Assembly (NCBI GenBank): GCA_905182175.1
Contig: CAJJAT010000007.1
Location: 1 to 64,000, forward strand
DNA from: Flavobacteriales bacterium UBA1494
Lineage (GTDB): Bacteria > Bacteroidota > Bacteroidia > Flavobacteriales_E > Vicingaceae
DNA length: 64,000 nt
Direction of reading: 5' to 3'
Part shown: one piece after another, positions 1-64,000 of the stretch
Layout of the letters: every line of letters starts with the position of its first letter
Numbering within the stretch: the stretch's first letter is position 1
Made by a program: the position numbers and the translations under genes
Notes under the pieces: model-generated
Told to the model about the DNA's origin: nothing
Database searches by the model: none
Seen by the model: the letters and a program-made list of their open reading frames with translations, nothing else

Positions 1-229
1 CAACATTAACTTCTTTAACTCCAAAAATAATGTCTGCATTTTCTAAACTATCAACTAGGTTTAAACCCTCAGCAGCATATAATGCGTCTTCAAAAGCTCT
101 TATTGTGCTTTTTTGTATAAAAAGTTCAACATTAGGATAACTCTCTAAAATAATTTTACATTGTTTTGGTGTAAACGGAACTCTTTTATCTGGTGGGGTT
201 TTCCCTTCTAGAATGATACCTATTTTCAT
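1..229 (-). CDS. Alanine dehydrogenase/PNT N-terminal-domain protein, 5' part only
   Basis: The reverse strand reads from an ATG at 229 off the left edge of the window, giving 76 residues without a stop. The protein begins MKIGIILEGKTPPDKRVPF and continues through TPKQCKIIL and ADIIFGVKEVN. This is the start of the alanine dehydrogenase/pyridine nucleotide transhydrogenase N-terminal domain, as found in flavobacterial NAD(P)-dependent oxidoreductases of about 400 residues, including saccharopine-dehydrogenase-like members. The substrate cannot be told because the NAD-binding half and most catalytic residues lie outside the window. The RxP segment close to the N-terminus fits the family's pyruvate/keto-acid binding region. 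The gene is transcribed away from the decayed DUF3667 gene. Confidence 0.7.
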   Translation of the reverse strand, partial: MKIGIILEGKTPPDKRVPFTPKQCKIILESYPNVELFIQKSTIRAFEDALYAAEGLNLVDSLENADIIFGVKEVNV

Positions 230-252
230 GTTGCGTAATTGAGTAGGCCAAG

Positions 253-975
253 TTAGTGATTAAAGCTAAAGAGCAGCAGTATTAAGGTGGAACTAACAAA
301 TAATAATCCGTAGCAAACTACTAGAACCAAAAATTTCCAACTCGTTTTTAATCTCGTTTCGAGATATATTTTTCGCAAGCTTTTCCACAAATAAAAGGTA
401 GCGTAAAAGCCACACGCTGCTAACAATATTCTATTTCCTATTATCCAATTAGCTTTCTTAAAAAGAAACTAACTAAGCTGTAAATAATACCCACAAAGAA
501 AAGTGAGAAATGAAAATGCAGCGCAAAGAGAAAATGAGGCATTAAGCCTTTCTTTTGCCGACGATACAATCAAGAAATAAGTAGTGCAAAAGTGGTAACG
601 GAAAGAAAAATAATTGGGGTAACTAAAAGTCAAAGAATAGATTCCAAAATACATCATTTAGGAGGTCTATTTGAGAGGTTGTTGTGACAATCGTAAAATT
701 TGACCAACTCAACAATAAAAAGAAAACTAAACTCAATAAGATAAAAATCCAAAATGGGGCAATATACTGTACCCTCCTACATCGCAGATATTCGATAGTT
801 AAATATACGGGTTTTGTTATTAAAGGTAAAACACTTCGAATAATCTTTGAATCAAAAGTAAAATATCCGTTTAAAAAATGAGTTAATAAACTACCAATGC
901 TTTGATCCAATTTAGTTTCCTGTCCACATTAGAACAAAACTGAAACAGCAGGAGGTACGAACAAAAGAGGCATGA
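253..975 (-). pseudogene. Decayed DUF3667 membrane-protein gene
   Basis: No single frame is open, but stitching the three reverse frames gives a recognisable DUF3667 protein. It starts with a zinc-ribbon CLFC-x8-CSNCGQ (about 972-918), followed by HFLNGYFTFDSKIIRSVL, then KPVYLTIEYLRCRRVQY, and a membrane segment (910-700). After this come LVTPIIFLSVTTFALLIS, an in-frame TGA, LYRRQKKGLMPHFLFALHFHF (about 640-500), and a final hydrophobic piece ending SFNH at a TAA at 253-255. Reading needs frame 0, then 1, then 2, then 0, so there are at least three frameshifts plus one nonsense codon. DUF3667 proteins are inner-membrane proteins of unknown function common in Bacteroidota. This copy cannot make a product. 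Confidence 0.75.
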
Positions 976-1121
976 TAAAACGGAACGAATACATTTACAA
1001 AATGTATTGAGAATTGATAATCTAGAATTACTTCAAGTAAAATTTAAATATTGAAGTATTTCCGTTAATAACTATAAATACTTTTTGCAGATAGGTTTAA
1101 ATTGAAAATTACTTTAGAGGC

Positions 1122-2471
1122 ATGAAAATTCACTTTATAGCAGTTGGAGGAAGTGCGATGCATAACATGGCCATTGCATTGCATAAGAAAGGATTCACGA
1201 TTAGTGGTTCTGATGATGAAATATTCGAACCCTCGAAAAGTAGATTGAGGAAATACGGTTTACTCCCTAAAAAGGAAGGCTGGGATACTTCCTTAATTTC
1301 ATCAGACTTAGATGCCATTATTCTGGGCATGCATGCAAAAAAAGATAACCCTGAGTTATTAAAAGCACAAGAGCTTGGTCTAAGAATATACTCTTACCCT
1401 GAATATGTTTACGAGCAAGCTAAAAATAAAAAGAGAGTGGTTATCGGAGGAAGCCACGGTAAGACTTCCATTACATCCATGATTTTACATGTATTGCAAG
1501 AAGAAAACATTGCTTTCGACTACTTAGTTGGTGCCCAGTTAGAAGGATTTGAAACCATGGTAAGTTTTTCAGATGCTCCAATTATGGTGATCGAAGGAGA
1601 CGAATACCTTTCTTCTCCAATTGACAGACGACCTAAATTCCTTTGGTACAAGCCGCATATCGCGGTATTAAGCGGAGTAGCCTGGGACCATATTAATGTT
1701 TTCCCTACGTTTAAAAACTATGTAGAGCAATTCGAATTATTTAGTAAAACCATAGAACCAGACGGCATGCTTAGCTACTTTTATGAAGATGAACATCTAC
1801 AAAATATTGCGAATAAACTGGATGGCCTCAGAATAAAGCCCTACGCCACACCAACCCATCGAATAGAAAATGGAATTACGTCCATAGGAACAAATTATGG
1901 CTGGTTACCATTAAATATTTTTGGCGAGCATAACCTGCAGAACTTAATGGCAGCATATCATGTTTGCATTGAATTAGGTGTTGAAGAAAATAAATTCTAT
2001 AAAGCAATCCAAAGTTTTAGCGGTGCAGCAAGACGCCTAGAGGAAATTGCAAGAAATGAGAATACAGTTGTATACAAAGACTTTGCTCACTCACCTTCTA
2101 AACTAAAAGCCACGTGTGCCGCTGTAAAAAAGCAATATCCTGATAAAAAAGTTATTGCTTGTATGGAGTTACACACTTTCAGTAGTTTAAACAAAACCTT
2201 TTTACTAGAGTATTCGGGTTGCATGAGTTCCACTGATGAGGCTATCGTTTTCTTTAACCCAAAAACACTTGAACACAAAGGACTAGAAAAAATTACTGTG
2301 GGAGATGTAAAAAATGCTTTTTTACCTTCAAAAGTGACGGTATATAACCGGGCGACCTTGGTTACAAACTATTTAAAATCTCAAAACTTAACGAACTCAG
2401 TAGTGGTATTAATGACCTCCGGAAATTTCGATGGATTAAATTTGAATGATTTTGCGAAAGAATTGGTTTAA
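1122..2471 (+). CDS. mpl: UDP-N-acetylmuramate:L-Ala-gamma-D-Glu-meso-DAP ligase (murein tripeptide ligase)
   Basis: This 449-residue Mur-ligase-family protein recycles peptidoglycan tripeptide by joining it to UDP-MurNAc in the cytoplasm. The N-terminal Rossmann part begins MKIHFIAVGGSAMHNMA. The ATP-binding P-loop GSHGKTS is at residues 110-116, followed by the central-domain motif EGDEY and the C-terminal domain motif YKDFAHSP. The length matches Mpl (about 450) rather than MurC, and the early VGGSAM in place of the MurC GIGG variant also fits Mpl. The frame starts at an ATG with an AT-rich upstream region and no clear Shine-Dalgarno, as usual in this phylum. It converges with the DUF4199 gene, overlapping its end by 4 bases. 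Confidence 0.9.
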   Translation: MKIHFIAVGGSAMHNMAIALHKKGFTISGSDDEIFEPSKSRLRKYGLLPKKEGWDTSLISSDLDAIILGMHAKKDNPELLKAQELGLRIYSYPEYVYEQAKNKKRVVIGGSHGKTSITSMILHVLQEENIAFDYLVGAQLEGFETMVSFSDAPIMVIEGDEYLSSPIDRRPKFLWYKPHIAVLSGVAWDHINVFPTFKNYVEQFELFSKTIEPDGMLSYFYEDEHLQNIANKLDGLRIKPYATPTHRIENGITSIGTNYGWLPLNIFGEHNLQNLMAAYHVCIELGVEENKFYKAIQSFSGAARRLEEIARNENTVVYKDFAHSPSKLKATCAAVKKQYPDKKVIACMELHTFSSLNKTFLLEYSGCMSSTDEAIVFFNPKTLEHKGLEKITVGDVKNAFLPSKVTVYNRATLVTNYLKSQNLTNSVVVLMTSGNFDGLNLNDFAKELV

Positions 2472-2971
2472 GCTTCGTTCCTCACCTTTCTAACAAAAAA
2501 AGTAATTAATGAGGAGTAGAAAGCGCCTAACAACAAGTACAAAATTAACGTAATTGTACTTTGGAAATAGGGGGCGAGTATAACCTGTGCGGTTTCTCTA
2601 GATTTGACCAATTCATTGCCAGTAGCTCGTCCACTTGATTCCAGTGCGGCCATTTGGCTATCGATTTTGGTTGGAAAATAATTGGGGTCTATAAATGTGT
2701 AATACACATATACAAACAGTGACATTAAAACCGCGTACATTCCAACTACCTTTATTCCTGCTTTTACATCTGCAATAAAACCTGTCTTTGTTTCGCTCAT
2801 TTCTTTAAACAGACGTATTCCAAGGAATACACCTATCATAATAACAAACAAGTTGCCAAAGAAGTATATTCTCTCGTAGCCTGTAAACTGCAGATTACCA
2901 GCAAAAATGACCATTTTCATTGCCATTGATACCACTAACATCCAAACTACAATGGAAAAGTGTGTTTTCAT
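2468..2971 (-). CDS. DUF4199 family integral membrane protein
   Basis: The 167-residue product has four hydrophobic segments (about 8-28, 36-56, 70-95 and 135-158) and the layout of DUF4199 proteins. That layout is two N-terminal helices, a KEMSETKTGFIADVKAGIKV-like basic stretch, a third helix, a polar loop with a conserved-looking TFIDPNYF, and a last helix followed by a short basic tail. The function of the family is unknown. It sits 3 bases downstream of rho on the same strand, so it is probably expressed from the rho transcript. The assignment rests on overall pattern rather than on any catalytic motif. Confidence 0.7.
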   Translation of the reverse strand: MKTHFSIVVWMLVVSMAMKMVIFAGNLQFTGYERIYFFGNLFVIMIGVFLGIRLFKEMSETKTGFIADVKAGIKVVGMYAVLMSLFVYVYYTFIDPNYFPTKIDSQMAALESSGRATGNELVKSRETAQVILAPYFQSTITLILYLLLGAFYSSLITFFVRKVRNEA

Positions 2972-2974
2972 GAG

Positions 2975-4747
2975 TTAACCATTCATAGAAATCAAGAACT
3001 CATTGTTGTCTTTAGTTCTTGTCATTCTGTCTTTCAAAAAGTTCATTGCTTCTACTGGACTCATATCTGCAATATGATTTCTCAATACCCACATACGTTG
3101 AGTAATGTCTTTTCCAAGTAGTAAGTCCTCTTTTCTCGTAGACGAAGAAACAATGTCGATAGCAGGGTAAATCCTTCTGTTCGAAATCTTCCGATCCAGC
3201 TGAAGTTCCATGTTACCGGTTCCTTTGAATTCTTCAAAGATTACCTCGTCCATTTTCGAACCAGTATCGGTTAAAGCAGTCGCTAAAATGGTTAAAGAAC
3301 CACCATTTTCAATTTTTCTTGCAGCTCCAAAGAATCGTTTTGGCTTGTGTAATGCATTGGCGTCAACGCCACCGGAAAGAACCTTTCCTGATGATGGAGA
3401 AACGGTGTTATAAGCTCTCGCTAAACGGGTAATAGAATCTAACAGAATAACAACATCATGACCACATTCAGTCATTCTCTTTGCTTTTTCCAACACAATG
3501 TTCGCCACTTTTACATGACGCTCGGCAGGCTCATCAAATGTCGAAGCAATTACTTCGGCATTAACAGAACGAGACATATCAGTGACTTCTTCAGGACGTT
3601 CATCAATCAATAAAATCATTAAATAAACCTCTGGATGATTCGCTGCTATTGCATTTGCAACTTCTTTTAGTAAAGTTGTTTTACCCGTTTTCGGCTGTGC
3701 AACAATCAATCCTCTCTGTCCTTTACCTATCGGTGTAAATAAATCAATTACCCTCGTAGAAAGAGACTCATCTTTATGACCTGATAATTGAAATTTTTCA
3801 GTTGGGAAAAGTGGTGTTAAATATTCAAAAGGTACTCGGTCTCTTACAAAACTTGGTTCTCTTCCGTTTATTTCTATAAGTTTAATTAATGGAAAATATT
3901 TTTCTCCTTCTTTAGGAGGTCGGACTGTTCCTCGAACAGTATCGCCAGTTTTTAAACCAAATAATTTGACTTGAGAAACTGAAACATATACATCATCAGG
4001 GGAATTCAGGTAATTGTAATCTGAAGATCGCAAAAATCCATAACCATCAGGCATCATTTCCAATACTCCTTCAGCGTCAATTATACCATCAAAATCATAC
4101 TCTTGTTTCTTTGGTCTCGGGTTCGGTCTATTTTGGTTATTATTCTGATTGTTGCCTCGGTTACTAATATCCTTCGCATTTTGATTATCATTTTGGCTGT
4201 TGTTCTTGCCATTCTGATTATCGTTTCTTTCTTTTTGTTGTTTCGGGTTGTTTTTTGGTCGCTCAACTTTAACTTCCGTTTTAACTTGAACACTGTCCTT
4301 CTCTTTTTTTTCTGCGCTTAGAGGTTTCTTCTGTTTATCAGCAGATAATTTTTCCTTCTTCTCGGCTTCAATTCTAGGCCGAACTGTCCTTTCCGATGGA
4401 GCCTTTTTAGGGTAAGCCACTTTTATTGATGCTCCTTTGTTAGCTTCTTTTTTGTTATCTACGTACTCAGATTTCGGCTTTATCGCAACATTCGGGGTGA
4501 TTGTTTTCTCTACTTCCACTCTTGGAACTTTTAGAGCTTTTGGTTTTCTTGTAGTTTTTTTGACAACAGACTCATCCTGTTTTTTATCAATAGATTTCAC
4601 GGACTGTGGCTTCACAGCCTGCTGATCTAATACTTGATAAATTAAATCTTCTTTTTTAAGCTTTTGAAATTTTTTAATCTCTAACTGCTTAGCAATTTCT
4701 TTTAATTCTATAACCGTTTTCTGGTTCAATTGAAGGATATCGTACAT
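2975..4747 (-). CDS. rho: Transcription termination factor Rho with long Asn/Gln-rich linker
   Basis: ATP-dependent RNA helicase that ends transcription. The start was set at the ATG at 4747 (590 residues, [10 protein letters not shown]...), which matches the conserved Rho N-terminus. A longer reading from 4837 would begin at the predicted transcription start. Order: Rho_N helical domain about 1-43; a long charged linker about 44-218 with a tract of N and Q at 165-210; cold-shock RNA-binding domain about 225-295; Walker A QPKTGKTT at 351-358; Walker B DVVILLDS at 431-438; then R- and Q-loop region to residue 590. E. coli Rho has 419 residues, so most of the excess is the linker. Bacteroidota Rho proteins are known for such disordered insertions. 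DUF4199 follows 3 bases downstream. Confidence 0.95.
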
Positions 4748-4814
4748 GAAATATTTTGTAATGAGCTTGATGTTGCTTAATTCGACTGAAATTAGAAAAG
4801 TTGAATTTCTGAAC

Positions 4815-4850
4815 CTTGAGATCTCAAGAGATTGCAAGTATACAAATATA
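4815..4850 (-). promoter_or_regulatory. Putative rho promoter and palindromic leader element
   Basis: On the reverse strand TATATTTG (4850-4843) is an exact match to the Bacteroidota -7 box TAnnTTTG. A clear -33 TTG at the usual distance was not seen. About 15 bases downstream, inside the predicted 5' leader, lies the perfect 14-base palindrome CTTGAGATCTCAAG (4815-4828). The leader from about 4836 to the rho ATG at 4747 would be roughly 90 bases. rho is autoregulated in several bacteria by attenuation in its leader. Whether the palindrome takes part here is inference. Confidence 0.45.
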
Positions 4851-4860
4851 AATTGAAATT

Positions 4861-5886
4861 TTACTTTTTGAGTTTATATATGTTTTCAATTATTTCAACA
4901 ACCTTTAAGCCTTCCAGACTATTTGTTGTCACTATATTTTTTCCCTGTAAGGTGTCCACTACATTTTGAATCACAAACTGGTGGTTTGCAGCACTGCCTT
5001 TATATTTTCCATAATCGTTTGGAGGAAGCGTATGTTCTAAAACAGGTTGCTTGTAATCTTTAATATGACAGTAAACAATCTCATTCATGTACTGTCCACC
5101 AACTTTAACACTTCCCTTCTCTCCAATTATAGACAAACTACTCTCCATATTTTGGCCATAAACAGCAGTTGAATAATTTATACTACCTGCCCCACCTTTT
5201 ACAAAGTCGAATTGCACAATACCGGAATCTTCAAATTCTGTTGTATTTTGATGGTTAAAATCGTAAAAATTTGCATTTATATTCGTTACGTCACCAAACA
5301 ACCAGTACATCGTATCCAAAAAGTGACTAAACTGGGTAAACAAAGTTCCGCCATCTTTTTCGAGTTTACCTTTCCAATAACTCGGAGCACCGCCCTGATA
5401 ATAATCATCATCTCGATTCCAGAAGCAGTTAATATTTGCCATGTATATTTCGCCAAGCACACCACTTTCAACAACTTCTTTTAACCAACGAGAAGGAGGA
5501 CTATACCGATTTTGCATCACACAAAACACTCTCTTATTCACCTTTAATGACTCATGAATAACGTCTTCAGCATCTGTTTTTGACAATGCCATAGGTTTCT
5601 CAACAACAACATGAGAACCATTTTTTAGTGCAACAATAGCCTGTGAAGCGTGCAAATAATTAGGGGTGCATATATTTACCACATCAGCTTTCAATCCCGA
5701 TTTAACAAAGTCTTCTATCGTCTTGAAAAATGGAACATCAAATTCTTCTTTTAATTCATTTTCCAAAGATTGTTCAACATCTATCAATGCAACCAACTCA
5801 GTATCATTGTTAATTTTCACCATGCTTGCATGGCGTTTACCAATTCTACCACAGCCTACGATAGCAAATTTTATAGTTGTTAACAT
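4861..5886 (-). CDS. Gfo/Idh/MocA family sugar oxidoreductase
   Basis: This is a 341-residue NAD(P)-dependent oxidoreductase. The N-terminal Rossmann fold has [12 protein letters not shown] (residues 9-20) and the family signature EKPMA with EKP at 96-98. The C-terminal alpha/beta domain (about 125-310) contains [14 protein letters not shown]-like residues, where the HFLD histidine is typical of the substrate pocket. The closest functional class by feel is UDP-N-acetylglucosaminuronate 3-dehydrogenase (WbpB type) used in surface-polysaccharide synthesis, but the substrate cannot be proven from sequence. It is divergent from galE, 75 bases away, which supports a nucleotide-sugar role. It ends 13 bases before the rho promoter. 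Confidence 0.8.
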
Positions 5887-5936
5887 CTTTTTTTAAATTA
5901 CTTAGACGCAATATTAATATTATTTGGGGTGAAAAG

Positions 5937-5944
5937 TATCTTTG
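5937..5944 (+). promoter_or_regulatory. Putative galE -7 promoter box
   Basis: TATCTTTG matches the Bacteroidota -7 consensus TAnnTTTG exactly and lies 17 bases upstream of the galE ATG at 5962. No good TTG was seen at the -33 distance. The box falls downstream of an in-frame GTG at 5929, which argues against that GTG as a start. Confidence 0.45.
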
Positions 5945-5961
5945 TAACTAAATTAAACTAC

Positions 5962-6966
5962 ATGAATATTCTTATCACAGGTGGAGCAGGATACATTGGT
6001 TCCCACACCATTATTCAATTATTAGAACAAGGATATGAAAACTTGTATTCAATTGACAACTATCTTAACTCAAGCGAAAGTACTTATCAAAAAATCGAAG
6101 AGATTACTGGTAAGAAAGTAATCTTTTTTGATATCGACTTAACCGATAAGGCAAGTACTGAGACTTTTTTTGAATTAAATCAGATTGCAGTCGTGATTCA
6201 CTTTGCTGCTTTAAAATCAGTGCCGGATTCTGTTAATATGCCCTTGGAATATTACGGCAACAACATCAACAGTTTATTAAATATTTTATCAGGGGCAGAA
6301 TCAAATGGTGTGGAAAAAATCATTTTTTCTAGTTCTTGTTCTGTCTACGGCAATCCTGAAAAGCTTCCCGTTAGCGAAGAAACTCCATTTGGAAAGGCTG
6401 AATCACCATATGCTAGCACCAAACAAATGGGCGAAAATATTTTAAAAGATTTCGCAAAAAAAAACAAAGAGATAGAAGTGATTTCTCTCCGTTATTTCAA
6501 TCCAGTAGGTGCACATACTTCAGGAGTCATTGGAGAACCTTTTACTAAGCGACCAAACAACCTTGTTCCCATTATTACCCAAACCGCTGCAAAATTAAGA
6601 AAGAAAATTACGGTGTTTGGAAGCAACTACAACACCTCTGATGGCAGCTGTATTAGAGATTACATTCACGTAGATGATATAGCAAATGCGCACATCAAAG
6701 CAATTAATTTCAAAAACAAGGAGAATTTAAATTATTCGGTTTTTAACTTAGGCACAGGAAAAGGAACTTCGGTTCTTGAAATAATTAAAGCGTTCGAAAA
6801 AATTAATAATATAACCTTAAATTATACAATTGGCAAAAGGAGATTAGGAGATGTAGAAGCAATTTATGCTGAAAATACAGTAGCAAGATCTGCGCTAAAT
6901 TGGACTCCAACTCGTGATTTGGAAACAATGGTAAAAAGTGCATGGAGATGGCAACAAAACATGTAA
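5962..6966 (+). CDS. galE: UDP-glucose 4-epimerase
   Basis: This 334-residue extended-SDR enzyme interconverts UDP-glucose and UDP-galactose (or their N-acetyl forms). The NAD-binding motif GGAGYIGS is at 7-14. The catalytic pair Tyr150 and Lys154 lies in SPYASTK, preceded by the SSSCSVYG strand. RYFNPVGAH and the C-terminal RRLGDVEAIYA are GalE signatures. The ATG at 5962 was chosen over an upstream in-frame GTG because MNILITGGAG is the canonical beginning and a promoter box lies between the two. It converges with rlmH, 2 bases apart. Being next to a Gfo/Idh/MocA gene and a few kb from a polysaccharide locus suggests it supplies sugar nucleotides for surface glycans. Confidence 0.92.
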   Translation: MNILITGGAGYIGSHTIIQLLEQGYENLYSIDNYLNSSESTYQKIEEITGKKVIFFDIDLTDKASTETFFELNQIAVVIHFAALKSVPDSVNMPLEYYGNNINSLLNILSGAESNGVEKIIFSSSCSVYGNPEKLPVSEETPFGKAESPYASTKQMGENILKDFAKKNKEIEVISLRYFNPVGAHTSGVIGEPFTKRPNNLVPIITQTAAKLRKKITVFGSNYNTSDGSCIRDYIHVDDIANAHIKAINFKNKENLNYSVFNLGTGKGTSVLEIIKAFEKINNITLNYTIGKRRLGDVEAIYAENTVARSALNWTPTRDLETMVKSAWRWQQNM

Positions 6967-6968
6967 GT

Positions 6969-7436
6969 TTAATTGTGATGATACTTCTCTCCTTTTAAAA
7001 TTGTAAATCCTCGGTACAATTGTTCTAAGAATATTAAGCGCACCATTTGGTGGGTAAACGTCATTTTTGAGAGCGCAATTTTGTGGTTGGCTCTCTTGTA
7101 TACAGCTTCACTAAAACCGAAAGCTCCACCAATTACAAAAACCATCTCTCTGCTAGAGGCATTCATGCCTTTTTGAAGAAATTTAGAAAATCCAATTGAA
7201 TTGAATTCTTTACCGAGCTCATCCAACAAAATTAAATTCGCAGACGAGTCTACTTTTGAAAGAATCAAATTCCCTTCTTCAGTTTTTAAAACTTCAGAAC
7301 CAACATTTTTTTTCTTTAGTTCTAAGTAATCTATAGAGACCTTACCGTAATGACTTAGTCGATTTATATACCCTTCATACAAACTTTTAATTTGCTGATC
7401 CGTTGTTTTGCCAATGCAAACAAACCTAATCCTCAT
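6969..7436 (-). CDS. rlmH: 23S rRNA (pseudouridine1915-N3)-methyltransferase RlmH
   Basis: This 155-residue SPOUT-class methyltransferase modifies pseudouridine 1915 in helix 69 of 23S rRNA. Visible family marks are ILLDELGKEFNS (the LDexG motif), VFVIGGAFGFSE (SAM-binding knot) and the C-terminal KMTFTHQMVRLIFLEQLYR ending GEKYHHN, which is diagnostic for RlmH. The start at 7436 gives MRIRFVCIGKT, the normal beginning; a reading from 7457 adds seven residues not found in the family. Together with the DUF4783-nadC-yihY run it forms a divergent pair, 64 bases apart. Confidence 0.93.
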   Translation of the reverse strand: MRIRFVCIGKTTDQQIKSLYEGYINRLSHYGKVSIDYLELKKKNVGSEVLKTEEGNLILSKVDSSANLILLDELGKEFNSIGFSKFLQKGMNASSREMVFVIGGAFGFSEAVYKRANHKIALSKMTFTHQMVRLIFLEQLYRGFTILKGEKYHHN

Positions 7437-7500
7437 ATTTTCAATTTTAAAAAACAAATATAACCCTGAATGAAACTACCAAAAAGCCTAACTTTATAAA

Positions 7501-7878
7501 ATGAATTATAGATTCCTAGTCCTGTTAATCTTTCTTTCCTCGCAATTCTTAGCTCAAGAAGGAATAAAATTTTCTGAGTTTTTACAAGAATCTAAAATAT
7601 CAAATTTTACAGAGAATTTTAGCAAAACAATCGATTTGACGTTGCCTAACGTAAAAGCGAACTACGGGAATAAACAAGCGCAAATTTTAGTGCATAATTT
7701 TTTTAAAAAATGGCCCAATGCTGTTTACAGTAAAAAACATTCAGGAGGAGGAAACGGAAGACCAATTTTCGAAATAGGAAGTTTAACCACATCACGTAAA
7801 ACATACAGAACGTACTTGTTATACAATACAATTAAAACATCATTCGAAGTCATCGAATTTCGAGTAGAACCTGAATAA
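7501..7878 (+). CDS. DUF4783 exported protein
   Basis: The product has 125 residues with a signal peptide (about 1-18, MNYRFLVLLIFLSSQFLAQ, cleavage near AQ-EG). The mature part shows the DUF4783 pattern of an NTF2-like small fold: LPNVKANYGNKQAQILVHNFF, then KKHSGGGNGRPIFEIGSLTT, then YRTYLLYN and a last strand IEFRVEPE. The function is unknown. The gene lies 2 bases upstream of nadC, a pairing also seen in other Bacteroidota, so the two are probably translated from one mRNA. The periplasmic location is inferred from the signal peptide. Confidence 0.75.
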   Translation: MNYRFLVLLIFLSSQFLAQEGIKFSEFLQESKISNFTENFSKTIDLTLPNVKANYGNKQAQILVHNFFKKWPNAVYSKKHSGGGNGRPIFEIGSLTTSRKTYRTYLLYNTIKTSFEVIEFRVEPE

Positions 7879-7880
7879 TT

Positions 7881-8720
7881 TTGAAAGAATATAGCCACCT
7901 TATAACCTTAGCTTTATCAGAGGACATAGGCGAAGGAGATCATACGAGTTTATCCTGTATACCATCAGATGCAATTGGTAAAGCCCATTTGTTAGTTAAA
8001 CAAGGGGGTATTTTAGCCGGCGTTGAAGTTGCCTTGGAAGTTTTTAGACTAGTAGATAGTGATTTAAAAATAGAACTACTTTTAAATGATGGAGATGCAA
8101 TAAAGTACGGAGACGTTGCTTTTACAGTTAAAGGAAAAGCCCAATCAATTTTAATGGGAGAGCGCCTTGCATTGAACTACATGCAAAGAATGAGCGGTAT
8201 TGCAACACACACCGCATACCTAATAAATATAATTGGGGAATCTACTACCAAGTTGCTAGACACAAGGAAAACAACTCCAAATAATCGTTTTTTTGAAAAA
8301 ATGGCCGTTAAAATTGGTGGAGGTGAAAATCATCGTTTTGGGTTGTATGATATGGTTATGATAAAGGATAACCACATCGATTATGCAGGAGGAATAGAGC
8401 AGGCGATTTCAAAAACAAAAAAATACCTAAAGGCAAAGAACCTTGATATTCCAATTGAAGTCGAAGCCAGAAATTTAGCAGAGGTAGAAACAATTTTAGC
8501 TGCGGAAAAAGTAGATAGAATTATGCTTGATAATTTCAATTACACCGATATGAAAACTGCGGTGAATCTAATTGGCGATTATGCCGAGACTGAAGCATCG
8601 GGTGGAATAACTGAGGAAACAATAGGAGAATATGCAAAGTGTGGTGTAGATTATATAAGCGTAGGAGCCTTAACCCATCAAATAAAAAGTCTAGATCTAA
8701 GTTTAAAAGCTACAGATTAA
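7881..8720 (+). CDS. nadC: Nicotinate-nucleotide pyrophosphorylase (carboxylating)
   Basis: This 279-residue quinolinate phosphoribosyltransferase makes nicotinate mononucleotide from quinolinate and PRPP in de novo NAD synthesis. The motifs are EDIGEGDHTS near the N-terminus, ERLALNYMQRMSGIAT, the substrate-binding LDTRKTTP, GGGENHRFGLYDMVMIKDNH, EVEARN and LDNF, ending in a SVGALTHQIKSLDLS stretch. The start codon is TTG at 7881; no ATG or GTG lies between it and the conserved EDIGEGD, so the unusual start looks real. It starts 2 bases after the DUF4783 stop and its own stop abuts the yihY ATG, pointing to translational coupling. nadA and nadB are not in the window. Confidence 0.93.
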   Translation: MKEYSHLITLALSEDIGEGDHTSLSCIPSDAIGKAHLLVKQGGILAGVEVALEVFRLVDSDLKIELLLNDGDAIKYGDVAFTVKGKAQSILMGERLALNYMQRMSGIATHTAYLINIIGESTTKLLDTRKTTPNNRFFEKMAVKIGGGENHRFGLYDMVMIKDNHIDYAGGIEQAISKTKKYLKAKNLDIPIEVEARNLAEVETILAAEKVDRIMLDNFNYTDMKTAVNLIGDYAETEASGGITEETIGEYAKCGVDYISVGALTHQIKSLDLSLKATD

Positions 8721-9665
8721 ATGATTGAACGACTAAAAAGGAAATTATTTACCTTGCAGGTTGTTAGAAAATCGGTGCGAGTTTCAAAAACATTGATTCT
8801 TCCAGGTTTCGATAAACTCCCGATTTACTACGTTGCCAGGTTTTTCATTAAGGGAATCCAAAAAGGTTTGTTGGATACTAAAGCTTCTTCGATGGCTTTT
8901 AGGTTTTTCATGGCTCTATTCCCTACTCTAATTTTCTTATTGACGCTTCTACCGTATATTCCTATTCCTGATTTCAAAATGGAACTTTTAAAAATTCTGG
9001 AAGACTTACTTCCGGCAACTGGATTTAAATTTATTGAAGAAACAGTTGTTACCTTAGTGTCGGATACTGACAGCGGCCTCTTGTCTTTTGGTTTTCTATT
9101 TGCTATATTCTTAGCAACCAACGGAATAGACTCTATGCTATTGGCTTTTGAAGATAGTTTTAATACTTCGTTAAATCGTAATTTTTTCCACAAGAAACTC
9201 TTATCAATTGTTTTACTTTTTATTCTTACCCTTTTATTAGTGATGGCCATTGCGGGGATTCTATTTTCTGTTTACCTCGTTAATTTTGTTTTAGAACCTG
9301 GCAGCATTACCTCTATTTTGCTGCTAGCAGGAAAGTGGATAATTATGGCCGCACTTTGTTTTTTCGCAATATCCTTTATTTACTATATTGGAGGAAACAG
9401 GAAGTTACGTTGGCGGTTCTTTTCAGCAGGCTCTACTCTAGCAACTTTAATGGTATTGTTGGTTTCTTTCGGATTTGGATATTACGTAGACAACTTTGCC
9501 AATTACAATAAAATATATGGTTCTATTGGGACAATAATTGTAATTATGCTTTGGATATACTTTAACTCCTATGTATTACTTGTGGGTTTTGAGTTAAACG
9601 CAAGTATCCAGCAAGCGGGAAGTATTAAAGCATTAGAAGATAAAATTGAAGAAGAGGTGGTTTGA
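8721..9665 (+). CDS. YihY/BrkB family inner-membrane protein
   Basis: This 314-residue protein of the YihY/virulence factor BrkB family has about six transmembrane helices (about 62-85, 120-145, 165-190, 205-225, 238-260 and 270-295). Family marks are SSMAFRFFMALFPTLIFLLTLLPYIP near the first helix, LSFGFLFAIFLATNGIDSMLLAFE, and YGSIGTIIVIMLWIYFNSYVLLVGFELNA at the end. The family's role is unsettled; the old RNase BN label is not supported. The ATG directly follows the nadC stop, so it is the last gene of that operon. Confidence 0.85.
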   Translation: MIERLKRKLFTLQVVRKSVRVSKTLILPGFDKLPIYYVARFFIKGIQKGLLDTKASSMAFRFFMALFPTLIFLLTLLPYIPIPDFKMELLKILEDLLPATGFKFIEETVVTLVSDTDSGLLSFGFLFAIFLATNGIDSMLLAFEDSFNTSLNRNFFHKKLLSIVLLFILTLLLVMAIAGILFSVYLVNFVLEPGSITSILLLAGKWIIMAALCFFAISFIYYIGGNRKLRWRFFSAGSTLATLMVLLVSFGFGYYVDNFANYNKIYGSIGTIIVIMLWIYFNSYVLLVGFELNASIQQAGSIKALEDKIEEEVV

Positions 9666-9911
9666 TTAATTGTTACACTACTTATTTATCCTAAAATTAA
9701 AAATTAGTGTTTCCTGCATTTTTTAATATTATCTACCTAATGTTAGGACTGAAGTAACTCAACTTAGATTTCACAATAAAACTAAGTATTAGAGCTACCC
9801 TTTTCTTATTCCCTAACTGAGGATGACCTCTATGAATGCCATTTTGATTAGACAAAATCAAATCCCATTTGTGTATTAGCCCCTAATAAAGTCGAAGTGC
9901 GTTATTAGATT
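9666..9911. other. Intergenic stretch between yihY and the broken flippase
   Basis: About 250 AT-rich bases with stops in all frames. On the reverse strand it may contain a further decayed tail of the neighbouring flippase (short open bits after the stop at 9912), but nothing recognisable was found. No terminator hairpin was evident after yihY. Confidence 0.4.
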
Positions 9912-11165
9912 TCAAATAATACATTTGAAATAAGAACGAATAAAATTGAAAAGAATCAATGAAACGGCCGTAGCAATCGCAGCACACAGAATTCCCATTG
10001 TTATAATCATAATAATGTTTGAAATTAATGTCATTAGGGCCAGGACAAACAAGCTAAAGCTATCGAACTTGTAGTTTTTGTGATGTTTCTTATTTGATGA
10101 TTAACTCCGAAAATGAAATTAATCACCTTACTTAATCCGAGAAAGAAGAACACCCATTTACCTGCGATATATTCCAGACGTTCTAACTCAAAGAAATTAT
10201 CAATACTAGATCACACTAATATAAAAATAGCCCCACCCATTAAAAATTGAGTGAGAGAAGTTTTCTTATAAATTTCATCAATTTTTTCAAAATTTATATC
10301 TTTCCAACTATTGGATAATAACGTTAGCGTTATGTTCGCCATGGAAACTGAAGGCATCATTAATAAAACAGTTAAAAAAATGCATTCGTATAAATTGCGA
10401 CAGCTTCTAATCCTAAAAAATAACCAATCATCAATACATCAACTCTTGTAACCACGATAGAAGAAAAGTTAGACATCACAGAAAAAAAACTATAATTATA
10501 AAATACGCATCTTAATCGTCTACTAAAAAAGTCAAAATGAATCTTAAAACTTAGGTATCCTTTTACCCATAAATAAACAAAATAGAACAGAACTGCTAAA
10601 GAATAAGATCCAACAAATAATGCCAAAAACTGATAGTAATCAATATATTCAAGGTGCAACAAAACTATAAAAACAGTTAGCAGGCAGCGGTGAAGTACAT
10701 TCTTCACAAAGGAACTTATTACTGTCTCAGATCTTGCCTGCAGATAACTTTCAAGCAGCCCTACAAAAATCAAAAAAATGATAGCGGAAAAATTGCGAAG
10801 TAATAATTCTTAATCTGTCTCTAATCAGAGGCATAAAGATCTAATATTTGATCCTGAAATAAAAACAATGGGATTGCTAACGTTAAAAACCCAGCAATAG
10901 CCGTTAAGGACGCAATCGATAACAACCCTCGATCAAAATTATCATTGGCACGAAAAAATGAAAAAAATTTAACCATTCCTTTATACATGCCAAAATTGGC
11001 AAACTGAGCATAAATAATTGCAAGATCGAGTAGGATATTCCTCAAGCCTAATTCCTCTGGCGTAAGCCAACGATTCATAAAAATTGCGACGTTTAAAAAC
11101 CCTAATGCGACCCCAACATAGCTAAAAACTGAGGAATAGGCGGCTTGTCTAATTATAATCCCCAT
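9912..11165 (-). pseudogene. Broken Wzx-type polysaccharide flippase
   Basis: Stitched reverse frames give a polysaccharide/lipopolysaccharide exporter of the MATE/Wzx type. The N-terminus is MGIIIRQAAYSSVFSYVGVA with FMNRWLTPEELGLRNIL. The middle has VTRVDVLMIGYFLGLEAVAIYT, followed by SNSWKDINFEKIDEIYKKTS, EYIAGKWVFFFLGLSKVINFIFG, and a final GILCAAIATAVSLILFNFI. Lesions seen are a TAG at 10821-10823, one base missing in the A7 run at 10772-10778, one missing in the A7 run at 10374-10380, a TGA at 10211-10213 and a frameshift near 10070-10080. The remaining sequence is clear enough that the inactivation looks recent. It is downstream of the 550-residue transferase gene and would have exported the glycan made by this locus. 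Confidence 0.85.
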
Positions 11166-11171
11166 GTTACG

Positions 11172-12824
11172 CTAATTGTTATCTTTTTTTAATAAATAGG
11201 ATTCTACCTCTGCTATTATTCGCTGGGCAGCTTTACCATCAGATGCATAAAAAAAAGATTCAATAAATTTTTGAAATGCAATTTGATCAACTTTAATCTC
11301 TAAAGAACTGAAAATATGTAACAAGTCTGATTTATTTGCAATCGGTATTCCGACACCCTCCTTCACATATCCTACCAAGTCTTCTTTTAAATAATCCAAA
11401 ACGATAATTGGTTTAAAGTATTCTACAAACTCTGCTCCAACGGTCGAATATGCTGTAATTAATACATCAGCTATCCTAAAGTGCTCTTCAATTTCAATAT
11501 CTCTTTCTATTACTAGATTTTCAAAACCAACCAATGTAGCGATTTCTTCAAAGTATTTATCTTCCTTTTCGTTCGGATGAGGTCTTACTATTAATTGAAA
11601 ACGATCTGATAACATACTAAAACATTCAAATACATCTTTCAATTGCTGCACCCTAAGTTCTTCGTCTGGAATTGGTTGTGTAGCAAAGAGAACAGTTTTC
11701 TTACTAGACCGAACACGTAAAGCCGCAGACGTATCTATGCCTTTTTTTCTTAAACTACCAACTGCACAAATTTGGTCGGCAGTATACCCCCCATATTTTA
11801 ACAAAACGTTGTTGTAATATTCTCCCCATGTAAATGTTACGGTTGGTAATACCGGTCTGTTATTATACTCCCCATATGTATATGCAAAATGATATCGATA
11901 AATAGCACCATGTTGAACTGCAAATACTTTCACATTGTTTTTTACCGCAGCATATTGAATGACCTTTTGCTGAGGGCTATTTTCATCACTAATGATAAGA
12001 GAGTCTACATTACCTGCTTTTAAAAGCTCGTCAAAGGAAAGAAATCGGAGAAACAAAACTCCAAAATATTTCTTCTTCGATATTAAGTGATTGTAAATAG
12101 ATCGATCTAGTTGTGAAAACTTCTCCTGTTCGAACGAATGAAGTAATTTACTTAGGGCCTTTCCAAATTTATAAAACTTCTTCCAGGCTAAAAAACTGGT
12201 TATAGTTTTTAAGAATAGCTGATCTGAATTGCAATAATTAGAAAAGAGCTTAAGATCAGGAAGTGGTTTTTTAAAGTCAAACAACGACCTTATTTTAAAT
12301 AAATTATATTCTTTGTCAAGATCTCCAAATAGTTCATTTACTCTGTAGTTTGCTCCTCCTTCGTTGTGAAATATCACCTTGCCAGTCAAATTTTCAGACT
12401 TACTATTACGCACCTTAATTATAAAAGTAATTTCCGCTAAAGCCCTTTTTAATTTCTTTAACAATCCCTTTTTTACATCAGGATTTTCTATTCTCGAATG
12501 TGGGTATTGCCTTTTAAATTCTTTAACAATCGCGTCGTTGGTGCTCTTTTCAATTAATGAAAAATTCAATCTAAAGTGCTCTAAAAACCAGATGTTTATT
12601 CCAGTAGTATTTTGAAAATGTAAAAAAAGGGAATCAAACTTATTATAAAACTCAACAATTCCGTCAATTACTGACAGCTTTATTTTTTCTTTCCGACCTT
12701 GAGGCAAAAAAAACCCTTCTACATCTAACTCCTTGTTTTCCTGATATGAAAACAGCTTTGTGTCGTTAAATTTCGACACAAATTCTCTTGTTACCTTACC
12801 CTTTATAAAAACAATCTGTTCCAC
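11172..12824 (-). CDS. GT-B-like surface-carbohydrate transferase (candidate nonulosonate transferase)
   Basis: This is a 550-residue cytoplasmic protein with no signal peptide or obvious membrane helices. The C-terminal half resembles the GT-B folds of CDP-glycerol transferases and capsule polysaccharide synthesis proteins: SLIISDENSPQQKVIQYAA, VFAVQHGAIYRYHF (QHG), TVTFTWGEYY, a VRPHPNE strand, and ADVLITAYSTVGAEF before a C-terminal helix. No family can be named with certainty. It lies head-to-head with neuA, so a role in moving a CMP-activated nonulosonic acid onto a glycan is a reasonable inference, but a glycerol-phosphate or other sugar transferase is possible. The broken flippase begins 6 bases downstream on the same strand. 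Confidence 0.6.
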   Translation of the reverse strand: MEQIVFIKGKVTREFVSKFNDTKLFSYQENKELDVEGFFLPQGRKEKIKLSVIDGIVEFYNKFDSLFLHFQNTTGINIWFLEHFRLNFSLIEKSTNDAIVKEFKRQYPHSRIENPDVKKGLLKKLKRALAEITFIIKVRNSKSENLTGKVIFHNEGGANYRVNELFGDLDKEYNLFKIRSLFDFKKPLPDLKLFSNYCNSDQLFLKTITSFLAWKKFYKFGKALSKLLHSFEQEKFSQLDRSIYNHLISKKKYFGVLFLRFLSFDELLKAGNVDSLIISDENSPQQKVIQYAAVKNNVKVFAVQHGAIYRYHFAYTYGEYNNRPVLPTVTFTWGEYYNNVLLKYGGYTADQICAVGSLRKKGIDTSAALRVRSSKKTVLFATQPIPDEELRVQQLKDVFECFSMLSDRFQLIVRPHPNEKEDKYFEEIATLVGFENLVIERDIEIEEHFRIADVLITAYSTVGAEFVEYFKPIIVLDYLKEDLVGYVKEGVGIPIANKSDLLHIFSSLEIKVDQIAFQKFIESFFYASDGKAAQRIIAEVESYLLKKDNN

Positions 12825-12909
12825 CTTAACCGAAGTATGTTACTTTAAAATTTATTTTGAAAATTACATTTCTTTTAATTGATTAATTCAATAAATACCA
12901 TCAAAAACT

Positions 12910-12917
12910 TACCTTTG
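12910..12917 (+). promoter_or_regulatory. Putative promoter of the nonulosonate operon
   Basis: TACCTTTG is an exact TAnnTTTG -7 box, 16 bases ahead of the neuA ATG at 12934. The nearest TTG (12879-12881) is farther away than the usual 17-23 bases, so only the -7 element is supported. The six genes that follow are overlapping or nearly so and would share this promoter. Confidence 0.45.
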
Positions 12918-12933
12918 AAATAGATTAAATTCA

Positions 12934-13626
12934 ATGGGAAAAACAATAGCATTTATACCTGCTCGAGGTGGCAGCAAATCAATTCCACTTAAAAATATTA
13001 AGTCGTTTTACGGACAACCTCTGCTGCTTTGGAATATAAAGGAACTACTTCATGTAAATGAAATAGACGAGATCGTAGTTGCTACTGATTCAGAGCAAAT
13101 TGCAAAGATTGCAAGGATTGACAGCAAAGTTTCTATTTACTATCGCAATGAATTGAATGCAAAAGATGGTTCTTCCACAGAGTCAGTAATGTTAGAATAC
13201 ATAACTGCAAAGAACCTTTCACCTGATGATACGTTTGTTCTGGTGCAAGCAACATCCCCTTTTACACAACAATCAGACTTTGAAGAAGGTCTTTCACTGT
13301 TTCATGGAGAAAATATCGACTCAGTTTTAGCTGTTGTTCCCTTCAAAAGATTGGTTTGGTCTGAAGAAAAAAAACCTCTAACATTCGAATTGGATAAAAG
13401 ACAAAGAAGGCAGGATTTTGACACGTATTACTTAGAAAATGGAGCCTTCTATGTAAATTCTGTGGAAAACATTGCAGCAAATAAAAGTAGAATTTCAGGA
13501 CGGTTTGGATTTCATATCATGCCAGAACATACAGCTTTAGAAATGGACGAACCGTTAGATTGGGAATTTGGAGAAATTCAAATGAAAAAACTAATCGACA
13601 ATAACGAATTTACACCTAACCTATAA
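12934..13626 (+). CDS. neuA: Acylneuraminate/nonulosonate cytidylyltransferase
   Basis: This 230-residue enzyme activates a sialic-acid-like nonulosonic acid with CTP to the CMP-sugar. The N-terminal nucleotide-binding motif FIPARGGSKSIPLKNIK is intact. It is followed by VVATDSEQIAKIA, LVQATSPF, and a C-terminal YYLENGAFYV and EMDEPLDWEFGEIQ with the metal/product-site acidic residues. Sequence alone does not tell neuraminic from legionaminic or pseudaminic acid. The stop codon shares one base with the start of neuB (TAATG), so the two are translationally coupled. Confidence 0.85.
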   Translation: MGKTIAFIPARGGSKSIPLKNIKSFYGQPLLLWNIKELLHVNEIDEIVVATDSEQIAKIARIDSKVSIYYRNELNAKDGSSTESVMLEYITAKNLSPDDTFVLVQATSPFTQQSDFEEGLSLFHGENIDSVLAVVPFKRLVWSEEKKPLTFELDKRQRRQDFDTYYLENGAFYVNSVENIAANKSRISGRFGFHIMPEHTALEMDEPLDWEFGEIQMKKLIDNNEFTPNL

Positions 13627-14672
13627 TGGAATTTAATAAAACAATCTCTATTGGAAACAATACAATAGGCGCGAACAAGCGAGTTTTTATAATTGGAGAG
13701 GCAGGTGTAAACCATGGAGGAGATATTAATGTTGCTAAACAACTAGTCGACATTGCCGTAGAGGCAGGTGTTGATGCAGTAAAGTTTCAAGCATTTAGAA
13801 CAAGTGATTTAATCATTGAAAATGTACAAAAAGCACCGTATCAATCCAAAACTACCGAACAAGAAGAGTCACAAACCGACATGTTACGGAAATTAGAATT
13901 AAAACAGGAGCAATACATTGAGCTAAAAGGTTATTGCGAATCAAAAAATATAATCTTCTTGATTACACCTTTTGATGAAGGTAGTTTAATTGAACTTGAG
14001 GAAATTGGAGTTGTAGCTTATAAAGTCGCATCGACAGATACAACTAATCTTCCATTTTTGCGCAAAATTGCAGCAACAGGTAAACCTATATTCTTATCGA
14101 CCGGAATGACGTATCTGGAAGAAATAAGAACAGCTCTCGAAGAAATTCAATCCTTCAACAAAGATATTATTTTAATGCAATGCACGGCAAACTATCCGAT
14201 AGAAGATACAGAAGCTAACTTAAATGTAATTCGAACGTTTCAAAATGAATTTAATGTTTTAACAGGCTATTCAGATCACTCCATGGGAATTGGTGCAGCA
14301 CCCTATGCTTTGCCAATGGGGGTTTGCATGATTGAAAAGCACTTTACAGTAAACAAGGGCGAGAGTGGTCCGGATCACCGAGCCTCTTTAGACCCTGAAG
14401 AATTAAAAAGCCTAGTTCAAGAAGTTAGGAGAATCGAAAAATTTCTAGGGTCATCAATAAAAGAACCGACAGAATCAGAACTTAAGACCCGCAAATCATT
14501 ACAAAAAAATTTAGTGGCAAAAGTAGAAATCAAAATGGGAGACATCTTCAGTGATGAAAATGTGGTTGCAAAAAGAACAGGAGGCGAAGGAATATCCCCA
14601 ATAGAATATAAGAAGGTTTTCGGTTCAGAAGCGCCAAAAGCATTTAGTAGAAACGAAGTCATTACAATATGA
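13626..14672 (+). CDS. neuB: N-acetylneuraminate/nonulosonate synthase
   Basis: This 348-residue enzyme condenses phosphoenolpyruvate with an amino hexose to form a nine-carbon acid. The NeuB TIM barrel spans about 20-270, with IIGEAGVNHGGDINVAKQL and DAVKFQAFRTSDLI at the PEP site, FDEGSLIELEEIGVVAYKVAS, LSTGM, MQCTANYP and GYSDHSMGIGA, followed by MIEKHFTVNKGESGPDHRASLDP. A C-terminal SAF (antifreeze-like) domain spans about 285-345 with the SLVA/KMGDIFS-type strand and AKRTGGEGISP. The neuD start overlaps its last 4 bases. Confidence 0.9.
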   Translation: MEFNKTISIGNNTIGANKRVFIIGEAGVNHGGDINVAKQLVDIAVEAGVDAVKFQAFRTSDLIIENVQKAPYQSKTTEQEESQTDMLRKLELKQEQYIELKGYCESKNIIFLITPFDEGSLIELEEIGVVAYKVASTDTTNLPFLRKIAATGKPIFLSTGMTYLEEIRTALEEIQSFNKDIILMQCTANYPIEDTEANLNVIRTFQNEFNVLTGYSDHSMGIGAAPYALPMGVCMIEKHFTVNKGESGPDHRASLDPEELKSLVQEVRRIEKFLGSSIKEPTESELKTRKSLQKNLVAKVEIKMGDIFSDENVVAKRTGGEGISPIEYKKVFGSEAPKAFSRNEVITI

Positions 14673-15271
14673 GCTCAGTAGCAATTATTGGTGCAGGAGG
14701 GCACACAAGAACGTTAATACATCTTTTGGAATTGAACGGTATTCACATTTCTGCAGTTTTTGATGAAATTGTTAAATCGGAAAACGAAACGATTCTTAGT
14801 TATCCTGTTAAACCTCTAACGGAGGTAACAAATGAGTTAAAAGTGGTCATTAGCAAAGGGGATGTGCAAGACAAGTTATATTTTGCCAAGAAGTATAAAA
14901 GCAATATACTTTTAACAAATCTGTTTCATCCTAAAGCTATAATTGAAACATCACTAATTGGTAACTCAAATCAAATAAGTGCAGGCACCTATTTAGCTCC
15001 AACTTGTGAGGTTGGCGATCAAAATGTAATCTATTCCGGTTCTGTTATTGAACATGAAAGCTGCATCGGTAATTTTAATACAATTACTGTAAATGTATCT
15101 ATCTGCGGCAGGGTTAAGATTGGAGATAATTGCTACATAGGGGCAGGAGCCGTTATTTTACCAAACATTACAATTGCAGACAATGTTACAATAGGAGCAG
15201 GGTCTGTTGTAACTAAAAATATACCTGAATCAGGCACTTACATTGGAATTCCAGCAAAAAAAGTAATATGA
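14669..15271 (+). CDS. neuD: NeuD-type left-handed beta-helix acetyltransferase
   Basis: This 200-residue sugar O- or N-acetyltransferase has an N-terminal PglD-like Rossmann part (SVAIIGAGGHTRTLIHLLE) and a hexapeptide-repeat domain from about 85 on. The repeats include GNSNQISAGTYLAPTCEVGD, IGDNCYIGAGAVILPNITI and IGAGSVVTKNIPESGTYIG, ending with the typical GIPAKKVI. It is the usual partner of NeuB/NeuA in sialic- and legionaminic-acid operons, where it acetylates the amino sugar or the final acid. It overlaps both neighbours by 4 bases. Confidence 0.8.
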   Translation: MSSVAIIGAGGHTRTLIHLLELNGIHISAVFDEIVKSENETILSYPVKPLTEVTNELKVVISKGDVQDKLYFAKKYKSNILLTNLFHPKAIIETSLIGNSNQISAGTYLAPTCEVGDQNVIYSGSVIEHESCIGNFNTITVNVSICGRVKIGDNCYIGAGAVILPNITIADNVTIGAGSVVTKNIPESGTYIGIPAKKVI

Positions 15272-16143
15272 TTTACATCTCGAGTTCATGTATTAAAACA
15301 AATAAAATAGAGAAAGCTGTTCGCACCTTGTGTGATGAAGGCTTTAAAAACATCGAACTTTCGGGCGGAACTGAATTTGATAATGATGCCTTGAGTACTT
15401 TGGTTTCATTAAAAAAAGAATACGATGCTAATTTTTTACTTCACAACTACTTCCCCACTCCACAGCAATCTTTTGTCATAAATCTAGCTTCTTTAGATCC
15501 TAACATCAGCGAACTAAGTACAGCTGTAATAAAGAAAGCAATCGAATGGTCGGTAGAATTAGGGGCCAACAAATATGCTTTTCATGCCGGCTTTTTAATA
15601 AATATACCACTGAACGAAGTAGGAAAGGTAATTTCTAAGGCTACTTTGTTTAATGAAAAAGAAGCATACGCCGAATTTGAAAAAAACTTAGCAGAAATAA
15701 GCGATTTCAATAACGATAGAGTTCAGCTTTATATTGAAAATAATGTTCTTTCAACTTTAAACTACAACTCTTTCAATAGTAACGATCCGTTCTTTTTTAC
15801 ATCAAGTCAAAATCTAGAAAAAATCACTTTACCGAACGAAATGAAGATTTTACTTGATGTTGCACATTTAAAAGTAAGTTGTAATTCACTTTCACTTAAC
15901 TTTGATGAGGAACTTACTGCTCTTTACAAAAAGACTGATTATGTCCATTTTAGCGATAACGATGGGCGCAGTGATTCTAACAATGTTTTGAAAGAAGATT
16001 CTTATCTGCACAAAAGTCTTAAAGAAATTTGGAGTCCAAGTAAAGTATTAACCATCGAAGTATATTCCGGAATGGACGATATTAAACAAACATATAATAC
16101 ACTAGAACAATTAAATAAGGAAAATGAATCAATCGAAGTGTAG
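15268..16143 (+). CDS. Sugar phosphate isomerase/epimerase-like TIM-barrel protein
   Basis: The 291-residue product has the AP-endonuclease-2/xylose-isomerase-like barrel. It contains MIYISSSCI at strand 1, FKNIELSGG at strand 2, NFLLHNYFPTP at strand 3, GANKYAFHAGF, VQLYIENN with a metal-type Glu, LLDVAHLKVSC with an Asp-x-x-His pair, DYVHFSDNDG and TIEVYSG. These supply the Glu/Asp/His metal ligands of the family. The exact reaction is unknown. Its place inside the neu operon, overlapping the next gene by 20 bases, suggests it makes or isomerises the amino-sugar precursor, a step that would otherwise need a NeuC or LegG epimerase not found here. Confidence 0.7.
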   Translation: MIYISSSCIKTNKIEKAVRTLCDEGFKNIELSGGTEFDNDALSTLVSLKKEYDANFLLHNYFPTPQQSFVINLASLDPNISELSTAVIKKAIEWSVELGANKYAFHAGFLINIPLNEVGKVISKATLFNEKEAYAEFEKNLAEISDFNNDRVQLYIENNVLSTLNYNSFNSNDPFFFTSSQNLEKITLPNEMKILLDVAHLKVSCNSLSLNFDEELTALYKKTDYVHFSDNDGRSDSNNVLKEDSYLHKSLKEIWSPSKVLTIEVYSGMDDIKQTYNTLEQLNKENESIEV

Positions 16144-17518
16144 AGTTGGTGTAAAACTTAGAAGCTTGTTAGAAGCTATAAATGAGGAACCTTTTGGAAC
16201 GGCCTTTATTGAAAATGAACAAGATGTTTTAGTCGGTATTATTACAGATGGTGACTTTAGAAGAATGTTACTTAACGGCAAAGAGCTAGACGATACTATA
16301 GAAAAGGAAGACTTAAGTAGTTTTATTTCTGCAAATAAAGGGGAAGATTTTGACAAACTAATCGCCAAAACAAATCATAAAATAAACATCATTCCAATCG
16401 TCGGTAAAAACGGTGAATTGGTTGATTATTTTGAATACAAACACAAGACTAAATTCACTCCGGTTGCAGAACCAACCTTAGAGAATAGAGAGTTAGAATA
16501 TTTACTCGATGCATTCAAATCAACTTGGATTTCTAGTAGAGGTAAGTACATTGATCGTTTTGAGGCTGAATTTGCTTCATTTTGTAGTACCAAGTGTGGT
16601 GTTGCGACATCAAATGGAACGGTTGCCATACACTTAGCGTTAGTAGCCTTAGGCATCGGCGAAGGGGATGAAGTGATTATTCCAGACTTAACATTTGCTG
16701 CCACAATAAATGCCGTGTTATATGCAAATGCTACTCCTGTAATTGTAGATGTTGACCCAATTACTTGGACGATTTTTCCAGAAGAAATTGAAAAAGCAAT
16801 AACCTCAAAAACAAAAGCGATTATACCCGTGCATGTTTATGGCCAATCATGCGAAATGGATAAAATAATGCACTTGGCAAATAAGCACAATCTAAAGGTT
16901 GTAGAGGATTGTGCAGAAGCGCATGGGGCGGAATTTAAAGGCCAAAAGGTTGGCAGTTTTGGAGATATAGCGACCTTCTCGTTTTTTGCCAATAAAATAA
17001 TTACTACGGGAGAAGGCGGTATGTGCGTGACTAATTCAGAGGAATTAGACACGAAAATGAGAAAATTACGCGATCATGGAATGAGCAAGGAAAAACGCTA
17101 TTGGCATGACGAAATTGGTTTCAATTACAGAATGACAAATTTGCAAGCTGCCATAGGCTGCGCACAACTAGAAAAAATTGAATGGATTTTAGATCGAAAT
17201 GATCAGATTGAAAGAGATTATATCAAACATTTAGATCATCTCAATTTGTTTAAGTGGCAAAAAACATACAGACAAAACAGAAAAGTGGTTTGGCTAATGT
17301 CTTGTCTGACTGAAAAACGGAGCGAAGTGATGGATAAATTAAAAGAAAATAACATTGACGTCCGTCCTTTCTTCTTTTGCTTGTCAGAAATGCCGATTTA
17401 CTCAAAGTATAAATTTTCTAACAGAAATGCACTTGTTATTTCCAAACGAGGTATTAACCTTCCGACAGTAAAAAATGTAGATTATGAGAACGTAGCTAAC
17501 ATTCTATCCACTATATAA
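16124..17518 (+). CDS. CBS-pair / DegT-DnrJ-EryC1-StrS aminotransferase fusion
   Basis: The 464-residue protein has two parts. Residues about 8-108 form a CBS pair (AINEEPFGTAFIENEQDVLVG then IITDGDFRRMLLNG, and a second half ending INIIPIVGKNGELVDYFE). Residues about 115-464 form a complete PLP sugar aminotransferase: NGTVAIHLAL, EVIIPDLTFAATINAV, VEDCAEAHGAEFKG, and FANKIITTGEGG with the PLP lysine at about 291, then NYRMTNLQAAIGCAQL. Such CBS pairs are normally attached to the nucleotidyltransferase of nonulosonate pathways (PtmE type), not to the aminotransferase. The fusion is read in one continuous frame. It probably aminates a keto sugar nucleotide; the CBS pair may sense a nucleotide. 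Confidence 0.85.
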   Translation: MNQSKCRVGVKLRSLLEAINEEPFGTAFIENEQDVLVGIITDGDFRRMLLNGKELDDTIEKEDLSSFISANKGEDFDKLIAKTNHKINIIPIVGKNGELVDYFEYKHKTKFTPVAEPTLENRELEYLLDAFKSTWISSRGKYIDRFEAEFASFCSTKCGVATSNGTVAIHLALVALGIGEGDEVIIPDLTFAATINAVLYANATPVIVDVDPITWTIFPEEIEKAITSKTKAIIPVHVYGQSCEMDKIMHLANKHNLKVVEDCAEAHGAEFKGQKVGSFGDIATFSFFANKIITTGEGGMCVTNSEELDTKMRKLRDHGMSKEKRYWHDEIGFNYRMTNLQAAIGCAQLEKIEWILDRNDQIERDYIKHLDHLNLFKWQKTYRQNRKVVWLMSCLTEKRSEVMDKLKENNIDVRPFFFCLSEMPIYSKYKFSNRNALVISKRGINLPTVKNVDYENVANILSTI

Positions 17519-17525
17519 ATAAAAG

Positions 17526-18812
17526 TTGAAGAAAGTTCTAATTATTTCTTACTATTGGCCTCCATCTGGTGGTGCAGGAGTTCAGCGCTGGGTTAAATAC
17601 TCCAAGTATTTAAATAGCGCAGGTGTGGATGTTTCTGTTATTACGGTGGACGATAAAGTGGCTAGTTATTCTAGCATAGATGAGTCTTTAATTAAGGATG
17701 TAGACTCAAATATTAAAGTTTACCGAACAAACTCTTTTGAAGTTATTAATTGGTATTCGTCATTAGTTGGAAAGAAGAATGTTCCAACGGCTGGTTTTTC
17801 AAATGTTAATAATGAAGGGTGGATTCAAAAGTTGGCTACCGCTATTCGTAGTAATTTTTTTATACCTGATCCTAGAATTGGTTGGAACAAGTATGCATAT
17901 AAAAAAGCGATTGAAATAATCCAAAAAGAATCTATAACGACGGTTATTACAACAAGCCCTCCTCACTCCACCCAACTAATAGGTCTAAAATTAAAAAGGA
18001 AGTTAAGTATTAAATGGATTGCCGACTTGAGGGACCCATGGACAGATATTTATTACTACGATTTACTCAGACACAGTAGTATTTCAAATAAAATTAACAA
18101 GCAGTTTGAAAGCAAGGTTTTTAAGCATGCAGATCAAATATTAACCGTTAGCAAAGGTCTTAAAAGTCTATTTAGTCAGAAATTTGGTTCTGAGATTGGA
18201 AGCAAAACTACAATAATATATAACGGGTTTGACGAAGATGACTTCAATGGTAAAACCAAAAGTTCAATTAACAAAAACTTTACAATATCATATACGGGTA
18301 CAATTTCTGATCAGTATGATCCTACACTATTCTTAGAAGCATTAGACACGGTATCTAAAAAATTGAGCAATATCTCTATTATGCTCCAATTTGTGGGAAC
18401 GATTTCTTCTAACATTGCCAAATTGGCTAAATCTAAACATTTCGAAACAGAATTAGTGAGTACTGTCCCACATAACTTGATAAATCAATATCAAGTAGAT
18501 GCAGATATGTTGTTGCTTGTAATTCCAAATACAACACATGCAGCGGGTATCGCTACAGGAAAGTTTTTTGAATATTTAGCGAGTCAAAACCCCATTGTTT
18601 GCCTAGGACCAAAACAGGGAGATGTTGTAGACATTCTAAAAGCAACAGGTGCAGGAAAATCCTTTGATCGTTCTCAAAAAAGGGAGCTTATTGAGTATTT
18701 AAAAGTTCAAATAAACAACTCTGTAACGGGTAATTTACCTCGAACTAAAAAGTTTCGTATAGAACAATTTTCAAGGCAGAATCAGGCAAATGAGATTAAA
18801 GAACTAATTTAA
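17526..18812 (+). CDS. Glycosyltransferase, family 4-like
   Basis: This 428-residue GT-B enzyme has an N-terminal acceptor domain beginning KKVLIISYYWPPSGGAGVQRWVKY, a signature of flavobacterial surface-glycan glycosyltransferases, and a C-terminal donor domain with SYTGTISDQYDP, LQFVGTI and TGKFFEYLASQNPIVCLG, where the GKFFEYLA Glu is the family's nucleotide-sugar contact. The start is TTG at 17526, 7 bases after the previous stop; no ATG precedes the conserved opening. It is the last gene of the neu run and converges with the YfhO gene with a 4-base overlap. Donor and acceptor are unknown. Confidence 0.82.
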   Translation: MKKVLIISYYWPPSGGAGVQRWVKYSKYLNSAGVDVSVITVDDKVASYSSIDESLIKDVDSNIKVYRTNSFEVINWYSSLVGKKNVPTAGFSNVNNEGWIQKLATAIRSNFFIPDPRIGWNKYAYKKAIEIIQKESITTVITTSPPHSTQLIGLKLKRKLSIKWIADLRDPWTDIYYYDLLRHSSISNKINKQFESKVFKHADQILTVSKGLKSLFSQKFGSEIGSKTTIIYNGFDEDDFNGKTKSSINKNFTISYTGTISDQYDPTLFLEALDTVSKKLSNISIMLQFVGTISSNIAKLAKSKHFETELVSTVPHNLINQYQVDADMLLLVIPNTTHAAGIATGKFFEYLASQNPIVCLGPKQGDVVDILKATGAGKSFDRSQKRELIEYLKVQINNSVTGNLPRTKKFRIEQFSRQNQANEIKELI

Positions 18813-21541
18813 CCTTTCAACTGTTCAGTCTGATTTCCTTTTACCATTCTATAAATCGCAATCGCTAATACTAAGAGTATAATAATGGAGCTAGTCAGAC
18901 TAACGGCTTCACCTATTACATAGGATTGAGGTTCAAACTTAAATACTATTTCTCCATTTCCTGCAGGAACTTTCATACCTCTTAGAACGTAATTTACCTT
19001 GAAGTATTGATCTTCTTTTTCATTTACTGTCACTGTCCAACCATCTTTATAAAACACCTCTGAAAAGACAGCAAATTGCTCTTTAGTAGCAGAGTAATTG
19101 TATTTTAGTTCATTCGGCAAGTATGAAGTAAGTGTAATATTATCACCTGCTGACATGGCAAAGGAATTACCGACTTCCATGCCTTCAGATTCTTGTATAA
19201 CTGCTGTTGTTGCAGGATCAATATCTCTTAATTGTAAGATTTCATCATTTGCATTTTTAACCTCTTTTACTTCATTTACGAACCAAGCATTTCCTAAAGC
19301 ATTTGGATTTTCTAAGTACGTGAGTTGCTGCCCTTGTTGACCGCTAACAACACCCATAATGTATTTCGCATTAAGCATGTTAGTTATTTTTGTTTGAGGA
19401 AGATACCTTTTTACTAAGTCCACCCCCCCTTGAGAGAATGCTTGTCTTAATTGAAAATGCTCACTACCCAACTGAAAATCTATCAATTCTTGATATTTTT
19501 TCATTTTTGCAGCGTGGTAGCCTCCTAATGTTTTATGAAAGTATGCTGTTCCTGCATCTTCATCCATCCGAGATGAAGTATTTAAAACTCGATAATGAGA
19601 ATTTCGCATTAAGCTAGTAAACTGAATTTTTTCCTGCTCTAATTTAGAAAGTCTGCGTTTCTCACTTTTCTCCTCCGATATTCTATCGTTTATCTTCTGA
19701 GCAATTGCAGGGTTTAATGCTGTCTCTTGTTGCAAGATTGCGTAGTCCACCCCACTTGCTTGATAAGGAGAGTTGTTTATCTCCGGCAGTTCATACTTTT
19801 CATACTTATTTTTAGAATTTCTTCCGGCACCCTCAACTGTATCGTTATTAAAATACCTTTTGTCAACTGACCATAAATCTGCAAGCAGCAATACTCCAAT
19901 TAAAAGCACTAGAACATTTCTGTTTAATTTCCCATATAAGTACAAACCGATGATCAAAAATAAGCCAAGTAAGAACTGTATAGCTCGAATAATATCAGAC
20001 TGTACAATGTCTACTCTGTAGTCAGTCAGCTGACTAATTCCAATCTCAATAGAGTTTTTTGCAGATGCATCTTGAGCTATTTGCTGAGCAAAAATTGAAT
20101 TCTCCTTGTCGCTGATAAAATCAAAGAAAGAAACAGGACTCATCCAAAGAATTAGCAACATGGCCAACATCCCTCCACTTACAATAAATAACTTCTTTTT
20201 CTGGACAATAATAGCGTCTCGATTGTTATACAATTCCGAAATAAAAAGGACTGCAAAAACAGGCAAAGTAAACTCCACAATAACCAACAGCATAGCTACT
20301 GCTCTAAATTTATTATAAACCGGTACGTAGTCTATAAAAAACTCTGTTAACCACATTGAATTTTTTCCCCATGAAAGCATCAATGCCAGAATGGTAACAA
20401 CACTCAAAGCGGCTATTAACTTATTCTTGACAAAAAATAAAGCTAAGATTGCCAAAATAAAAACTATTATTCCAACGTAGACGGGTCCTGAAGTAAATGG
20501 CTGATTACCCCAATAGGTGCTTACTACATGTTGTTTTTGATTGTACTGAGTTACTAAAAAATTGAAAAAGCCAGGATCCTCTTTTCGTAATCTTTCAACT
20601 TCTTCTTCAGACCCGATAATAGCACCGGAACTACCTCCCTTGACGTTTGATAGCAACAAACTAAAACTTTCTTGTTTGCCATAACTCCACTGCGTAATGT
20701 AATCTTTATCCAATCCGGAGCTTTTAACAGTAGCATTGGGAGAACCATCCGGTTGAATAGTTAACTCAGATTTACTCCTTGTAGAAGATTTTGAGTATTC
20801 ATAAGTTGTCAATAGATTTCCAACATTGGCACCAACACCTAGTACCGCTGCGGCTAGTAACAAAACCGACCTTCTAGCAAAGATGGCAATGTTCTTCTCT
20901 CTCAAATATGAAATAAGGTTTACAATACCTATTCCTATGATAATCATTAATGAATAGTAGGTAATTTGAAAGTGATTTGCGTATAACTCTAAGCCAACAA
21001 ATAATGCAGTTATAACAAAACCAAGTAACTCCTTCCCTCTGTACATTGTAATTATTCCGGCTAACATTGCCGGTACATATGCCAAGGCTAAGGCTTTTGT
21101 GTTGTGTCCTGCTTCTAAAATGATTATAAAGTAGGACGAAAAGCCGTATGCGATTGCGCCTACAATTGAGATATATGGGTTTATTCTCAATGAAAGTGAA
21201 AAAATAAAGAATCCAATCATATAGGCAAAAACAATGCCTACAGGATGCGGAACACTTCGAGTTAATGCCTTGCTCACATATTGGAGCAAGTTTCCTGGAA
21301 ACTCAGTAGAAACTTGAAAAGTTGGCATACCTGAAAACATATTACCCAACCACAAAGGTTCCTCTTCGAGTACTTCTCTGTGGTCTCTAATTTCCTGAGA
21401 CATCCCTTTTCCTAACTTTATGTCAGACTGCTTTATTCTGTATCCCTCTACAACAGGATAGAAATAAACAAATGCCAACACTGCAAATAAAAATACTCCT
21501 CCGATGTACGGTAATAATTGCTTAATAGAAAATTCTTTCAT
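18809..21541 (-). CDS. YfhO family multi-pass membrane protein
   Basis: This 910-residue protein has about a dozen or more membrane helices across residues 10-580 and again at the extreme C-terminus (about 880-900), with a large extracytoplasmic region between. YfhO-type marks are an N-terminal helix followed by LGKGMSQEIRDHREVLEEEPLWLGNMFSGMPTFQ (a GT-C-like first loop with acidic residues), FGFSSYFIIILEAGHNTKALALAYVP, and the C-terminal WTVTVNE and VPAGNGEIVFKFEP, matching the beta-rich domain. YfhO proteins belong to the GT-C-like superfamily and are proposed to glycosylate cell-envelope polymers; the substrate here is unknown. It follows DUF4834 by 10 bases. Confidence 0.8.
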   Translation of the reverse strand: MKEFSIKQLLPYIGGVFLFAVLAFVYFYPVVEGYRIKQSDIKLGKGMSQEIRDHREVLEEEPLWLGNMFSGMPTFQVSTEFPGNLLQYVSKALTRSVPHPVGIVFAYMIGFFIFSLSLRINPYISIVGAIAYGFSSYFIIILEAGHNTKALALAYVPAMLAGIITMYRGKELLGFVITALFVGLELYANHFQITYYSLMIIIGIGIVNLISYLREKNIAIFARRSVLLLAAAVLGVGANVGNLLTTYEYSKSSTRSKSELTIQPDGSPNATVKSSGLDKDYITQWSYGKQESFSLLLSNVKGGSSGAIIGSEEEVERLRKEDPGFFNFLVTQYNQKQHVVSTYWGNQPFTSGPVYVGIIVFILAILALFFVKNKLIAALSVVTILALMLSWGKNSMWLTEFFIDYVPVYNKFRAVAMLLVIVEFTLPVFAVLFISELYNNRDAIIVQKKKLFIVSGGMLAMLLILWMSPVSFFDFISDKENSIFAQQIAQDASAKNSIEIGISQLTDYRVDIVQSDIIRAIQFLLGLFLIIGLYLYGKLNRNVLVLLIGVLLLADLWSVDKRYFNNDTVEGAGRNSKNKYEKYELPEINNSPYQASGVDYAILQQETALNPAIAQKINDRISEEKSEKRRLSKLEQEKIQFTSLMRNSHYRVLNTSSRMDEDAGTAYFHKTLGGYHAAKMKKYQELIDFQLGSEHFQLRQAFSQGGVDLVKRYLPQTKITNMLNAKYIMGVVSGQQGQQLTYLENPNALGNAWFVNEVKEVKNANDEILQLRDIDPATTAVIQESEGMEVGNSFAMSAGDNITLTSYLPNELKYNYSATKEQFAVFSEVFYKDGWTVTVNEKEDQYFKVNYVLRGMKVPAGNGEIVFKFEPQSYVIGEAVSLTSSIIILLVLAIAIYRMVKGNQTEQLKG

Positions 21542-21551
21542 ATTATACTTT

Positions 21552-21815
21552 TTAATCTACCTCTTCGTATTCTACGTACTCTCCCAAACTATCTTTGCCG
21601 GGTTCCTTAGGCTTCTTTGAACTCTCAGAAATTGGCTCTCCATCTTCAGAACTTGCAGACTTATTTTGATTAAACTTCGACTGTTGTTTCGCTATAAATC
21701 GTTTTAAAATTATTGGAAAAAGATACTTAATCAACAACTTCACTCCATAATAAACTAGGACAATTATTAAAATTGTTCTTAACACAGTCACAGGTCCGGC
21801 TTCGAAGATCAACAT
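21552..21815 (-). CDS. DUF4834 family small membrane protein
   Basis: The 87-residue product has one membrane helix (about 9-33, VLRTILIIVLVYYGVKLLIKYLF). After this come a basic stretch and an acidic, disordered tail ending GEYVEYEEVD, which is the pattern of DUF4834 proteins of Bacteroidota. The function is unknown. Its ATG shares one base with the carB stop, and YfhO begins 10 bases downstream, so carB, DUF4834 and YfhO form one transcript. Confidence 0.7.
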   Translation of the reverse strand: MLIFEAGPVTVLRTILIIVLVYYGVKLLIKYLFPIILKRFIAKQQSKFNQNKSASSEDGEPISESSKKPKEPGKDSLGEYVEYEEVD

Positions 21816-24631
21816 TACTTGCTAAGATAGAGGTTTCTTTCTGAATAAATCTCTCTAAAAAATGGATCCTTTAGATCTTTTATAAATTGAATCGCTTCTC
21901 CTGTTGACTTCATTTCAGGGCCCAACTCTTTGTTTACATCAGGAAATTTGTCAAAAGAAAATACCGGAATTTTTATAGCGTAGCCCTCTTTATGGGGATT
22001 AAACTTAAAGTCTTTTATTTTCGCACCCAACATCACTTTTGTTGCATAGTTAACATAGGGTTCTCTGTATGCTTTAGAAATAAAAGGTACCGTTCTAGAT
22101 GCTCTTGGATTTGCCTCTATTATGTATACTTCTTCATCTTTAACTGCAAACTGAATATTGATTAATCCTTGGGTTCTCAGGGCCAATGCAATTTTCTTAG
22201 TGTACGCCTCTATTTTAGCTAATACATTGTCGCTTAAATCGAAAGTTGGCAAAACTGCGTACGAATCACCGGAGTGAATTCCCGCTGGTTCAATGTGCTC
22301 CATTATTCCAATAATCTTAACCTCCTCGCCATCGCAAATTGCATCAGCTTCAGCTTCCAAAGCACCCGATAAAAAATGATCTAGTAATATTTTGTTCCCC
22401 GGTAAATCTCTTATAATATTCACCACATGCTCTTCGAGCTCCTCTTTATTTATAATAATTTTCATTCCTTGGCCACCCAGCACATAAGAAGGCCGAACTA
22501 AAAGAGGAAAGCCAATATCTTTGCATAATTCCAAAGCCTCTTCGGCTGTTTCAATCGAGCCATATTTTGGGTAAGGTATTTTATTCTCTTTCAACAAGTT
22601 GGAAAAACTGCCTCTATCTTCTGCTAAATCCAACGCTTTATAACTTGTCCCTATTATTTTTATTCCATATCGATCTAACTTCTCAGCTAATTTCAAAGCA
22701 GTTTGTCCGCCTAACTGAACAATAACTCCTTCGGGCTTTTCGTGCTTAATAATGTCATAAATGTGTTCCCAAAATACAGGTTCAAAATATAACTTATCCG
22801 CAGTATCAAAATCCGTACTAACGGTCTCAGGGTTGCAATTAATCATAATTGTCTCGTAACCCATTTCTTTAGCAGCCATGATGCCGTGCACACAACAGTA
22901 ATCGAATTCTATTCCTTGTCCAATTCTATTTGGCCCAGAGCCTAAAACAATTATTTTCTTTTTATCACTGACTATTGATTCATTCTCATCTTCAAATGTA
23001 CTGTAGTAATAGGGTGTTTTAGCTTCAAACTCAGCGGCGCAGGTATCAACCAATTTATATACTCTGTTAATCTTAAAATCTTCTCTTAGAGTATAAACCT
23101 CACTTTCGAGACAGTTTAATAAATGAGCGATTTGCCTGTCAGCGTATCCTTTTTGCTTTGCCTCCATTAACAATTCCCGCGGCAAATCTTTTAGATTAAA
23201 CTTCTCAATTTCCCTCTCAACAGAAATTAACTCTTCAATTTGTTTCAAAAACCACATATCTATCAAAGTAGCCTTGTAGACTGTACTTAAAGGGATCCCT
23301 AATTTAATAGCATCATACAGGTGAAACAACCGGTCCCAACTTGGATTTTTTAAACTATGCAGTATTTGTTCCTGGTCTTTTAACTCTTTCCCATCAGCTC
23401 CTAAGCCATTTCTTTTAATTTCTAGTGACTGAGTAGCTTTTTGCAGCGCCTCCTGAAACGAGCGCCCAATTCCCATCACCTCACCAACAGATTTCATCTG
23501 TAAACCTAATGTCTTGTCAGATCCCTTAAACTTATCAAAATTCCATCGAGGTATCTTTACGATAACGTAGTCTAGCGTTGGTTCGTGATATGCTGAAGTC
23601 GTTTTTGTAATTTGATTTTTAAGCTCATCTAAGTGGTATCCAATTGCCAACTTTGCTGCAATTTTAGCGATAGGATAACCTGTTGCTTTTGAAGCTAACG
23701 CAGAGGAACGTGAAACTCTCGGGTTAATCTCAATTGCAATAATGTCTTCTTTTTCATCATTACTGACAGCAAACTGGACGTTACATCCACCTGCAAAATC
23801 GCCAATATTGCGCATCATATGAATCGCCATATTTCGCATTTCTTGATAGGTTGTATCAGAAAGTGTCATAGCGGGTGCAACAGTAATCGAATCTCCTGTA
23901 TGAATTCCCATAGGATCCATGTTTTCAATGGAGCAAATAATAATTACGTTATTATTTGAGTCTCGCAATAGTTCTAGTTCATATTCCTTCCATCCTAGCA
24001 CTGCTTTATCAATCATTACTTCGTGAATCGGAGAAGCATGAAGTCCTCTTGTCAGCAGTTTATCAAACTCTTCGGAAGTATGAACGAATGAAGCCCCTGT
24101 TCCACCTAAAGTAAAGGAAGGTCTTATTACCAAAGGAAAACCAATTTCTTGTGCGTAGTTTTTCCCTTCTAAAAATGAATTTGCCACTTTCTGAGGAGCC
24201 ATTCCTATGCCAATACTAATCATTAACTCCCTAAACTTTTCTCTATCTTCGGTAATGTTAATGGCATCAATATTAACGCCCAACATTCTTACATTGTACT
24301 TTTCCCAAATCCCTTGTTCATCACATTCTATTGCTAAATTTAATGCCGTTTGTCCTCCCATTGTTGGCAACACAGTATCGATATCCGGATGTTCCACTAG
24401 AATCTTTTCTATCGACGTAGCATTTAAAGGCTCCAAATAAACGTAATCTGCCATAACAGGATCTGTCATTATAGTAGCAGGATTCGAATTAATCAAACTC
24501 ACCTTAATCCCTTCCTCTCGCAGTGACCGAGCGGCTTGTGAACCTGCATAATCAAATTCGCAAGCTTGCCCTATAACAATAGGACCGCTTCCAATAATAA
24601 GTGTGTGTTTTATCGATATGTCTTTTGGCAT
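21815..24631 (-). CDS. carB: Carbamoyl-phosphate synthase large chain, without C-terminal MGS domain
   Basis: This 938-residue synthetase makes carbamoyl phosphate from bicarbonate, ATP and ammonia for pyrimidines and arginine. It has two tandem ATP-grasp halves. The first opens with LIIGSGPIVIGQACEFDYAGSQA, the second (from about 555) with IIVLGSGPNRIGQGIEFDYCCVH. Both carry the EINPR/EANPR metal-binding motifs (IEINPRVSRSSALASKATG and IEANPRASRTVPFISKA). E. coli CarB has 1073 residues; here the protein ends soon after the second half (...MKSTGEAIQFIKDLKDPFFREIY), so the allosteric MGS-like domain is absent, as in other flavobacterial CarB proteins of similar length. carA is not in the window. 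Confidence 0.93.
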   Translation of the reverse strand: MPKDISIKHTLIIGSGPIVIGQACEFDYAGSQAARSLREEGIKVSLINSNPATIMTDPVMADYVYLEPLNATSIEKILVEHPDIDTVLPTMGGQTALNLAIECDEQGIWEKYNVRMLGVNIDAINITEDREKFRELMISIGIGMAPQKVANSFLEGKNYAQEIGFPLVIRPSFTLGGTGASFVHTSEEFDKLLTRGLHASPIHEVMIDKAVLGWKEYELELLRDSNNNVIIICSIENMDPMGIHTGDSITVAPAMTLSDTTYQEMRNMAIHMMRNIGDFAGGCNVQFAVSNDEKEDIIAIEINPRVSRSSALASKATGYPIAKIAAKLAIGYHLDELKNQITKTTSAYHEPTLDYVIVKIPRWNFDKFKGSDKTLGLQMKSVGEVMGIGRSFQEALQKATQSLEIKRNGLGADGKELKDQEQILHSLKNPSWDRLFHLYDAIKLGIPLSTVYKATLIDMWFLKQIEELISVEREIEKFNLKDLPRELLMEAKQKGYADRQIAHLLNCLESEVYTLREDFKINRVYKLVDTCAAEFEAKTPYYYSTFEDENESIVSDKKKIIVLGSGPNRIGQGIEFDYCCVHGIMAAKEMGYETIMINCNPETVSTDFDTADKLYFEPVFWEHIYDIIKHEKPEGVIVQLGGQTALKLAEKLDRYGIKIIGTSYKALDLAEDRGSFSNLLKENKIPYPKYGSIETAEEALELCKDIGFPLLVRPSYVLGGQGMKIIINKEELEEHVVNIIRDLPGNKILLDHFLSGALEAEADAICDGEEVKIIGIMEHIEPAGIHSGDSYAVLPTFDLSDNVLAKIEAYTKKIALALRTQGLINIQFAVKDEEVYIIEANPRASRTVPFISKAYREPYVNYATKVMLGAKIKDFKFNPHKEGYAIKIPVFSFDKFPDVNKELGPEMKSTGEAIQFIKDLKDPFFREIYSERNLYLSK

Positions 24632-24708
24632 GAATGTAGTTTTTGGACTGCGAAGATAATGTTACAATGTATAATGAAAAAAAGTTAAGTAATTTTTTTA
24701 TACAAAAA

Positions 24709-24734
24709 AAGGGACTGTTTTTCAACAGTCCCTT
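24709..24734 (-). terminator. Rho-independent terminator after the T9SS Asp-box gene
   Basis: A hairpin with an 11-base-pair perfect stem (AAGGGACTGTT / AACAGTCCCTT) and a 4-base loop is followed, on the reverse strand, by a run of seven T. It lies 21 bases past the stop of the 24755-28171 gene and separates that gene from the carB transcript. Confidence 0.85.
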
Positions 24735-24754
24735 AATAGTATTAAAAATGTATC

Positions 24755-27700
24755 TTATTGTTTAATAAATTTGCCTGTGGTCGAAACCCCATCAACTATA
24801 GTTCTAATAATATAAGTACCTCTATTCAATTTTTCAACATTTAAATTAAATGTATTCTCTCCTTTCTGAAGATTTGTAGGACGAATTTCTCGTACTATTT
24901 GTCCATTCAAATTAAACAGTTGGACGCTAACTAAAGAGTTGTTAGCAGAATTGAACTCAATATTAACTTGGTTAGCTGCCGGATTCGGATAAATAACTAA
25001 GTTGTTCTTTCCAATTTTATTTTCTGTTGAGACAGTATTATTATTAGAAATTCCTACCAATTGGTCAGCTTCATAAATTCCTCTACCGTGGGTTCCAATG
25101 TAAATCTTGCCTTGGTTTACTGCACCTTCTTCCCATCCAAAAGTCATCTGCTTCACCGCCATTACAGGCGCTCTTCCCAAACCGGTATTTTCTTCTGTCC
25201 ATTGCACGTCGATAACAGTTTGACCGTCATCACTAGCTGTTGCAGTGGTAAATGCATTGTCGGTAGCAAAAACGCCTAATTCAGTTCCAACAATTACTTT
25301 GTTGTTGTCCCTGAAATCGATTATAGCTTCATAAGCAGGTGAGGAAGGTAACTTATTTAATCCTGCTCCACTTATTTGAACAAACTGAACACCGCTTAAC
25401 TCTGTAGCATTAATTGACCTCTGCACATACTGAGCAGAACCATAGTTTCCTAAAGTAACTATTACATTATCATCGTTATTTGGATCAACAGCGATACCTG
25501 TAACTGCTCTGTTTCCGAAGTCTGCAATCTTTCGATGAGTTGTAGTATTGTCTACGGTATAGTCATTTGGCAAAGAAACACCTAACTGACTAAGGTCAAT
25601 TTCGTTTAAATTGTCTATTCTATAAAGGTCTCCTGAGCTTGTGCCGTAGAATAACTTATCTCCATCATTTGAGAACACAGCAGAAATTGCATTAGCGCTG
25701 TTTGGGGTTGAATTGGGTAACGAATTATTACCTGCTACCTTAATCCATCTTGGCTCAGTTACTGAACCACCTTTTTGTACGTCCTTAGAAATCCAAATAT
25801 GACGCTGGTTGGTTTGTGAAGGCAGATTTCCTTTGATGTTAAAAGTAGCTACTGCACTTTGAACGATATCAGGGAATTCAAATTGATAATTAAACCTAAC
25901 TTGTGGTTCGATGTAAACAATTTCCGATTGACCTCTAACCAAATCTCGAACAACCGTTATACTTAGTGGAGCTCTTGGAGGAAGAGCCCTAGATAAGTCA
26001 TTGTGAAAAATATTGTTGTAATTTACTGGTACTTCATAGGTAAAAGGTAAGGTATCAATTCCATTGTACAAAACCACAACATCTCCGGGCCGACCAACAG
26101 TGTCTCCTTGAGAATTAGTTGCTACAACTGTTCGCACACTGTCTTCGTACTTGCCTCTGTACCTTATTTCAACCATCATTGAATTTTCGTCAACAGTAAT
26201 GGTATCGAACGCGACTTGGAAGGTTCTAACTTTAATAGATGAATCTATCCCTATAGATAGTGTATCATTTGCACTATTAGGATTAATGGTGGTTGTATCT
26301 TTAGGATAAGAAATATTAACTAAAGAATCCATCAATGGTATTGAGTTGTTTTTACTCGCGTAATTAATTACCGTGTTTGCTGCCAACGGAGGAAGTGTTT
26401 CTTTAGAATCTCTTACAATCACAGAATCTTTGGTAGCTGTATGATTAAATGATTCCCACTTAGCAGTAGTTGTATAAAAAACTTCAGAACAACGTTTAAT
26501 AAAACCATTTCCGCATAACGCTGATACTGTACCACTGTAAATTGCTGCATTGTTAAATGTTGAGCTTCCCAATGAACTTCCAATACCTTGAACTCTTTCA
26601 ATATCACCATAATACAAAGATGCAATTCCTAATTCTGGGTTTATGGTAAATAAATCTACATCAAACCCATCTCCACCTCTGACCTCAACTGCACTTGTGC
26701 CAGTATTGAAACCTAAACCCAATAATTGAGTTCCATTGTCTTGCGTCCCACCAATTACTAAATCTTTTGGACCAACGCCGATGTCATAAAACTGAGTTAC
26801 ATTATAACCTGCGTTATATTGACCGTAAGTAGGAAATAAATCATTCATATTCGCAGAAAAACCGACTCCACCATCGGAACCAACAAATAATTTGTTAGGA
26901 TTAGTTGGATGAAACACAAATTTATGCACATCTGAATGAATGTAAAATGGATTTCTTGAACCAGATCCAAAAAATTTATTATTCGTTGCGATAATTTTCC
27001 ATTCACCTTGAAGCGGCGCAGGATCTACCGAACTCTGAGTCCATTGAAACATATTTACCCCACCAGTAACAATTTTACCTTCATTATCAGGAAACACAGC
27101 AATCGTATTGTCATAAAAACCTTGACAACCTACCGGATTACCCATGTAGTTTGGAGTATTCAGGATTTTAGACCAAGTTAAACCTGCATCATTTGTTTTA
27201 TAAACTCCTTCGGTGCATGAACCATTAGACACATGTGAATTAGCAGCATACATAACATTTGAATTGGAAGGTGCAATTGCTATTTCGACTCGCGCTCTAG
27301 ACCCAGTTGGAAAATTACTTGTGTTCCAAGTTATCCCGTTGTCAGTAGAAATTCGAACAGACCCGGCGAAACCTGCAGCAATTTTACCATCAGCGGTAAT
27401 GTGCACATCCTGGCAAGCTGTGGTTATACCAAGTGGATTTGTCCACGTTGCCCCACCATCATTTGTTTCACGTAATCCTCTATTCATAGCAATAAAAAAC
27501 CGTTGACTGTTATTCGGATCAGTAGCTATTTCTGCAGTAGTTGCCCACTCTTCGCCGTAATTAAATTCTGAATTGGGACCAACAATTAAGTCAGAGTTGC
27601 GGTTTCCCGTCAATCTCCAAACACCATTTCCAACAAATTCAGAACCCACAGCTTTGTTATTCCCGCTACCATCATGATACGCACCAGTTGCCACAATTAT

Positions 27701-28171
27701 GTCCCCATTCGCGGCTTGTGCCATAGCTGAAACGTTTTGAATTTTAAATCCGTCGTCGTATGCGCTCCAACTTCTACCAGCATCAGTAGATTCCCAAAGG
27801 CCACCTGAAACAGCACCAGCAAAAATGTGATTAGTATCTGCAAAATCTATAACAATCGCTCGAGTTCTACCACCGACGTTATCAGGACCTTTGAAATTCC
27901 AATTTAATCCTAAAGCCTTGTTCCCCTTTCTCATCTTCGAAGCCTGCTTCAAAGCAGAAGCTACTTCTCCAGTTGAAACTCCTCCGGTTTCTCTATTGTC
28001 TCGGATAGACTTCATGTAGTCTAAATAACCAGCATGAATTTGCTTTTGCATCTCAAATGAGTTTGATTCTCTAGAAAAATATTGTTCTTTCGTTGAGTCA
28101 TTGAGTAAAAAAACACTTGCAACAGCAATTAGACCTGATGCGGCCAAAAGAGTAATGTTTTTGATATTCAT
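24755..28171 (-). CDS. T9SS-exported Asp-box (sortilin/BNR-like) beta-propeller protein
   Basis: This is a 1138-residue secreted protein. The N-terminal signal segment is MNIKNITLLAASGLIAVASVF. From about 90 to 480 there are at least four Asp-box motifs (STDAGRSW, TNDGGATW, STDNGITW, TNDAGLTW), placing it among VPS10/sialidase-like beta-propellers. The middle (about 560-800) is rich in Thr/Ser/Asp and has no family I recognise. A second propeller-like part follows, with FSNDGDKLFYGTSSGDLYRI. The last 75 residues (LVIYPNPAANQVNIEF ... GTYIIRTIVDGVSTTGKFIKQ) are a type A T9SS sorting domain, so the protein is exported and probably anchored or released at the surface. The ligand or substrate is unknown. 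A decayed copy of its 5' end lies at 29257-29403. Confidence 0.88.
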   Translation of the reverse strand: MNIKNITLLAASGLIAVASVFLLNDSTKEQYFSRESNSFEMQKQIHAGYLDYMKSIRDNRETGGVSTGEVASALKQASKMRKGNKALGLNWNFKGPDNVGGRTRAIVIDFADTNHIFAGAVSGGLWESTDAGRSWSAYDDGFKIQNVSAMAQAANGDIIVATGAYHDGSGNNKAVGSEFVGNGVWRLTGNRNSDLIVGPNSEFNYGEEWATTAEIATDPNNSQRFFIAMNRGLRETNDGGATWTNPLGITTACQDVHITADGKIAAGFAGSVRISTDNGITWNTSNFPTGSRARVEIAIAPSNSNVMYAANSHVSNGSCTEGVYKTNDAGLTWSKILNTPNYMGNPVGCQGFYDNTIAVFPDNEGKIVTGGVNMFQWTQSSVDPAPLQGEWKIIATNNKFFGSGSRNPFYIHSDVHKFVFHPTNPNKLFVGSDGGVGFSANMNDLFPTYGQYNAGYNVTQFYDIGVGPKDLVIGGTQDNGTQLLGLGFNTGTSAVEVRGGDGFDVDLFTINPELGIASLYYGDIERVQGIGSSLGSSTFNNAAIYSGTVSALCGNGFIKRCSEVFYTTTAKWESFNHTATKDSVIVRDSKETLPPLAANTVINYASKNNSIPLMDSLVNISYPKDTTTINPNSANDTLSIGIDSSIKVRTFQVAFDTITVDENSMMVEIRYRGKYEDSVRTVVATNSQGDTVGRPGDVVVLYNGIDTLPFTYEVPVNYNNIFHNDLSRALPPRAPLSITVVRDLVRGQSEIVYIEPQVRFNYQFEFPDIVQSAVATFNIKGNLPSQTNQRHIWISKDVQKGGSVTEPRWIKVAGNNSLPNSTPNSANAISAVFSNDGDKLFYGTSSGDLYRIDNLNEIDLSQLGVSLPNDYTVDNTTTHRKIADFGNRAVTGIAVDPNNDDNVIVTLGNYGSAQYVQRSINATELSGVQFVQISGAGLNKLPSSPAYEAIIDFRDNNKVIVGTELGVFATDNAFTTATASDDGQTVIDVQWTEENTGLGRAPVMAVKQMTFGWEEGAVNQGKIYIGTHGRGIYEADQLVGISNNNTVSTENKIGKNNLVIYPNPAANQVNIEFNSANNSLVSVQLFNLNGQIVREIRPTNLQKGENTFNLNVEKLNRGTYIIRTIVDGVSTTGKFIKQ

Positions 28172-28190
28172 AGTAATATGTGTTAAAATT

Positions 28191-28219
28191 AAACTACCGT
28201 TAGGATTTACAAGTTACAA
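28191..28219 (-). promoter_or_regulatory. Putative promoter of the T9SS Asp-box gene
   Basis: On the reverse strand a TTG (28219-28217) is separated by 20 bases from TAGTTTAA (28196-28189), close to the Bacteroidota TTG-N17-23-TAnnTTTG layout, with the last base of the -7 box deviating. The core CCTAACG-TAGTTTAATT is repeated almost exactly upstream of the decayed copy (about 29420-29436), which shows that the duplicated unit included this region. Confidence 0.4.
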
Positions 28220-29256
28220 TTAAATTTAAATTGCTGTTCCTAATTATTAAAAAGTTATTGCGATCTTTTATAATGACAACAGAACGACATTTTTTGTTGC
28301 CTCAGTTTTAAAATTTATCAGATATTTTTTCATAATCAAATAAACCATAGCTAAAAATTCCAGTTAGAGCAATCTATAATACGATGAAGAAAGCAATGGC
28401 TTTTTAGCTAAAACGGAACATAAAAAATTTAGCACTTTTTTTAGGAGTTAAAAAAGCAACATTTAACAACTCCTTTTCTTACTCGGTTAAATTGATAGAA
28501 CTTGCAATGAGCCTGCTCCATCTGCTTTCAAATAACTTTATATTTCTTTATACAGTTGATAGGTTAATTACTAAGGGCAAATTTTGAATTTAAAATCCAA
28601 TTAATAGGACACAAGTCGCTCAATCAAAATGAACATTAAGGTACATCTGAGCACTCACTAAATATTTTTAATTAACTGTTAATAAATAATTTAAATTCAA
28701 TCCTTATTGAATTATCTGAAACAACCATGCTAAACTAGTTTGGTTCCAAAAAATTCCTCAACGTCAGAAATACCAACAATGAATCTACGTTCTAAAACCC
28801 CTTAGCACCACATTTAAGTGACTATGTTCCGTTATTTTATAACCCCTTTCGCCCAATCAAAGGCGGTTTACTTTACCGCCATAAGAGTGTGTTAAACCAA
28901 AAACGACAACGCTTTTATCTAGACACTTTTGCATGGCGCGAACCTATCAGATGTATCGTTTGTATTCTTTTTTGTGCAATCTATTGGGGAAACGACTGCT
29001 GTTGTTACGCTGCATAAAAGAAAGCGATTCTATTTATATCCGTTTTTTAGTTCTATCCCTCCCACTGTTTGAAGGAGTTGCTTTTATGCATGCTTTAAAA
29101 ATTCATTTCTAACATTAACGATACCTTAAATATTCCTATTAAGACCTAACGTCTTATTCCCTGTTTTTAAGTTTTGAAGTTTGTTTCATCGCACTAGTAT
29201 ATTATGCATTAGAAATGTTACGGTTTCTCTATTATTTCGAATAGAGTTTTTATAAT
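28220..29256. other. Gene-poor stretch of about 1 kb
   Basis: No convincing gene. Stops occur in all frames except a 59-codon forward frame from the ATG at 28933, whose product (MARTYQMYRLYSFLCN...) resembles nothing I know and is probably chance. A small inverted repeat GGCGGT-N7-ACCGCC is at 28862-28880 without a T run. Because the decayed 5' copy of the T9SS gene lies at its right end, the stretch may be the eroded body of that copy, but no sorting domain or Asp-box motif could be found in it. Confidence 0.4.
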
Positions 29257-29403
29257 TCAAATATCCGATATGCGACTCTCTTGCTGAAAAGCATTTGTGG
29301 CTCGTGGAAAGTATTTTTGTTTGCTGACATCCTCAAGTGAAGAAACACAGGCAACAGCAATTAAACAAGACGCGGCAAAAAGAGTAATTTATTTAATGCT
29401 CAT
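29257..29403 (-). pseudogene. Decayed duplicate of the T9SS Asp-box gene 5' end
   Basis: From the ATG at 29403 the reverse strand reads MSIK-stop-ITLFAASCLIAVACV then SSLEDVSKQKYFPRATNAFQQ before a TGA at 29257-29259. Aligned without gaps to the start of the intact 24755-28171 gene (MNIKNITLLAASGLIAVASVF...STKEQYFSRESNSF), about half the residues are identical. The sequence just upstream (TAAACTATCGTTAGGAT against TAAACTACCGTTAGGAT) also matches. So this is the remnant of a tandem duplicate, inactivated by an early TAA and loss of the rest. Confidence 0.8.
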
Positions 29404-29541
29404 CGCAGTGCGGTTTAAATTAAACTATCGTTAGGATTGAGCATTTTTTTTCTAAAATGTTCAATATAAACTGTTACAATAATTGTAGTAGTTCATCGTA
29501 ACAACTAAAAAACATTTAATGATAGCGCAGTTTAAAAAACG

Positions 29542-30291
29542 TTATTGAACGTTTCTACTCCCAAAATAAATTGAGACATAGAAATTTGGATAGAATTGTC
29601 TGTTCTCAGAGAAAGCCAAGATTGGTATCTCAGAGAAAAAAGCATCCATAAAAAGTCCTATCTCAGCTGCCTTAATTAATTCTCTTTCATCTCCATAATC
29701 AAAATGCAAACCAATTTTCCCAAATAAGCCAGGATGTATTTTAGTTTCGCCAAATCCATTAAGAAAAGAGGACCGACTGTAAATATTGCTCGTAGTGTGT
29801 TTTTTTGAATCGTAACGCTCTTTTGTTATAACACGACTTACATTCGATTCGTTTCTGATAATGTTAAGATAAACCGGTTTTGCTAATCCAATTGTTGGGC
29901 CACCTTGGATTACATAAGTTATTGAAACACCCTTAATGGATTGTTTTGGAAATATCTCCTTGTGAAAACCAATAGAAGGCCGCAAGACAAAAAATGAATT
30001 TAGCTTTCCGAATATATACCCCCTAACATCCTCCTCAAAAGGATAAATACTTTTAATTTCTCTAGGGTGTTTAATATTTGCAATCTCAATCTCAAAAACT
30101 CTCTTCGTAAAACCAGTTAGATATTTACCATATCGGTACGTTGCATGAAAACCATTGGTGTGCATTCCGAAACCATAAGAATACTCCGTTTTAAACCCTG
30201 TCGTTTTTTCTTCAAATATTGTTTCCTGCGCACTCATTTGTGTTGAAAAAAACAACAAAAACACAAACAATAGATAAACAAGTCTTTTCAA
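29542..30291 (-). CDS. Outer-membrane beta-barrel-like protein of unknown function
   Basis: The 249-residue product has a clear signal peptide (MKRLVYLLFVFLLFFSTQMSAQ, cleavage near SAQ-ET). The rest alternates short amphipathic strands with Gly and aromatic residues: YSYGFGMHTNGFHATYRYG, VRGYIFGKLNSFFVLRPSIGFHKE, GVSITYVIQGGPTIGLAKPVYL, HPGLFGKIGLHFDYG, and a last strand NFYVSIYFGSRNVQ. This fits an outer-membrane barrel of about ten strands. I do not recognise the family. It is divergent from the OsmC gene, which starts 46 bases away. Confidence 0.6.
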   Translation of the reverse strand: MKRLVYLLFVFLLFFSTQMSAQETIFEEKTTGFKTEYSYGFGMHTNGFHATYRYGKYLTGFTKRVFEIEIANIKHPREIKSIYPFEEDVRGYIFGKLNSFFVLRPSIGFHKEIFPKQSIKGVSITYVIQGGPTIGLAKPVYLNIIRNESNVSRVITKERYDSKKHTTSNIYSRSSFLNGFGETKIHPGLFGKIGLHFDYGDERELIKAAEIGLFMDAFFSEIPILAFSENRQFYPNFYVSIYFGSRNVQ

Positions 30292-30296
30292 GCAGG

Positions 30297-30304
30297 TATA
30301 TTTG
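30297..30304 (+). promoter_or_regulatory. Putative -7 box for the OsmC-family gene
   Basis: TATATTTG is an exact TAnnTTTG match, 33 bases before the ATG at 30338. It overlaps an in-frame TTG at 30302, which argues that translation begins at 30338 and not at that TTG. Confidence 0.4.
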
Positions 30305-30337
30305 CAACAAATTTACGCAATACAATATCAACTTGTT

Positions 30338-30742
30338 ATGGGAGTCAAAATAAAAGGAAAATACGAAAACAATTTCAGTTGCTCGTTAGTACACGATAGC
30401 GGTGAAGAGGTTTACACTGATGCACCTAAAGATAACAATGGCAATGGTCAAGCTTTTTCACCGACTGATTTAGTTGCTGCTGCCTTGGCTTCTTGTATGA
30501 TGACCATCATTGCAATCCGAGCAAACGGTAAAAACATTAGTATTGGACAACCAACTTTCTCAATAGAAAAAATAATGAAGACAAGTCCAAGAATGATTCA
30601 AGAAATTAAAATTGAGATTTCATTTTCAGTTCCGTTAACTTACAATGATCAAACGTACTTAGAAAGTGAGGCGCGGAAGTGCCCTGTTGCTCTTAGTTTA
30701 AATCCTGAAATTAATCAGAATGTTGAATTTAAATATGGCTAG
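30338..30742 (+). CDS. OsmC family peroxide-reductase-like protein
   Basis: This 134-residue protein of the OsmC/Ohr superfamily belongs to a class of thiol peroxidases that detoxify (often organic) peroxides, usually working with lipoyl or low-molecular-weight thiol reductants. Both family cysteines are present: one in DLVAAALASCMMTIIAIRA and the second in ARKCPVALSLNPEI. The FSPTDLVAAALASC context is of the YhfA-like branch. The start ATG at 30338 gives MGVKIKGKYENN; an upstream TTG lies in the promoter. It is tail-to-tail with ytxJ, overlapping it by 14 bases, which joins two thiol-redox genes in one locus. Confidence 0.85.
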   Translation: MGVKIKGKYENNFSCSLVHDSGEEVYTDAPKDNNGNGQAFSPTDLVAAALASCMMTIIAIRANGKNISIGQPTFSIEKIMKTSPRMIQEIKIEISFSVPLTYNDQTYLESEARKCPVALSLNPEINQNVEFKYG

Positions 30743-31076
30743 CTGCTTCTTTCGATTGAATCATGTGATGCGATGCAACATGTATGGTTGAACCATCGTT
30801 TAAAAGTATTAATTGGGGAGACTGATGTTCTACGCCAAGTGTGCTCTCAATTTGATTACTAATACTTCTGAATCGAATTAAATCAAGTAGGTAAATCGGA
30901 GTATTACCTGTTTCTTCGTTCCAATTAGTCTCCAATCTATTTTTGGCCATTGAGCTTATAGAACAACGGGTCGAGTGTTTAAACAACGCTACTTTACCTT
31001 TCAAAGAAATTGCATGCAACAAATCATCTTCAGACTCAATGTGCAACCAATTAAATTTAGGATGGGTTTTGAACAT
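30729..31076 (-). CDS. ytxJ: Bacillithiol-system redox protein YtxJ
   Basis: This 115-residue thioredoxin-fold protein (MFKTHPKFNWLHIES...) carries the YtxJ signature KHSTRCSISSMAKNRLE with its single active-site Cys, followed by YLLDLIRFRSISNQIESTLGVEHQSPQLILL, which includes the cis-Pro segment. YtxJ is proposed to act as a monothiol bacilliredoxin that removes bacillithiol from proteins. An ATG at 31106 would add ten residues; 31076 was preferred because MFK is where the family usually starts, but either is possible. Its 5' end overlaps the stop of the short lipoprotein gene upstream, so coupling is likely. Confidence 0.8.
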   Translation of the reverse strand: MFKTHPKFNWLHIESEDDLLHAISLKGKVALFKHSTRCSISSMAKNRLETNWNEETGNTPIYLLDLIRFRSISNQIESTLGVEHQSPQLILLNDGSTIHVASHHMIQSKEAASHI

Positions 31077-31182
31077 TTTTAACATTGGCTTTGCTATATG
31101 CTGCACATCTATGAGAAGATTTGCATGAAAATAATAATGAAGCTGCGAATACAGTAATTAAAACTAATGCTAACTTTTTCAT
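31057..31182 (-). CDS. 41-residue cysteine-containing lipoprotein
   Basis: The reverse strand from the ATG at 31182 gives 41 residues. It starts with a lipoprotein signal (MKKLALVLITVFAASLLFSC, lipobox LFSC with Cys20). The short mature part is CKSSHRCAAYSKANVKNV and then QNPS before a TAA at 31057-31059. So the mature chain would be only 22 residues with a second cysteine in RCAAYS. An exact TAnnTTTG box sits about 20 bases upstream of the start. The gene overlaps the ytxJ start by 20 bases (or fully covers the longer ytxJ start). The function is unknown; the neighbour hints at a thiol-related role. It is easily missed because of its size. Confidence 0.65.
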   Translation of the reverse strand: MKKLALVLITVFAASLLFSCKSSHRCAAYSKANVKNVQNPS

Positions 31183-31203
31183 AATTGAATTATTTAATAT
31201 TAA

Positions 31204-31211
31204 CAAAAATA
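31204..31211 (-). promoter_or_regulatory. Putative promoter of the lipoprotein-ytxJ unit
   Basis: On the reverse strand TATTTTTG is an exact TAnnTTTG -7 box located 22 bases upstream of the 41-residue lipoprotein ATG. No TTG was seen at -33. Confidence 0.45.
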
Positions 31212-31288
31212 GCCAAAGCCTCGAAGCTTTTTGTTCTTTTGTCGAATTTTGTTAACAACGCTTTATTCACAAACATGACTTTTGCAAA

Positions 31289-31972
31289 ATGAAAACAACG
31301 TATTTACGGTCTCGGGTAAACGAAAAATGGGCAAACTTATTATCTTCAGAATTTGAAAGTGACTATTTTAAAAAGCTCAATGATTTTATTAGAGAAGAGT
31401 ATGGTAACTCCTCTATATTTCCCGATAAGAAGGACATATTTTCAGCATTTAACTATTGCGATCCGGATAAGGTTAAGGTGATCATTATAGGACAAGACCC
31501 ATACCATAACAATCAACAAGCAAACGGGTTGGCATTCTCAGTAAATAAAGGAATTCAATTACCTCCTTCCTTAAAAAATATAATCAAAGAGCTAAAAAGC
31601 GATGTTGGTATTTCGGAACCAATGCACGGAGATTTATCACATTGGGCGCAACAAGGAGTGTTCCTTTTAAATACTTGCTTAACAGTAAAAGCACATGAAC
31701 CACTGTCGCATCAAAACAAAGGATGGGAACTATTTACAGATGTTGTAATACAAAAATTGAGTAACAGATCAGATGATTTAGTTTTTTTACTTTGGGGCAA
31801 AAAAGCAGAATCAAAAGCAAAATTGATTGTTGGAAACCATTCTATTTTAAAAAGTCATCATCCCTCACCCCTATCCGCTTATCGCGGTTTTTTAGGCTGC
31901 CGACATTTTAGCAAAACCAACCAAATTTTAAATGAATTAAACAAAACTCCAATTGATTGGGAAATAATTTAA
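31289..31972 (+). CDS. ung: Uracil-DNA glycosylase
   Basis: This 227-residue family-1 uracil-DNA glycosylase removes uracil from DNA to start base-excision repair. The water-activating motif GQDPYH is at 68-73 with Asp70 as catalytic base. VFLLNTCLTV supplies the uracil pocket, and HPSPLSAYRGFLGCRHFSKTN contains the leucine-loop His and DNA-intercalating residues. The length is normal. It is the first gene of a seven-gene forward run reaching 40213, with only 20 bases to the next ATG. Confidence 0.95.
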   Translation: MKTTYLRSRVNEKWANLLSSEFESDYFKKLNDFIREEYGNSSIFPDKKDIFSAFNYCDPDKVKVIIIGQDPYHNNQQANGLAFSVNKGIQLPPSLKNIIKELKSDVGISEPMHGDLSHWAQQGVFLLNTCLTVKAHEPLSHQNKGWELFTDVVIQKLSNRSDDLVFLLWGKKAESKAKLIVGNHSILKSHHPSPLSAYRGFLGCRHFSKTNQILNELNKTPIDWEII

Positions 31973-31992
31973 TTTTTCATCGTTTACGTGTC

Positions 31993-33720
31993 ATGAGAAT
32001 TTTGATTTTAGCTGTTTTATTATTTGGTGCTAAATTCTCTCGTGCTCAGAACAATATGCTTGAAATTAAAGGGATTGAAGAAATTAAAATAAATTACCAA
32101 AACATTGTAAAGGACAGTAACGAAAGTATAATTATTTCTAAAGCTGTCCTAAGAGAGCTATTTAAACTTGGCTATTTAACTGCTTCAATAGACTCATCGT
32201 TTTTCCCAAAAGGCAGCCACTCCGTTTACATTAGTGCAAACCAACAAATTGAATGGGCAAGGTTGGGAATCGGAAATATTACAAAAGAGACATTAGAAGC
32301 AATCGACTTTGCTCCATCAACATTTGAAAACAAAAAATTTAGCGCAATACAATTAAATCGATTTTTAAAAAAAACAGCGATTTTCTTTGAGAATAGAGGA
32401 TACCCGTTTGTATCCATTCAATTAAATAATGTCCAATTCCTAAAATCAAATCAAATTTCCGCAGACCTTTTTCTCGAGAAAAATACTTTTTACAAAATAG
32501 ATAGCATTAAAATAACAGGGAATTCTGGGATAGATAAAACTTATTTATCCAACTACATTGGAATTTCAGAAGGTGATCCCTACCAAGAAGATAAAATAGC
32601 TAGCATAGAAAACAGAATCCGAGAGATTCCATTCATTGTGCTAAAATCGAGACCTGAAATACAGTTTTTTGAAAATGAAGTGAAAATTGTAATTGCCCTA
32701 GAACGTAAAAAAGCAAGCCGCTTTGACGGAGTGGTAGGTTTGTTGACGAACGAATCTACCGGGAGGTTAGAGCTTACCGGAGATGTGGATTTAAGATTGA
32801 CCAATGCCATTAACAAGGGAGAAACGTTTGGCCTAAACTGGAGAAAGCTTAAAGGAAATAGCCAAGATTTAAACGTAGATATAATTTACCCCTACTTATT
32901 TAAAACTCCTTTTGGAGTTGATTTGGACTTTAAATTATTTAAGCGAGACACCACGTTTTTAGACTTAGAAACAAAAATTGGTATTAATTATTTATTGGAA
33001 CGCGGAGACTTTATCAGCTTATTTTTGAAAAACAAGTCCTCTAGTTTATTATCCAAAGGTGTATTCGAGAATGCAGTACAACTTCCCGAATTAGGAGATA
33101 TAAGAATCAACTCTTTTGGTCTAGAATATGCTAGAAATAAAACAAATTACAAATACAATCCTACCCGCGGACTAAACTTACAATTCAACTTTTCTGCTGG
33201 AAGAAAAGAATTAAAGAAAATTAGCACCATAGAACAAAATAACCCTGAGCTCTACGATTCTATTCAATTAATAACAAATCAATTGAAAGGAGGAATATTG
33301 TTAGAGTACTATTTACCAATAGCTGATAGAAGTACTCTAAAGTTTGCCAACAGGAGCGCCAGTTTATATTCTGAAAGAATTTATACCAATGAACTACTGC
33401 GAATTGGTGGATTAAGAACCTTTAGAGGTTTTGATGAAGAATCAATAAGTGCAAGCTCGTATTCTATTTTTACATTAGAATACCGGTTTCTTTTAGATCG
33501 AAATTCATTCTTTTCAATTTTCTCAGATTATGGTTGGTATGAAAGCGACATTACAGGAAACGCATTAATCACTGATAATCCCTTTGGCATTGGCGCTGGC
33601 ATTAGCTTTGAAACCAAAGCAGGAATATTTACTTTTAACTATGCTGTTGGAAGCCAAATGGGAAACCCCATTAATTTGAGGGCTGCCAAAATTCACTTCG
33701 GATTCATTAACTTCTTTTAA
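31993..33720 (+). CDS. BamA/TamA family outer-membrane protein
   Basis: This 575-residue protein has a signal peptide (MRILILAVLLFGAKFSRAQ). A POTRA-like module is at about 165-240 (YKIDSIKITGNSGIDKTYLSNYIGISEGDPYQEDKI), preceded by one or two less clear repeats. The C-terminal 16-strand type barrel (about 250-575) includes the conserved GGLRTFRGFDEESI (lid-loop RGF motif) and ends IHFGFINFF with the C-terminal aromatic of outer-membrane barrels. It is smaller than BamA and has fewer POTRA domains, so it resembles TamA or other Omp85 members that insert proteins or lipids. The ATG at 31993 was preferred over 31957 because it begins the signal peptide. Confidence 0.82.
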   Translation: MRILILAVLLFGAKFSRAQNNMLEIKGIEEIKINYQNIVKDSNESIIISKAVLRELFKLGYLTASIDSSFFPKGSHSVYISANQQIEWARLGIGNITKETLEAIDFAPSTFENKKFSAIQLNRFLKKTAIFFENRGYPFVSIQLNNVQFLKSNQISADLFLEKNTFYKIDSIKITGNSGIDKTYLSNYIGISEGDPYQEDKIASIENRIREIPFIVLKSRPEIQFFENEVKIVIALERKKASRFDGVVGLLTNESTGRLELTGDVDLRLTNAINKGETFGLNWRKLKGNSQDLNVDIIYPYLFKTPFGVDLDFKLFKRDTTFLDLETKIGINYLLERGDFISLFLKNKSSSLLSKGVFENAVQLPELGDIRINSFGLEYARNKTNYKYNPTRGLNLQFNFSAGRKELKKISTIEQNNPELYDSIQLITNQLKGGILLEYYLPIADRSTLKFANRSASLYSERIYTNELLRIGGLRTFRGFDEESISASSYSIFTLEYRFLLDRNSFFSIFSDYGWYESDITGNALITDNPFGIGAGISFETKAGIFTFNYAVGSQMGNPINLRAAKIHFGFINFF

Positions 33721-33721
33721 A

Positions 33722-35044
33722 TTGGAAACACCTTTGTTACTTCTTGCCATTACCATTACCGTTTTATTTATTGCGCTTTATCTTCTCATTTCAAGTAAAC
33801 ACAGGGCTGCACTAGCAGAGTCAGAAAAGCGTAATTCGACTTCAGAAAAGCAGATCGCGTTACTCCTCCAAAAAGAAGAGTTGTTGAATAACGAATTCTC
33901 AAAACTTGAAAAGAAATCAAAGGAATGGGCCAGTGAAAAAGTTGATTTGAGTAAAGAGTTAATTCAAGCAGAAACAAACTTGAACAACCTAGAAGAAAAG
34001 CTGCAAACTCAAAGTAAAGAATTAGAGAAGACTCAACTTAAATTTCAAAAAGAATTTCAACTGATTGCTGACAAAATCGTGAAAGAGAATTCAAACGAGC
34101 TCTCGCAAACACACCAGAAAGAGCTAAATCAACTGTTGCAACCTTTGAAAGAAAAGATAAAAAGCTTCGAAGAGAATATAGAGAAAAAATACATTGACGA
34201 AATTAAAGAGCGGACTGATTTGAAATCAGAGCTATCAAAATTATTAGAATTAAACAGTACCTTAAATACGCAAGCTCAAAACCTAACAACTGCCTTAAAA
34301 GGAGATAATAAAACTCAAGGAAATTGGGGCGAAATGATTTTAGAGAGAATTTTGGAAAGCTCTGGGCTTCAAAAAGGAATAGAATATGAAACACAAGTAA
34401 GCGACACAAATTCAGAGAACAAAAGAATTCAACCTGATGTAATTATTAAACTACCCGAAAACAAACATTTAGTAATTGACGCTAAGGTATCTTTGGTTAG
34501 CTACGAACAATTTAACTCTACTCGGGAAGACGAAGAGCGTGGAAAACATTTAAAAGCTCATTTACTTAGCATTCGGTCTCACATTAAAAACTTGAGCGAT
34601 AAAAACTATCAAAGTGGAGTTTCATTGCAGTCTCCAGATTTTGTTTTATTATTCATGCCGATAGAGGCCGCTTTCAGTTTAGCATTGCAGCATGATCACC
34701 AATTATTTCAGTATGCTTGGGAAAGGAAAGTAGTTTTAGTAAGTCCAACAACACTTCTAGCGTCGCTAAGAACTATTTCTTCTGTTTGGAAAAATGAAAG
34801 ACAAACTAAAAATGCGCAAGATATTGCAGAAAAAGCCGGTAATTTGTATGATAAATTTGTTGGTTTTATAAAAAACATGGAAAGCATTGACAAATCATTG
34901 AAAGACGCTCAGAATCATTACAATGATGCTTTCAATAAATTATCTACAGGGAGAGGGAATTTGGTAAACAGAGCAGAAAAATTAAAAGAGTTAGGTGCAA
35001 AAGCAAGCAAGTCACTTCCGAATAAATTACTCGATGATGCGTAA
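33722..35044 (+). CDS. rmuC: DNA recombination protein RmuC
   Basis: The 440-residue protein starts with a membrane anchor (about 4-22). A long coiled coil follows to about 190. The RmuC nuclease-like core has KGDNKTQGNWGEMILERILESSGL, RIQPDVIIKLPENKHLVIDAKVSLVSYE (the D-x-K of a PD-(D/E)xK fold) and LLFMPIEAAFSLALQHD, plus LVSPTTLLASLRTI. RmuC limits inversions at short inverted repeats. The start is TTG at 33722, 1 base after the preceding stop. The next gene starts inside its last codons. Confidence 0.88.
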   Translation: METPLLLLAITITVLFIALYLLISSKHRAALAESEKRNSTSEKQIALLLQKEELLNNEFSKLEKKSKEWASEKVDLSKELIQAETNLNNLEEKLQTQSKELEKTQLKFQKEFQLIADKIVKENSNELSQTHQKELNQLLQPLKEKIKSFEENIEKKYIDEIKERTDLKSELSKLLELNSTLNTQAQNLTTALKGDNKTQGNWGEMILERILESSGLQKGIEYETQVSDTNSENKRIQPDVIIKLPENKHLVIDAKVSLVSYEQFNSTREDEERGKHLKAHLLSIRSHIKNLSDKNYQSGVSLQSPDFVLLFMPIEAAFSLALQHDHQLFQYAWERKVVLVSPTTLLASLRTISSVWKNERQTKNAQDIAEKAGNLYDKFVGFIKNMESIDKSLKDAQNHYNDAFNKLSTGRGNLVNRAEKLKELGAKASKSLPNKLLDDA

Positions 35045-36293
35045 CCGTTGTGCACTGGGGTCTGTTGCCTGTATTTTATTCTTGTCATCTTGTTATACCA
35101 ATAAAGCATCTGTAACTAAATATGATTACAGTTACATGTATGACGATAATCAATCTGTTATCAATCCTAAGTTCAAAATATTTCACCAGTCGTTAGACTC
35201 AAGTACCCTGTTTTATGAGATTAGCTCCGGAGATATTTTATATGAGAGAATTCAGAGTGATTCTTCAATGGCCGCAAATGTGAAGCTGAAGTACACCCTT
35301 TATGCAGATAGAGATTTAAACATCCTATTAGATAGCGGGAATAAAAACTTGGCCAATTACGGTTCTAATGGTAAAAATGCCCTCTTACAAAATAGGTTAA
35401 CATTTAAGTTTTCAACCCGAAAGAAAGCTTGGCTATCTATCCGGTTTAGAGATGAAAACAAAGACTTCAATATAGTTAGTACAATAGAGATAGATAAACG
35501 AGAAAATTTCAACAGTCAATATTTCAAATATTACAAAGGAAAGCAGCTCTTATTTAATCAACGAGCTATATATAAGGATATTACCATTGAAAAAAGTCCT
35601 CTTATAAAAGAAAATGACTTCATAATGGCGGCAAGCCAAAAGTCATTTAGCATGACTCCTCCACCATTTGCACAACAAAAGAAATCAGAGTTAAAACTCT
35701 CATCTGAAACTAATTTTGAGTTTCAATTTTTAAATAACAAATACGACTACTCTTCCGCCTACCCAATTAACTACTTCTACACAGAAGGTGATAGTTCTGC
35801 TTACAATCCTATTTTTTATTTTGGAGAAAGCTTTCCGAAATTAAATGAGGTAGAGCAGCTAATCGATCCAATCCGATACATTAGTACGAGTAAGGAGTAT
35901 AAAAACTTAAAGACAGCCGTAGACTCTAAAAAAGGGTTGGATGTTTTTTGGCTAAAGCTTGGAAAAAATGAGCAAAACGCAAAGGAACTGCTAAAGGAAT
36001 ATTATTCAAGAATCGAAGTTGCAAATAAATATTTCACTAGCCACAAAGAAGGCTGGAAAACGGATAGAGGTATTATCTATATAATCTATGGTGTACCTAG
36101 TTCTATTCGAAAAAATTCAAACAAAGAGGTCTGGTTATATGGAGAGGAGAATAATGTACTTTCCGTGCAATTCAGATTTTACAAACCTCAAAATTCAACT
36201 GTTTCCAACCACTATGAGATGGTTCGAAATAGCGATTATAAAAACAATTGGTACCGTCAGGTAGACTTGTGGAGACAAGGGAAAATAGACTAA
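35034..36293 (+). CDS. GWxTD domain lipoprotein
   Basis: The protein has 420 residues from the ATG at 35034 (an adjacent ATG at 35037 is equally possible). The lipobox ends at Cys20 (ALGSVACILFLSSC), so the protein is likely anchored in the outer or inner membrane. The C-terminal GWxTD domain (about 315-420) has YFTSHKEGWKTDRGIIYIIYGVPSS with the name-giving motif, then KEVWLYG and VQFRFYK. The function of the family is unknown; it is frequent in Bacteroidota near envelope genes. It overlaps the end of rmuC by 11 bases, and rlmB follows 6 bases downstream. Confidence 0.82.
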   Translation: MMRNRCALGSVACILFLSSCYTNKASVTKYDYSYMYDDNQSVINPKFKIFHQSLDSSTLFYEISSGDILYERIQSDSSMAANVKLKYTLYADRDLNILLDSGNKNLANYGSNGKNALLQNRLTFKFSTRKKAWLSIRFRDENKDFNIVSTIEIDKRENFNSQYFKYYKGKQLLFNQRAIYKDITIEKSPLIKENDFIMAASQKSFSMTPPPFAQQKKSELKLSSETNFEFQFLNNKYDYSSAYPINYFYTEGDSSAYNPIFYFGESFPKLNEVEQLIDPIRYISTSKEYKNLKTAVDSKKGLDVFWLKLGKNEQNAKELLKEYYSRIEVANKYFTSHKEGWKTDRGIIYIIYGVPSSIRKNSNKEVWLYGEENNVLSVQFRFYKPQNSTVSNHYEMVRNSDYKNNWYRQVDLWRQGKID

Positions 36294-36299
36294 AATTAG

Positions 36300-37034
36300 A
36301 TGAGTAAAGAAAACTACATATTTGGCATGCACCCAGTAATGGAGGCCATAAAAGAAAACAAGGATATTGATAAGGTTTTAATACAATCCGACCTTCGTGG
36401 ACCAAACGTAACTGAGCTGCGTAAAATGCTAAAGGATTACAAAGTGAGTTTTCAAAATTTACCGCTGGGTCGTTTAAATCACATGTGTAAAAAACCTCAT
36501 CAAGGAGTTGTTGCATACCTCTCTCCTGTTGAATTTATGCCATACCAGGAGGTTTTAGCTAAAGCATATGAAGCAGGTAGAGTGCCTTTGCTTTTAATCC
36601 TTGACCACATAAGCGATGTTGGAAATTTTGGTGCAATTTGCAGAACTGCTGAATGTACTGGAGTTGATGGAATTATTGTTCCCGTTAAAGGGTCTGCGCA
36701 GGTAAACTCTGAAGCCATTAAAAGGTCAGCCGGAGCGCTTTTAAAAGTAAACCTGTGTAGAGAAAGAGATTTAACTGCTATTATGGAAGATCTTCAAAAC
36801 TCAGGCGTTCAAATAGTAGCCTGTTCTGAAAAAACGGAAGACTTGCTATATGATGTTGATTATACCATACCAACAGCTATTGTAATGGGTTCAGAGGACA
36901 ATGGAATCACTTCGCACATTTTAAAAGGGGCTGATAAGACAGTTTCTATTCCGATGTTAGGAGAAATTGAGTCATTAAACGTTTCCGTTTCTGCAGGAAT
37001 TATTTTATACGAAGCAGTTAGACAAAGAAGGTAA
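36300..37034 (+). CDS. rlmB: 23S rRNA (guanosine2251-2'-O)-methyltransferase RlmB
   Basis: This 244-residue SpoU/TrmH-class SPOUT methyltransferase has an N-terminal substrate-binding domain beginning YIFGMHPVMEAIKENK. The C-terminal knot contains LILDHISDVGNFGAICRTAECTGVDGII (motif 1 with the catalytic Asn-Arg pair), IVMGSEDNGIT (motif 2) and IPMLGEIESLNVSVSAGIILYEA (motif 3). All three signature motifs are intact and the length is typical. Confidence 0.93.
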   Translation: MSKENYIFGMHPVMEAIKENKDIDKVLIQSDLRGPNVTELRKMLKDYKVSFQNLPLGRLNHMCKKPHQGVVAYLSPVEFMPYQEVLAKAYEAGRVPLLLILDHISDVGNFGAICRTAECTGVDGIIVPVKGSAQVNSEAIKRSAGALLKVNLCRERDLTAIMEDLQNSGVQIVACSEKTEDLLYDVDYTIPTAIVMGSEDNGITSHILKGADKTVSIPMLGEIESLNVSVSAGIILYEAVRQRR

Positions 37035-37036
37035 AA

Positions 37037-38929
37037 GTGCTTAATCGACTAGATAATAGAGACTATTTAGCTGGAATATTTATTCTTTTCGGAGCAGCCT
37101 TGCGATTCTATGGATTTTCGGATTGGTCACTCAGCAATGATGAGTTAAGTGCTATTTCTAGAACCAATTTCAACTCCTTTTCAGAGTTAATTGACAAAGG
37201 AGTTTGGGTAGACGGGCACCCAGCGCTTGTTCAAATTTTTGAATACTATTGGATTCAATTGTTTGGAAACTCTGTATTTGTTGTGAGACTGCCTTTTGTT
37301 CTTGTGAGTGTTGGAAGTTGTATCTACTTCTATCGCTTATTGACAGTATGGATAAATAAAAATGCTGCTCTATTTGGGCTAGCATTGTTTATTCCCTCTT
37401 ATATTTTTGTGCTGTATGCACAAATAGCAAGACCTTATGCAGCCGGCTTATTTTTTACCTTAGCTTTCTCTTTCTATTTTTTTAGAATGATGAAGTTAGA
37501 CGAAGTTAAAAAAAATGCTCTGGGAATTGTAGGGTTTGGGTTAGCCGCAAGTTTAACACATTACTTTTCTACCCTTAGTACCTTTTTAATCTATTTTTCT
37601 GCTATTGTTTACTTGAACAAACAAAATGCAACAGCTTATTTTGGCTTAGCAGCATTGATATTAGCTCTTTATTTACCTCATATACCCATAACTTTAAACC
37701 ATTTAAGCATTGGCGGTGTAAGTTGGTTAGCAAAACCCGAAGCAGATTTTTTAGAACGCTTCTTGGCCTATTTTTTCCAAAATTCTTACTTTCTAGGAAT
37801 AGCAATTGCTACAAGTTTATTGTCATTGGCAGTCAAAAGGTTCATCCACATTGAGTGGAAACCCTTGTTCATCTCATTGTTCCTATTTTTTACTAGTTTT
37901 TACATCGCCTACTATTACTCAATCACTAAAACACCGGTGCTGCAGTTTTCTGTTCTAACATTTACTGCGCCATTTTTGCTATCCTTCCTTGCTTCATTTA
38001 TAGGGCGAACTGCCCAACCGAAATTCATTATCGGAATTAGTTCACTGCTTCTTCTTGTTTCTAGTATTTCTTTACTCTCAGGAAATAGTTTTTATTCAAA
38101 AAAGCCCTTTGCCAATTTTAAAGCTGTAGCAAAAAATAGTGTCTTATGGACAAATGAATTGGGAAGTGAAAATGTTCTTAGTATTGCCAATTCGAGCAAT
38201 ACTTACTACCTGAAGTACTATACAGAAAAAGTCGATTCGACTTTTAACTATACCATTGACCAAATAAATGAAGCGAATAGTATTGCAAAAATTCGAGATG
38301 TTATTACCAATAGCCCTAAGAATTTTTTATTAATCGCTTACGCAAACTCTATCGTTCCTGCGGAAGTACATGAGTTTGCAAAACAAAAATATCCCATAAT
38401 TTCCAAACATGAGCGTTACTTTAATTCTGATGTAATTCTTTATTCAAAAGGCTCTATTAACAGGAAGGCACATTTCTCAGCAAATTATTTAACACATCCT
38501 AATTGGGGTGTAAACAAAAGCTTGCTCCAAGACAGTATATTTTTCAGCGACAGCATCGCTTTTCATCAAAACCCAAAAACTGAGTATGCTCTCACTTACC
38601 GCGACACATTAAAAAACTTGGTGCAAGCCAATGCCAATTGCTTAACAATTTCAGCCCAATTACTTAGCGAAAACCCAGTTGATGTAAACTTAGTTTTAAG
38701 TGTATCGAGAGCCGATTCAACAGTGTATTGGAGAGGAACGAGTGTAGCTTCTTATTATAAGAAGAATAAATGGTCTCAATTTCTGTACGTTTTTCAAAAA
38801 CCTGATGACTTACTACCAAGTGATCTGGTGACAATTTATTTCTGGAATCCAAGAAAACAGAATCTATACATAGATGAATTTAAGATGTATAATTTCGCCG
38901 ACAGTAATTACAATTATTACGAATTTTAG
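37037..38929 (+). CDS. Glycosyltransferase family 39-like membrane protein
   Basis: This 630-residue GT-C enzyme has about ten to eleven membrane helices in residues 10-350, then a soluble periplasmic domain of about 270 residues. The first loop contains WSLSNDELSAISRTNF with the acidic Asp-Glu expected of GT39/ArnT-like catalytic centres, and there is a QIARPYAAGLFFTLAFSFYFF stretch typical of the family. It would use a polyprenyl-phosphate sugar to modify a lipid or protein at the periplasmic face; the acceptor is unknown. The start is GTG at 37037, 2 bases after rlmB, with no nearby ATG that keeps the first helix. Confidence 0.75.
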   Translation: MLNRLDNRDYLAGIFILFGAALRFYGFSDWSLSNDELSAISRTNFNSFSELIDKGVWVDGHPALVQIFEYYWIQLFGNSVFVVRLPFVLVSVGSCIYFYRLLTVWINKNAALFGLALFIPSYIFVLYAQIARPYAAGLFFTLAFSFYFFRMMKLDEVKKNALGIVGFGLAASLTHYFSTLSTFLIYFSAIVYLNKQNATAYFGLAALILALYLPHIPITLNHLSIGGVSWLAKPEADFLERFLAYFFQNSYFLGIAIATSLLSLAVKRFIHIEWKPLFISLFLFFTSFYIAYYYSITKTPVLQFSVLTFTAPFLLSFLASFIGRTAQPKFIIGISSLLLLVSSISLLSGNSFYSKKPFANFKAVAKNSVLWTNELGSENVLSIANSSNTYYLKYYTEKVDSTFNYTIDQINEANSIAKIRDVITNSPKNFLLIAYANSIVPAEVHEFAKQKYPIISKHERYFNSDVILYSKGSINRKAHFSANYLTHPNWGVNKSLLQDSIFFSDSIAFHQNPKTEYALTYRDTLKNLVQANANCLTISAQLLSENPVDVNLVLSVSRADSTVYWRGTSVASYYKKNKWSQFLYVFQKPDDLLPSDLVTIYFWNPRKQNLYIDEFKMYNFADSNYNYYEF

Positions 38930-38935
38930 AACCTC

Positions 38936-40213
38936 ATGCTTTACCGGTTTTTACAGTTTATAATGCGGAGCAGCTTAGCGGCTCACTACCTTGAAATAAA
39001 AGGCATTGGCCTCAATAATATTCCAAAGGATGGAGCAACGATGATTGCTGCAACACACCCAAATTCATTTCTAGATGCAATTATAATTGCGTGCATAATT
39101 GACAGACCTTTGCACTTTTTAGCTCGCTCTGATGTTTTCAAAGCAAAGTGGGCTGATAAAGTTTTGCGGGGTCTTAATTTAATCCCCATCTATAGATTAC
39201 AAGAGGGACCAAAAAATTTAAGTCGAAATGATGATACATTCAAGGAATGTCATCGTATTTTAGAGCAAGGTGGAGCTATCTTAATATTTATAGAAGGATT
39301 AAGCTTAATTGATTTCAAAGTTCGGCCTTTAAAAAAGGGTCTTGCTAGAATTGCTTTTGGTTTTGCTAACAAAAATGACTTTAAAATTAACTGCGCAATT
39401 GTTCCTTTAAGTTTGAATTATGATAGACCAAAAGATTTTAGAAGCAAGATTAATATCGGCGTAGGTCAAGTTCAGTATATACGAGACTATCAAGAGAACT
39501 TCGAAATGAACGCTAACAGTTCTTTCGAAATTCTAAACGAAGTCCTGTACAAGGAATTAACCGAACACACAGTGCAAGTTGAAGCAAAAAACTACATGGT
39601 TTACAAAGCATTGGCTGAACTTGACAGTTGTTTTGAAAAAAATTCTTTGAATCGAAAAATATTGATCGCAGACCACATTTCTAACGTGGAAAAAGAAAAA
39701 CCAACTTGTCTAACAGATTTATCAGCTGTAGTTGAAGAAGCATTTGGCATTCTAAAATCCTACAAACTTAATTTTAGAAAGTTAAAATCAAACATAGGAT
39801 TATCCTTTGTAGATATTTTGCTGGTAATCTTCGCAGCTCCTTTTGCCGTCTTTGCTTTTATTGTGAATTTTTTGCCGTTTATTGTTTCTAAAAAAATAAC
39901 TGAAAAGAAAGTGAGACTAGATGAATTTTATGCCTCTGTGCGGTTGGTATTAGGTACTATTTTATGGATGCTGTGGACCACAGTTATTACAGTTGTTGTT
40001 TGGCAATATACCCCTTGGGCTTTCCTAACTCCAATTGTGATGTATTGGTTAGCTCGTTTTTACCTAAGGTATTACGAAAAAGCTCACTATGTTGCTGCAG
40101 CTTATCGTTTAAGACAATTGAAAAACAAAAACGGAAAATTTGAAGAACTGCAACAATTCATAAAACAGATCTACAAAATTAGAAGCAGCGAGGGTTTAGC
40201 TCCGAGTAAGTAA
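38936..40213 (+). CDS. PlsC-family 1-acyl-glycerol-phosphate acyltransferase-like protein
   Basis: The 425-residue protein has an N-terminal acyltransferase domain (about 20-220) with ATHPNSFLDAIIIA, where His41 and Asp47 form the catalytic motif in the HX5D spacing seen in this subfamily. This is followed by LHFLARSDVFK, FIEGLSLIDFKVRPLKKGLARIAFG (the acceptor-binding FxEG-type motif) and VPLSLNYDRPK. Two or three membrane helices lie at about 295-375. It probably acylates a glycerophospholipid or an ornithine-type lipid; the exact acceptor is not determinable. It is the last gene of the ung run. Confidence 0.8.
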   Translation: MLYRFLQFIMRSSLAAHYLEIKGIGLNNIPKDGATMIAATHPNSFLDAIIIACIIDRPLHFLARSDVFKAKWADKVLRGLNLIPIYRLQEGPKNLSRNDDTFKECHRILEQGGAILIFIEGLSLIDFKVRPLKKGLARIAFGFANKNDFKINCAIVPLSLNYDRPKDFRSKINIGVGQVQYIRDYQENFEMNANSSFEILNEVLYKELTEHTVQVEAKNYMVYKALAELDSCFEKNSLNRKILIADHISNVEKEKPTCLTDLSAVVEEAFGILKSYKLNFRKLKSNIGLSFVDILLVIFAAPFAVFAFIVNFLPFIVSKKITEKKVRLDEFYASVRLVLGTILWMLWTTVITVVVWQYTPWAFLTPIVMYWLARFYLRYYEKAHYVAAAYRLRQLKNKNGKFEELQQFIKQIYKIRSSEGLAPSK

Positions 40214-40773
40214 TTGCTGAGAAAAATAAACTTTTAGATTTGGATTCAATCTTCCTTTTCTCTTCATGCCATTGTCTGGGATTGCCTTGATTTGCGTAAT
40301 GCTACTCTTTACTAGTGAAAAGCTGCTATCGTGGTTTAATGGACTTTTAGTTTTTGGCTTTCTAACCACATGGTAGGGTGGTATTTGGATTAAATTTCAT
40401 ACAATCATAGAAGGAACTAACAATCACGTATTATTACGGTAAATATGTAATTGGCCGATCATTGTTTCAAGGAGGCCAAGCTGACTGGCAATACAATCAC
40501 TTTAGGTTTGAAATCACAAAAACTATTTAATGTATTTTCATGTAACGGATAATTACAGAATTATCAAAACTATTCATAGAAAAATAAACACCATATCTCA
40601 CTATAAATCAGAAATTCTAAAAATAACTTTCCGAAAAATTACCGCCATATATTTGTCATCCAAGTATTTATCATTAGAATTAGGGATTCTACCCAGTTCT
40701 GAAATCTCCATTATACCACAATATGTATTTCCCTAAGGACAGTTGTATCCCTGTCAATTAAGGAATATCATAC
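40214..40773. other. Intergenic region with a possible decayed membrane-protein gene
   Basis: A forward frame from the ATG at 40266 reads MPLSGIALICVMLLF then TSEKLLSWFNGLLVFGFLTTW and meets a TAG at 40374-40376. It resumes GGIWIKFHTIIEGTNNHVLL, and in the next frame gives KYVIGRSLFQGGQADWQY and NHFRFEITKTI, ending near 40530. The pieces look coding-like (membrane helix plus strands) but no family was recognised. A 68-codon frame at 40530-40736 has no recognisable features. No terminator seen. Confidence 0.35.
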
Positions 40774-41796
40774 CTACCTCACTCTATTCAGACTAAGCGC
40801 CTTGAAAATCAATTTGGGTAAAGGTTTTTGAACCTTTTTATTTTTCACATTAATGTACCACCCTAGTTTTTTCATAATGGGAACTTTATGGGTTTCAACT
40901 AATTCTATCAAGGTTTTGTCATTGTCTTCAACATAAGCGAATTGCCCTGCGGCTTCCCCCATATCAAAGCTATTCTCGCTGTCTACGGTAAAAGGATGGT
41001 TTAATGTTTTTGCAAACTCCCTAAGTTGATGCATGCGTTGAACATCAAAACAAACGTGAATAAATCCTAAGTCCCCCCAAAAACGGTCATTGAATATCTG
41101 CTCTCTTCCTCCGGATGTATCACAAACCAGCTCCAACTGAGTTGGGCCTAAAAGTTGACTAAAAGCTGATGGTTTATTTTTGCTCGGCTTTAACCATGCG
41201 TTTCTAAAAGTGCCTTCCTCTCCAGTCGCAGCAAGTGTATCATACTGCATTCCTTCCTGATATATTTTTCTACCTTTTTCAATATCTGAGACACCTATGG
41301 TCACTCCCATAACTCCTCCAGTTAATGCTCCTGTTTTCATAAAACAGTACTCATCTTCAATTAATTTAAAAGCATTTCCAAAAGGATCTTTTAGCTCAAA
41401 CCATTTCCGGTTCATTTCATTCACTTTCAATTCAGACAAAGAAATTCCATCCACTTTTTTAAAGTACTCCAATGCTTTTTCAGCGTCATAAGTCCGCATG
41501 TGTATGTGTGTAATTCCTAAATCTCCTTCTCTAGTTGCAACACTTCTCGGTTGCCCTTTTCGAGAGGTAAATTGCCATATTTCGAAGCCTCCGCCGCCTT
41601 GTAGGTTCATAGCTAAAATCGCTTTCCGCTTGTGAACTTCGTTTCCGGTGTAATCGATCATTAGTTTGGCCTCCGCCTCATCGCTAAAAATGGGCAAATC
41701 CATTCCAAAATGCTCTCCATACCAAGCAAACGCTTTATCAGCATCGTTTACTCCTATTCCTACTTGTTGAATTCCTGAAATGTTATAATCAAACAT
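40774..41796 (-). CDS. VOC (glyoxalase/bleomycin-resistance-like) family protein with two VOC modules
   Basis: The 340-residue protein has two vicinal-oxygen-chelate halves: about 5-130 (GIQQVGIGVNDADKAFAWY ... FELKDPFGNAFKLIED) and about 158-310 (GVMGVTIGVSDIEKGRKIYQ ... DLGFIHVCFDVQRMHQLREF ... DNDKTLIELVE). Metal-type residues are seen as His in ITHIHMR and GFIHVCFD, and Glu in LIELVE. The two-module layout recalls ring-cleaving dioxygenases and 4-hydroxyphenylpyruvate dioxygenase, but the signature of the latter is missing, so only the superfamily is assigned. It overlaps the SDR gene by 8 bases and shares its transcript. Confidence 0.7.
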   Translation of the reverse strand: MFDYNISGIQQVGIGVNDADKAFAWYGEHFGMDLPIFSDEAEAKLMIDYTGNEVHKRKAILAMNLQGGGGFEIWQFTSRKGQPRSVATREGDLGITHIHMRTYDAEKALEYFKKVDGISLSELKVNEMNRKWFELKDPFGNAFKLIEDEYCFMKTGALTGGVMGVTIGVSDIEKGRKIYQEGMQYDTLAATGEEGTFRNAWLKPSKNKPSAFSQLLGPTQLELVCDTSGGREQIFNDRFWGDLGFIHVCFDVQRMHQLREFAKTLNHPFTVDSENSFDMGEAAGQFAYVEDNDKTLIELVETHKVPIMKKLGWYINVKNKKVQKPLPKLIFKALSLNRVR

Positions 41797-42577
41797 GATT
41801 GCTTTCTTTTTCTGCTATTTTATAAAACAAAAAGGGAAGGTACTTTTTGAACTTTACCATCAATAATTCTTTGCCTCCAATCAATACTTCCTTCCGATTT
41901 GATTGAAGTGCCGTATCTATTTTCTTTGCACAAGCTTCAGCACTTATTCCTCCAGCTTGACCATCATCCATTTTACCATAACTGTCCCCTCCAGCCGTTA
42001 ATGCATTTACCGACACTTGGGTTTGCACTCGGCCAATAACTAAAAACTGTACAAAAATGCCATTTTTCTTTTCTTCAAAGCGTAAACTTTCAAAAAACCC
42101 ATGCAATGCATGTTTTGAAGCGCTATATGTTGACCGAAGTGGGTAGCCAAATTTGCCAACAATACTTGAGGTAATCACTATTTTACTACCTTTCGCTTTC
42201 CGCATTGAGTGCAACAATAGTTTAGTAAGTTGCACGGGACCAAAATAATTTATTTGCATCAACATAGCCTCAACCTCTTCACTTGTATCTATCGCTAAAG
42301 ATCTTTGACTTTGGCCAGCATTGTTAACCAAAAGGTGAATTTCTTCTCCTTTTTTTAAGATTTCAGTAGCAGCTCTCGCAATTGAGTTTTTATCATTCAG
42401 GTCCATCACGATTGGAATCAACTCAACAGTATTCGTAGAGCACATATCAATCGTTTTTTTTAAGCTTTCCAATTTCCGACCACAAATATAAATGATCTGA
42501 AAGCTACTACAAAGCTGTATTGTTAATGCTTGACCTATCCCCGAAGAAGCTCCTGTTATTACTGCTATTTTACTCAT
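41789..42577 (-). CDS. Short-chain dehydrogenase/reductase (DHRS7-like)
   Basis: This 262-residue classical SDR has the cofactor motif VITGASSGIGQA (6-17), VNNAGQSQRSLAID with the NNAG motif and the SQRS that marks the DHRS7-like branch, the catalytic Ser in VITSSIVGKFG, and the Tyr/Lys in STYSASKHALHGF. The substrate is unknown. Its ATG overlaps the stop of the frameshifted glycosyltransferase (ATGA). The gene order transferase, SDR, VOC suggests one transcript. Confidence 0.85.
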   Translation of the reverse strand: MSKIAVITGASSGIGQALTIQLCSSFQIIYICGRKLESLKKTIDMCSTNTVELIPIVMDLNDKNSIARAATEILKKGEEIHLLVNNAGQSQRSLAIDTSEEVEAMLMQINYFGPVQLTKLLLHSMRKAKGSKIVITSSIVGKFGYPLRSTYSASKHALHGFFESLRFEEKKNGIFVQFLVIGRVQTQVSVNALTAGGDSYGKMDDGQAGGISAEACAKKIDTALQSNRKEVLIGGKELLMVKFKKYLPFLFYKIAEKESNHV

Positions 42578-43295
42578 ATCAATGCTTCGGGTTTGCGATG
42601 ATTCAACATAGATTTATACGTGCTAATCAGTTTTTCCTGCGATGCCCCTCCTTTATATAAGTTAAAAACTATGAAGTTCGCAAGGTTGACTCGAAAATAA
42701 CTATTTTCTTCATACTTCCTTGCAGAAACAACAACGTCTTTTGGAATAATTTTAAACTTTAATTGTTTTCTCACTTTTCTCATAAAATCATACTCTTCCA
42801 TAATTCGATAATTGGGGTTGTAGCCGCCCATTATATTGAATTCTTTTCGTTTAATGAACAGGGTTTGATCTCCACCTCTACACACCTCGAAATCGAACCG
42901 AGTGAAGTATGAATTAATTTTCAATACTATTTTTTTTGAATCAAAGCGAAATCGAAAACATCCCATGTCAAAACCTTCATCCAACGCTTAAAAATATCGT
43001 TTAAAAATCCATTTGGTGGTCTGCTATCCGCATGAACAAAATATAAGATATCACCTTTGGCTATAGCAACCCCGTCATTCATTTGATGCGCTCTGCACTT
43101 CCTACTACAAGATAAAACTATGGCTCCTAAATTAGATGCAACTTGTCGCGTTTGATCGACGCTGTTAGCATCAACTACTATAATTTCATACGTAGTATTC
43201 CGCAAGCCAACTTTCAACAGTGAAAGGAGCTCAGCAATATTCTGCTCTTCATTCAATGTTGGAATGATGACACTTAACTGCATGTATTCTGCCAT
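42574..43295 (-). pseudogene. TIGR04283-type glycosyltransferase interrupted by one frameshift
   Basis: Two reverse frames make up one family-2 glycosyltransferase of about 240 residues. The first part (43295 to about 42985) has LSVIIPTLNEEQNIAELL, EIIVVDANSVDQT and DILYFVHADSRPPNGFLNDIFK. After a one-base loss near 42981-42990 the frame continues as LDEGFDMGCFRFRFDSKK, FTRFDFEVCRGGDQTLFIKR, EFNIMGGYNPNYRIMEEYDF, to the end. GCFRxxFD and GGDQ/LFI are typical of the TIGR04283 arsenosugar-biosynthesis-associated group. Everything except the one missing base is intact, so the locus is either a very young pseudogene or carries a sequencing error. The stop overlaps the SDR start. Confidence 0.8.
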
Positions 43296-43311
43296 TTAGA
43301 AAACTTAACGT

Positions 43312-43339
43312 TTGTCTGATTCAACTTTACTTAATTTTG
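43312..43339 (+). promoter_or_regulatory. Putative promoter for the DUF547-rhodanese genes
   Basis: TTG at 43312-43314 is separated by 17 bases from TAATTTTG at 43332-43339, which matches both Bacteroidota promoter elements (TTG and TAnnTTTG). The DUF547 ATG is 24 bases downstream. This is the most complete promoter match in the window. Confidence 0.55.
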
Positions 43340-43362
43340 AGCTCCAAAGATTCACATAAAGC

Positions 43363-44178
43363 ATGATTAAAACCAACCCAAATTTAAAAATAGGTGCGCT
43401 TGTGTCACTTTTGTTTGTATTGTTCTCATTCTCTTGCGGAAACAAGCAGGCTATAGTAATCCACACCCCGGTAGTAGCAAACAATCAATTTATAATTCTC
43501 TCCATGGAAATGATCGATGCGATTCGCGATAAAAAAAGCACTATCAATTTACAAATGAGATACGAACAATTAAATTCAGACAGTTTAGCGAAGTACTTGG
43601 TTACCGATGATCAAAAAAAAGCATTTTGGATTAATACCTATAACTCATTCATTCAAATCATATTAACAGAGCACCCAGAGTATTTCGAAAACAGAGGCAA
43701 CTTCTTTGGAAAACCTAGAATAGTCATTGCTCAAAAGAAACTAAGTTTTGATGACATTGAGCACGGCATTATCCGCGGCTCAAAAATAAAACTCTCCTTG
43801 GGCTTACTTAACAATCCCTTTGTTGATGAGTTTGAGAAAAAGCTAAGAACAAAGAACGAAGACGGAAGAGTCCATTTTGCGCTAAACTGTGGCGCCAAAA
43901 GTTGCCCATTGATTTCAACTTACGATGCGAAAGACTTTAATTCAAAGATAGATCAGGTTGCAAAAAGCTTTCTTACAAAAGTATCTGCTTATAAAAAAGA
44001 AGACAACGTGATTTTAACCACTCCATTATTTAGTTGGTTCAGAGGGGATTTTGATGGCAAGAATGGCGTTTTGAAGATGTTAAAACAGTATGAAATTATT
44101 CCTGCTGAAAGCAATCCTAAAATAGAATATGATGCGTATGACTGGTCCCTGAGTTTGGGTAATTATTATGTACAATAA
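43363..44178 (+). CDS. DUF547 lipoprotein
   Basis: This 271-residue protein has a lipoprotein signal ending FSFSC (Cys25). The DUF547 domain is at about 80-240 with KAFWINTYNSFIQIILTEHP, KLSFDDIEHGIIRGSKIK, DGRVHFALNCGAKSCPLI (family Cys residues) and TPLFSWFRGDFDG. The family's function is unknown. It is often found near TIGR04283-like glycosyltransferases and rhodaneses, as here: the frameshifted transferase is divergent and a rhodanese gene follows 117 bases downstream. Confidence 0.85.
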   Translation: MIKTNPNLKIGALVSLLFVLFSFSCGNKQAIVIHTPVVANNQFIILSMEMIDAIRDKKSTINLQMRYEQLNSDSLAKYLVTDDQKKAFWINTYNSFIQIILTEHPEYFENRGNFFGKPRIVIAQKKLSFDDIEHGIIRGSKIKLSLGLLNNPFVDEFEKKLRTKNEDGRVHFALNCGAKSCPLISTYDAKDFNSKIDQVAKSFLTKVSAYKKEDNVILTTPLFSWFRGDFDGKNGVLKMLKQYEIIPAESNPKIEYDAYDWSLSLGNYYVQ

Positions 44179-44295
44179 TAGTAACGGTTCTTCTTACTAC
44201 GAATTACAAACTGATACTTCAAGAATAAGAATGGAATAACAGTTGAAAAAAGAAAATGGATTTTTGGACATGTAATAAACTTCAAAGAATAAACA

Positions 44296-44793
44296 ATGAA
44301 ACATCTAATTACAACCCTTTTATTTATGACTTTTTTTTTAGTGTCCAAAGCCCAAGAAGTCGGAAGTACTGCTTTTGACATTATATTGAGGGGGTTACTT
44401 TCCCATACGATCAATGAGGTTTCGGTGCAGGATGTAAAAGGTAAAACTGAAATTTTATTTGTCGATGCTAGAGAAGAAAATGAATACAAGGTAAGCCACA
44501 TAAAGGATGCTGTTTTTGTAGGATATGACAACTTAGACCTAAGTGACTTGGAAAGGGTAGACAGGAGCAAAGAAGTTGTTGTTTATTGTTCTGTTGGTTA
44601 CAGAAGCGAAAAGGTTGCTGAAAAATTACTAGAAATGGGATTCTCGAATGTTTCAAATTTATACGGTGGACTTTTTGAATGGAAAAATCAAGAGCAAGTG
44701 ATTGTAAATTTGAAAAACGAACCAACAGAAAAGATTCATGCTTTTAATAAAGTATGGGAGATTTGGTTAAAAAAAGGAGAGAAAGTTTATTAA
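44296..44793 (+). CDS. Exported rhodanese-domain protein
   Basis: The 165-residue product has a signal peptide (MKHLITTLLFMTFFLVSKAQ) and a single rhodanese domain (about 38-142). It has ILFVDAREENEYKVSHIKDAVFVGYD, the active-site loop VVYCSVGYRSEKVAEKLLEMG with the persulfide-forming Cys, and VSNLYGGLFEW. The substrate is unknown; the periplasmic location is inferred. Its neighbourhood (DUF547, TIGR04283-type transferase) resembles arsenosugar-associated clusters, although no radical SAM arsenosugar gene is visible. Confidence 0.88.
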   Translation: MKHLITTLLFMTFFLVSKAQEVGSTAFDIILRGLLSHTINEVSVQDVKGKTEILFVDAREENEYKVSHIKDAVFVGYDNLDLSDLERVDRSKEVVVYCSVGYRSEKVAEKLLEMGFSNVSNLYGGLFEWKNQEQVIVNLKNEPTEKIHAFNKVWEIWLKKGEKVY

Positions 44794-45198
44794 CGATATT
44801 TGATTTTTTAATGACGAATGGAAAAGCTGAAGGGTAACAATAAATGAAGGACGAAAGAAAAGGATACAAGATCTCTATGCTCAACAAAATACAAACCCTC
44901 GTGCGGAATTAATTCCATAGCGAGGGCTGTTTATATTCGTCATTTTCAGTTGTCATCACTCTGAACCACTTTTCCTTAGCAACCTTAGCCTTATTATCTC
45001 GTTTGTACTCTTCTTTTTCTATCATCCTTTTATCTTTAACCTTCATCTTTATTCTTTCATCGTTTCATCTCTCATCCTTTTTCTTTCATCTCTTACACGA
45101 ATCTATTCTGTTTTTTTAGGTCTCCTCCCACCCATTCCACCCATCCAAGACATAAACCATTTAGCCAATTTCAATTTTTAAAAACTCTTTTTAAGCCC
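44794..45198. other. Intergenic region with an inverted repeat and a TTTCATC-rich tract
   Basis: Two items stand out. CCCTCG (44896-44901) pairs with CGAGGG (44921-44926) around a central GGAATTAATTCC palindrome, making a hairpin about 100 bases after the rhodanese stop; it has no strong T run, so it is only a possible terminator. From about 45040 to 45105 the sequence is a pyrimidine-rich low-complexity tract with repeated TTTCATC/CTTTCAT units. A reverse 16-codon frame (MSWMGGMGGRRPKK-TE, about 45104-45154) was noticed but not called. Confidence 0.4.
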
Positions 45199-45206
45199 TA
45201 CTTTTG
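45199..45206 (+). promoter_or_regulatory. Putative -7 box for the S46 peptidase gene
   Basis: TACTTTTG is an exact TAnnTTTG match, 26 bases ahead of the ATG at 45233. It overlaps an in-frame GTG at 45206, which makes the later ATG the better start. Confidence 0.45.
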
Positions 45207-45232
45207 TGAACCGTTTAACTATAAAATTTATT

Positions 45233-47443
45233 ATGAAAAAGATTTCAATTTTAATTGCAGGTTTTTTACTTGCGTTTGCCCCAGTGAAAGCTGACGAAGG
45301 CATGTGGCTTCCAATGTTTGTGAAGCGTTTGAACTATGTAGACATGCAGAAGCAAGGTTTACAGTTAACTCCTGAAGAGATTTATAGTGTAAACAATTCA
45401 AGCTTAAAAGACGCCATCGTTCGTCTAGGAAGAGGGTTTTGTACAGGAGAAATCATCTCAGACCAAGGCTTAATGTTAACCAACCACCACTGTGGATTTG
45501 GTGTAATTCAAGAAAACTCAACAGAAGAGCACAACTATCTTGACGATGGCTTTTGGGCAATGAAAAAAGAAGATGAATTGCCTGCTGGTTTTTCAGTTTC
45601 ATTTTTAGTTCGAATGGAAGATGTTTCTAAATCTGTAAATGCTCTTTTAGACGAAGATATGAGTCTAGAAGACAGAGCTAAGGCAATCAAGCAAATTTCT
45701 GACTCATTAGAAGCAGCAGCAGTTGGAGAATCTGATTACACAGCTAATGTGAAATCTTTTTACAATGGAAATGAATTTTACTTATTTGTTTATGAAACAT
45801 TTCAAGATGTTCGTTTAGTTGGAGCTCCTCCATCGTCTGTAGGTAAATATGGTGGCGATACTGATAACTGGATGTGGCCTCGTCACACCGGGGACTTTAC
45901 TATGTTTAGAGTTTACGCTGACAAAGACAATAAGCCAGCTGAATACAGCAAAGACAATAAACCTTACACTCCGAAGCACTCCTTACCAATTTCTTTAAAA
46001 GGAGTTGAGCCTGGAGATTTTTCTATGATTTTTGGTTACCCAGGGAGCACGGACAGATATTTAACTTCTGAAGGTATTAACTACGAATTAGAAGTTAGAC
46101 AGCCTGCATCAGTTAAATTAAGAAGACAAGTTTTAGACGCTTACCAAGAAGGTATGGACATGAGCGAAAAAACTAGAATTCAGTATGCCTCTAAATTTGC
46201 AGGTGTTGCTAACTATTGGAAATATTTTATTGGTCAGCAAGCTGGTTTAAAAAGACTAAAAGTGTACGACAAGAAAAAAGGACAAGAAGATGCTTTAGTT
46301 GCTTGGATTGAGAAAGATGAAGATCGTAAAAGGCTTTACGCCGGTGTGATTGATGGTTTCAAAACTGGTTACGACAACATGAAGGAAGCAAATAGAGTTA
46401 GAGTATACTTAAACGAAGCGATTTTTAGAACTGAAGCAATTGCTTACTCCTTTCAGTTTTCAGGTTTAAAATCTAGCTATGATGCGCTTGATGAGAAACC
46501 AGCTAAAGACGACGAAAGAACAAAAGAGCAAATGGCTGAAGAAACGGAAAAAACAGCAGAGCAAATTGAAAAAACGATTACTCGTTTAAAAGGTGGAATT
46601 GATGGTCACTTTAAAGATTATGATATGGCAATTGACAGAGATGTATTTGCCGCTATGATGAAAGATTACAGCAACGATATTCCAAAAGAAAATCAGCCTG
46701 AAAGTTTCAAAAAGATGATTGGCAAATTTAAAGGTGATTTTAACAAAATGGCATCTTCAATGTATGCAAAGTCAATTTTCGGAAGTAAAGCCAAAGTTGA
46801 GGCTTTTTTAGAAAAGCCTTCTGCTAAGGTATTGGCGAAAGATCCTATTTACATGGTTCAATCTTCTATTATTGGGCATTTCAGATCTGATATTCTACCT
46901 ATAATCAGAAAGGAAAATGAAGGATTACAGCGGTCAGAAAGACTATTTGTAAAGGGTTTACGTGAAATGAACTCCGATAAGGTTTATGCTCCGGATGCAA
47001 ATTCAACTATGCGTTTTACCTACGGGCAAGTTGGAGGTTACGAGCCGAAAGATGGAGCTACCTACAGCCACATTACAACTGCACAAGGAATCTTAGAGAA
47101 GGAAGATCCAACGAATCCAGAATTTGTGGTTCCTGCAAAATTGAAGAAGCTAATTCAAAATAAAGATTACGGACAGTATGCTGATAAGAGCGGTGAATTG
47201 GTTATCAACTTTATTGCGAACAATGACATTACAGGAGGTAACTCTGGTAGCCCAATGATTAACGGAAACGGTGAACTAATTGGAACTGCTTTTGATGGTA
47301 ACTGGGAAGCAATGAGTGGTGATATAGCCTTCGAAACTGAATTTCAAAGGACAATTGGTGTTGACATTCGTTATACTCTGTTTATTATTGACAAGTATGC
47401 AGGCGCAGGTCACTTAATTGATGAAATGAAATTGGTGAAGTAG
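45233..47443 (+). CDS. S46 family dipeptidyl-peptidase (DPP7-like)
   Basis: This 736-residue periplasmic serine peptidase removes N-terminal dipeptides and lets cells use peptides as nutrients. It has a signal peptide MKKISILIAGFLLAFAPVKAD, a chymotrypsin-like fold with the catalytic His motif MLTNHHCGF (about 82-90), a helical insertion in the middle (about 260-520), and the Ser motif ITGGNSGSP with the serine at about 671. Just after it, TAFDGNWEAMSGD has Gly where the acidic-residue-specific DPP11 enzymes have Arg, so a DPP7-like preference for hydrophobic residues is likely. This last point follows from recalled family knowledge and should be treated as inference. TAG is the stop codon. 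Confidence 0.9.
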   Translation: MKKISILIAGFLLAFAPVKADEGMWLPMFVKRLNYVDMQKQGLQLTPEEIYSVNNSSLKDAIVRLGRGFCTGEIISDQGLMLTNHHCGFGVIQENSTEEHNYLDDGFWAMKKEDELPAGFSVSFLVRMEDVSKSVNALLDEDMSLEDRAKAIKQISDSLEAAAVGESDYTANVKSFYNGNEFYLFVYETFQDVRLVGAPPSSVGKYGGDTDNWMWPRHTGDFTMFRVYADKDNKPAEYSKDNKPYTPKHSLPISLKGVEPGDFSMIFGYPGSTDRYLTSEGINYELEVRQPASVKLRRQVLDAYQEGMDMSEKTRIQYASKFAGVANYWKYFIGQQAGLKRLKVYDKKKGQEDALVAWIEKDEDRKRLYAGVIDGFKTGYDNMKEANRVRVYLNEAIFRTEAIAYSFQFSGLKSSYDALDEKPAKDDERTKEQMAEETEKTAEQIEKTITRLKGGIDGHFKDYDMAIDRDVFAAMMKDYSNDIPKENQPESFKKMIGKFKGDFNKMASSMYAKSIFGSKAKVEAFLEKPSAKVLAKDPIYMVQSSIIGHFRSDILPIIRKENEGLQRSERLFVKGLREMNSDKVYAPDANSTMRFTYGQVGGYEPKDGATYSHITTAQGILEKEDPTNPEFVVPAKLKKLIQNKDYGQYADKSGELVINFIANNDITGGNSGSPMINGNGELIGTAFDGNWEAMSGDIAFETEFQRTIGVDIRYTLFIIDKYAGAGHLIDEMKLVK

Positions 47444-47473
47444 TATTCTACTTCAAACTAATACTTTAAAAGA

Positions 47474-47537
47474 AGCCCTTTCTAAAATTTGTCCCACTTT
47501 GACTCCGCTCAGTGTGACAAATTTAGAAGGGGCTTTT
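47474..47537 (+). terminator. Long-stem terminator whose loop carries a common flavobacterial repeat
   Basis: AAGCCCTTTCTAAAATTTGTC pairs almost completely with GACAAATTTAGAAGGGGCTT, giving a stem of over 20 pairs with one or two mismatches, followed by TTTTTATT. The loop and inner stem read CACTTTGACTCCGCTCAGTGTG, the reverse of the CACTGAGCGGAGTCGAAGTG-like intergenic repeat familiar from many Bacteroidota genomes. It lies 30 bases after the S46 gene stop and could also act in the other direction for the aminotransferase gene, though that gene ends 215 bases away. Confidence 0.75.
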
Positions 47538-47752
47538 TATTCGATGCTATTTATTGAATTAAACTTTAAAAGCATAATTTGGTTTGGTATTACCTTCCTA
47601 ATAACTTCAACTAGTTCCATTTATTTTAGCAAACTAAAATTAAATGGGTAAATTTAACTGAGGAATATGCAAAAGATATTGACGCGAAAATTTAATTAAC
47701 CCTTTCAAAAGGGTTGAAAAAAGTAATGGTATCACGTTAGAAAACAGCTAAA

Positions 47753-48865
47753 CTAAGCACCCAGTATTCCACTCAACACTTCCCAAAAACGCTCATTTGC
47801 TTCTTTGGTTCCTATCGTTAATCGAACACATCCGGGCGCACCAAAGTTATCTCCCGGTCGAATCATTACTCCTTCATCTAACATCGCTGATGTTAATTCC
47901 AAAGAATTCATGGCCACTTTAAACATGACGAAGTTTCCTTGACTCGGCCAGTACTGGATGTTGTTTTCTTCAAATTTTTCGTACAACCACTTTTTACCTT
48001 CCCACACCATGTTCTGAGAAGCTACCACATGCTCGGTATCTTTCAACGCCTCATAGGCTGCAATAGTTGCCAATGTTCCAATTCTAAACGGTCTGAAAAT
48101 TTTATTCAAGTACTCCCCAATTTCTGGAGTAGTGAATCCGTATCCAACTCGCATCCCTGCCAAGCCATATATTTTAGAGAAGGTATGCAGGGAAATAACA
48201 TTTCTTCCTGCTTTCACATAATCTTTCGCAAATGGAAAATCATCTGCATCCACAAAATGGAAATACACCTCATCGTACACTACAATTACATCTTTTGGTA
48301 AACCATCTAATAGTCTATCAAATTCTGCCTTGGTAGCATACGTTCCTGTTGGGTTATTGGGGTTGGTAACAAATACCATTGCTGTTTTATCAGTAACAGC
48401 GGCCAAAACACCTTCTACATCGTAAGAATAGTCTGGTAATTTTAATGGTATATCAACTACCACACCGCCCTCTAATTCGATGATGTTTGTGTAAGGAGAG
48501 AAAGTAGGACTTGAAATAATACATTCAGAACCCACTGAAACTAAACCACGGCAAATAATTTCCAACACCTCTACTCCACTGTTTGCGGTCACAAACTGAC
48601 CAGCCTTTATTTCTTGGTCATAAAAATCAGCTAGTACATCTTGAAATTGGTGATCGTCGTAAAAGTCATATTCGTAAACTCCGTCTAGCGCTGCTTTCAT
48701 AGCAGCCACTGCTTTTGGAGAAGCACCCATCATGTTTTCATTTGAAGACAACTTGTAAAAGGTATCCCAATTTGTTTTGTTGGGCGTTGGCTTTCTCAAC
48801 TGAAATCGAGTAGCCTTTTTAATTTGTGCCTTAAATAATGGGTGATTTGCTTTTCCGTCGCTCAT
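47753..48865 (-). CDS. Fold-type I PLP aminotransferase (histidinol-phosphate aminotransferase-like)
   Basis: The 370-residue enzyme has YKLSSNENMMGASPKAVAAM at the start, VTNPNNPTGTY (PLP-binding Asn), VVYDEVYFHF (Asp that contacts the PLP nitrogen), HTFSKIYGLAGMRVGYG with the Schiff-base lysine at about 231, and the C-terminal Arg in GCVRLTIGT. It resembles HisC/aromatic aminotransferases. No other histidine genes are near, so the symbol hisC is not given; an amino-acid aminotransferase role is safe. Stop is TAG. Confidence 0.85.
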   Translation of the reverse strand: MSDGKANHPLFKAQIKKATRFQLRKPTPNKTNWDTFYKLSSNENMMGASPKAVAAMKAALDGVYEYDFYDDHQFQDVLADFYDQEIKAGQFVTANSGVEVLEIICRGLVSVGSECIISSPTFSPYTNIIELEGGVVVDIPLKLPDYSYDVEGVLAAVTDKTAMVFVTNPNNPTGTYATKAEFDRLLDGLPKDVIVVYDEVYFHFVDADDFPFAKDYVKAGRNVISLHTFSKIYGLAGMRVGYGFTTPEIGEYLNKIFRPFRIGTLATIAAYEALKDTEHVVASQNMVWEGKKWLYEKFEENNIQYWPSQGNFVMFKVAMNSLELTSAMLDEGVMIRPGDNFGAPGCVRLTIGTKEANERFWEVLSGILGA

Positions 48866-48889
48866 GATTCTTCAACTATAAGTGTCCCT

Positions 48890-48897
48890 CAAATTTA
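48890..48897 (-). promoter_or_regulatory. Putative -7 box of the aminotransferase gene
   Basis: On the reverse strand TAAATTTG is an exact TAnnTTTG match, 24 bases before the ATG at 48865. No TTG at the -33 distance. Confidence 0.4.
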
Positions 48898-49007
48898 AGC
48901 CAGAATATTGATTTAAACTGAAAAAAAATACTAAAAAGCATCATTGATACAGCCTTAATGTTGGTTACTAGAATCCATTTTTATTCCCTCAGTACTCCTT
49001 GTATTTT

Positions 49008-51365
49008 TTAAAAATCAAGCACAATACCAATCGACGGAATAATAGAACCGTCTTCCGTTGGCAATTGCTGCAAGGTTCTTGGGTTTGTTGGTGTGCCATC
49101 CATGTTTCTCCCCAATCCAAAACTTGATGGCTGCGGGGCTTCTTGAGCCAATGCATTCTGAATTTCGAAAAACACATTTAACGACAGCTTTTTAAAATTC
49201 CATTTTTTATCTACCCGAATGTCAACTTGACTAAAAACTCCCAACTTTTCATCACCCAACTTACTGAAATCTGGAATAATTTCGGGATATGCAATGATGG
49301 TTGCCGCCTCGTTGGCAGGAACAAATGGAGTTCTTCCAGCAAATCTCCAACGTGCACTAAGCTCCCAAGCTCTCTTTAGTTTATACCCTCCAGTAAAAGA
49401 AATTAGGTGACGGCTGTCCCAAACTGAAGGCAAGTAATCGTCTGAATCAAATCCTGTAAATTCGCTGTAAAAGTATGTGTAAGAGAAGATTCCGTAAAAA
49501 TTATTCGTCAACTTTTGCTGAAACAAAAGCTCTAAACCATAACTTCTCCCTTCACCAACGGTAGCAACAGCTTCGTTTCCTAGCACTTCAAAACCAGCAC
49601 CTTTGTTGGCCAATGAGACACTGTCAGCAACAGAAACAGGATAATCAGAATAATCTTTGTAAAAAGCTTCTAGTGTTATATTAGATGCAGGACCTAAGAT
49701 TCTTTCAATGCCCAAGACATAATGATCACTTCTAGTATAGTCTGACCCTCTGTTCACCAACGCTCCATTTCTATCTCTAAATCCCAAAATAGTGTACGGC
49801 GCAATCTTGTAATATCTTCCTATTGTTCCATTTATTTTCCACTTCTCCGTAATGCTATATGAAAGCCCTACACGTGGAGAAATGGTCTTTCCAATGTTGT
49901 TATCCTCTGTAAATGAGTCAGCATCTGCTCTTATTCCAAAAGAGACATCCAATCTACTTTCAAAAAACGACTTTGTAACGTTTGAGAATAAACCATATTT
50001 CATAAAGTCAATTTCGGTTTCATAGTTAAACCCTCTGTTCAGGTCTTCCGTTTTATTGCGGTAATCACTGCGTTGCACATTAAGCCCTGCAACCCATTTC
50101 CAACCGTTGTTAAAGTAACTGTATGCTGTTCTTAACTTGGTTTCCATTTCTCGAGAATCGTTGTTGAAGAAACGATCTTCTTTGTTTTCGTTATCTCTGT
50201 ATCGAGAAAAATCATTTACTAGAAAGTTATTACTCAAAGTCGTTACCATAAAGGCCTTTTCATTTCTAAATAACTTCTTCCAGCTTAATCCAATCGTATT
50301 GGAGTTCTGCTCAATAAAGGGAACTTGCTCAAATGTAGCCTGTCCTACTGCATCTAAATCATCGCTTGGAGCGACCGTAAATTTGTCTATGGAACCAACT
50401 CCTATTAAATTTAAGGTATTGTATGGATTTATTTTGTGTGTCAATTTGTATTGATAGTCGTAGTAATCTGGTCGAATTGGCAGCCCTATTAAGGAAAACA
50501 GATATTGCAAATAGCTTCTTCTTCCGGATACTATGAAGCTTGTTTTACTCTCTTCTCTATCGCCCTTAAAAAGTGGACCATTTAACGTAACTGCCGCTTC
50601 GCTTGCACTGACTCGTAAATTAGTGCTCAAATTTCTTGTGTTTCCTACTCGCTGTTCGAATTGCAATACACCTGAAAGCGGATTGTCATATTGTGCACCA
50701 AAGGCAGATGAGGAAAGTGTCACGTTATCGATAAAAGAAACATTTAACATGCCAACTGGCCCACCACCTGCTCCTTGCGTGGAAAAGTGATTAATGTTTG
50801 GAATTTCAACTCCATCCAGATAGTACACCGTTTCGTTTGGCGCTCCACCTCTAATAATCAAATCGTTTCTAAACCCACCTACTGATGGGGAAACTCCAGG
50901 TAACGATTGTGCTACTCTAACTACATCGTTATTCCCCCCAGGATAGGTAGCTAACTCGTTTGCCGATAATTTTTGAGTTGAAAGCGGTGTTTCTTTTGGT
51001 CTACTCACCTTACTCTTATCTGCCATAATAACAACCTCTCCAACAGCCCTAGTTTGTTCTTCTAAGATAAAATTATACAGTTGATTTCCTGCCGATTTTA
51101 CATTGATGTTAAATTTAGTTTGGCTTTGAAAACCGATGTAGGTGGCCACTAAGCCATAAGAGCCCACCTCTACGTTTTCAATGGAATAAAATCCATTTAA
51201 ATCTGCCGAAGCACCTGTGGCTGTGCCTTCAATAAAAATTGTTGCACCAATTAGCGGCAAGCCTTTTACATCTTTAACATATCCTTCAATTTTGGTTGTT
51301 TGTGCTGAGGCTAACTGAAAGAATATAAGGCCTAAAATAAGCAGTAATAGTTGGGTTGATTTCAT
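49008..51365 (-). CDS. TonB-dependent receptor with carboxypeptidase-regulatory-like domain
   Basis: This 785-residue outer-membrane transporter has a signal peptide (MKSTQLLLLILGLIFFQLASAQ). A CarboxypepD_reg-like domain is at about 25-108 (VKGLPLIGATIFIEGTATGASADLNGFYSIENV). The plug domain is at about 125-240 with VVRVAQSLPGVSPSVGGFRNDLIIRGGAPNETVYYLDGVEIPN. The C-terminal 22-strand barrel includes ATVGEGRSYGLELLFQQKL and ends SIGIVLDF, with the terminal aromatic needed for barrel assembly. The ligand is unknown; there is no SusD partner, so it is not a SusC-type sugar importer. No partner gene is adjacent. Confidence 0.9.
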   Translation of the reverse strand: MKSTQLLLLILGLIFFQLASAQTTKIEGYVKDVKGLPLIGATIFIEGTATGASADLNGFYSIENVEVGSYGLVATYIGFQSQTKFNINVKSAGNQLYNFILEEQTRAVGEVVIMADKSKVSRPKETPLSTQKLSANELATYPGGNNDVVRVAQSLPGVSPSVGGFRNDLIIRGGAPNETVYYLDGVEIPNINHFSTQGAGGGPVGMLNVSFIDNVTLSSSAFGAQYDNPLSGVLQFEQRVGNTRNLSTNLRVSASEAAVTLNGPLFKGDREESKTSFIVSGRRSYLQYLFSLIGLPIRPDYYDYQYKLTHKINPYNTLNLIGVGSIDKFTVAPSDDLDAVGQATFEQVPFIEQNSNTIGLSWKKLFRNEKAFMVTTLSNNFLVNDFSRYRDNENKEDRFFNNDSREMETKLRTAYSYFNNGWKWVAGLNVQRSDYRNKTEDLNRGFNYETEIDFMKYGLFSNVTKSFFESRLDVSFGIRADADSFTEDNNIGKTISPRVGLSYSITEKWKINGTIGRYYKIAPYTILGFRDRNGALVNRGSDYTRSDHYVLGIERILGPASNITLEAFYKDYSDYPVSVADSVSLANKGAGFEVLGNEAVATVGEGRSYGLELLFQQKLTNNFYGIFSYTYFYSEFTGFDSDDYLPSVWDSRHLISFTGGYKLKRAWELSARWRFAGRTPFVPANEAATIIAYPEIIPDFSKLGDEKLGVFSQVDIRVDKKWNFKKLSLNVFFEIQNALAQEAPQPSSFGLGRNMDGTPTNPRTLQQLPTEDGSIIPSIGIVLDF

Positions 51366-51479
51366 CAGGTTGTTAGGTTGGTTCTTAGTAAGAATAGGAA
51401 CGGTTCAGGTTAATAAATGTTTAAACATATAATTTAAAAACCTTTCCTCTTTTCGAAAGACTTAAGGTACTTTTACCGC

Positions 51480-53243
51480 ATGAAACACTTGGCAGAAAGG
51501 GATAAAGAGAAGAAATCAAAAGTAACCATGGCCACAGCTTTTAAAACAATTATTTGGCCCAAAAGAAAGTTAGTTTTAACTGGTTTAGTTCTAATTGTAA
51601 TCAGTCGTTTGGCTAGTTTGGTATTGCCCTGGAAAAGTAAAGAGTTATTGGATGTTGTTATTCCCAACAAAGATTTTGAAGGCCTTAAGTATTTGCTGCT
51701 CTTTGTTGGCGCTGCTATTTTAGTTTCAGCAGCTACCTCCTTTTTATTAACTCGACTCTTAAGTGTTCAAGCACAGTTTCTAATTTCTGAGTTAAGAGCA
51801 AAGGTTCAAAAAAAGATTCTCTCCTTGCCCATAAGTTTTTTTGACAACACAAAGTCTGGTGCGTTAGTTTCTAGAATTATGAGCGACGTTGAAGGTGTTC
51901 GAAATCTAATTGGAACTGGTTTAGTTCAATTAGTTGGAGGCACCATTACTGCTGTTATTTCTTTAGTTCTTCTACTTCGTATTTCTTGGAAAATGACATT
52001 ATTCGTCTTGGTTCCTGTCGCTGTATTTGGCTTTGTCGCACTAAAAGCGTTTAAATACATTCGTCCAATTTTTAGAAAACGTGGCGTTATTAATGCCGAA
52101 GTAACGGGCAGGTTAACTGAAACCTTGGCAGGTGTTCGAGTAATTAAAGCGTTTAATGCAGAAGATCAAGAAAATAAAAGTTTTGAAGAAGGCGTTGATC
52201 GACTGTTTCAAAACGTAAAGAAAAGTTTAACGGCCACAGCAATTATGACTTCCTCTTCTGCTTTTCTTTTAGGAATTGCCTCTGCAGGGATTATGGGAAT
52301 TGGCGGATACAAAATCATGAATGGATCACTCACTACAGGAGATTTTATTTCCTTTACCTTGTTGCTAGGTTTTATGATCGCCCCGATTGTACAAATGAGC
52401 AACATTGGCAGTCAATTAACGGAAGCTTTGGCTGGGCTAGATAGAACCGAGGAGTTAATGAACATGACAGCAGAAGCAGATTTGGAAGACCGTACCATTG
52501 AGCTGACCAACATAAAAGGTGACATTGTATTTGACAACGTGGCTTTTGCTTACGAAAAGAACAAAGAAGTTTTACACAATATTAGTTTCAAGGCTCCTTC
52601 GGGTTCGGTTACAGCTTTAGTAGGAAGTTCCGGTTCAGGAAAATCAACCATTGCAGGATTAACTGCAACGTTCTTAAACCCACTTTCAGGAAAGATTACA
52701 ATTGACGGCGAAGACCTTTCTAAGGTCCAGCTGAGCAGTTATAGAAAGAGTTTAGGAGTAGTGCTGCAAGATGAATTTTTGTTTGAAGGAACCATTAGAG
52801 AGAATATTTTATTCCCAAAACCAAATGCTACGGAAGAGCAATTACAACATGCAGTAAAGGCTGGTTATGTAAACGAATTTACAGATCGTTTTGAGGATGG
52901 TTTAGAGACCTTAATTGGTGAACGTGGAGTGAAATTATCTGGCGGGCAGCGACAACGAATTGCCATTGCAAGAGCGGTTTTAGCCGACCCTAGAATCATT
53001 ATTTTAGATGAAGCTACCTCTAACTTAGACAATGAAAGTGAAGCGCTAATTCAAAAAAGTTTAGCAGAACTGATGAAAGGAAGAACCACCTTCGTAATTG
53101 CACACCGTTTAAGTACCATTAAGCAAGCCACTCAGATTTTAGTAATCGAGCAAGGGAATATTGCCGAGCAAGGAAACCACGATGAGTTAATTGCAAAAGA
53201 AGGTAGATACTACGATTTGTATACCTACCAAGCGAGGATTTAA
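51480..53243 (+). CDS. ABC exporter, fused membrane and ATPase domains (MsbA-like)
   Basis: The 587-residue half-transporter has six helices in residues about 33-310. The nucleotide-binding domain has Walker A GSSGSGKST (382-390), a Q-loop VLQDEF, signature LSGGQ (486-490), Walker B IIILDE, the D-loop SNLD and the switch His in AHRLST. It would work as a homodimer exporting lipid or a small molecule. No accessory gene indicates a substrate; MsbA-type lipid flipping is one possibility. The ATG at 51480 is close behind a 114-base gap from the divergent TonB receptor. Confidence 0.88.
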   Translation: MKHLAERDKEKKSKVTMATAFKTIIWPKRKLVLTGLVLIVISRLASLVLPWKSKELLDVVIPNKDFEGLKYLLLFVGAAILVSAATSFLLTRLLSVQAQFLISELRAKVQKKILSLPISFFDNTKSGALVSRIMSDVEGVRNLIGTGLVQLVGGTITAVISLVLLLRISWKMTLFVLVPVAVFGFVALKAFKYIRPIFRKRGVINAEVTGRLTETLAGVRVIKAFNAEDQENKSFEEGVDRLFQNVKKSLTATAIMTSSSAFLLGIASAGIMGIGGYKIMNGSLTTGDFISFTLLLGFMIAPIVQMSNIGSQLTEALAGLDRTEELMNMTAEADLEDRTIELTNIKGDIVFDNVAFAYEKNKEVLHNISFKAPSGSVTALVGSSGSGKSTIAGLTATFLNPLSGKITIDGEDLSKVQLSSYRKSLGVVLQDEFLFEGTIRENILFPKPNATEEQLQHAVKAGYVNEFTDRFEDGLETLIGERGVKLSGGQRQRIAIARAVLADPRIIILDEATSNLDNESEALIQKSLAELMKGRTTFVIAHRLSTIKQATQILVIEQGNIAEQGNHDELIAKEGRYYDLYTYQARI

Positions 53244-54040
53244 TGTAGAATAAGGAGTTGAGAATACGTTGTACTTAGCTTTCCGAAATGCAGAATACAG
53301 TGGAGTGTCACTTATTACACCACTTAAACCCCAATAAAATTCTCAATATAAAGTTATTGACACTTAATTGACGTAATTTTTAAACAGTCAAATAGCGATA
53401 TAAACTACTGAACAGCATTCAATGAACAATCGCCATGAAATATTCTACTCCTTTTATTCGCTAATATTTTAATTATATGGATATCCAATTAATCAAATGA
53501 TAGAATACTTTTCTTCAGTACCAATCCAAATGTGTTAATTCCCTTTGTCAAAAGTTTAATTTCTTTACACTTTGGTGTTAGACTAATTAAGTTTTTATTG
53601 CTGCACACTATTGCAAAATCAATTACTTTAAAACGTAGAATTGGTTAATTCCAAACACTTACATAACGAGCAAACGAAGAACCAAGTGTGCAACATTAGA
53701 TGACTATATGCGTAAAAGATTGTCAGACGGAGTGCTCTCATTCATCGATTTCAGTATATTTTGGATTAAGATTGTCAGACTAAGTACTCAATGAATTGGA
53801 GTACAACTCCCCTTTAACAAGCTAACCAGAATTCCCTTAAACGTAGTTTTTGATTATATCAATCTAGAAAGGCCAAATGGTTCAAAAATGGATATTAATA
53901 CCGGCAGCTTTTCTGCCTATGCGCCAACTCTAAATTGGTTAATGCAGGGTTGTCAATTAACCCGATTTGCACCCACACCTCTAAAGGCTTGACTGCAAAT
54001 CACTAAAGTCTAATAGTTGAATAACTAACCATTAACATTT
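53244..54040. other. AT-rich non-coding stretch
   Basis: About 800 bases with stops in all frames and no gene or terminator recognised after the ABC exporter. It contains a 12-base direct repeat described separately. Since it leads into the broken T9SS gene it may hold eroded sequence, but nothing could be traced. Confidence 0.4.
53717..53780 (+). repeat. Direct repeat AGATTGTCAGAC, two copies
   Basis: AGATTGTCAGAC occurs at 53717-53728 and again at 53769-53780, followed by GGAGTGCTCTCA and TAAGTACTCA. The pieces look like worn copies of the TTGTCAGACTGAGCGGAGTCGAAG-type intergenic repeat of Bacteroidota, related to the one in the terminator at 47474. Confidence 0.4.
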
Positions 54041-54041
54041 T

Positions 54042-55625
54042 AACAAATGGGGCTACACAGTAAAAAAAATTGTCTTCCTTTTCTGTTTTCATTTTTCATT
54101 TACACTAGTTTTGGCCAAACTACCATTCCTCCTTGCTTTATTAATGGGGTTTGGACTAAAACCGGTTCCGCCTTGCAGTATAGCCGAAAGTATTAACATT
54201 ATAAATAAATCTAATTTAAAGATTGAAGCAGGTGTAAAGGTTAATTTCCTAGGCCACTATAAACTAAGGGTAGAAGGAAATCTTACAGCTCAAGGATTAG
54301 CAAGCGATACGATTCGTTTTACTGCGATTGATACTTCCGCAGGTTGGAATGCATTTCGAATAACCAAATAACTAATGACTCAGGCGGTTCTGCAATTCTT
54401 GCCGAAAACTCAGGAAATTCGGGATTTTACATAATGTAATCAGTAATAATAAAAGGATTACCCCTATCTCAATTGAAGGTAATTCTGCTGCTCCGATTAT
54501 CAATAATAACACCATATCAAATAATTCAAATACACGAATTATTTGCACTAGAAGTAGACCAAGAATTACAAACAATAACATTTCTCACCACGAAATTTCG
54601 CTACATGTAGAACCAGGTGGTTTTACACATTGATAACAGCAGTGCCTTAGTTTCTCATAATCGTGTTAAAAGCAACAGACGCGGAGGATACGCCGGTGGA
54701 ATTTTTATTTACAACAGGGTCTCTGCCATTGTTTCTCACAATTACATTCGCAATAATATTTGCGACAAAACGGCTGGTATTTCTTGCGTTCACTCTAGCA
54801 TATTGTTTCGAACAATGTTATTACCAACAATACAGCCTTAAATAAGACTGGATTAAATTGGGACAATGCCGGAGGACTGCATTTATCTACCTGCAGCCCT
54901 ACCCTACTAAACAATACAATTACAAATAATTTTGCTAGAAAAGGTGGAGGCATGCACTTAACAAATGATTCCAACCCACCCATCACAAATACTATCATTT
55001 ACGGCAATTCGGGTACTAGTGGCACACCCGATAATCAACTATTTATTAACGACGAATAAGCGGCCCTAATCTTTCATACAGTAATGTAGAAGGCGGAGTT
55101 ATTAGGTTTGACATGAACGGTCATTTTTATAGCGGAACAACTCAAAACAAATTAAATACCCTACCCTATTTTGTAAACCTCACGCTAGGAGCGGGTAACA
55201 ACTCCAATGTTCCTTTCGTTGGTTGGTTGTTGAGTATAAATTCTAGTTGTATTAATGCCGGTTATCCAACGGGTACATTTCCAACAACCGACATTGCAAG
55301 AAACGCTCGTGTAATGAATGATAGAATAGATCATGGTGCTTTTGAAATACAAAGAAGTCTTGGATTAAAAGACGCCACAAGTACGAATCAGATTAACCTT
55401 TTTCCGAACCCAGCATCCAATCAAGTAACTATTGTGACTCCTCCCGACTTGGCTCAAACGTTCCAACTTAAAATAGTTGACCTAACAAGTAGCTTAGTAT
55501 TGGAACAGAACCAAAGCAACAAAGGAATGACGAAAATTGATGTAACCGAATTTATGAACGGAGTATACATTGCCCAATTTATTTCTGCTGATAAGCTGTA
55601 TTCAAGGCCATTTATTAAGCAGTAA
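54042..55625 (+). pseudogene. Decayed T9SS right-handed beta-helix surface protein
   Basis: Forward frames must be switched at least five times. The order is a signal segment KKIVFLFCFHFSFT (54070s), then FGQTTIPPCFINGVWTKTG, IAESINIINKSNLKIEAGVKVN, LRVEGNLTAQGLASDTIRFTAID and NDSGGSAILAENSGNSGFY. Asn-rich helix repeats follow (PIINNNTISNNSNTRII, IVSHNYIRNNICD, SPTLLNNTITNNFARKGGGMHL, PPITNTIIYGNSG). An intact C-terminal part (55113-55625) then has FVNLTLGAGNNS and the type A sorting domain LFPNPASNQVTIV ... GVYIAQFISADKLYSRPFIKQ. The protein was a pectate-lyase-fold surface or secreted protein. The many lesions spread over the first 1 kb show that it is not expressed as such. Confidence 0.8.
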
Positions 55626-55772
55626 CGCAAAAAAACAGAATTACTAACAGCAATGATAATCCTGTTTTCAAAAAATGGACATACTTTTATCTCCATGTAA
55701 ATGAGGATTTGGTAAAAATGTTGGCAGGAGAATAACAACAACACCTCAACTAATTCACCTTTAACCATCAAA

Positions 55773-56225
55773 ATGACCTATTTTATATTTTTTGTGTTTA
55801 TCGTATTGTTCTTAGCGCTGATGGTTTCTTCTACCAGATGGAAGTTGAGCAAAGACCGCATCAACAGTTTAAACGTGGCTGGTTTTGCCGTTTATGAAAA
55901 AAAATCTGTTTCCGCTACGGCAAAGCTTAAGGCAGGTGAAACCTTAGCCATTCCGATAAGCAGTTCCGTGTTCCTTAACGATCAGGAAATACATCTCATT
56001 CCGAATAAGTTCCACCTCTTTTTGTTCATGACGGATTTCCCTTTTTCGTTCTACAAAAAAGACAACAAGAAATTCAAAGTACTGCGGTCCGAAAACAACG
56101 AAATTGTATTTACCTCTAGGAAAAAGAAAGCTTCCACGTTCGGTAAAATGTTTGAAATAACGATTAGAGTGCACAATAAGGATGAAAAGTTGGAAATGCT
56201 ACGTAAAATAAAAAAATGGCGCTAG
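55773..56225 (+). CDS. Membrane-anchored protein of unknown function
   Basis: The 150-residue protein has one N-terminal helix (MTYFIFFVFIVLFLALMVSSTRW). A beta-rich basic domain follows: RINSLNVAGFAVYEKKSVSATAKLKAGETLAIPISSSVFLNDQEIHLIP, KFHLFLFMTDFPFSFYKK, FKVLRSENNEIVFTSRKK and a C-terminal strand-helix MFEITIRVHNKDEKLEMLRKIKKWR. The strand-rich part ending in a helix recalls a PH-like fold, but this is a guess. The frame is uninterrupted, in contrast to its neighbours. Stop is TAG. Confidence 0.6.
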   Translation: MTYFIFFVFIVLFLALMVSSTRWKLSKDRINSLNVAGFAVYEKKSVSATAKLKAGETLAIPISSSVFLNDQEIHLIPNKFHLFLFMTDFPFSFYKKDNKKFKVLRSENNEIVFTSRKKKASTFGKMFEITIRVHNKDEKLEMLRKIKKWR

Positions 56226-56992
56226 CATGGGCTAGTGTTAATTTTCAACACCTTACTATAGCATGAACTAATAGCTTTCAAGAAGTTGCACTCACTAAGT
56301 TAATCGAAGTGCAGCCCATGAATGAAACTACCAAAGGCAGCCCGTACAAATTGATTCATTATGCGAATAATAGAAAGGTAAGCAAAAGCTAATTGTATGA
56401 CATTGCCGGTATTGCAGTTCACTTTTACTAGACAACAATTAATAAACAACAATATGCTAGAAAGTCCCCATCCCAAGAGCACGGTTTATTTATATATGAT
56501 GATGTATTCTTCTTGCTTCGCCGGAGCGACTTCATGAAGAAAGGGTATCGGAACTCGCGTTTCTCTTGGTCTCTTGTCCCTTTCTATTCAAACAATACGT
56601 TCGCTTTCACTAAAAATCTATGTTGCTTTTCCTATGAATTATATTTGAGTTACAATCTGTCTAAAAAAATTCCTGTATGAAAAGTAGTTTATTTAGTGAC
56701 ATTGCTGTTTCTAGAGGACGCCTTAAATAGATCAAAATACAATTGCCAATGCCCTTTTTAATTTATAAAAATAGAATTTAAAGGAGACTAAAATTAATAT
56801 TGGCACGGCTACTCAATATGATTAATTAAAGCAAAGCTCCCACATGGCCTTACAGAGGATTTATCTATAGGGATTTTTTTAAGCTAGCGAACAACACAAG
56901 TAAATCAATCGCTCTAAAAGGCGAAGAATACGAATTAAGTTCGCACTTGAAATAATCTAAACTGTAGCTCTTTTCCAACCGAGAGAGCCGCT
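56226..56992. other. Non-coding stretch with possible gene crumbs
   Basis: No complete gene. A reverse frame near 56480-56590 reads IERDKRPRETRVPIPFLHEVAPAK followed by QEEYIIIYK, and a forward frame at about 56876-56955 reads DFFKLANNTSKSIALKGEEYELSSHLK. Both are short, unplaced, and look like leftovers of genes I cannot identify. No hairpin with a T run was seen. Confidence 0.35.
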
Positions 56993-58231
56993 TCACTTCT
57001 CCTTTATTTCCTTTGTCATTCTAAAAGAAATAAAGCCAAGAAGCAAACCTACTACTGCAATTATTGACCAAATAAAATAAGGAGATTCAAAAATAGAGTT
57101 GCCTTTTTCAACCTTTTCAATTTCATTCAGATTTACAACTTTCTGATGTGCGATTGCAGTCGGCACTATTGTTATTTTATCTTTAAACTTCTTTACATCA
57201 TAATCTGGACTCCTCAACTCTTTGCCGCCTATTTTAATTGAATATGATTGAGTTGAATCTAATTCCGAAACTAAGTACTTGTCAAAATACGGAGCCTTTA
57301 TAGCATTTACAGTTAGTGGCTTATTGTCCTTGTTATCAATTTCAATGAAAAATTCTGACAACTGAGTTGGCCCTACTAAAACCTCATTGGTGCTGTTAGA
57401 GTTGATTTCAAATTTAGCAATGGTCTCAAATGTGGTCACCTTCTTTTTCTTTGAATTAATTCTTTCTTTTTTGACCTTTATTCGACCGAAACGAGCGTAA
57501 AACTCGGCTCCACTTACTTCAAATTTTAATCGTTCAAAATACCTCTTAATCGGGAGTTAAACTTTCAAATAGCTCGTTTTACTGCTATCTTTTTCATCAC
57601 TTATGGTACAATCAAATTGCGTGGACAATCCTTTCATCTCCTCCGTATCATAATAACCCACTTCAATAATATTTATAGGTAATCCATTCTTATCATTAAA
57701 TTCTAATTTTAAGAACTCATAATTGCTCAGCGGAAAATTTAGAATTTTTAATTCCGTGGTCTTCTTTGAGCTCTTCATGGAGTGCAACAAAAAATCATCT
57801 TTAATAATAAACCATTTTCCTTGATCGTCGCTACCGCTTAACCGATCTTGTTTTTGCACGTCAGTGTTGGTAACAACAAGACTTACATTTCTAATCTCCT
57901 TCTTTTTTTCATTGTGAAAAATCAGATGAGAAACAGTGTCTGCATCAAACATTTTTTCAAGAATTTTATAGGTCTTAAGCGAAGAGGTTTTTGATGAACT
58001 AGCTGCTTTTTGAACAAAGTAAGGTACCTCTATATTTTCTCCATTGAGTACCCTAATGTTAGAGCAATTAATCTTCGCTGCTCCCAACAAGTCAGGAGAG
58101 AGCCGAATTTTATAATGTCCTGTTTCTTGAACAACATCTACTTTACTTTCGGCTTTAAAATCTTGCCCAATCGCAGCGAGTGTCCATACAAAGCAACAAA
58201 GCCAGCTAAACGTTCTTTTCATCTTTATCAT
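56993..58231 (-). pseudogene. DUF3999 protein gene interrupted by one in-frame TAA
   Basis: One reverse frame runs from the ATG at 58231 (or 58222) to 56993 and is broken only by TAA at 57557-57559. Before the stop there are 224 codons: signal peptide MKRTFSWLCCFVWTLAAIGQ, then FKAESKVDVVQETGHYKIRLSPDLLGAAKINCSNIRVLNGENIEVPYFV, characteristic of DUF3999. After it come KRYFERLKFEVSGAEFYARFGRI ... TTFETIAKFEINSNSTNEV ... and a C-terminal anchor SPYFIWSIIAVVGLLLGFISF. The total is about 412 codons, the usual length for the family. DUF3999 is a periplasmic protein of unknown role regularly next to DUF2339, as here; both are broken. Only a single base change would restore the frame. Confidence 0.8.
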
Positions 58232-60622
58232 CTTGAATAATAAATTTTAGTTTTTGATATAGAAATGAAATCAAGAGTAAGATAACACCCAAAAGTATGA
58301 ATGAAAGTATTTTACCAGTTGAATTTCCTGCCAAATCGTAGAAAAACAATTTAACAATGGTAATAGAAAACAGCACCAAGGAGGCTACTCTTAATGTTTT
58401 CAGTCTGAACTTCATTCCCAGAATCATAAGTACAAGAGCAGACAATGCCCACACAACAGGATAAACTGATTTAGGCGCTAATTTATACGCAGCTGAGGAA
58501 GAAAGCTAAGAACCTGACTGATAGATTAATGACAGATGCCCTACTTCTGCGGAGCAGATAAATATTCCGAGGAATGACAAAATCCACAATGCAATTTTCC
58601 CTTCCTTAGACTTAAAACCATATTGGTTATGCGCCTCTTTTGTAAGGTTAATGAGAATCACTAAAAACAGTCCGAATAAAACATAGTGCCAATAGAACCC
58701 CGAACTAACTAACTCACCTGTGCGAAGAAGTAAATCTCTAGCGTCTGACGTTACGCTAAGATAATAGGTGATGTAACTAAGAATGGCAATGCTTGAAAAC
58801 GCAGCGTTGACATAAAATAAAAGCGTTGACTTTTTAACTCTATAATAAGCCAATAGTCCTAAAATAAATGCATAATTATAAACGCCCAATAGTATGTAAA
58901 CGAAAAAATTCAAATATTCGAATCGAACAAATTGATACTTTAATTCAAAGTAGAACGAAAAGAATAAAACGATGGCAAAGGTTGTTTTCACATACATTTT
59001 CTTCCAAAGAAATTCAACCCCTTTTATCTGAATCTGCTCCTTTACTTCTAGTAATTTAACAATTCCAAACAACGAACCTAAGGCAACTATGCCCGTAATA
59101 AATACTTTATTTAAGAATAAGCTCAAAACAATGTATTCTCCTTTCGGATAATAATTCTGCTGCCAATCAATCGCTAAACTAAACAGCATTAGAATAAGAA
59201 CAACGAATGCCGAAGCTTTCATTATTTCAATTCCTCCTTTTTTAGAGAGCCATAAAAGAAGGACAGCTTCCACGGCCCAAAATAACGTTATGTAATTTCC
59301 ATCCAGTTGAATTGGAGCCACTAAGCTCATGAAGGTAAGAACCAGTCCAATTAACAGAAAGAGAAGGTTTTTATCAATCTCATTTCGCTTGTAAAGCACA
59401 TAGCTAAATACAAAGTTGAATATTGCCACCAAAGTGGTGAATAGCCCATTGTACAACCCAGCTTTATATCCGTTAGTTATGGCCAATCCAAAACCAAAAT
59501 ACAAAGCAGAATTACTGAGCAACATCGCAATTTCTATCGCTCTAAATTTCACTTTGTTCTTAACGTTATATACAATCGTCATTAAAAATAAAATATGGTA
59601 AAAGGCGGTGAGAGACATAAAAATGGTCGTTCGATGCAACTCCTCAGCGCCTGCATACTTATTTAAATATACTGCCACAAAAAGCAAATAAGTGAAGCCG
59701 TAAATGAGGTAATTCACGATGTTCCATTTTCTGAAATAAACGAGTGCCAACATTCCAATATCCAGTATTAAAATATAAGTGAACAGGACTGCAATGTTGC
59801 CAGAACCAGTACTTAAAAAGAATGGCGATTCAAACCCATCAATTAGCGCCAATACAGCAAGTTCTTTTCGGTCGTATGCAATGGCTAGTAAAACAGCAAA
59901 ACAAGTAATAAGTACCATTATTACAAATGCCGCAATTTGTGGTATAAGATGATATTCATGAAAGGCCAAGGCGATTGTAAAATAGAGAACAGCTAACGCT
60001 CCACCAATTAAATAGAGCTAAATCTTGCAAAAGAAACCCTCAATTTGTGGGCTAGTCCAATCATCCCTCCCCCAATTACAATTCCAATTGCAACTCGCAT
60101 ACTTTCGGTAATTACATCGCTATCGATACCAAGCTTAATGAGAAAGCCCATACCAATCACAAAAATGACAATCCCTATTTTACTCAATAGATTTTCCCCA
60201 ATAAACCTTTCTAAATCAGGATTCCGTTCCATAAAAGAAGGCTTTGGTGGAGCAGGTGATTCAGGAGCTTTTTTAGGTGGTTCAGATTGGACGCTTGCTT
60301 TCTCCAACACCATTTTAGCCGCCAACTTTGATTGCTCCACTTTTATCGGCTCATCTTCTGTGTTTACGAGATATGATTTCTCTTCAAATACGATTGGTTT
60401 TTCAACTACAGGTTTTTTCTCTGCCTCGGTAACCTTCTCCTCTTTTACAGTCTCTTTTGGCGGTACAACTTGCTGATATACTTTTGTGCGTCTTGCAATC
60501 GATTCTTTTTTCGCTTCTCGAATTAAGAAGTCTACCTTATCGTTTAGTACATTGATTTTCCCTCCTATTTTGAAGAAAAAAATAACCACAACAATTAATA
60601 AAACAGTTATAAGACCGGTCAT
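58206..60622 (-). pseudogene. DUF2339 multi-pass membrane protein gene with a frameshift and a TAG
   Basis: Three reverse pieces form one protein. The first (60622-60008) has an N-terminal anchor, a Pro/Lys/Glu-rich linker and FMERNPDLERFIGENLLSKIGIVIFVIGMGFLIKLGID, the DUF2339 core. It ends where one T is missing in a TTTT run at about 60010-60015; restored, it continues ILIGGALAVLYFTIALAFHEYH into the second piece (to 58506), which has about 20 hydrophobic segments. There an in-frame TAG (58506-58508) separates it from the last piece, ending WALSALVLMILGMKFRLKTLRVASLVLF (to 58206). The family has 700-900 residues, matching the sum of about 805 codons. It overlaps the DUF3999 gene by 26 bases. 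Confidence 0.82.
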
Positions 60623-60861
60623 TGGGTAGGTTTTAAATTTATCGAAAGATAACTAAACCTAAACAACCGCATGAAACGGCCTGCTTCTCTCCATTTCGTT
60701 AAATATCTACCCGTTTCTTATTCCAAATTAGATAGCGAAATCTTGCTCTACATATGTTTTAACCTGCTTATAATAAGGCCTAAGTTTAAAGTATGACAAC
60801 ACTTAATATTCTAAGAAATGCCTACTTTAGATGTTGCAACCGTAACCTAAGCAGAACTAAA

Positions 60862-61458
60862 ATGGACGTAAAACAAAAATTAAAAGACTGGAAGATACAA
60901 ACTGAATTATTAAAAATGCAAATGCTTTTGGGCAAAAAAGAAACTGAAATTGCCTTTGAAGGGAAGAAGAAAGAAATGTCTCAATAGCTAAATGAAATTA
61001 GTGAAGACATTAAGAGTTTACAGCGGGGGGGTCAAGAAGATATGTTTGGTTTAAAATCGAAGGTTGAGGACCTACAGCTACAACTCATGTTAAAAAAAGC
61101 AGAGAATTTAGACCAGTTGAAGGAACACCAGAGAAGGCTGAATAATGGACTTAATGAGGTAAAATACGAATTGAATAATAATATTGAAAATGGAACAAAA
61201 AGCATTAAGAAATGGGCAGATGCAACAGAACACAAAATAGACCAATATCACTCAAATTTTGATCTGTTTAAACTTCAATTAAATTTGGCAAAAATGGACG
61301 GAGAAGAACAGTTTAACGAAAAAAGAAACGAGGTCGTGAACAAGATTTCTGAGTACAAAAAGAGTCTTGAAAATTTAGAAAGCCAAACAGATTTAGGGTG
61401 GGGGAATTTTAAAAAGGAAATTGGATCTGGATGGGATGATGTAAAGAAAGCCTTTTAA
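60862..61458 (+). pseudogene. Coiled-coil protein gene interrupted by one in-frame TAG
   Basis: A single forward frame from the ATG at 60862 (MDVKQKLKDWKIQTELL) to the TAA at 61456-61458 is broken only by TAG at 60985-60987 (...KKKEMSQ-stop-LNEISEDIKSLQ). Without the stop the product is about 197 residues, nearly all charged heptads, ending TDLGWGNFKKEIGSGWDDVKKAF. The GWxxFKxEhGxGWDDVKKAF ending resembles small stress-type or CsbD/YtxH-like coiled-coil proteins, but the family is not certain. A second half could still start at the ATG at 61042 (138 codons). Also note a G7 run at 61024-61030. Confidence 0.65.
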
Positions 61459-61481
61459 CTAAAAAAAGTGAAGGCATAAAA

Positions 61482-61501
61482 AACCTCGATGACTCGAGGT
61501 T
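61482..61501 (-). terminator. Rho-independent terminator of the fasciclin gene
   Basis: AACCTCGA pairs with TCGAGGTT around a TGAC loop (8 base pairs), followed on the reverse strand by six T and AT. It is 29 bases past the fasciclin stop and lies between that gene and the convergent coiled-coil pseudogene. Confidence 0.85.
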
Positions 61502-61530
61502 CTTTGAATTTTCTAAGTAGTTTGTTCTGC

Positions 61531-62043
61531 TTACTTTGGCATTGCTACCGTATTTATTACGTGGATTACACCATTGCTTCCCATAACGTCTGTTGCAACA
61601 ATTTCGCTGAAATTTCCATTTGCATCTTTCAACAAAATTTTATCATCTTTCTGCATCACTGTAATTACCTGGCCATTTAAGGTTTTTAACTCTACTGAGC
61701 CTTCTCCTTCCTCTAAAGCAGCAACAACGTCCTCTGCAGCTAACTTTCCAGATACTACATGGTAGGTTAAAATATCTGCCAATGCCTTTTTATTCTTCTC
61801 TTCTAGAAGAGAACTTAAGGTTGCTTCATCAATTTTAGCAAAAGCAGCATTTGTAGGAGCAAATACAGTGAAAGGGCCATCTGCTTGTAATGCACTTACT
61901 AAATCGGCAGCTGTTAATGCTGTTACTAAAGTTGAAAAATCTTCGTTGCCCACTGCAACATCAACTATTGTTTTTTGTGCAGTAACGGTATTAGCAAATA
62001 CTAACGACATTGTTACTGTTAATAAAAGGACAATTTTCTTCAT
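61531..62043 (-). CDS. Secreted fasciclin (FAS1) domain protein
   Basis: The protein has 170 residues from the ATG at 62043, which begins a signal peptide (MKKIVLLLTVTMSLVFANTVTAQ); a frame from 62130 adds 29 unlikely residues. One FAS1 domain (about 24-168) is complete: TIVDVAVGNEDFSTLVTALTAADLVSALQADGPFTVFAPTNAAFAKI, the H-box LTYHVVSGKL, and the end IVATDVMGSNGVIHVINTVAMPK. Single-FAS1 secreted proteins mediate adhesion or matrix contacts; the ligand is unknown. Intact, in a region of broken genes. Confidence 0.9.
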   Translation of the reverse strand: MKKIVLLLTVTMSLVFANTVTAQKTIVDVAVGNEDFSTLVTALTAADLVSALQADGPFTVFAPTNAAFAKIDEATLSSLLEEKNKKALADILTYHVVSGKLAAEDVVAALEEGEGSVELKTLNGQVITVMQKDDKILLKDANGNFSEIVATDVMGSNGVIHVINTVAMPK

Positions 62044-62503
62044 AATATTTTTAGTTTTAATTTGTTTATAATGATGAAAGAACAGTGAAAAGTTGACTTT
62101 GTTTAGCGCTCTAACTAAATTGTTAAACAAGAAGATTATAAGCTGAACTCAGAGAAATACTGTTGCTTCACTTTACGCTTAATAGCACTTCAAAACAACA
62201 GTGCTCTGCCTTATCTTCTTCCGAAGGAAAAGAATCTCCTTGATTTAACCCTGAACAAATGCATGTATTTGTACTAAGAAATACAGTGACCCACTAGAAC
62301 CCTATTACTGTGAAATAAAGGTTGGAATGTCGTTTGTTTAAAAAAGAATTCTAAACCAGTTGAGGATTCAAAACCATAATTGATTGCCGCACTGACAAAA
62401 GTGAAGTACAAAATTCAATTTGTTTGCACTAAAACCAAATACCAGTATTTATTGAATTCTGTTTTCTTAATAGGTGAACGGACAGGCATAATGACCGTAT
62501 AAA

Positions 62504-62530
62504 CCGTCATCGTTAGGAACGAAACAATCC
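62504..62530 (+). repeat. Degenerate GTCATTGCGAGGAACGAAGC-type intergenic repeat, copy 1
   Basis: CCGTCATCGTTAGGAACGAAAC-AATCC differs at about four positions from the GTCATTGCGAGGAACGAAGCAATC repeat familiar from many bacterial genomes. A second, more worn copy is at 62658-62681. Confidence 0.5.
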
Positions 62531-62657
62531 ATTAAATTGAGAGCCTTTACTACTTATAAAATTAACTGAAAAATTTACTTCAGAACCGCTTACCACGCTT
62601 CATTGCATTCAGTTTTCTCCAAAGAAAAGTAGTTAGGCCCAATGACTTTTCAAACCA

Positions 62658-62681
62658 CCATTGCTAAGAACAAAGGAATCC
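62658..62681 (+). repeat. Degenerate GTCATTGCGAGGAACGAAGC-type intergenic repeat, copy 2
   Basis: CCATTGCTAAGAACAAAGGAATCC keeps the same order of landmarks (CATTGC, GAAC, AAG, AATCC) as copy 1 and is followed by CGACGAAACGAAAGTGTCAC. Confidence 0.35.
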
Positions 62682-62927
62682 GACGAAACGAAAGTGTCAC
62701 AAAAAAAAATAGTTAGCTTCAAAAAGATAACATTCAATTTAAAACCCCACCAAAAAGTCAACGAGTCATCCGATATAATTCAGATATTAACGGTAACTAC
62801 TATTGCCTTAAAAATAATTACTCTCATCAAAACATAATTAAGCTTTAGAAGGCTATAACATAGGTCTTAACTGCTTGAAGTTATTGTGGTTTTACTTAGA
62901 GTCAATAATGTGTTCAAACAATCAACT

Positions 62928-63299
62928 ATGGAAAACAAGACAGAAGTCTTCATTTCATTTGCAGCTGAAGGCGCGAGGCAGAAATATTTTCTCAAAGGTC
63001 AATCACTGGATATCACTTCTTCATTCGAATATACAGATATGTCTATTAAAGAAAAGACTAATTCCGATTGGAAAACGAACGTCAGAACAAAAATAAAAAA
63101 CTGTGATGGTGTTATTGTTTTGGTCAGTACACATTCATTGAACTCTAGTAAACAACAATGGGAAATACAGTGTGCCAGGGAAGAGGGTAAGACAATATAT
63201 GGAATTTACGACTTTAAGAATGAAGGAACAAGCCTAGTTGAAATGAACATGAAAGCTTGGCAATGGGATGGTATTAAAAACTTTATAGACGTTTTGTAA
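62928..63299 (+). CDS. Stand-alone TIR-domain protein (ThsB-like, DUF1863)
   Basis: This is a 123-residue protein that is a single TIR-like domain: EVFISFAAEGARQKYFLKG at strand 1, DMSIKEKTNSDWKTNVRTKIKNCDGVIVLVSTHSLNSS with strand 3 and the loop, then QWEIQCAREEGKTIYGIYDF where the Trp-Glu corresponds to the NADase/cyclase glutamate of TIR enzymes, and a short C-terminal helix. This pattern is that of the DUF1863 group that includes ThsB of Thoeris, which makes a cyclic ADP-ribose-like signal. The ATG at 62928 was chosen because the domain starts two residues later; upstream in-frame starts (62886) add nothing recognisable. No ThsA or other effector is in the window. Confidence 0.8.
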   Translation: MENKTEVFISFAAEGARQKYFLKGQSLDITSSFEYTDMSIKEKTNSDWKTNVRTKIKNCDGVIVLVSTHSLNSSKQQWEIQCAREEGKTIYGIYDFKNEGTSLVEMNMKAWQWDGIKNFIDVL

Positions 63300-64000
63300 C
63301 TCCATTATACCGGGAGAAATCTCATTTATTGCAGGCATTTTAACTCCAAGAAAAAAAAGGAAAAACTTTTACCCGTTTCGCAACAAAAATAATATTTGTG
63401 GAGCCCATTTAGTTATCCAAATAAAAAAGGAAACTCAACCTTTCATCCGTTAATACACCAATAAAAAACCTTGGAAGGAGAAAAAATAAAAATTTGGCAA
63501 CAAAATAAAACGTTGTGCCGGTGTGATAGCTTTTGTGTGCAAAAATACTTGGCATTTAAGTAACACTTGCTTGAAAATAAAACGTGCAAATCTTGAAGTA
63601 ATTCCATCAGGGTTTCATTTATCGCTGAGCCAGATACAATGCTTTACCAAGTTTTGAGTTTACTATTTTAAATTTAATCGTTAACAATAGCTTAACCCCT
63701 TATGAGTCAACGATAAATTATTTTCACCCGTCCTTTGATTAGTTAATTTAAAACACGCTCGTAAAATCCTATTCTCCTATACTTTGCTTTTTTTGCGTTA
63801 GTAAGCTGCGAATGCGACGATACGGCTGATTGAAAAGGACTTTCTACTGTTGCCGCCCAAATTTTAGAGGCTAACCGCTACTGAAAAAAATTTCCCCAAC
63901 GGAACGGATAGTAGTTATTTACCCTAGTAGAAATCAACAAAACTTCACTTACAAAAGTTGATTGTAAACAGGTATTTTTTTTGACGGTTGTACTTGCGAA
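63300..64000. other. Non-coding right end
   Basis: About 700 bases with frequent stops. The near-repeat GCAACAAAAATAATATTTGTGG (about 63380) and GGCAACAAAATAAAACGTTGTG (about 63496) was noticed; each can fold weakly. No gene start for a TIR partner could be found before the window ends. Confidence 0.4.

Follow-up and report, generated by a model that had tools for sequence, protein, structure and literature searches.

A described system close in kind to the locus analysed here is LptM (YifL), an outer-membrane lipoprotein of roughly 6 kDa with a short motif beside its lipidated cysteine, which helps LptD to mature according to the part of the source cited here (PMC10567701). For Bacteroidota, a surface lipoprotein export signal (LES) of the form C-X-K-(D/E)2-X has been described, with acidic residues just after the +1 cysteine, again as given in the cited part of the source (PMC5080379). 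The window analysed, a 64,000-nt stretch of DNA from a Flavobacteriales bacterium, carries on its minus strand (31057–31182) a gene for a mini-lipoprotein of 41 residues. Judged by its sequence, the protein is a copy of an uncharacterised family of predicted lipoproteins of roughly 35–60 residues.

Translation of the minus strand from 31182 to 31057 gives MKKLALVLITVFAASLLFSCKSSHRCAAYSKANVKNVQNPS*. The product has a signal peptide with a lipobox directly before Cys20, the predicted lipidation site, and 22 residues from Cys20 to the end; Cys26 lies within HRCAAYS, in a motif of the form C-[PA]-A-Y-[GS], followed by a variable hydrophilic tail. The length, the lipid-attachment cysteine, the 22 residues from it and the second cysteine in HRCAAYS, which the initial annotation of the locus had put forward, were confirmed by the translation. 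That annotation had also given the frame its own TAnnTTTG box, and a Bacteroidota −7-type box fitting this pattern, TATTTTTG, was indeed found on the minus strand at 31211–31204, 29 nt before the lipoprotein ATG. Of 124 homologues, 95 had the pattern in the upstream 150 nt, compared with 6 of 124 reversed sequences, and with one copy taken per genome the figures were 91/111 and 5/111 respectively. A basic N-region, a hydrophobic core and an [AGST]-C lipobox were shared by the window copy and all 28 aligned homologues. The ratio dN/dS over the whole frame was 0.03–0.35 in 20 close pairs (21 pairs, some sharing genomes, were picked by hand and one was skipped because of unequal length). The frame in the window is a real gene; it is kept by purifying selection and has a Bacteroidota-type promoter of its own.

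Of 60 genomes searched by tblastn with the 41 residues, 30 gave a match (E ≤ 1e-3), the window's own genome among them. In an alignment of 28 of these 30 loci (two near-duplicates were omitted), the invariant columns were M1, K3, C20, C26, A28 and Y29. The tblastn matches, this alignment and a scan for lipobox mini-ORFs are the less biased tests of conservation, since the set of 124 homologues was chosen by the pattern C-x-A-[YFWH], and these positions are fixed in it by construction. Within that set, exactly one extra cysteine was present in 121 of the 124 mature sequences, the tail was variable, and tyrosine occupied the motif position in 120 (the set required Y, F, W or H). The lipobox scan, which used ATG starts only and our own lipobox rule, was run without requiring a second cysteine and found a mini-ORF close upstream in 63 of 99 BrxC loci; the 36 blank loci include G056, G478 and G502, which were counted by other scans. 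All 63 mini-ORFs had a second cysteine, with four, five or six intervening residues in 6, 50 and 7 cases respectively. Only three did not fit CxAY/CxAF, namely G504 (CPSY) and G472 and G510, in which the cysteine is kept and the tyrosine lost.

A looser scan of the 38 loci missed by the motif pattern gave candidates in 11, which were judged by eye to be genuine in five genomes (G472, G478, G502, G504 and G510) and spurious in six. Two tandem divergent lipoprotein copies were seen in G502. The divergent mini-lipoproteins of G472 (CNNEGCRG...) and G510 (CYSSRNVCQA...) both lie just upstream of BrxC, and by sequence they may perhaps represent another family in the same slot.

A profile of the C-terminal half (A2) detected the family in 99 of 149 genomes, own included, at E ≤ 1e-3 and in 27 of 56 families; its 22 rows all came from genomes that were then searched, so that those match by construction. 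Of the 99 lipoprotein-positive genomes, 45 belong to the window's own family. Divergent copies escape this profile: a rescan by sequence, which covered the BrxC-positive genomes, showed at least a dozen of them to have such a copy. A full-length profile run over 395 genomes of the phylum was dropped, as many of its weak matches fell on the signal peptide only (model positions ~1–25), and C-terminal-half profiles were therefore used instead. A broad profile of this kind (A4) matched 16 of the 395 genomes at E ≤ 1e-4, all of the same class, and eight of these (own included) had supplied profile rows. The best E-value with A4 in the other classes was only 0.0029, with several matches running across stop codons, and a profile from one class may miss distant forms in others. 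In the genomes sampled here, the family was thus detected clearly only within the window's own Bacteroidota class, which we take from the names of the relatives to be GTDB Bacteroidia. A further collection of 68 named loci included Salibacter halophilus and MAGs labelled Flavobacteriales, Sphingobacteriaceae, Crocinitomicaceae, Marinilabiliales and Bacteroidales; it overlaps in organisms with the other genomes, so that the two sets of counts are not independent, and many of the genomes are draft MAGs with family and class labels as supplied. Copies at two loci came from a single 0.6-Mb bin labelled Candidatus Paceibacterota and were taken as probable contamination. Both the frame and its cysteines, the conservation of which had been made the test of the original observation, are kept in relatives (30/60 genomes by tblastn and 99/149 by profile), and the observation therefore stands.

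The next gene downstream on the same strand is ytxJ, encoding the monothiol bacilliredoxin BrxC (30729–31076, minus; PF11009, E 2.9e-30). As first reported, the two genes overlap: the nearest ytxJ ATG (31076) lies 20 nt within the end of the lipoprotein gene. A longer GTG frame starts from 31106, and an in-frame TTG is found 10 nt after the lipoprotein stop. In 784,723 bases around BrxC genes, all 68 motif ORFs were upstream of BrxC, on the same strand and within 900 nt. When the scans were pooled, the lipoprotein lay upstream in 66 of 99 BrxC loci and 19 of 35 families; the window's own family accounts for 41 of these 66 loci. At the level of whole genomes, BrxC was absent at E ≤ 1e-5 from 32 of the 99 lipoprotein-positive genomes (21 families), and in 14 further ones BrxC and the lipoprotein were on different contigs or strands. 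Among the 149 genomes, 67 had both, 32 and 32 had only one or the other and 18 had neither (odds ratio 1.18, Fisher p 0.71), with the lipoprotein scored by profile, so that divergent copies are overlooked; leaving out the window's own family gave an odds ratio of 0.46 (p 0.07). Thus the link between the lipoprotein and ytxJ is one of arrangement, not of dependence.

The initial annotation had tied the mini-lipoprotein to bacillithiol, and this link found no support. Beside the lack of association with BrxC, seven MAGs had the lipoprotein but neither BrxC nor BshC, nor any BshA over the cut-off. These seven (two Bacteroidales, one Marinilabiliales and four unplaced Bacteroidetes, of unstated completeness) came from 13 genomes hand-picked among the 68 named loci, and in five comparison genomes BshC and BshA were over the cut-off in all five and BrxC in three. 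A 0.6-Mb bin without BshC, BrxC and BshA was set aside because it was too small. There was no genome-level correlation of the lipoprotein with BrxC or BshC in the 149 genomes, where BshC was present in 135, so that co-occurrence with BshC there says little. Hence the lipoprotein does not occur only together with bacillithiol synthesis or BrxC. The bacillithiol reading is not supported, whereas the observation of a spare thiol is. Since the lipoprotein is found where bacillithiol genes are missing, its role is probably in the outer membrane.

We analysed the neighbouring genes further; more constant companions of the lipoprotein than ytxJ are a divergent uracil-DNA glycosylase, an Omp85 protein and a small outer-membrane barrel. 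On the divergent side are a uracil-DNA glycosylase gene (31289–31972, plus; PF03167, E 1.2e-20), then a gene for an Omp85-superfamily outer-membrane protein with a POTRA domain (31993–33720, plus; PF01103 and PF07244) and, beyond both, RmuC. On the other side, the OsmC-like gene noted earlier is present (30338–30742, plus; PF02566, E 1.4e-10) and convergent, but ytxJ separates it from the lipoprotein gene. It is followed by an unannotated gene for a protein of 250 residues on the same strand as the lipoprotein (29542–30291, minus), a small outer-membrane β-barrel according to AlphaFold2 and Foldseek (hereafter named BARREL). The block from 29542 to 33720 is kept across families, with Omp85 and ung divergent, then ytxJ, convergent OsmC and the barrel, followed in relatives by lipA; individual genes may be missing, but their order is retained. 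Within three genes of the lipoprotein in 111 genomes, we found uracil-DNA glycosylase in 83, BARREL in 73, OsmC in 67, Omp85 in 63 and LipA in 35. In the 36 genomes outside the BrxC list (32 searched for BrxC and four unsearched, two of which show BrxC nearby), the glycosylase was near the lipoprotein in 28, OsmC in 21, BARREL in 19 and Omp85 in 10. The 68 named loci, with flanks of up to 3 kb, gave glycosylase 46, BARREL 38, Omp85 37, LipA 32, OsmC 22 and BrxC 18. BARREL also follows the lipoprotein on the same strand in five of the seven MAGs that lack the bacillithiol genes, four of these five having Omp85 on the opposite side; in flanks of up to 3 kb of the other two, none of glycosylase, BARREL, Omp85, LipA, OsmC and BrxC was found.

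At the E-values used, neither Pfam nor NCBIfam gave a match for BARREL. Its AlphaFold2 model (pLDDT 93.8) is a small β-barrel with OmpA, Ail and NspA as the best Foldseek matches, at modest TM-scores. A search with a profile made from 51 members of the family found it in 135 of the 149 genomes, nearly universal in the sample, and in 96 of the 99 that have the lipoprotein (odds ratio 9.0, p 4e-4). The association was 4.9 (p 0.02) without family f1, and 8.3 with a borderline p of 0.05 as a one-per-family median. We also considered BARREL or Omp85 as the disulfide partner of Cys26, and both were excluded as a general rule, there being no conserved cysteine in either: 38 of 81 BARREL cluster members and 31 of 65 Omp85 proteins are without any cysteine. 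The disulfide partner, if any, thus lies elsewhere.

The reading that we tentatively prefer, with a probability of approximately 0.3, is that the mini-lipoprotein is a periplasm-facing accessory of the outer membrane, loosely similar to LptM, with a lone thiol that is important. After cleavage of the signal peptide and lipidation of Cys20, the Lol route would place the peptide in the outer membrane on the side facing the periplasm; this side is suggested because the acidic export signal of surface lipoproteins is missing, none of the 124 sequences having two acidic residues at positions +2 to +5, which are mostly basic or polar. The lone thiol and the Ala-Tyr motif would then be presented a few residues from the membrane, where Cys26 may pair with a still unnamed partner through a reversible disulfide or a packing contact, and the peptide could serve as a small accessory of outer-membrane assembly as LptM assists LptD. 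The coupling to ytxJ would be an old co-transcription arrangement, kept or lost by lineages. The constant second cysteine (63/63), the low dN/dS and the occurrence of two copies in 13 of 111 genomes are consistent with this reading, as are the genome-level association with BARREL and not with BrxC, the frequent glycosylase and BARREL neighbours, and the order of BARREL and Omp85 in the MAGs without bacillithiol genes. However, the partner, the thiol state and the location are putative, and BARREL and Omp85 have no conserved cysteine. Furthermore, BARREL is nearly universal and its association is borderline at one genome per family, slow rearrangement rather than function may account for the lasting gene order, and the strong adjacency to BrxC (66/99) is treated as incidental. 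A broader proposal, which we consider speculative and rather doubtful, is that of a class-wide, bacillithiol-independent outer-membrane thiol peptide, a lipid-anchored cofactor of ~22 residues with its single periplasmic cysteine as the working group. It would serve the assembly of the outer membrane or redox quality control in the envelope through a mechanism so far undescribed in bacteria.

The main rival to an outer-membrane accessory is the periplasmic thiol sensor or reductant proposed at the outset, now without bacillithiol: in an oxidative-stress locus (ytxJ, OsmC and ung), the anchored thiol would be oxidized or thiolated and pass on a signal or electrons. What stood of that proposal is a conserved tiny lipoprotein beside ytxJ with a second cysteine, which G472 and G510 retain without the tyrosine motif; its bacillithiol part found no support in the co-occurrence test (p 0.71) and the seven MAGs. 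Adjacency to BrxC in 19 of 35 families and OsmC in 67 of 111 loci speak for such a function, whereas the absence of a genome-level correlation with BrxC or BshC and the MAGs lacking all three genes speak against it. YtxJ and OsmC are, moreover, cytoplasmic families, and as the lipoprotein would be exported, one would not expect it to exchange thiols with them directly. We therefore regard a sensor or reductant as possible, though on the unlikely side.

It is fairly unlikely that the protein is a constitutive, structural outer-membrane lipoprotein forming homodimers via its cysteine without a specific partner. Tiny size, one extra cysteine in nearly all mature sequences, a variable tail and tandem copies would all suit such a role, but the conserved AY motif (tyrosine in 120/124, in a set that required Y, F, W or H) and the low dN/dS suggest a specific contact. 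Tandem CxAY pairs were observed in 13 of the 111 genomes. If ytxJ lies downstream, the second copy is the one closer to it; the first copy can be shorter (e.g. ...CPAYAIELIVK) or carry a longer basic tail (G491 and G521). A metal-binding peptide at the outer membrane, using histidine and cysteine, seems improbable. Although a histidine lies between both cysteines in 98 of the 124 sequences, and three residues before the second cysteine in 80, it is missing there from 26 (e.g. CSSKLCPAYG forms), and no metal transporter is found among the six largest neighbour clusters.

A leader ORF whose translation only controls ytxJ would fit the close spacing of the two genes. Of 60 genomes, 45 had a ytxJ start codon no more than 8 nt from the lipoprotein stop and 58 had one no more than 30 nt away, and this tight spacing suggests translational coupling of ytxJ to the lipoprotein gene; near the stop, 21 of the 60 had only TTG or GTG starts, with no ATG in the stretch scanned, which likewise suggests that ytxJ translation may depend on the upstream gene. 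Nevertheless, the lipoprotein persists without ytxJ (32 of the 99 positive genomes lack BrxC) and the constraint is on the protein sequence, lipobox included, making a mere leader highly improbable. An untranslated chance ORF, for which only the short length and the want of a family-library match over cut-off would speak, is already refuted by conservation, with dN/dS ≤ 0.35 in 20 pairs, 27 of 56 families and a dedicated promoter.

Taken together, our results show that these mini-lipoproteins form a genuine and widespread family in which a spare cysteine is conserved; the role of the family is probably in the outer membrane, and the literature searches made here gave no description of it. A mature protein of about 22 residues that 27 of 56 sampled families have kept, its second cysteine constant, at one conserved locus next to outer-membrane genes, is hard to call filler and easily missed in annotation. 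It offers a compact, testable entry to periplasmic thiol handling or barrel assembly in Bacteroidota, and the locus illustrates how adjacency to a redox enzyme gene can mislead about function.

A sensor or reductant of this kind had been called undescribed to the annotator's knowledge, and the searches made here agree as regards the family. No Pfam or NCBIfam model exceeded its curated cut-off for the window copy, 28 members and five lipoproteins tested. In openly licensed papers, searches on small or cysteine lipoproteins of Bacteroidota and on YtxJ or bacilliredoxin in Bacteroidetes or Flavobacterium gave no description of the family among the matches listed, as far as the text of these goes, and searches with the motif strings gave no relevant paper. 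The best NCBIfam match was the PG1828 family lipoprotein (NF050142, a model of 59 positions named after a Porphyromonas protein), seen in 19 of 28 members up to E 0.1 with a best E of 1.1e-4. It is a small lipoprotein like the window protein, yet the match covers only the signal peptide and lipobox region (residues 1–28, profile 1–27 of 59) and scores no higher than 22.8 bits, the cut-off being 50. BrxC/YtxJ (PF11009), the gene for which adjoins that of the lipoprotein downstream, is a different protein of a different compartment, and the lipoprotein occurs without it. The LptM model NF047847 was likewise under its cut-off in the five lipoproteins (best E 0.049, 13.7 bits against 27.7, over the signal peptide at residues 1–21), and PF13627 (LptM) had no match up to E 0.1 among the 28 members. 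LptM differs also in belonging to another phylum with other neighbours, and no CxAY motif or second cysteine is mentioned for it in the part of the source cited (PMC10567701). The likeness is that both are very small lipoproteins with a short motif by the lipid cysteine, LptM acting on an outer-membrane barrel according to the same part of that source (PMC10567701).
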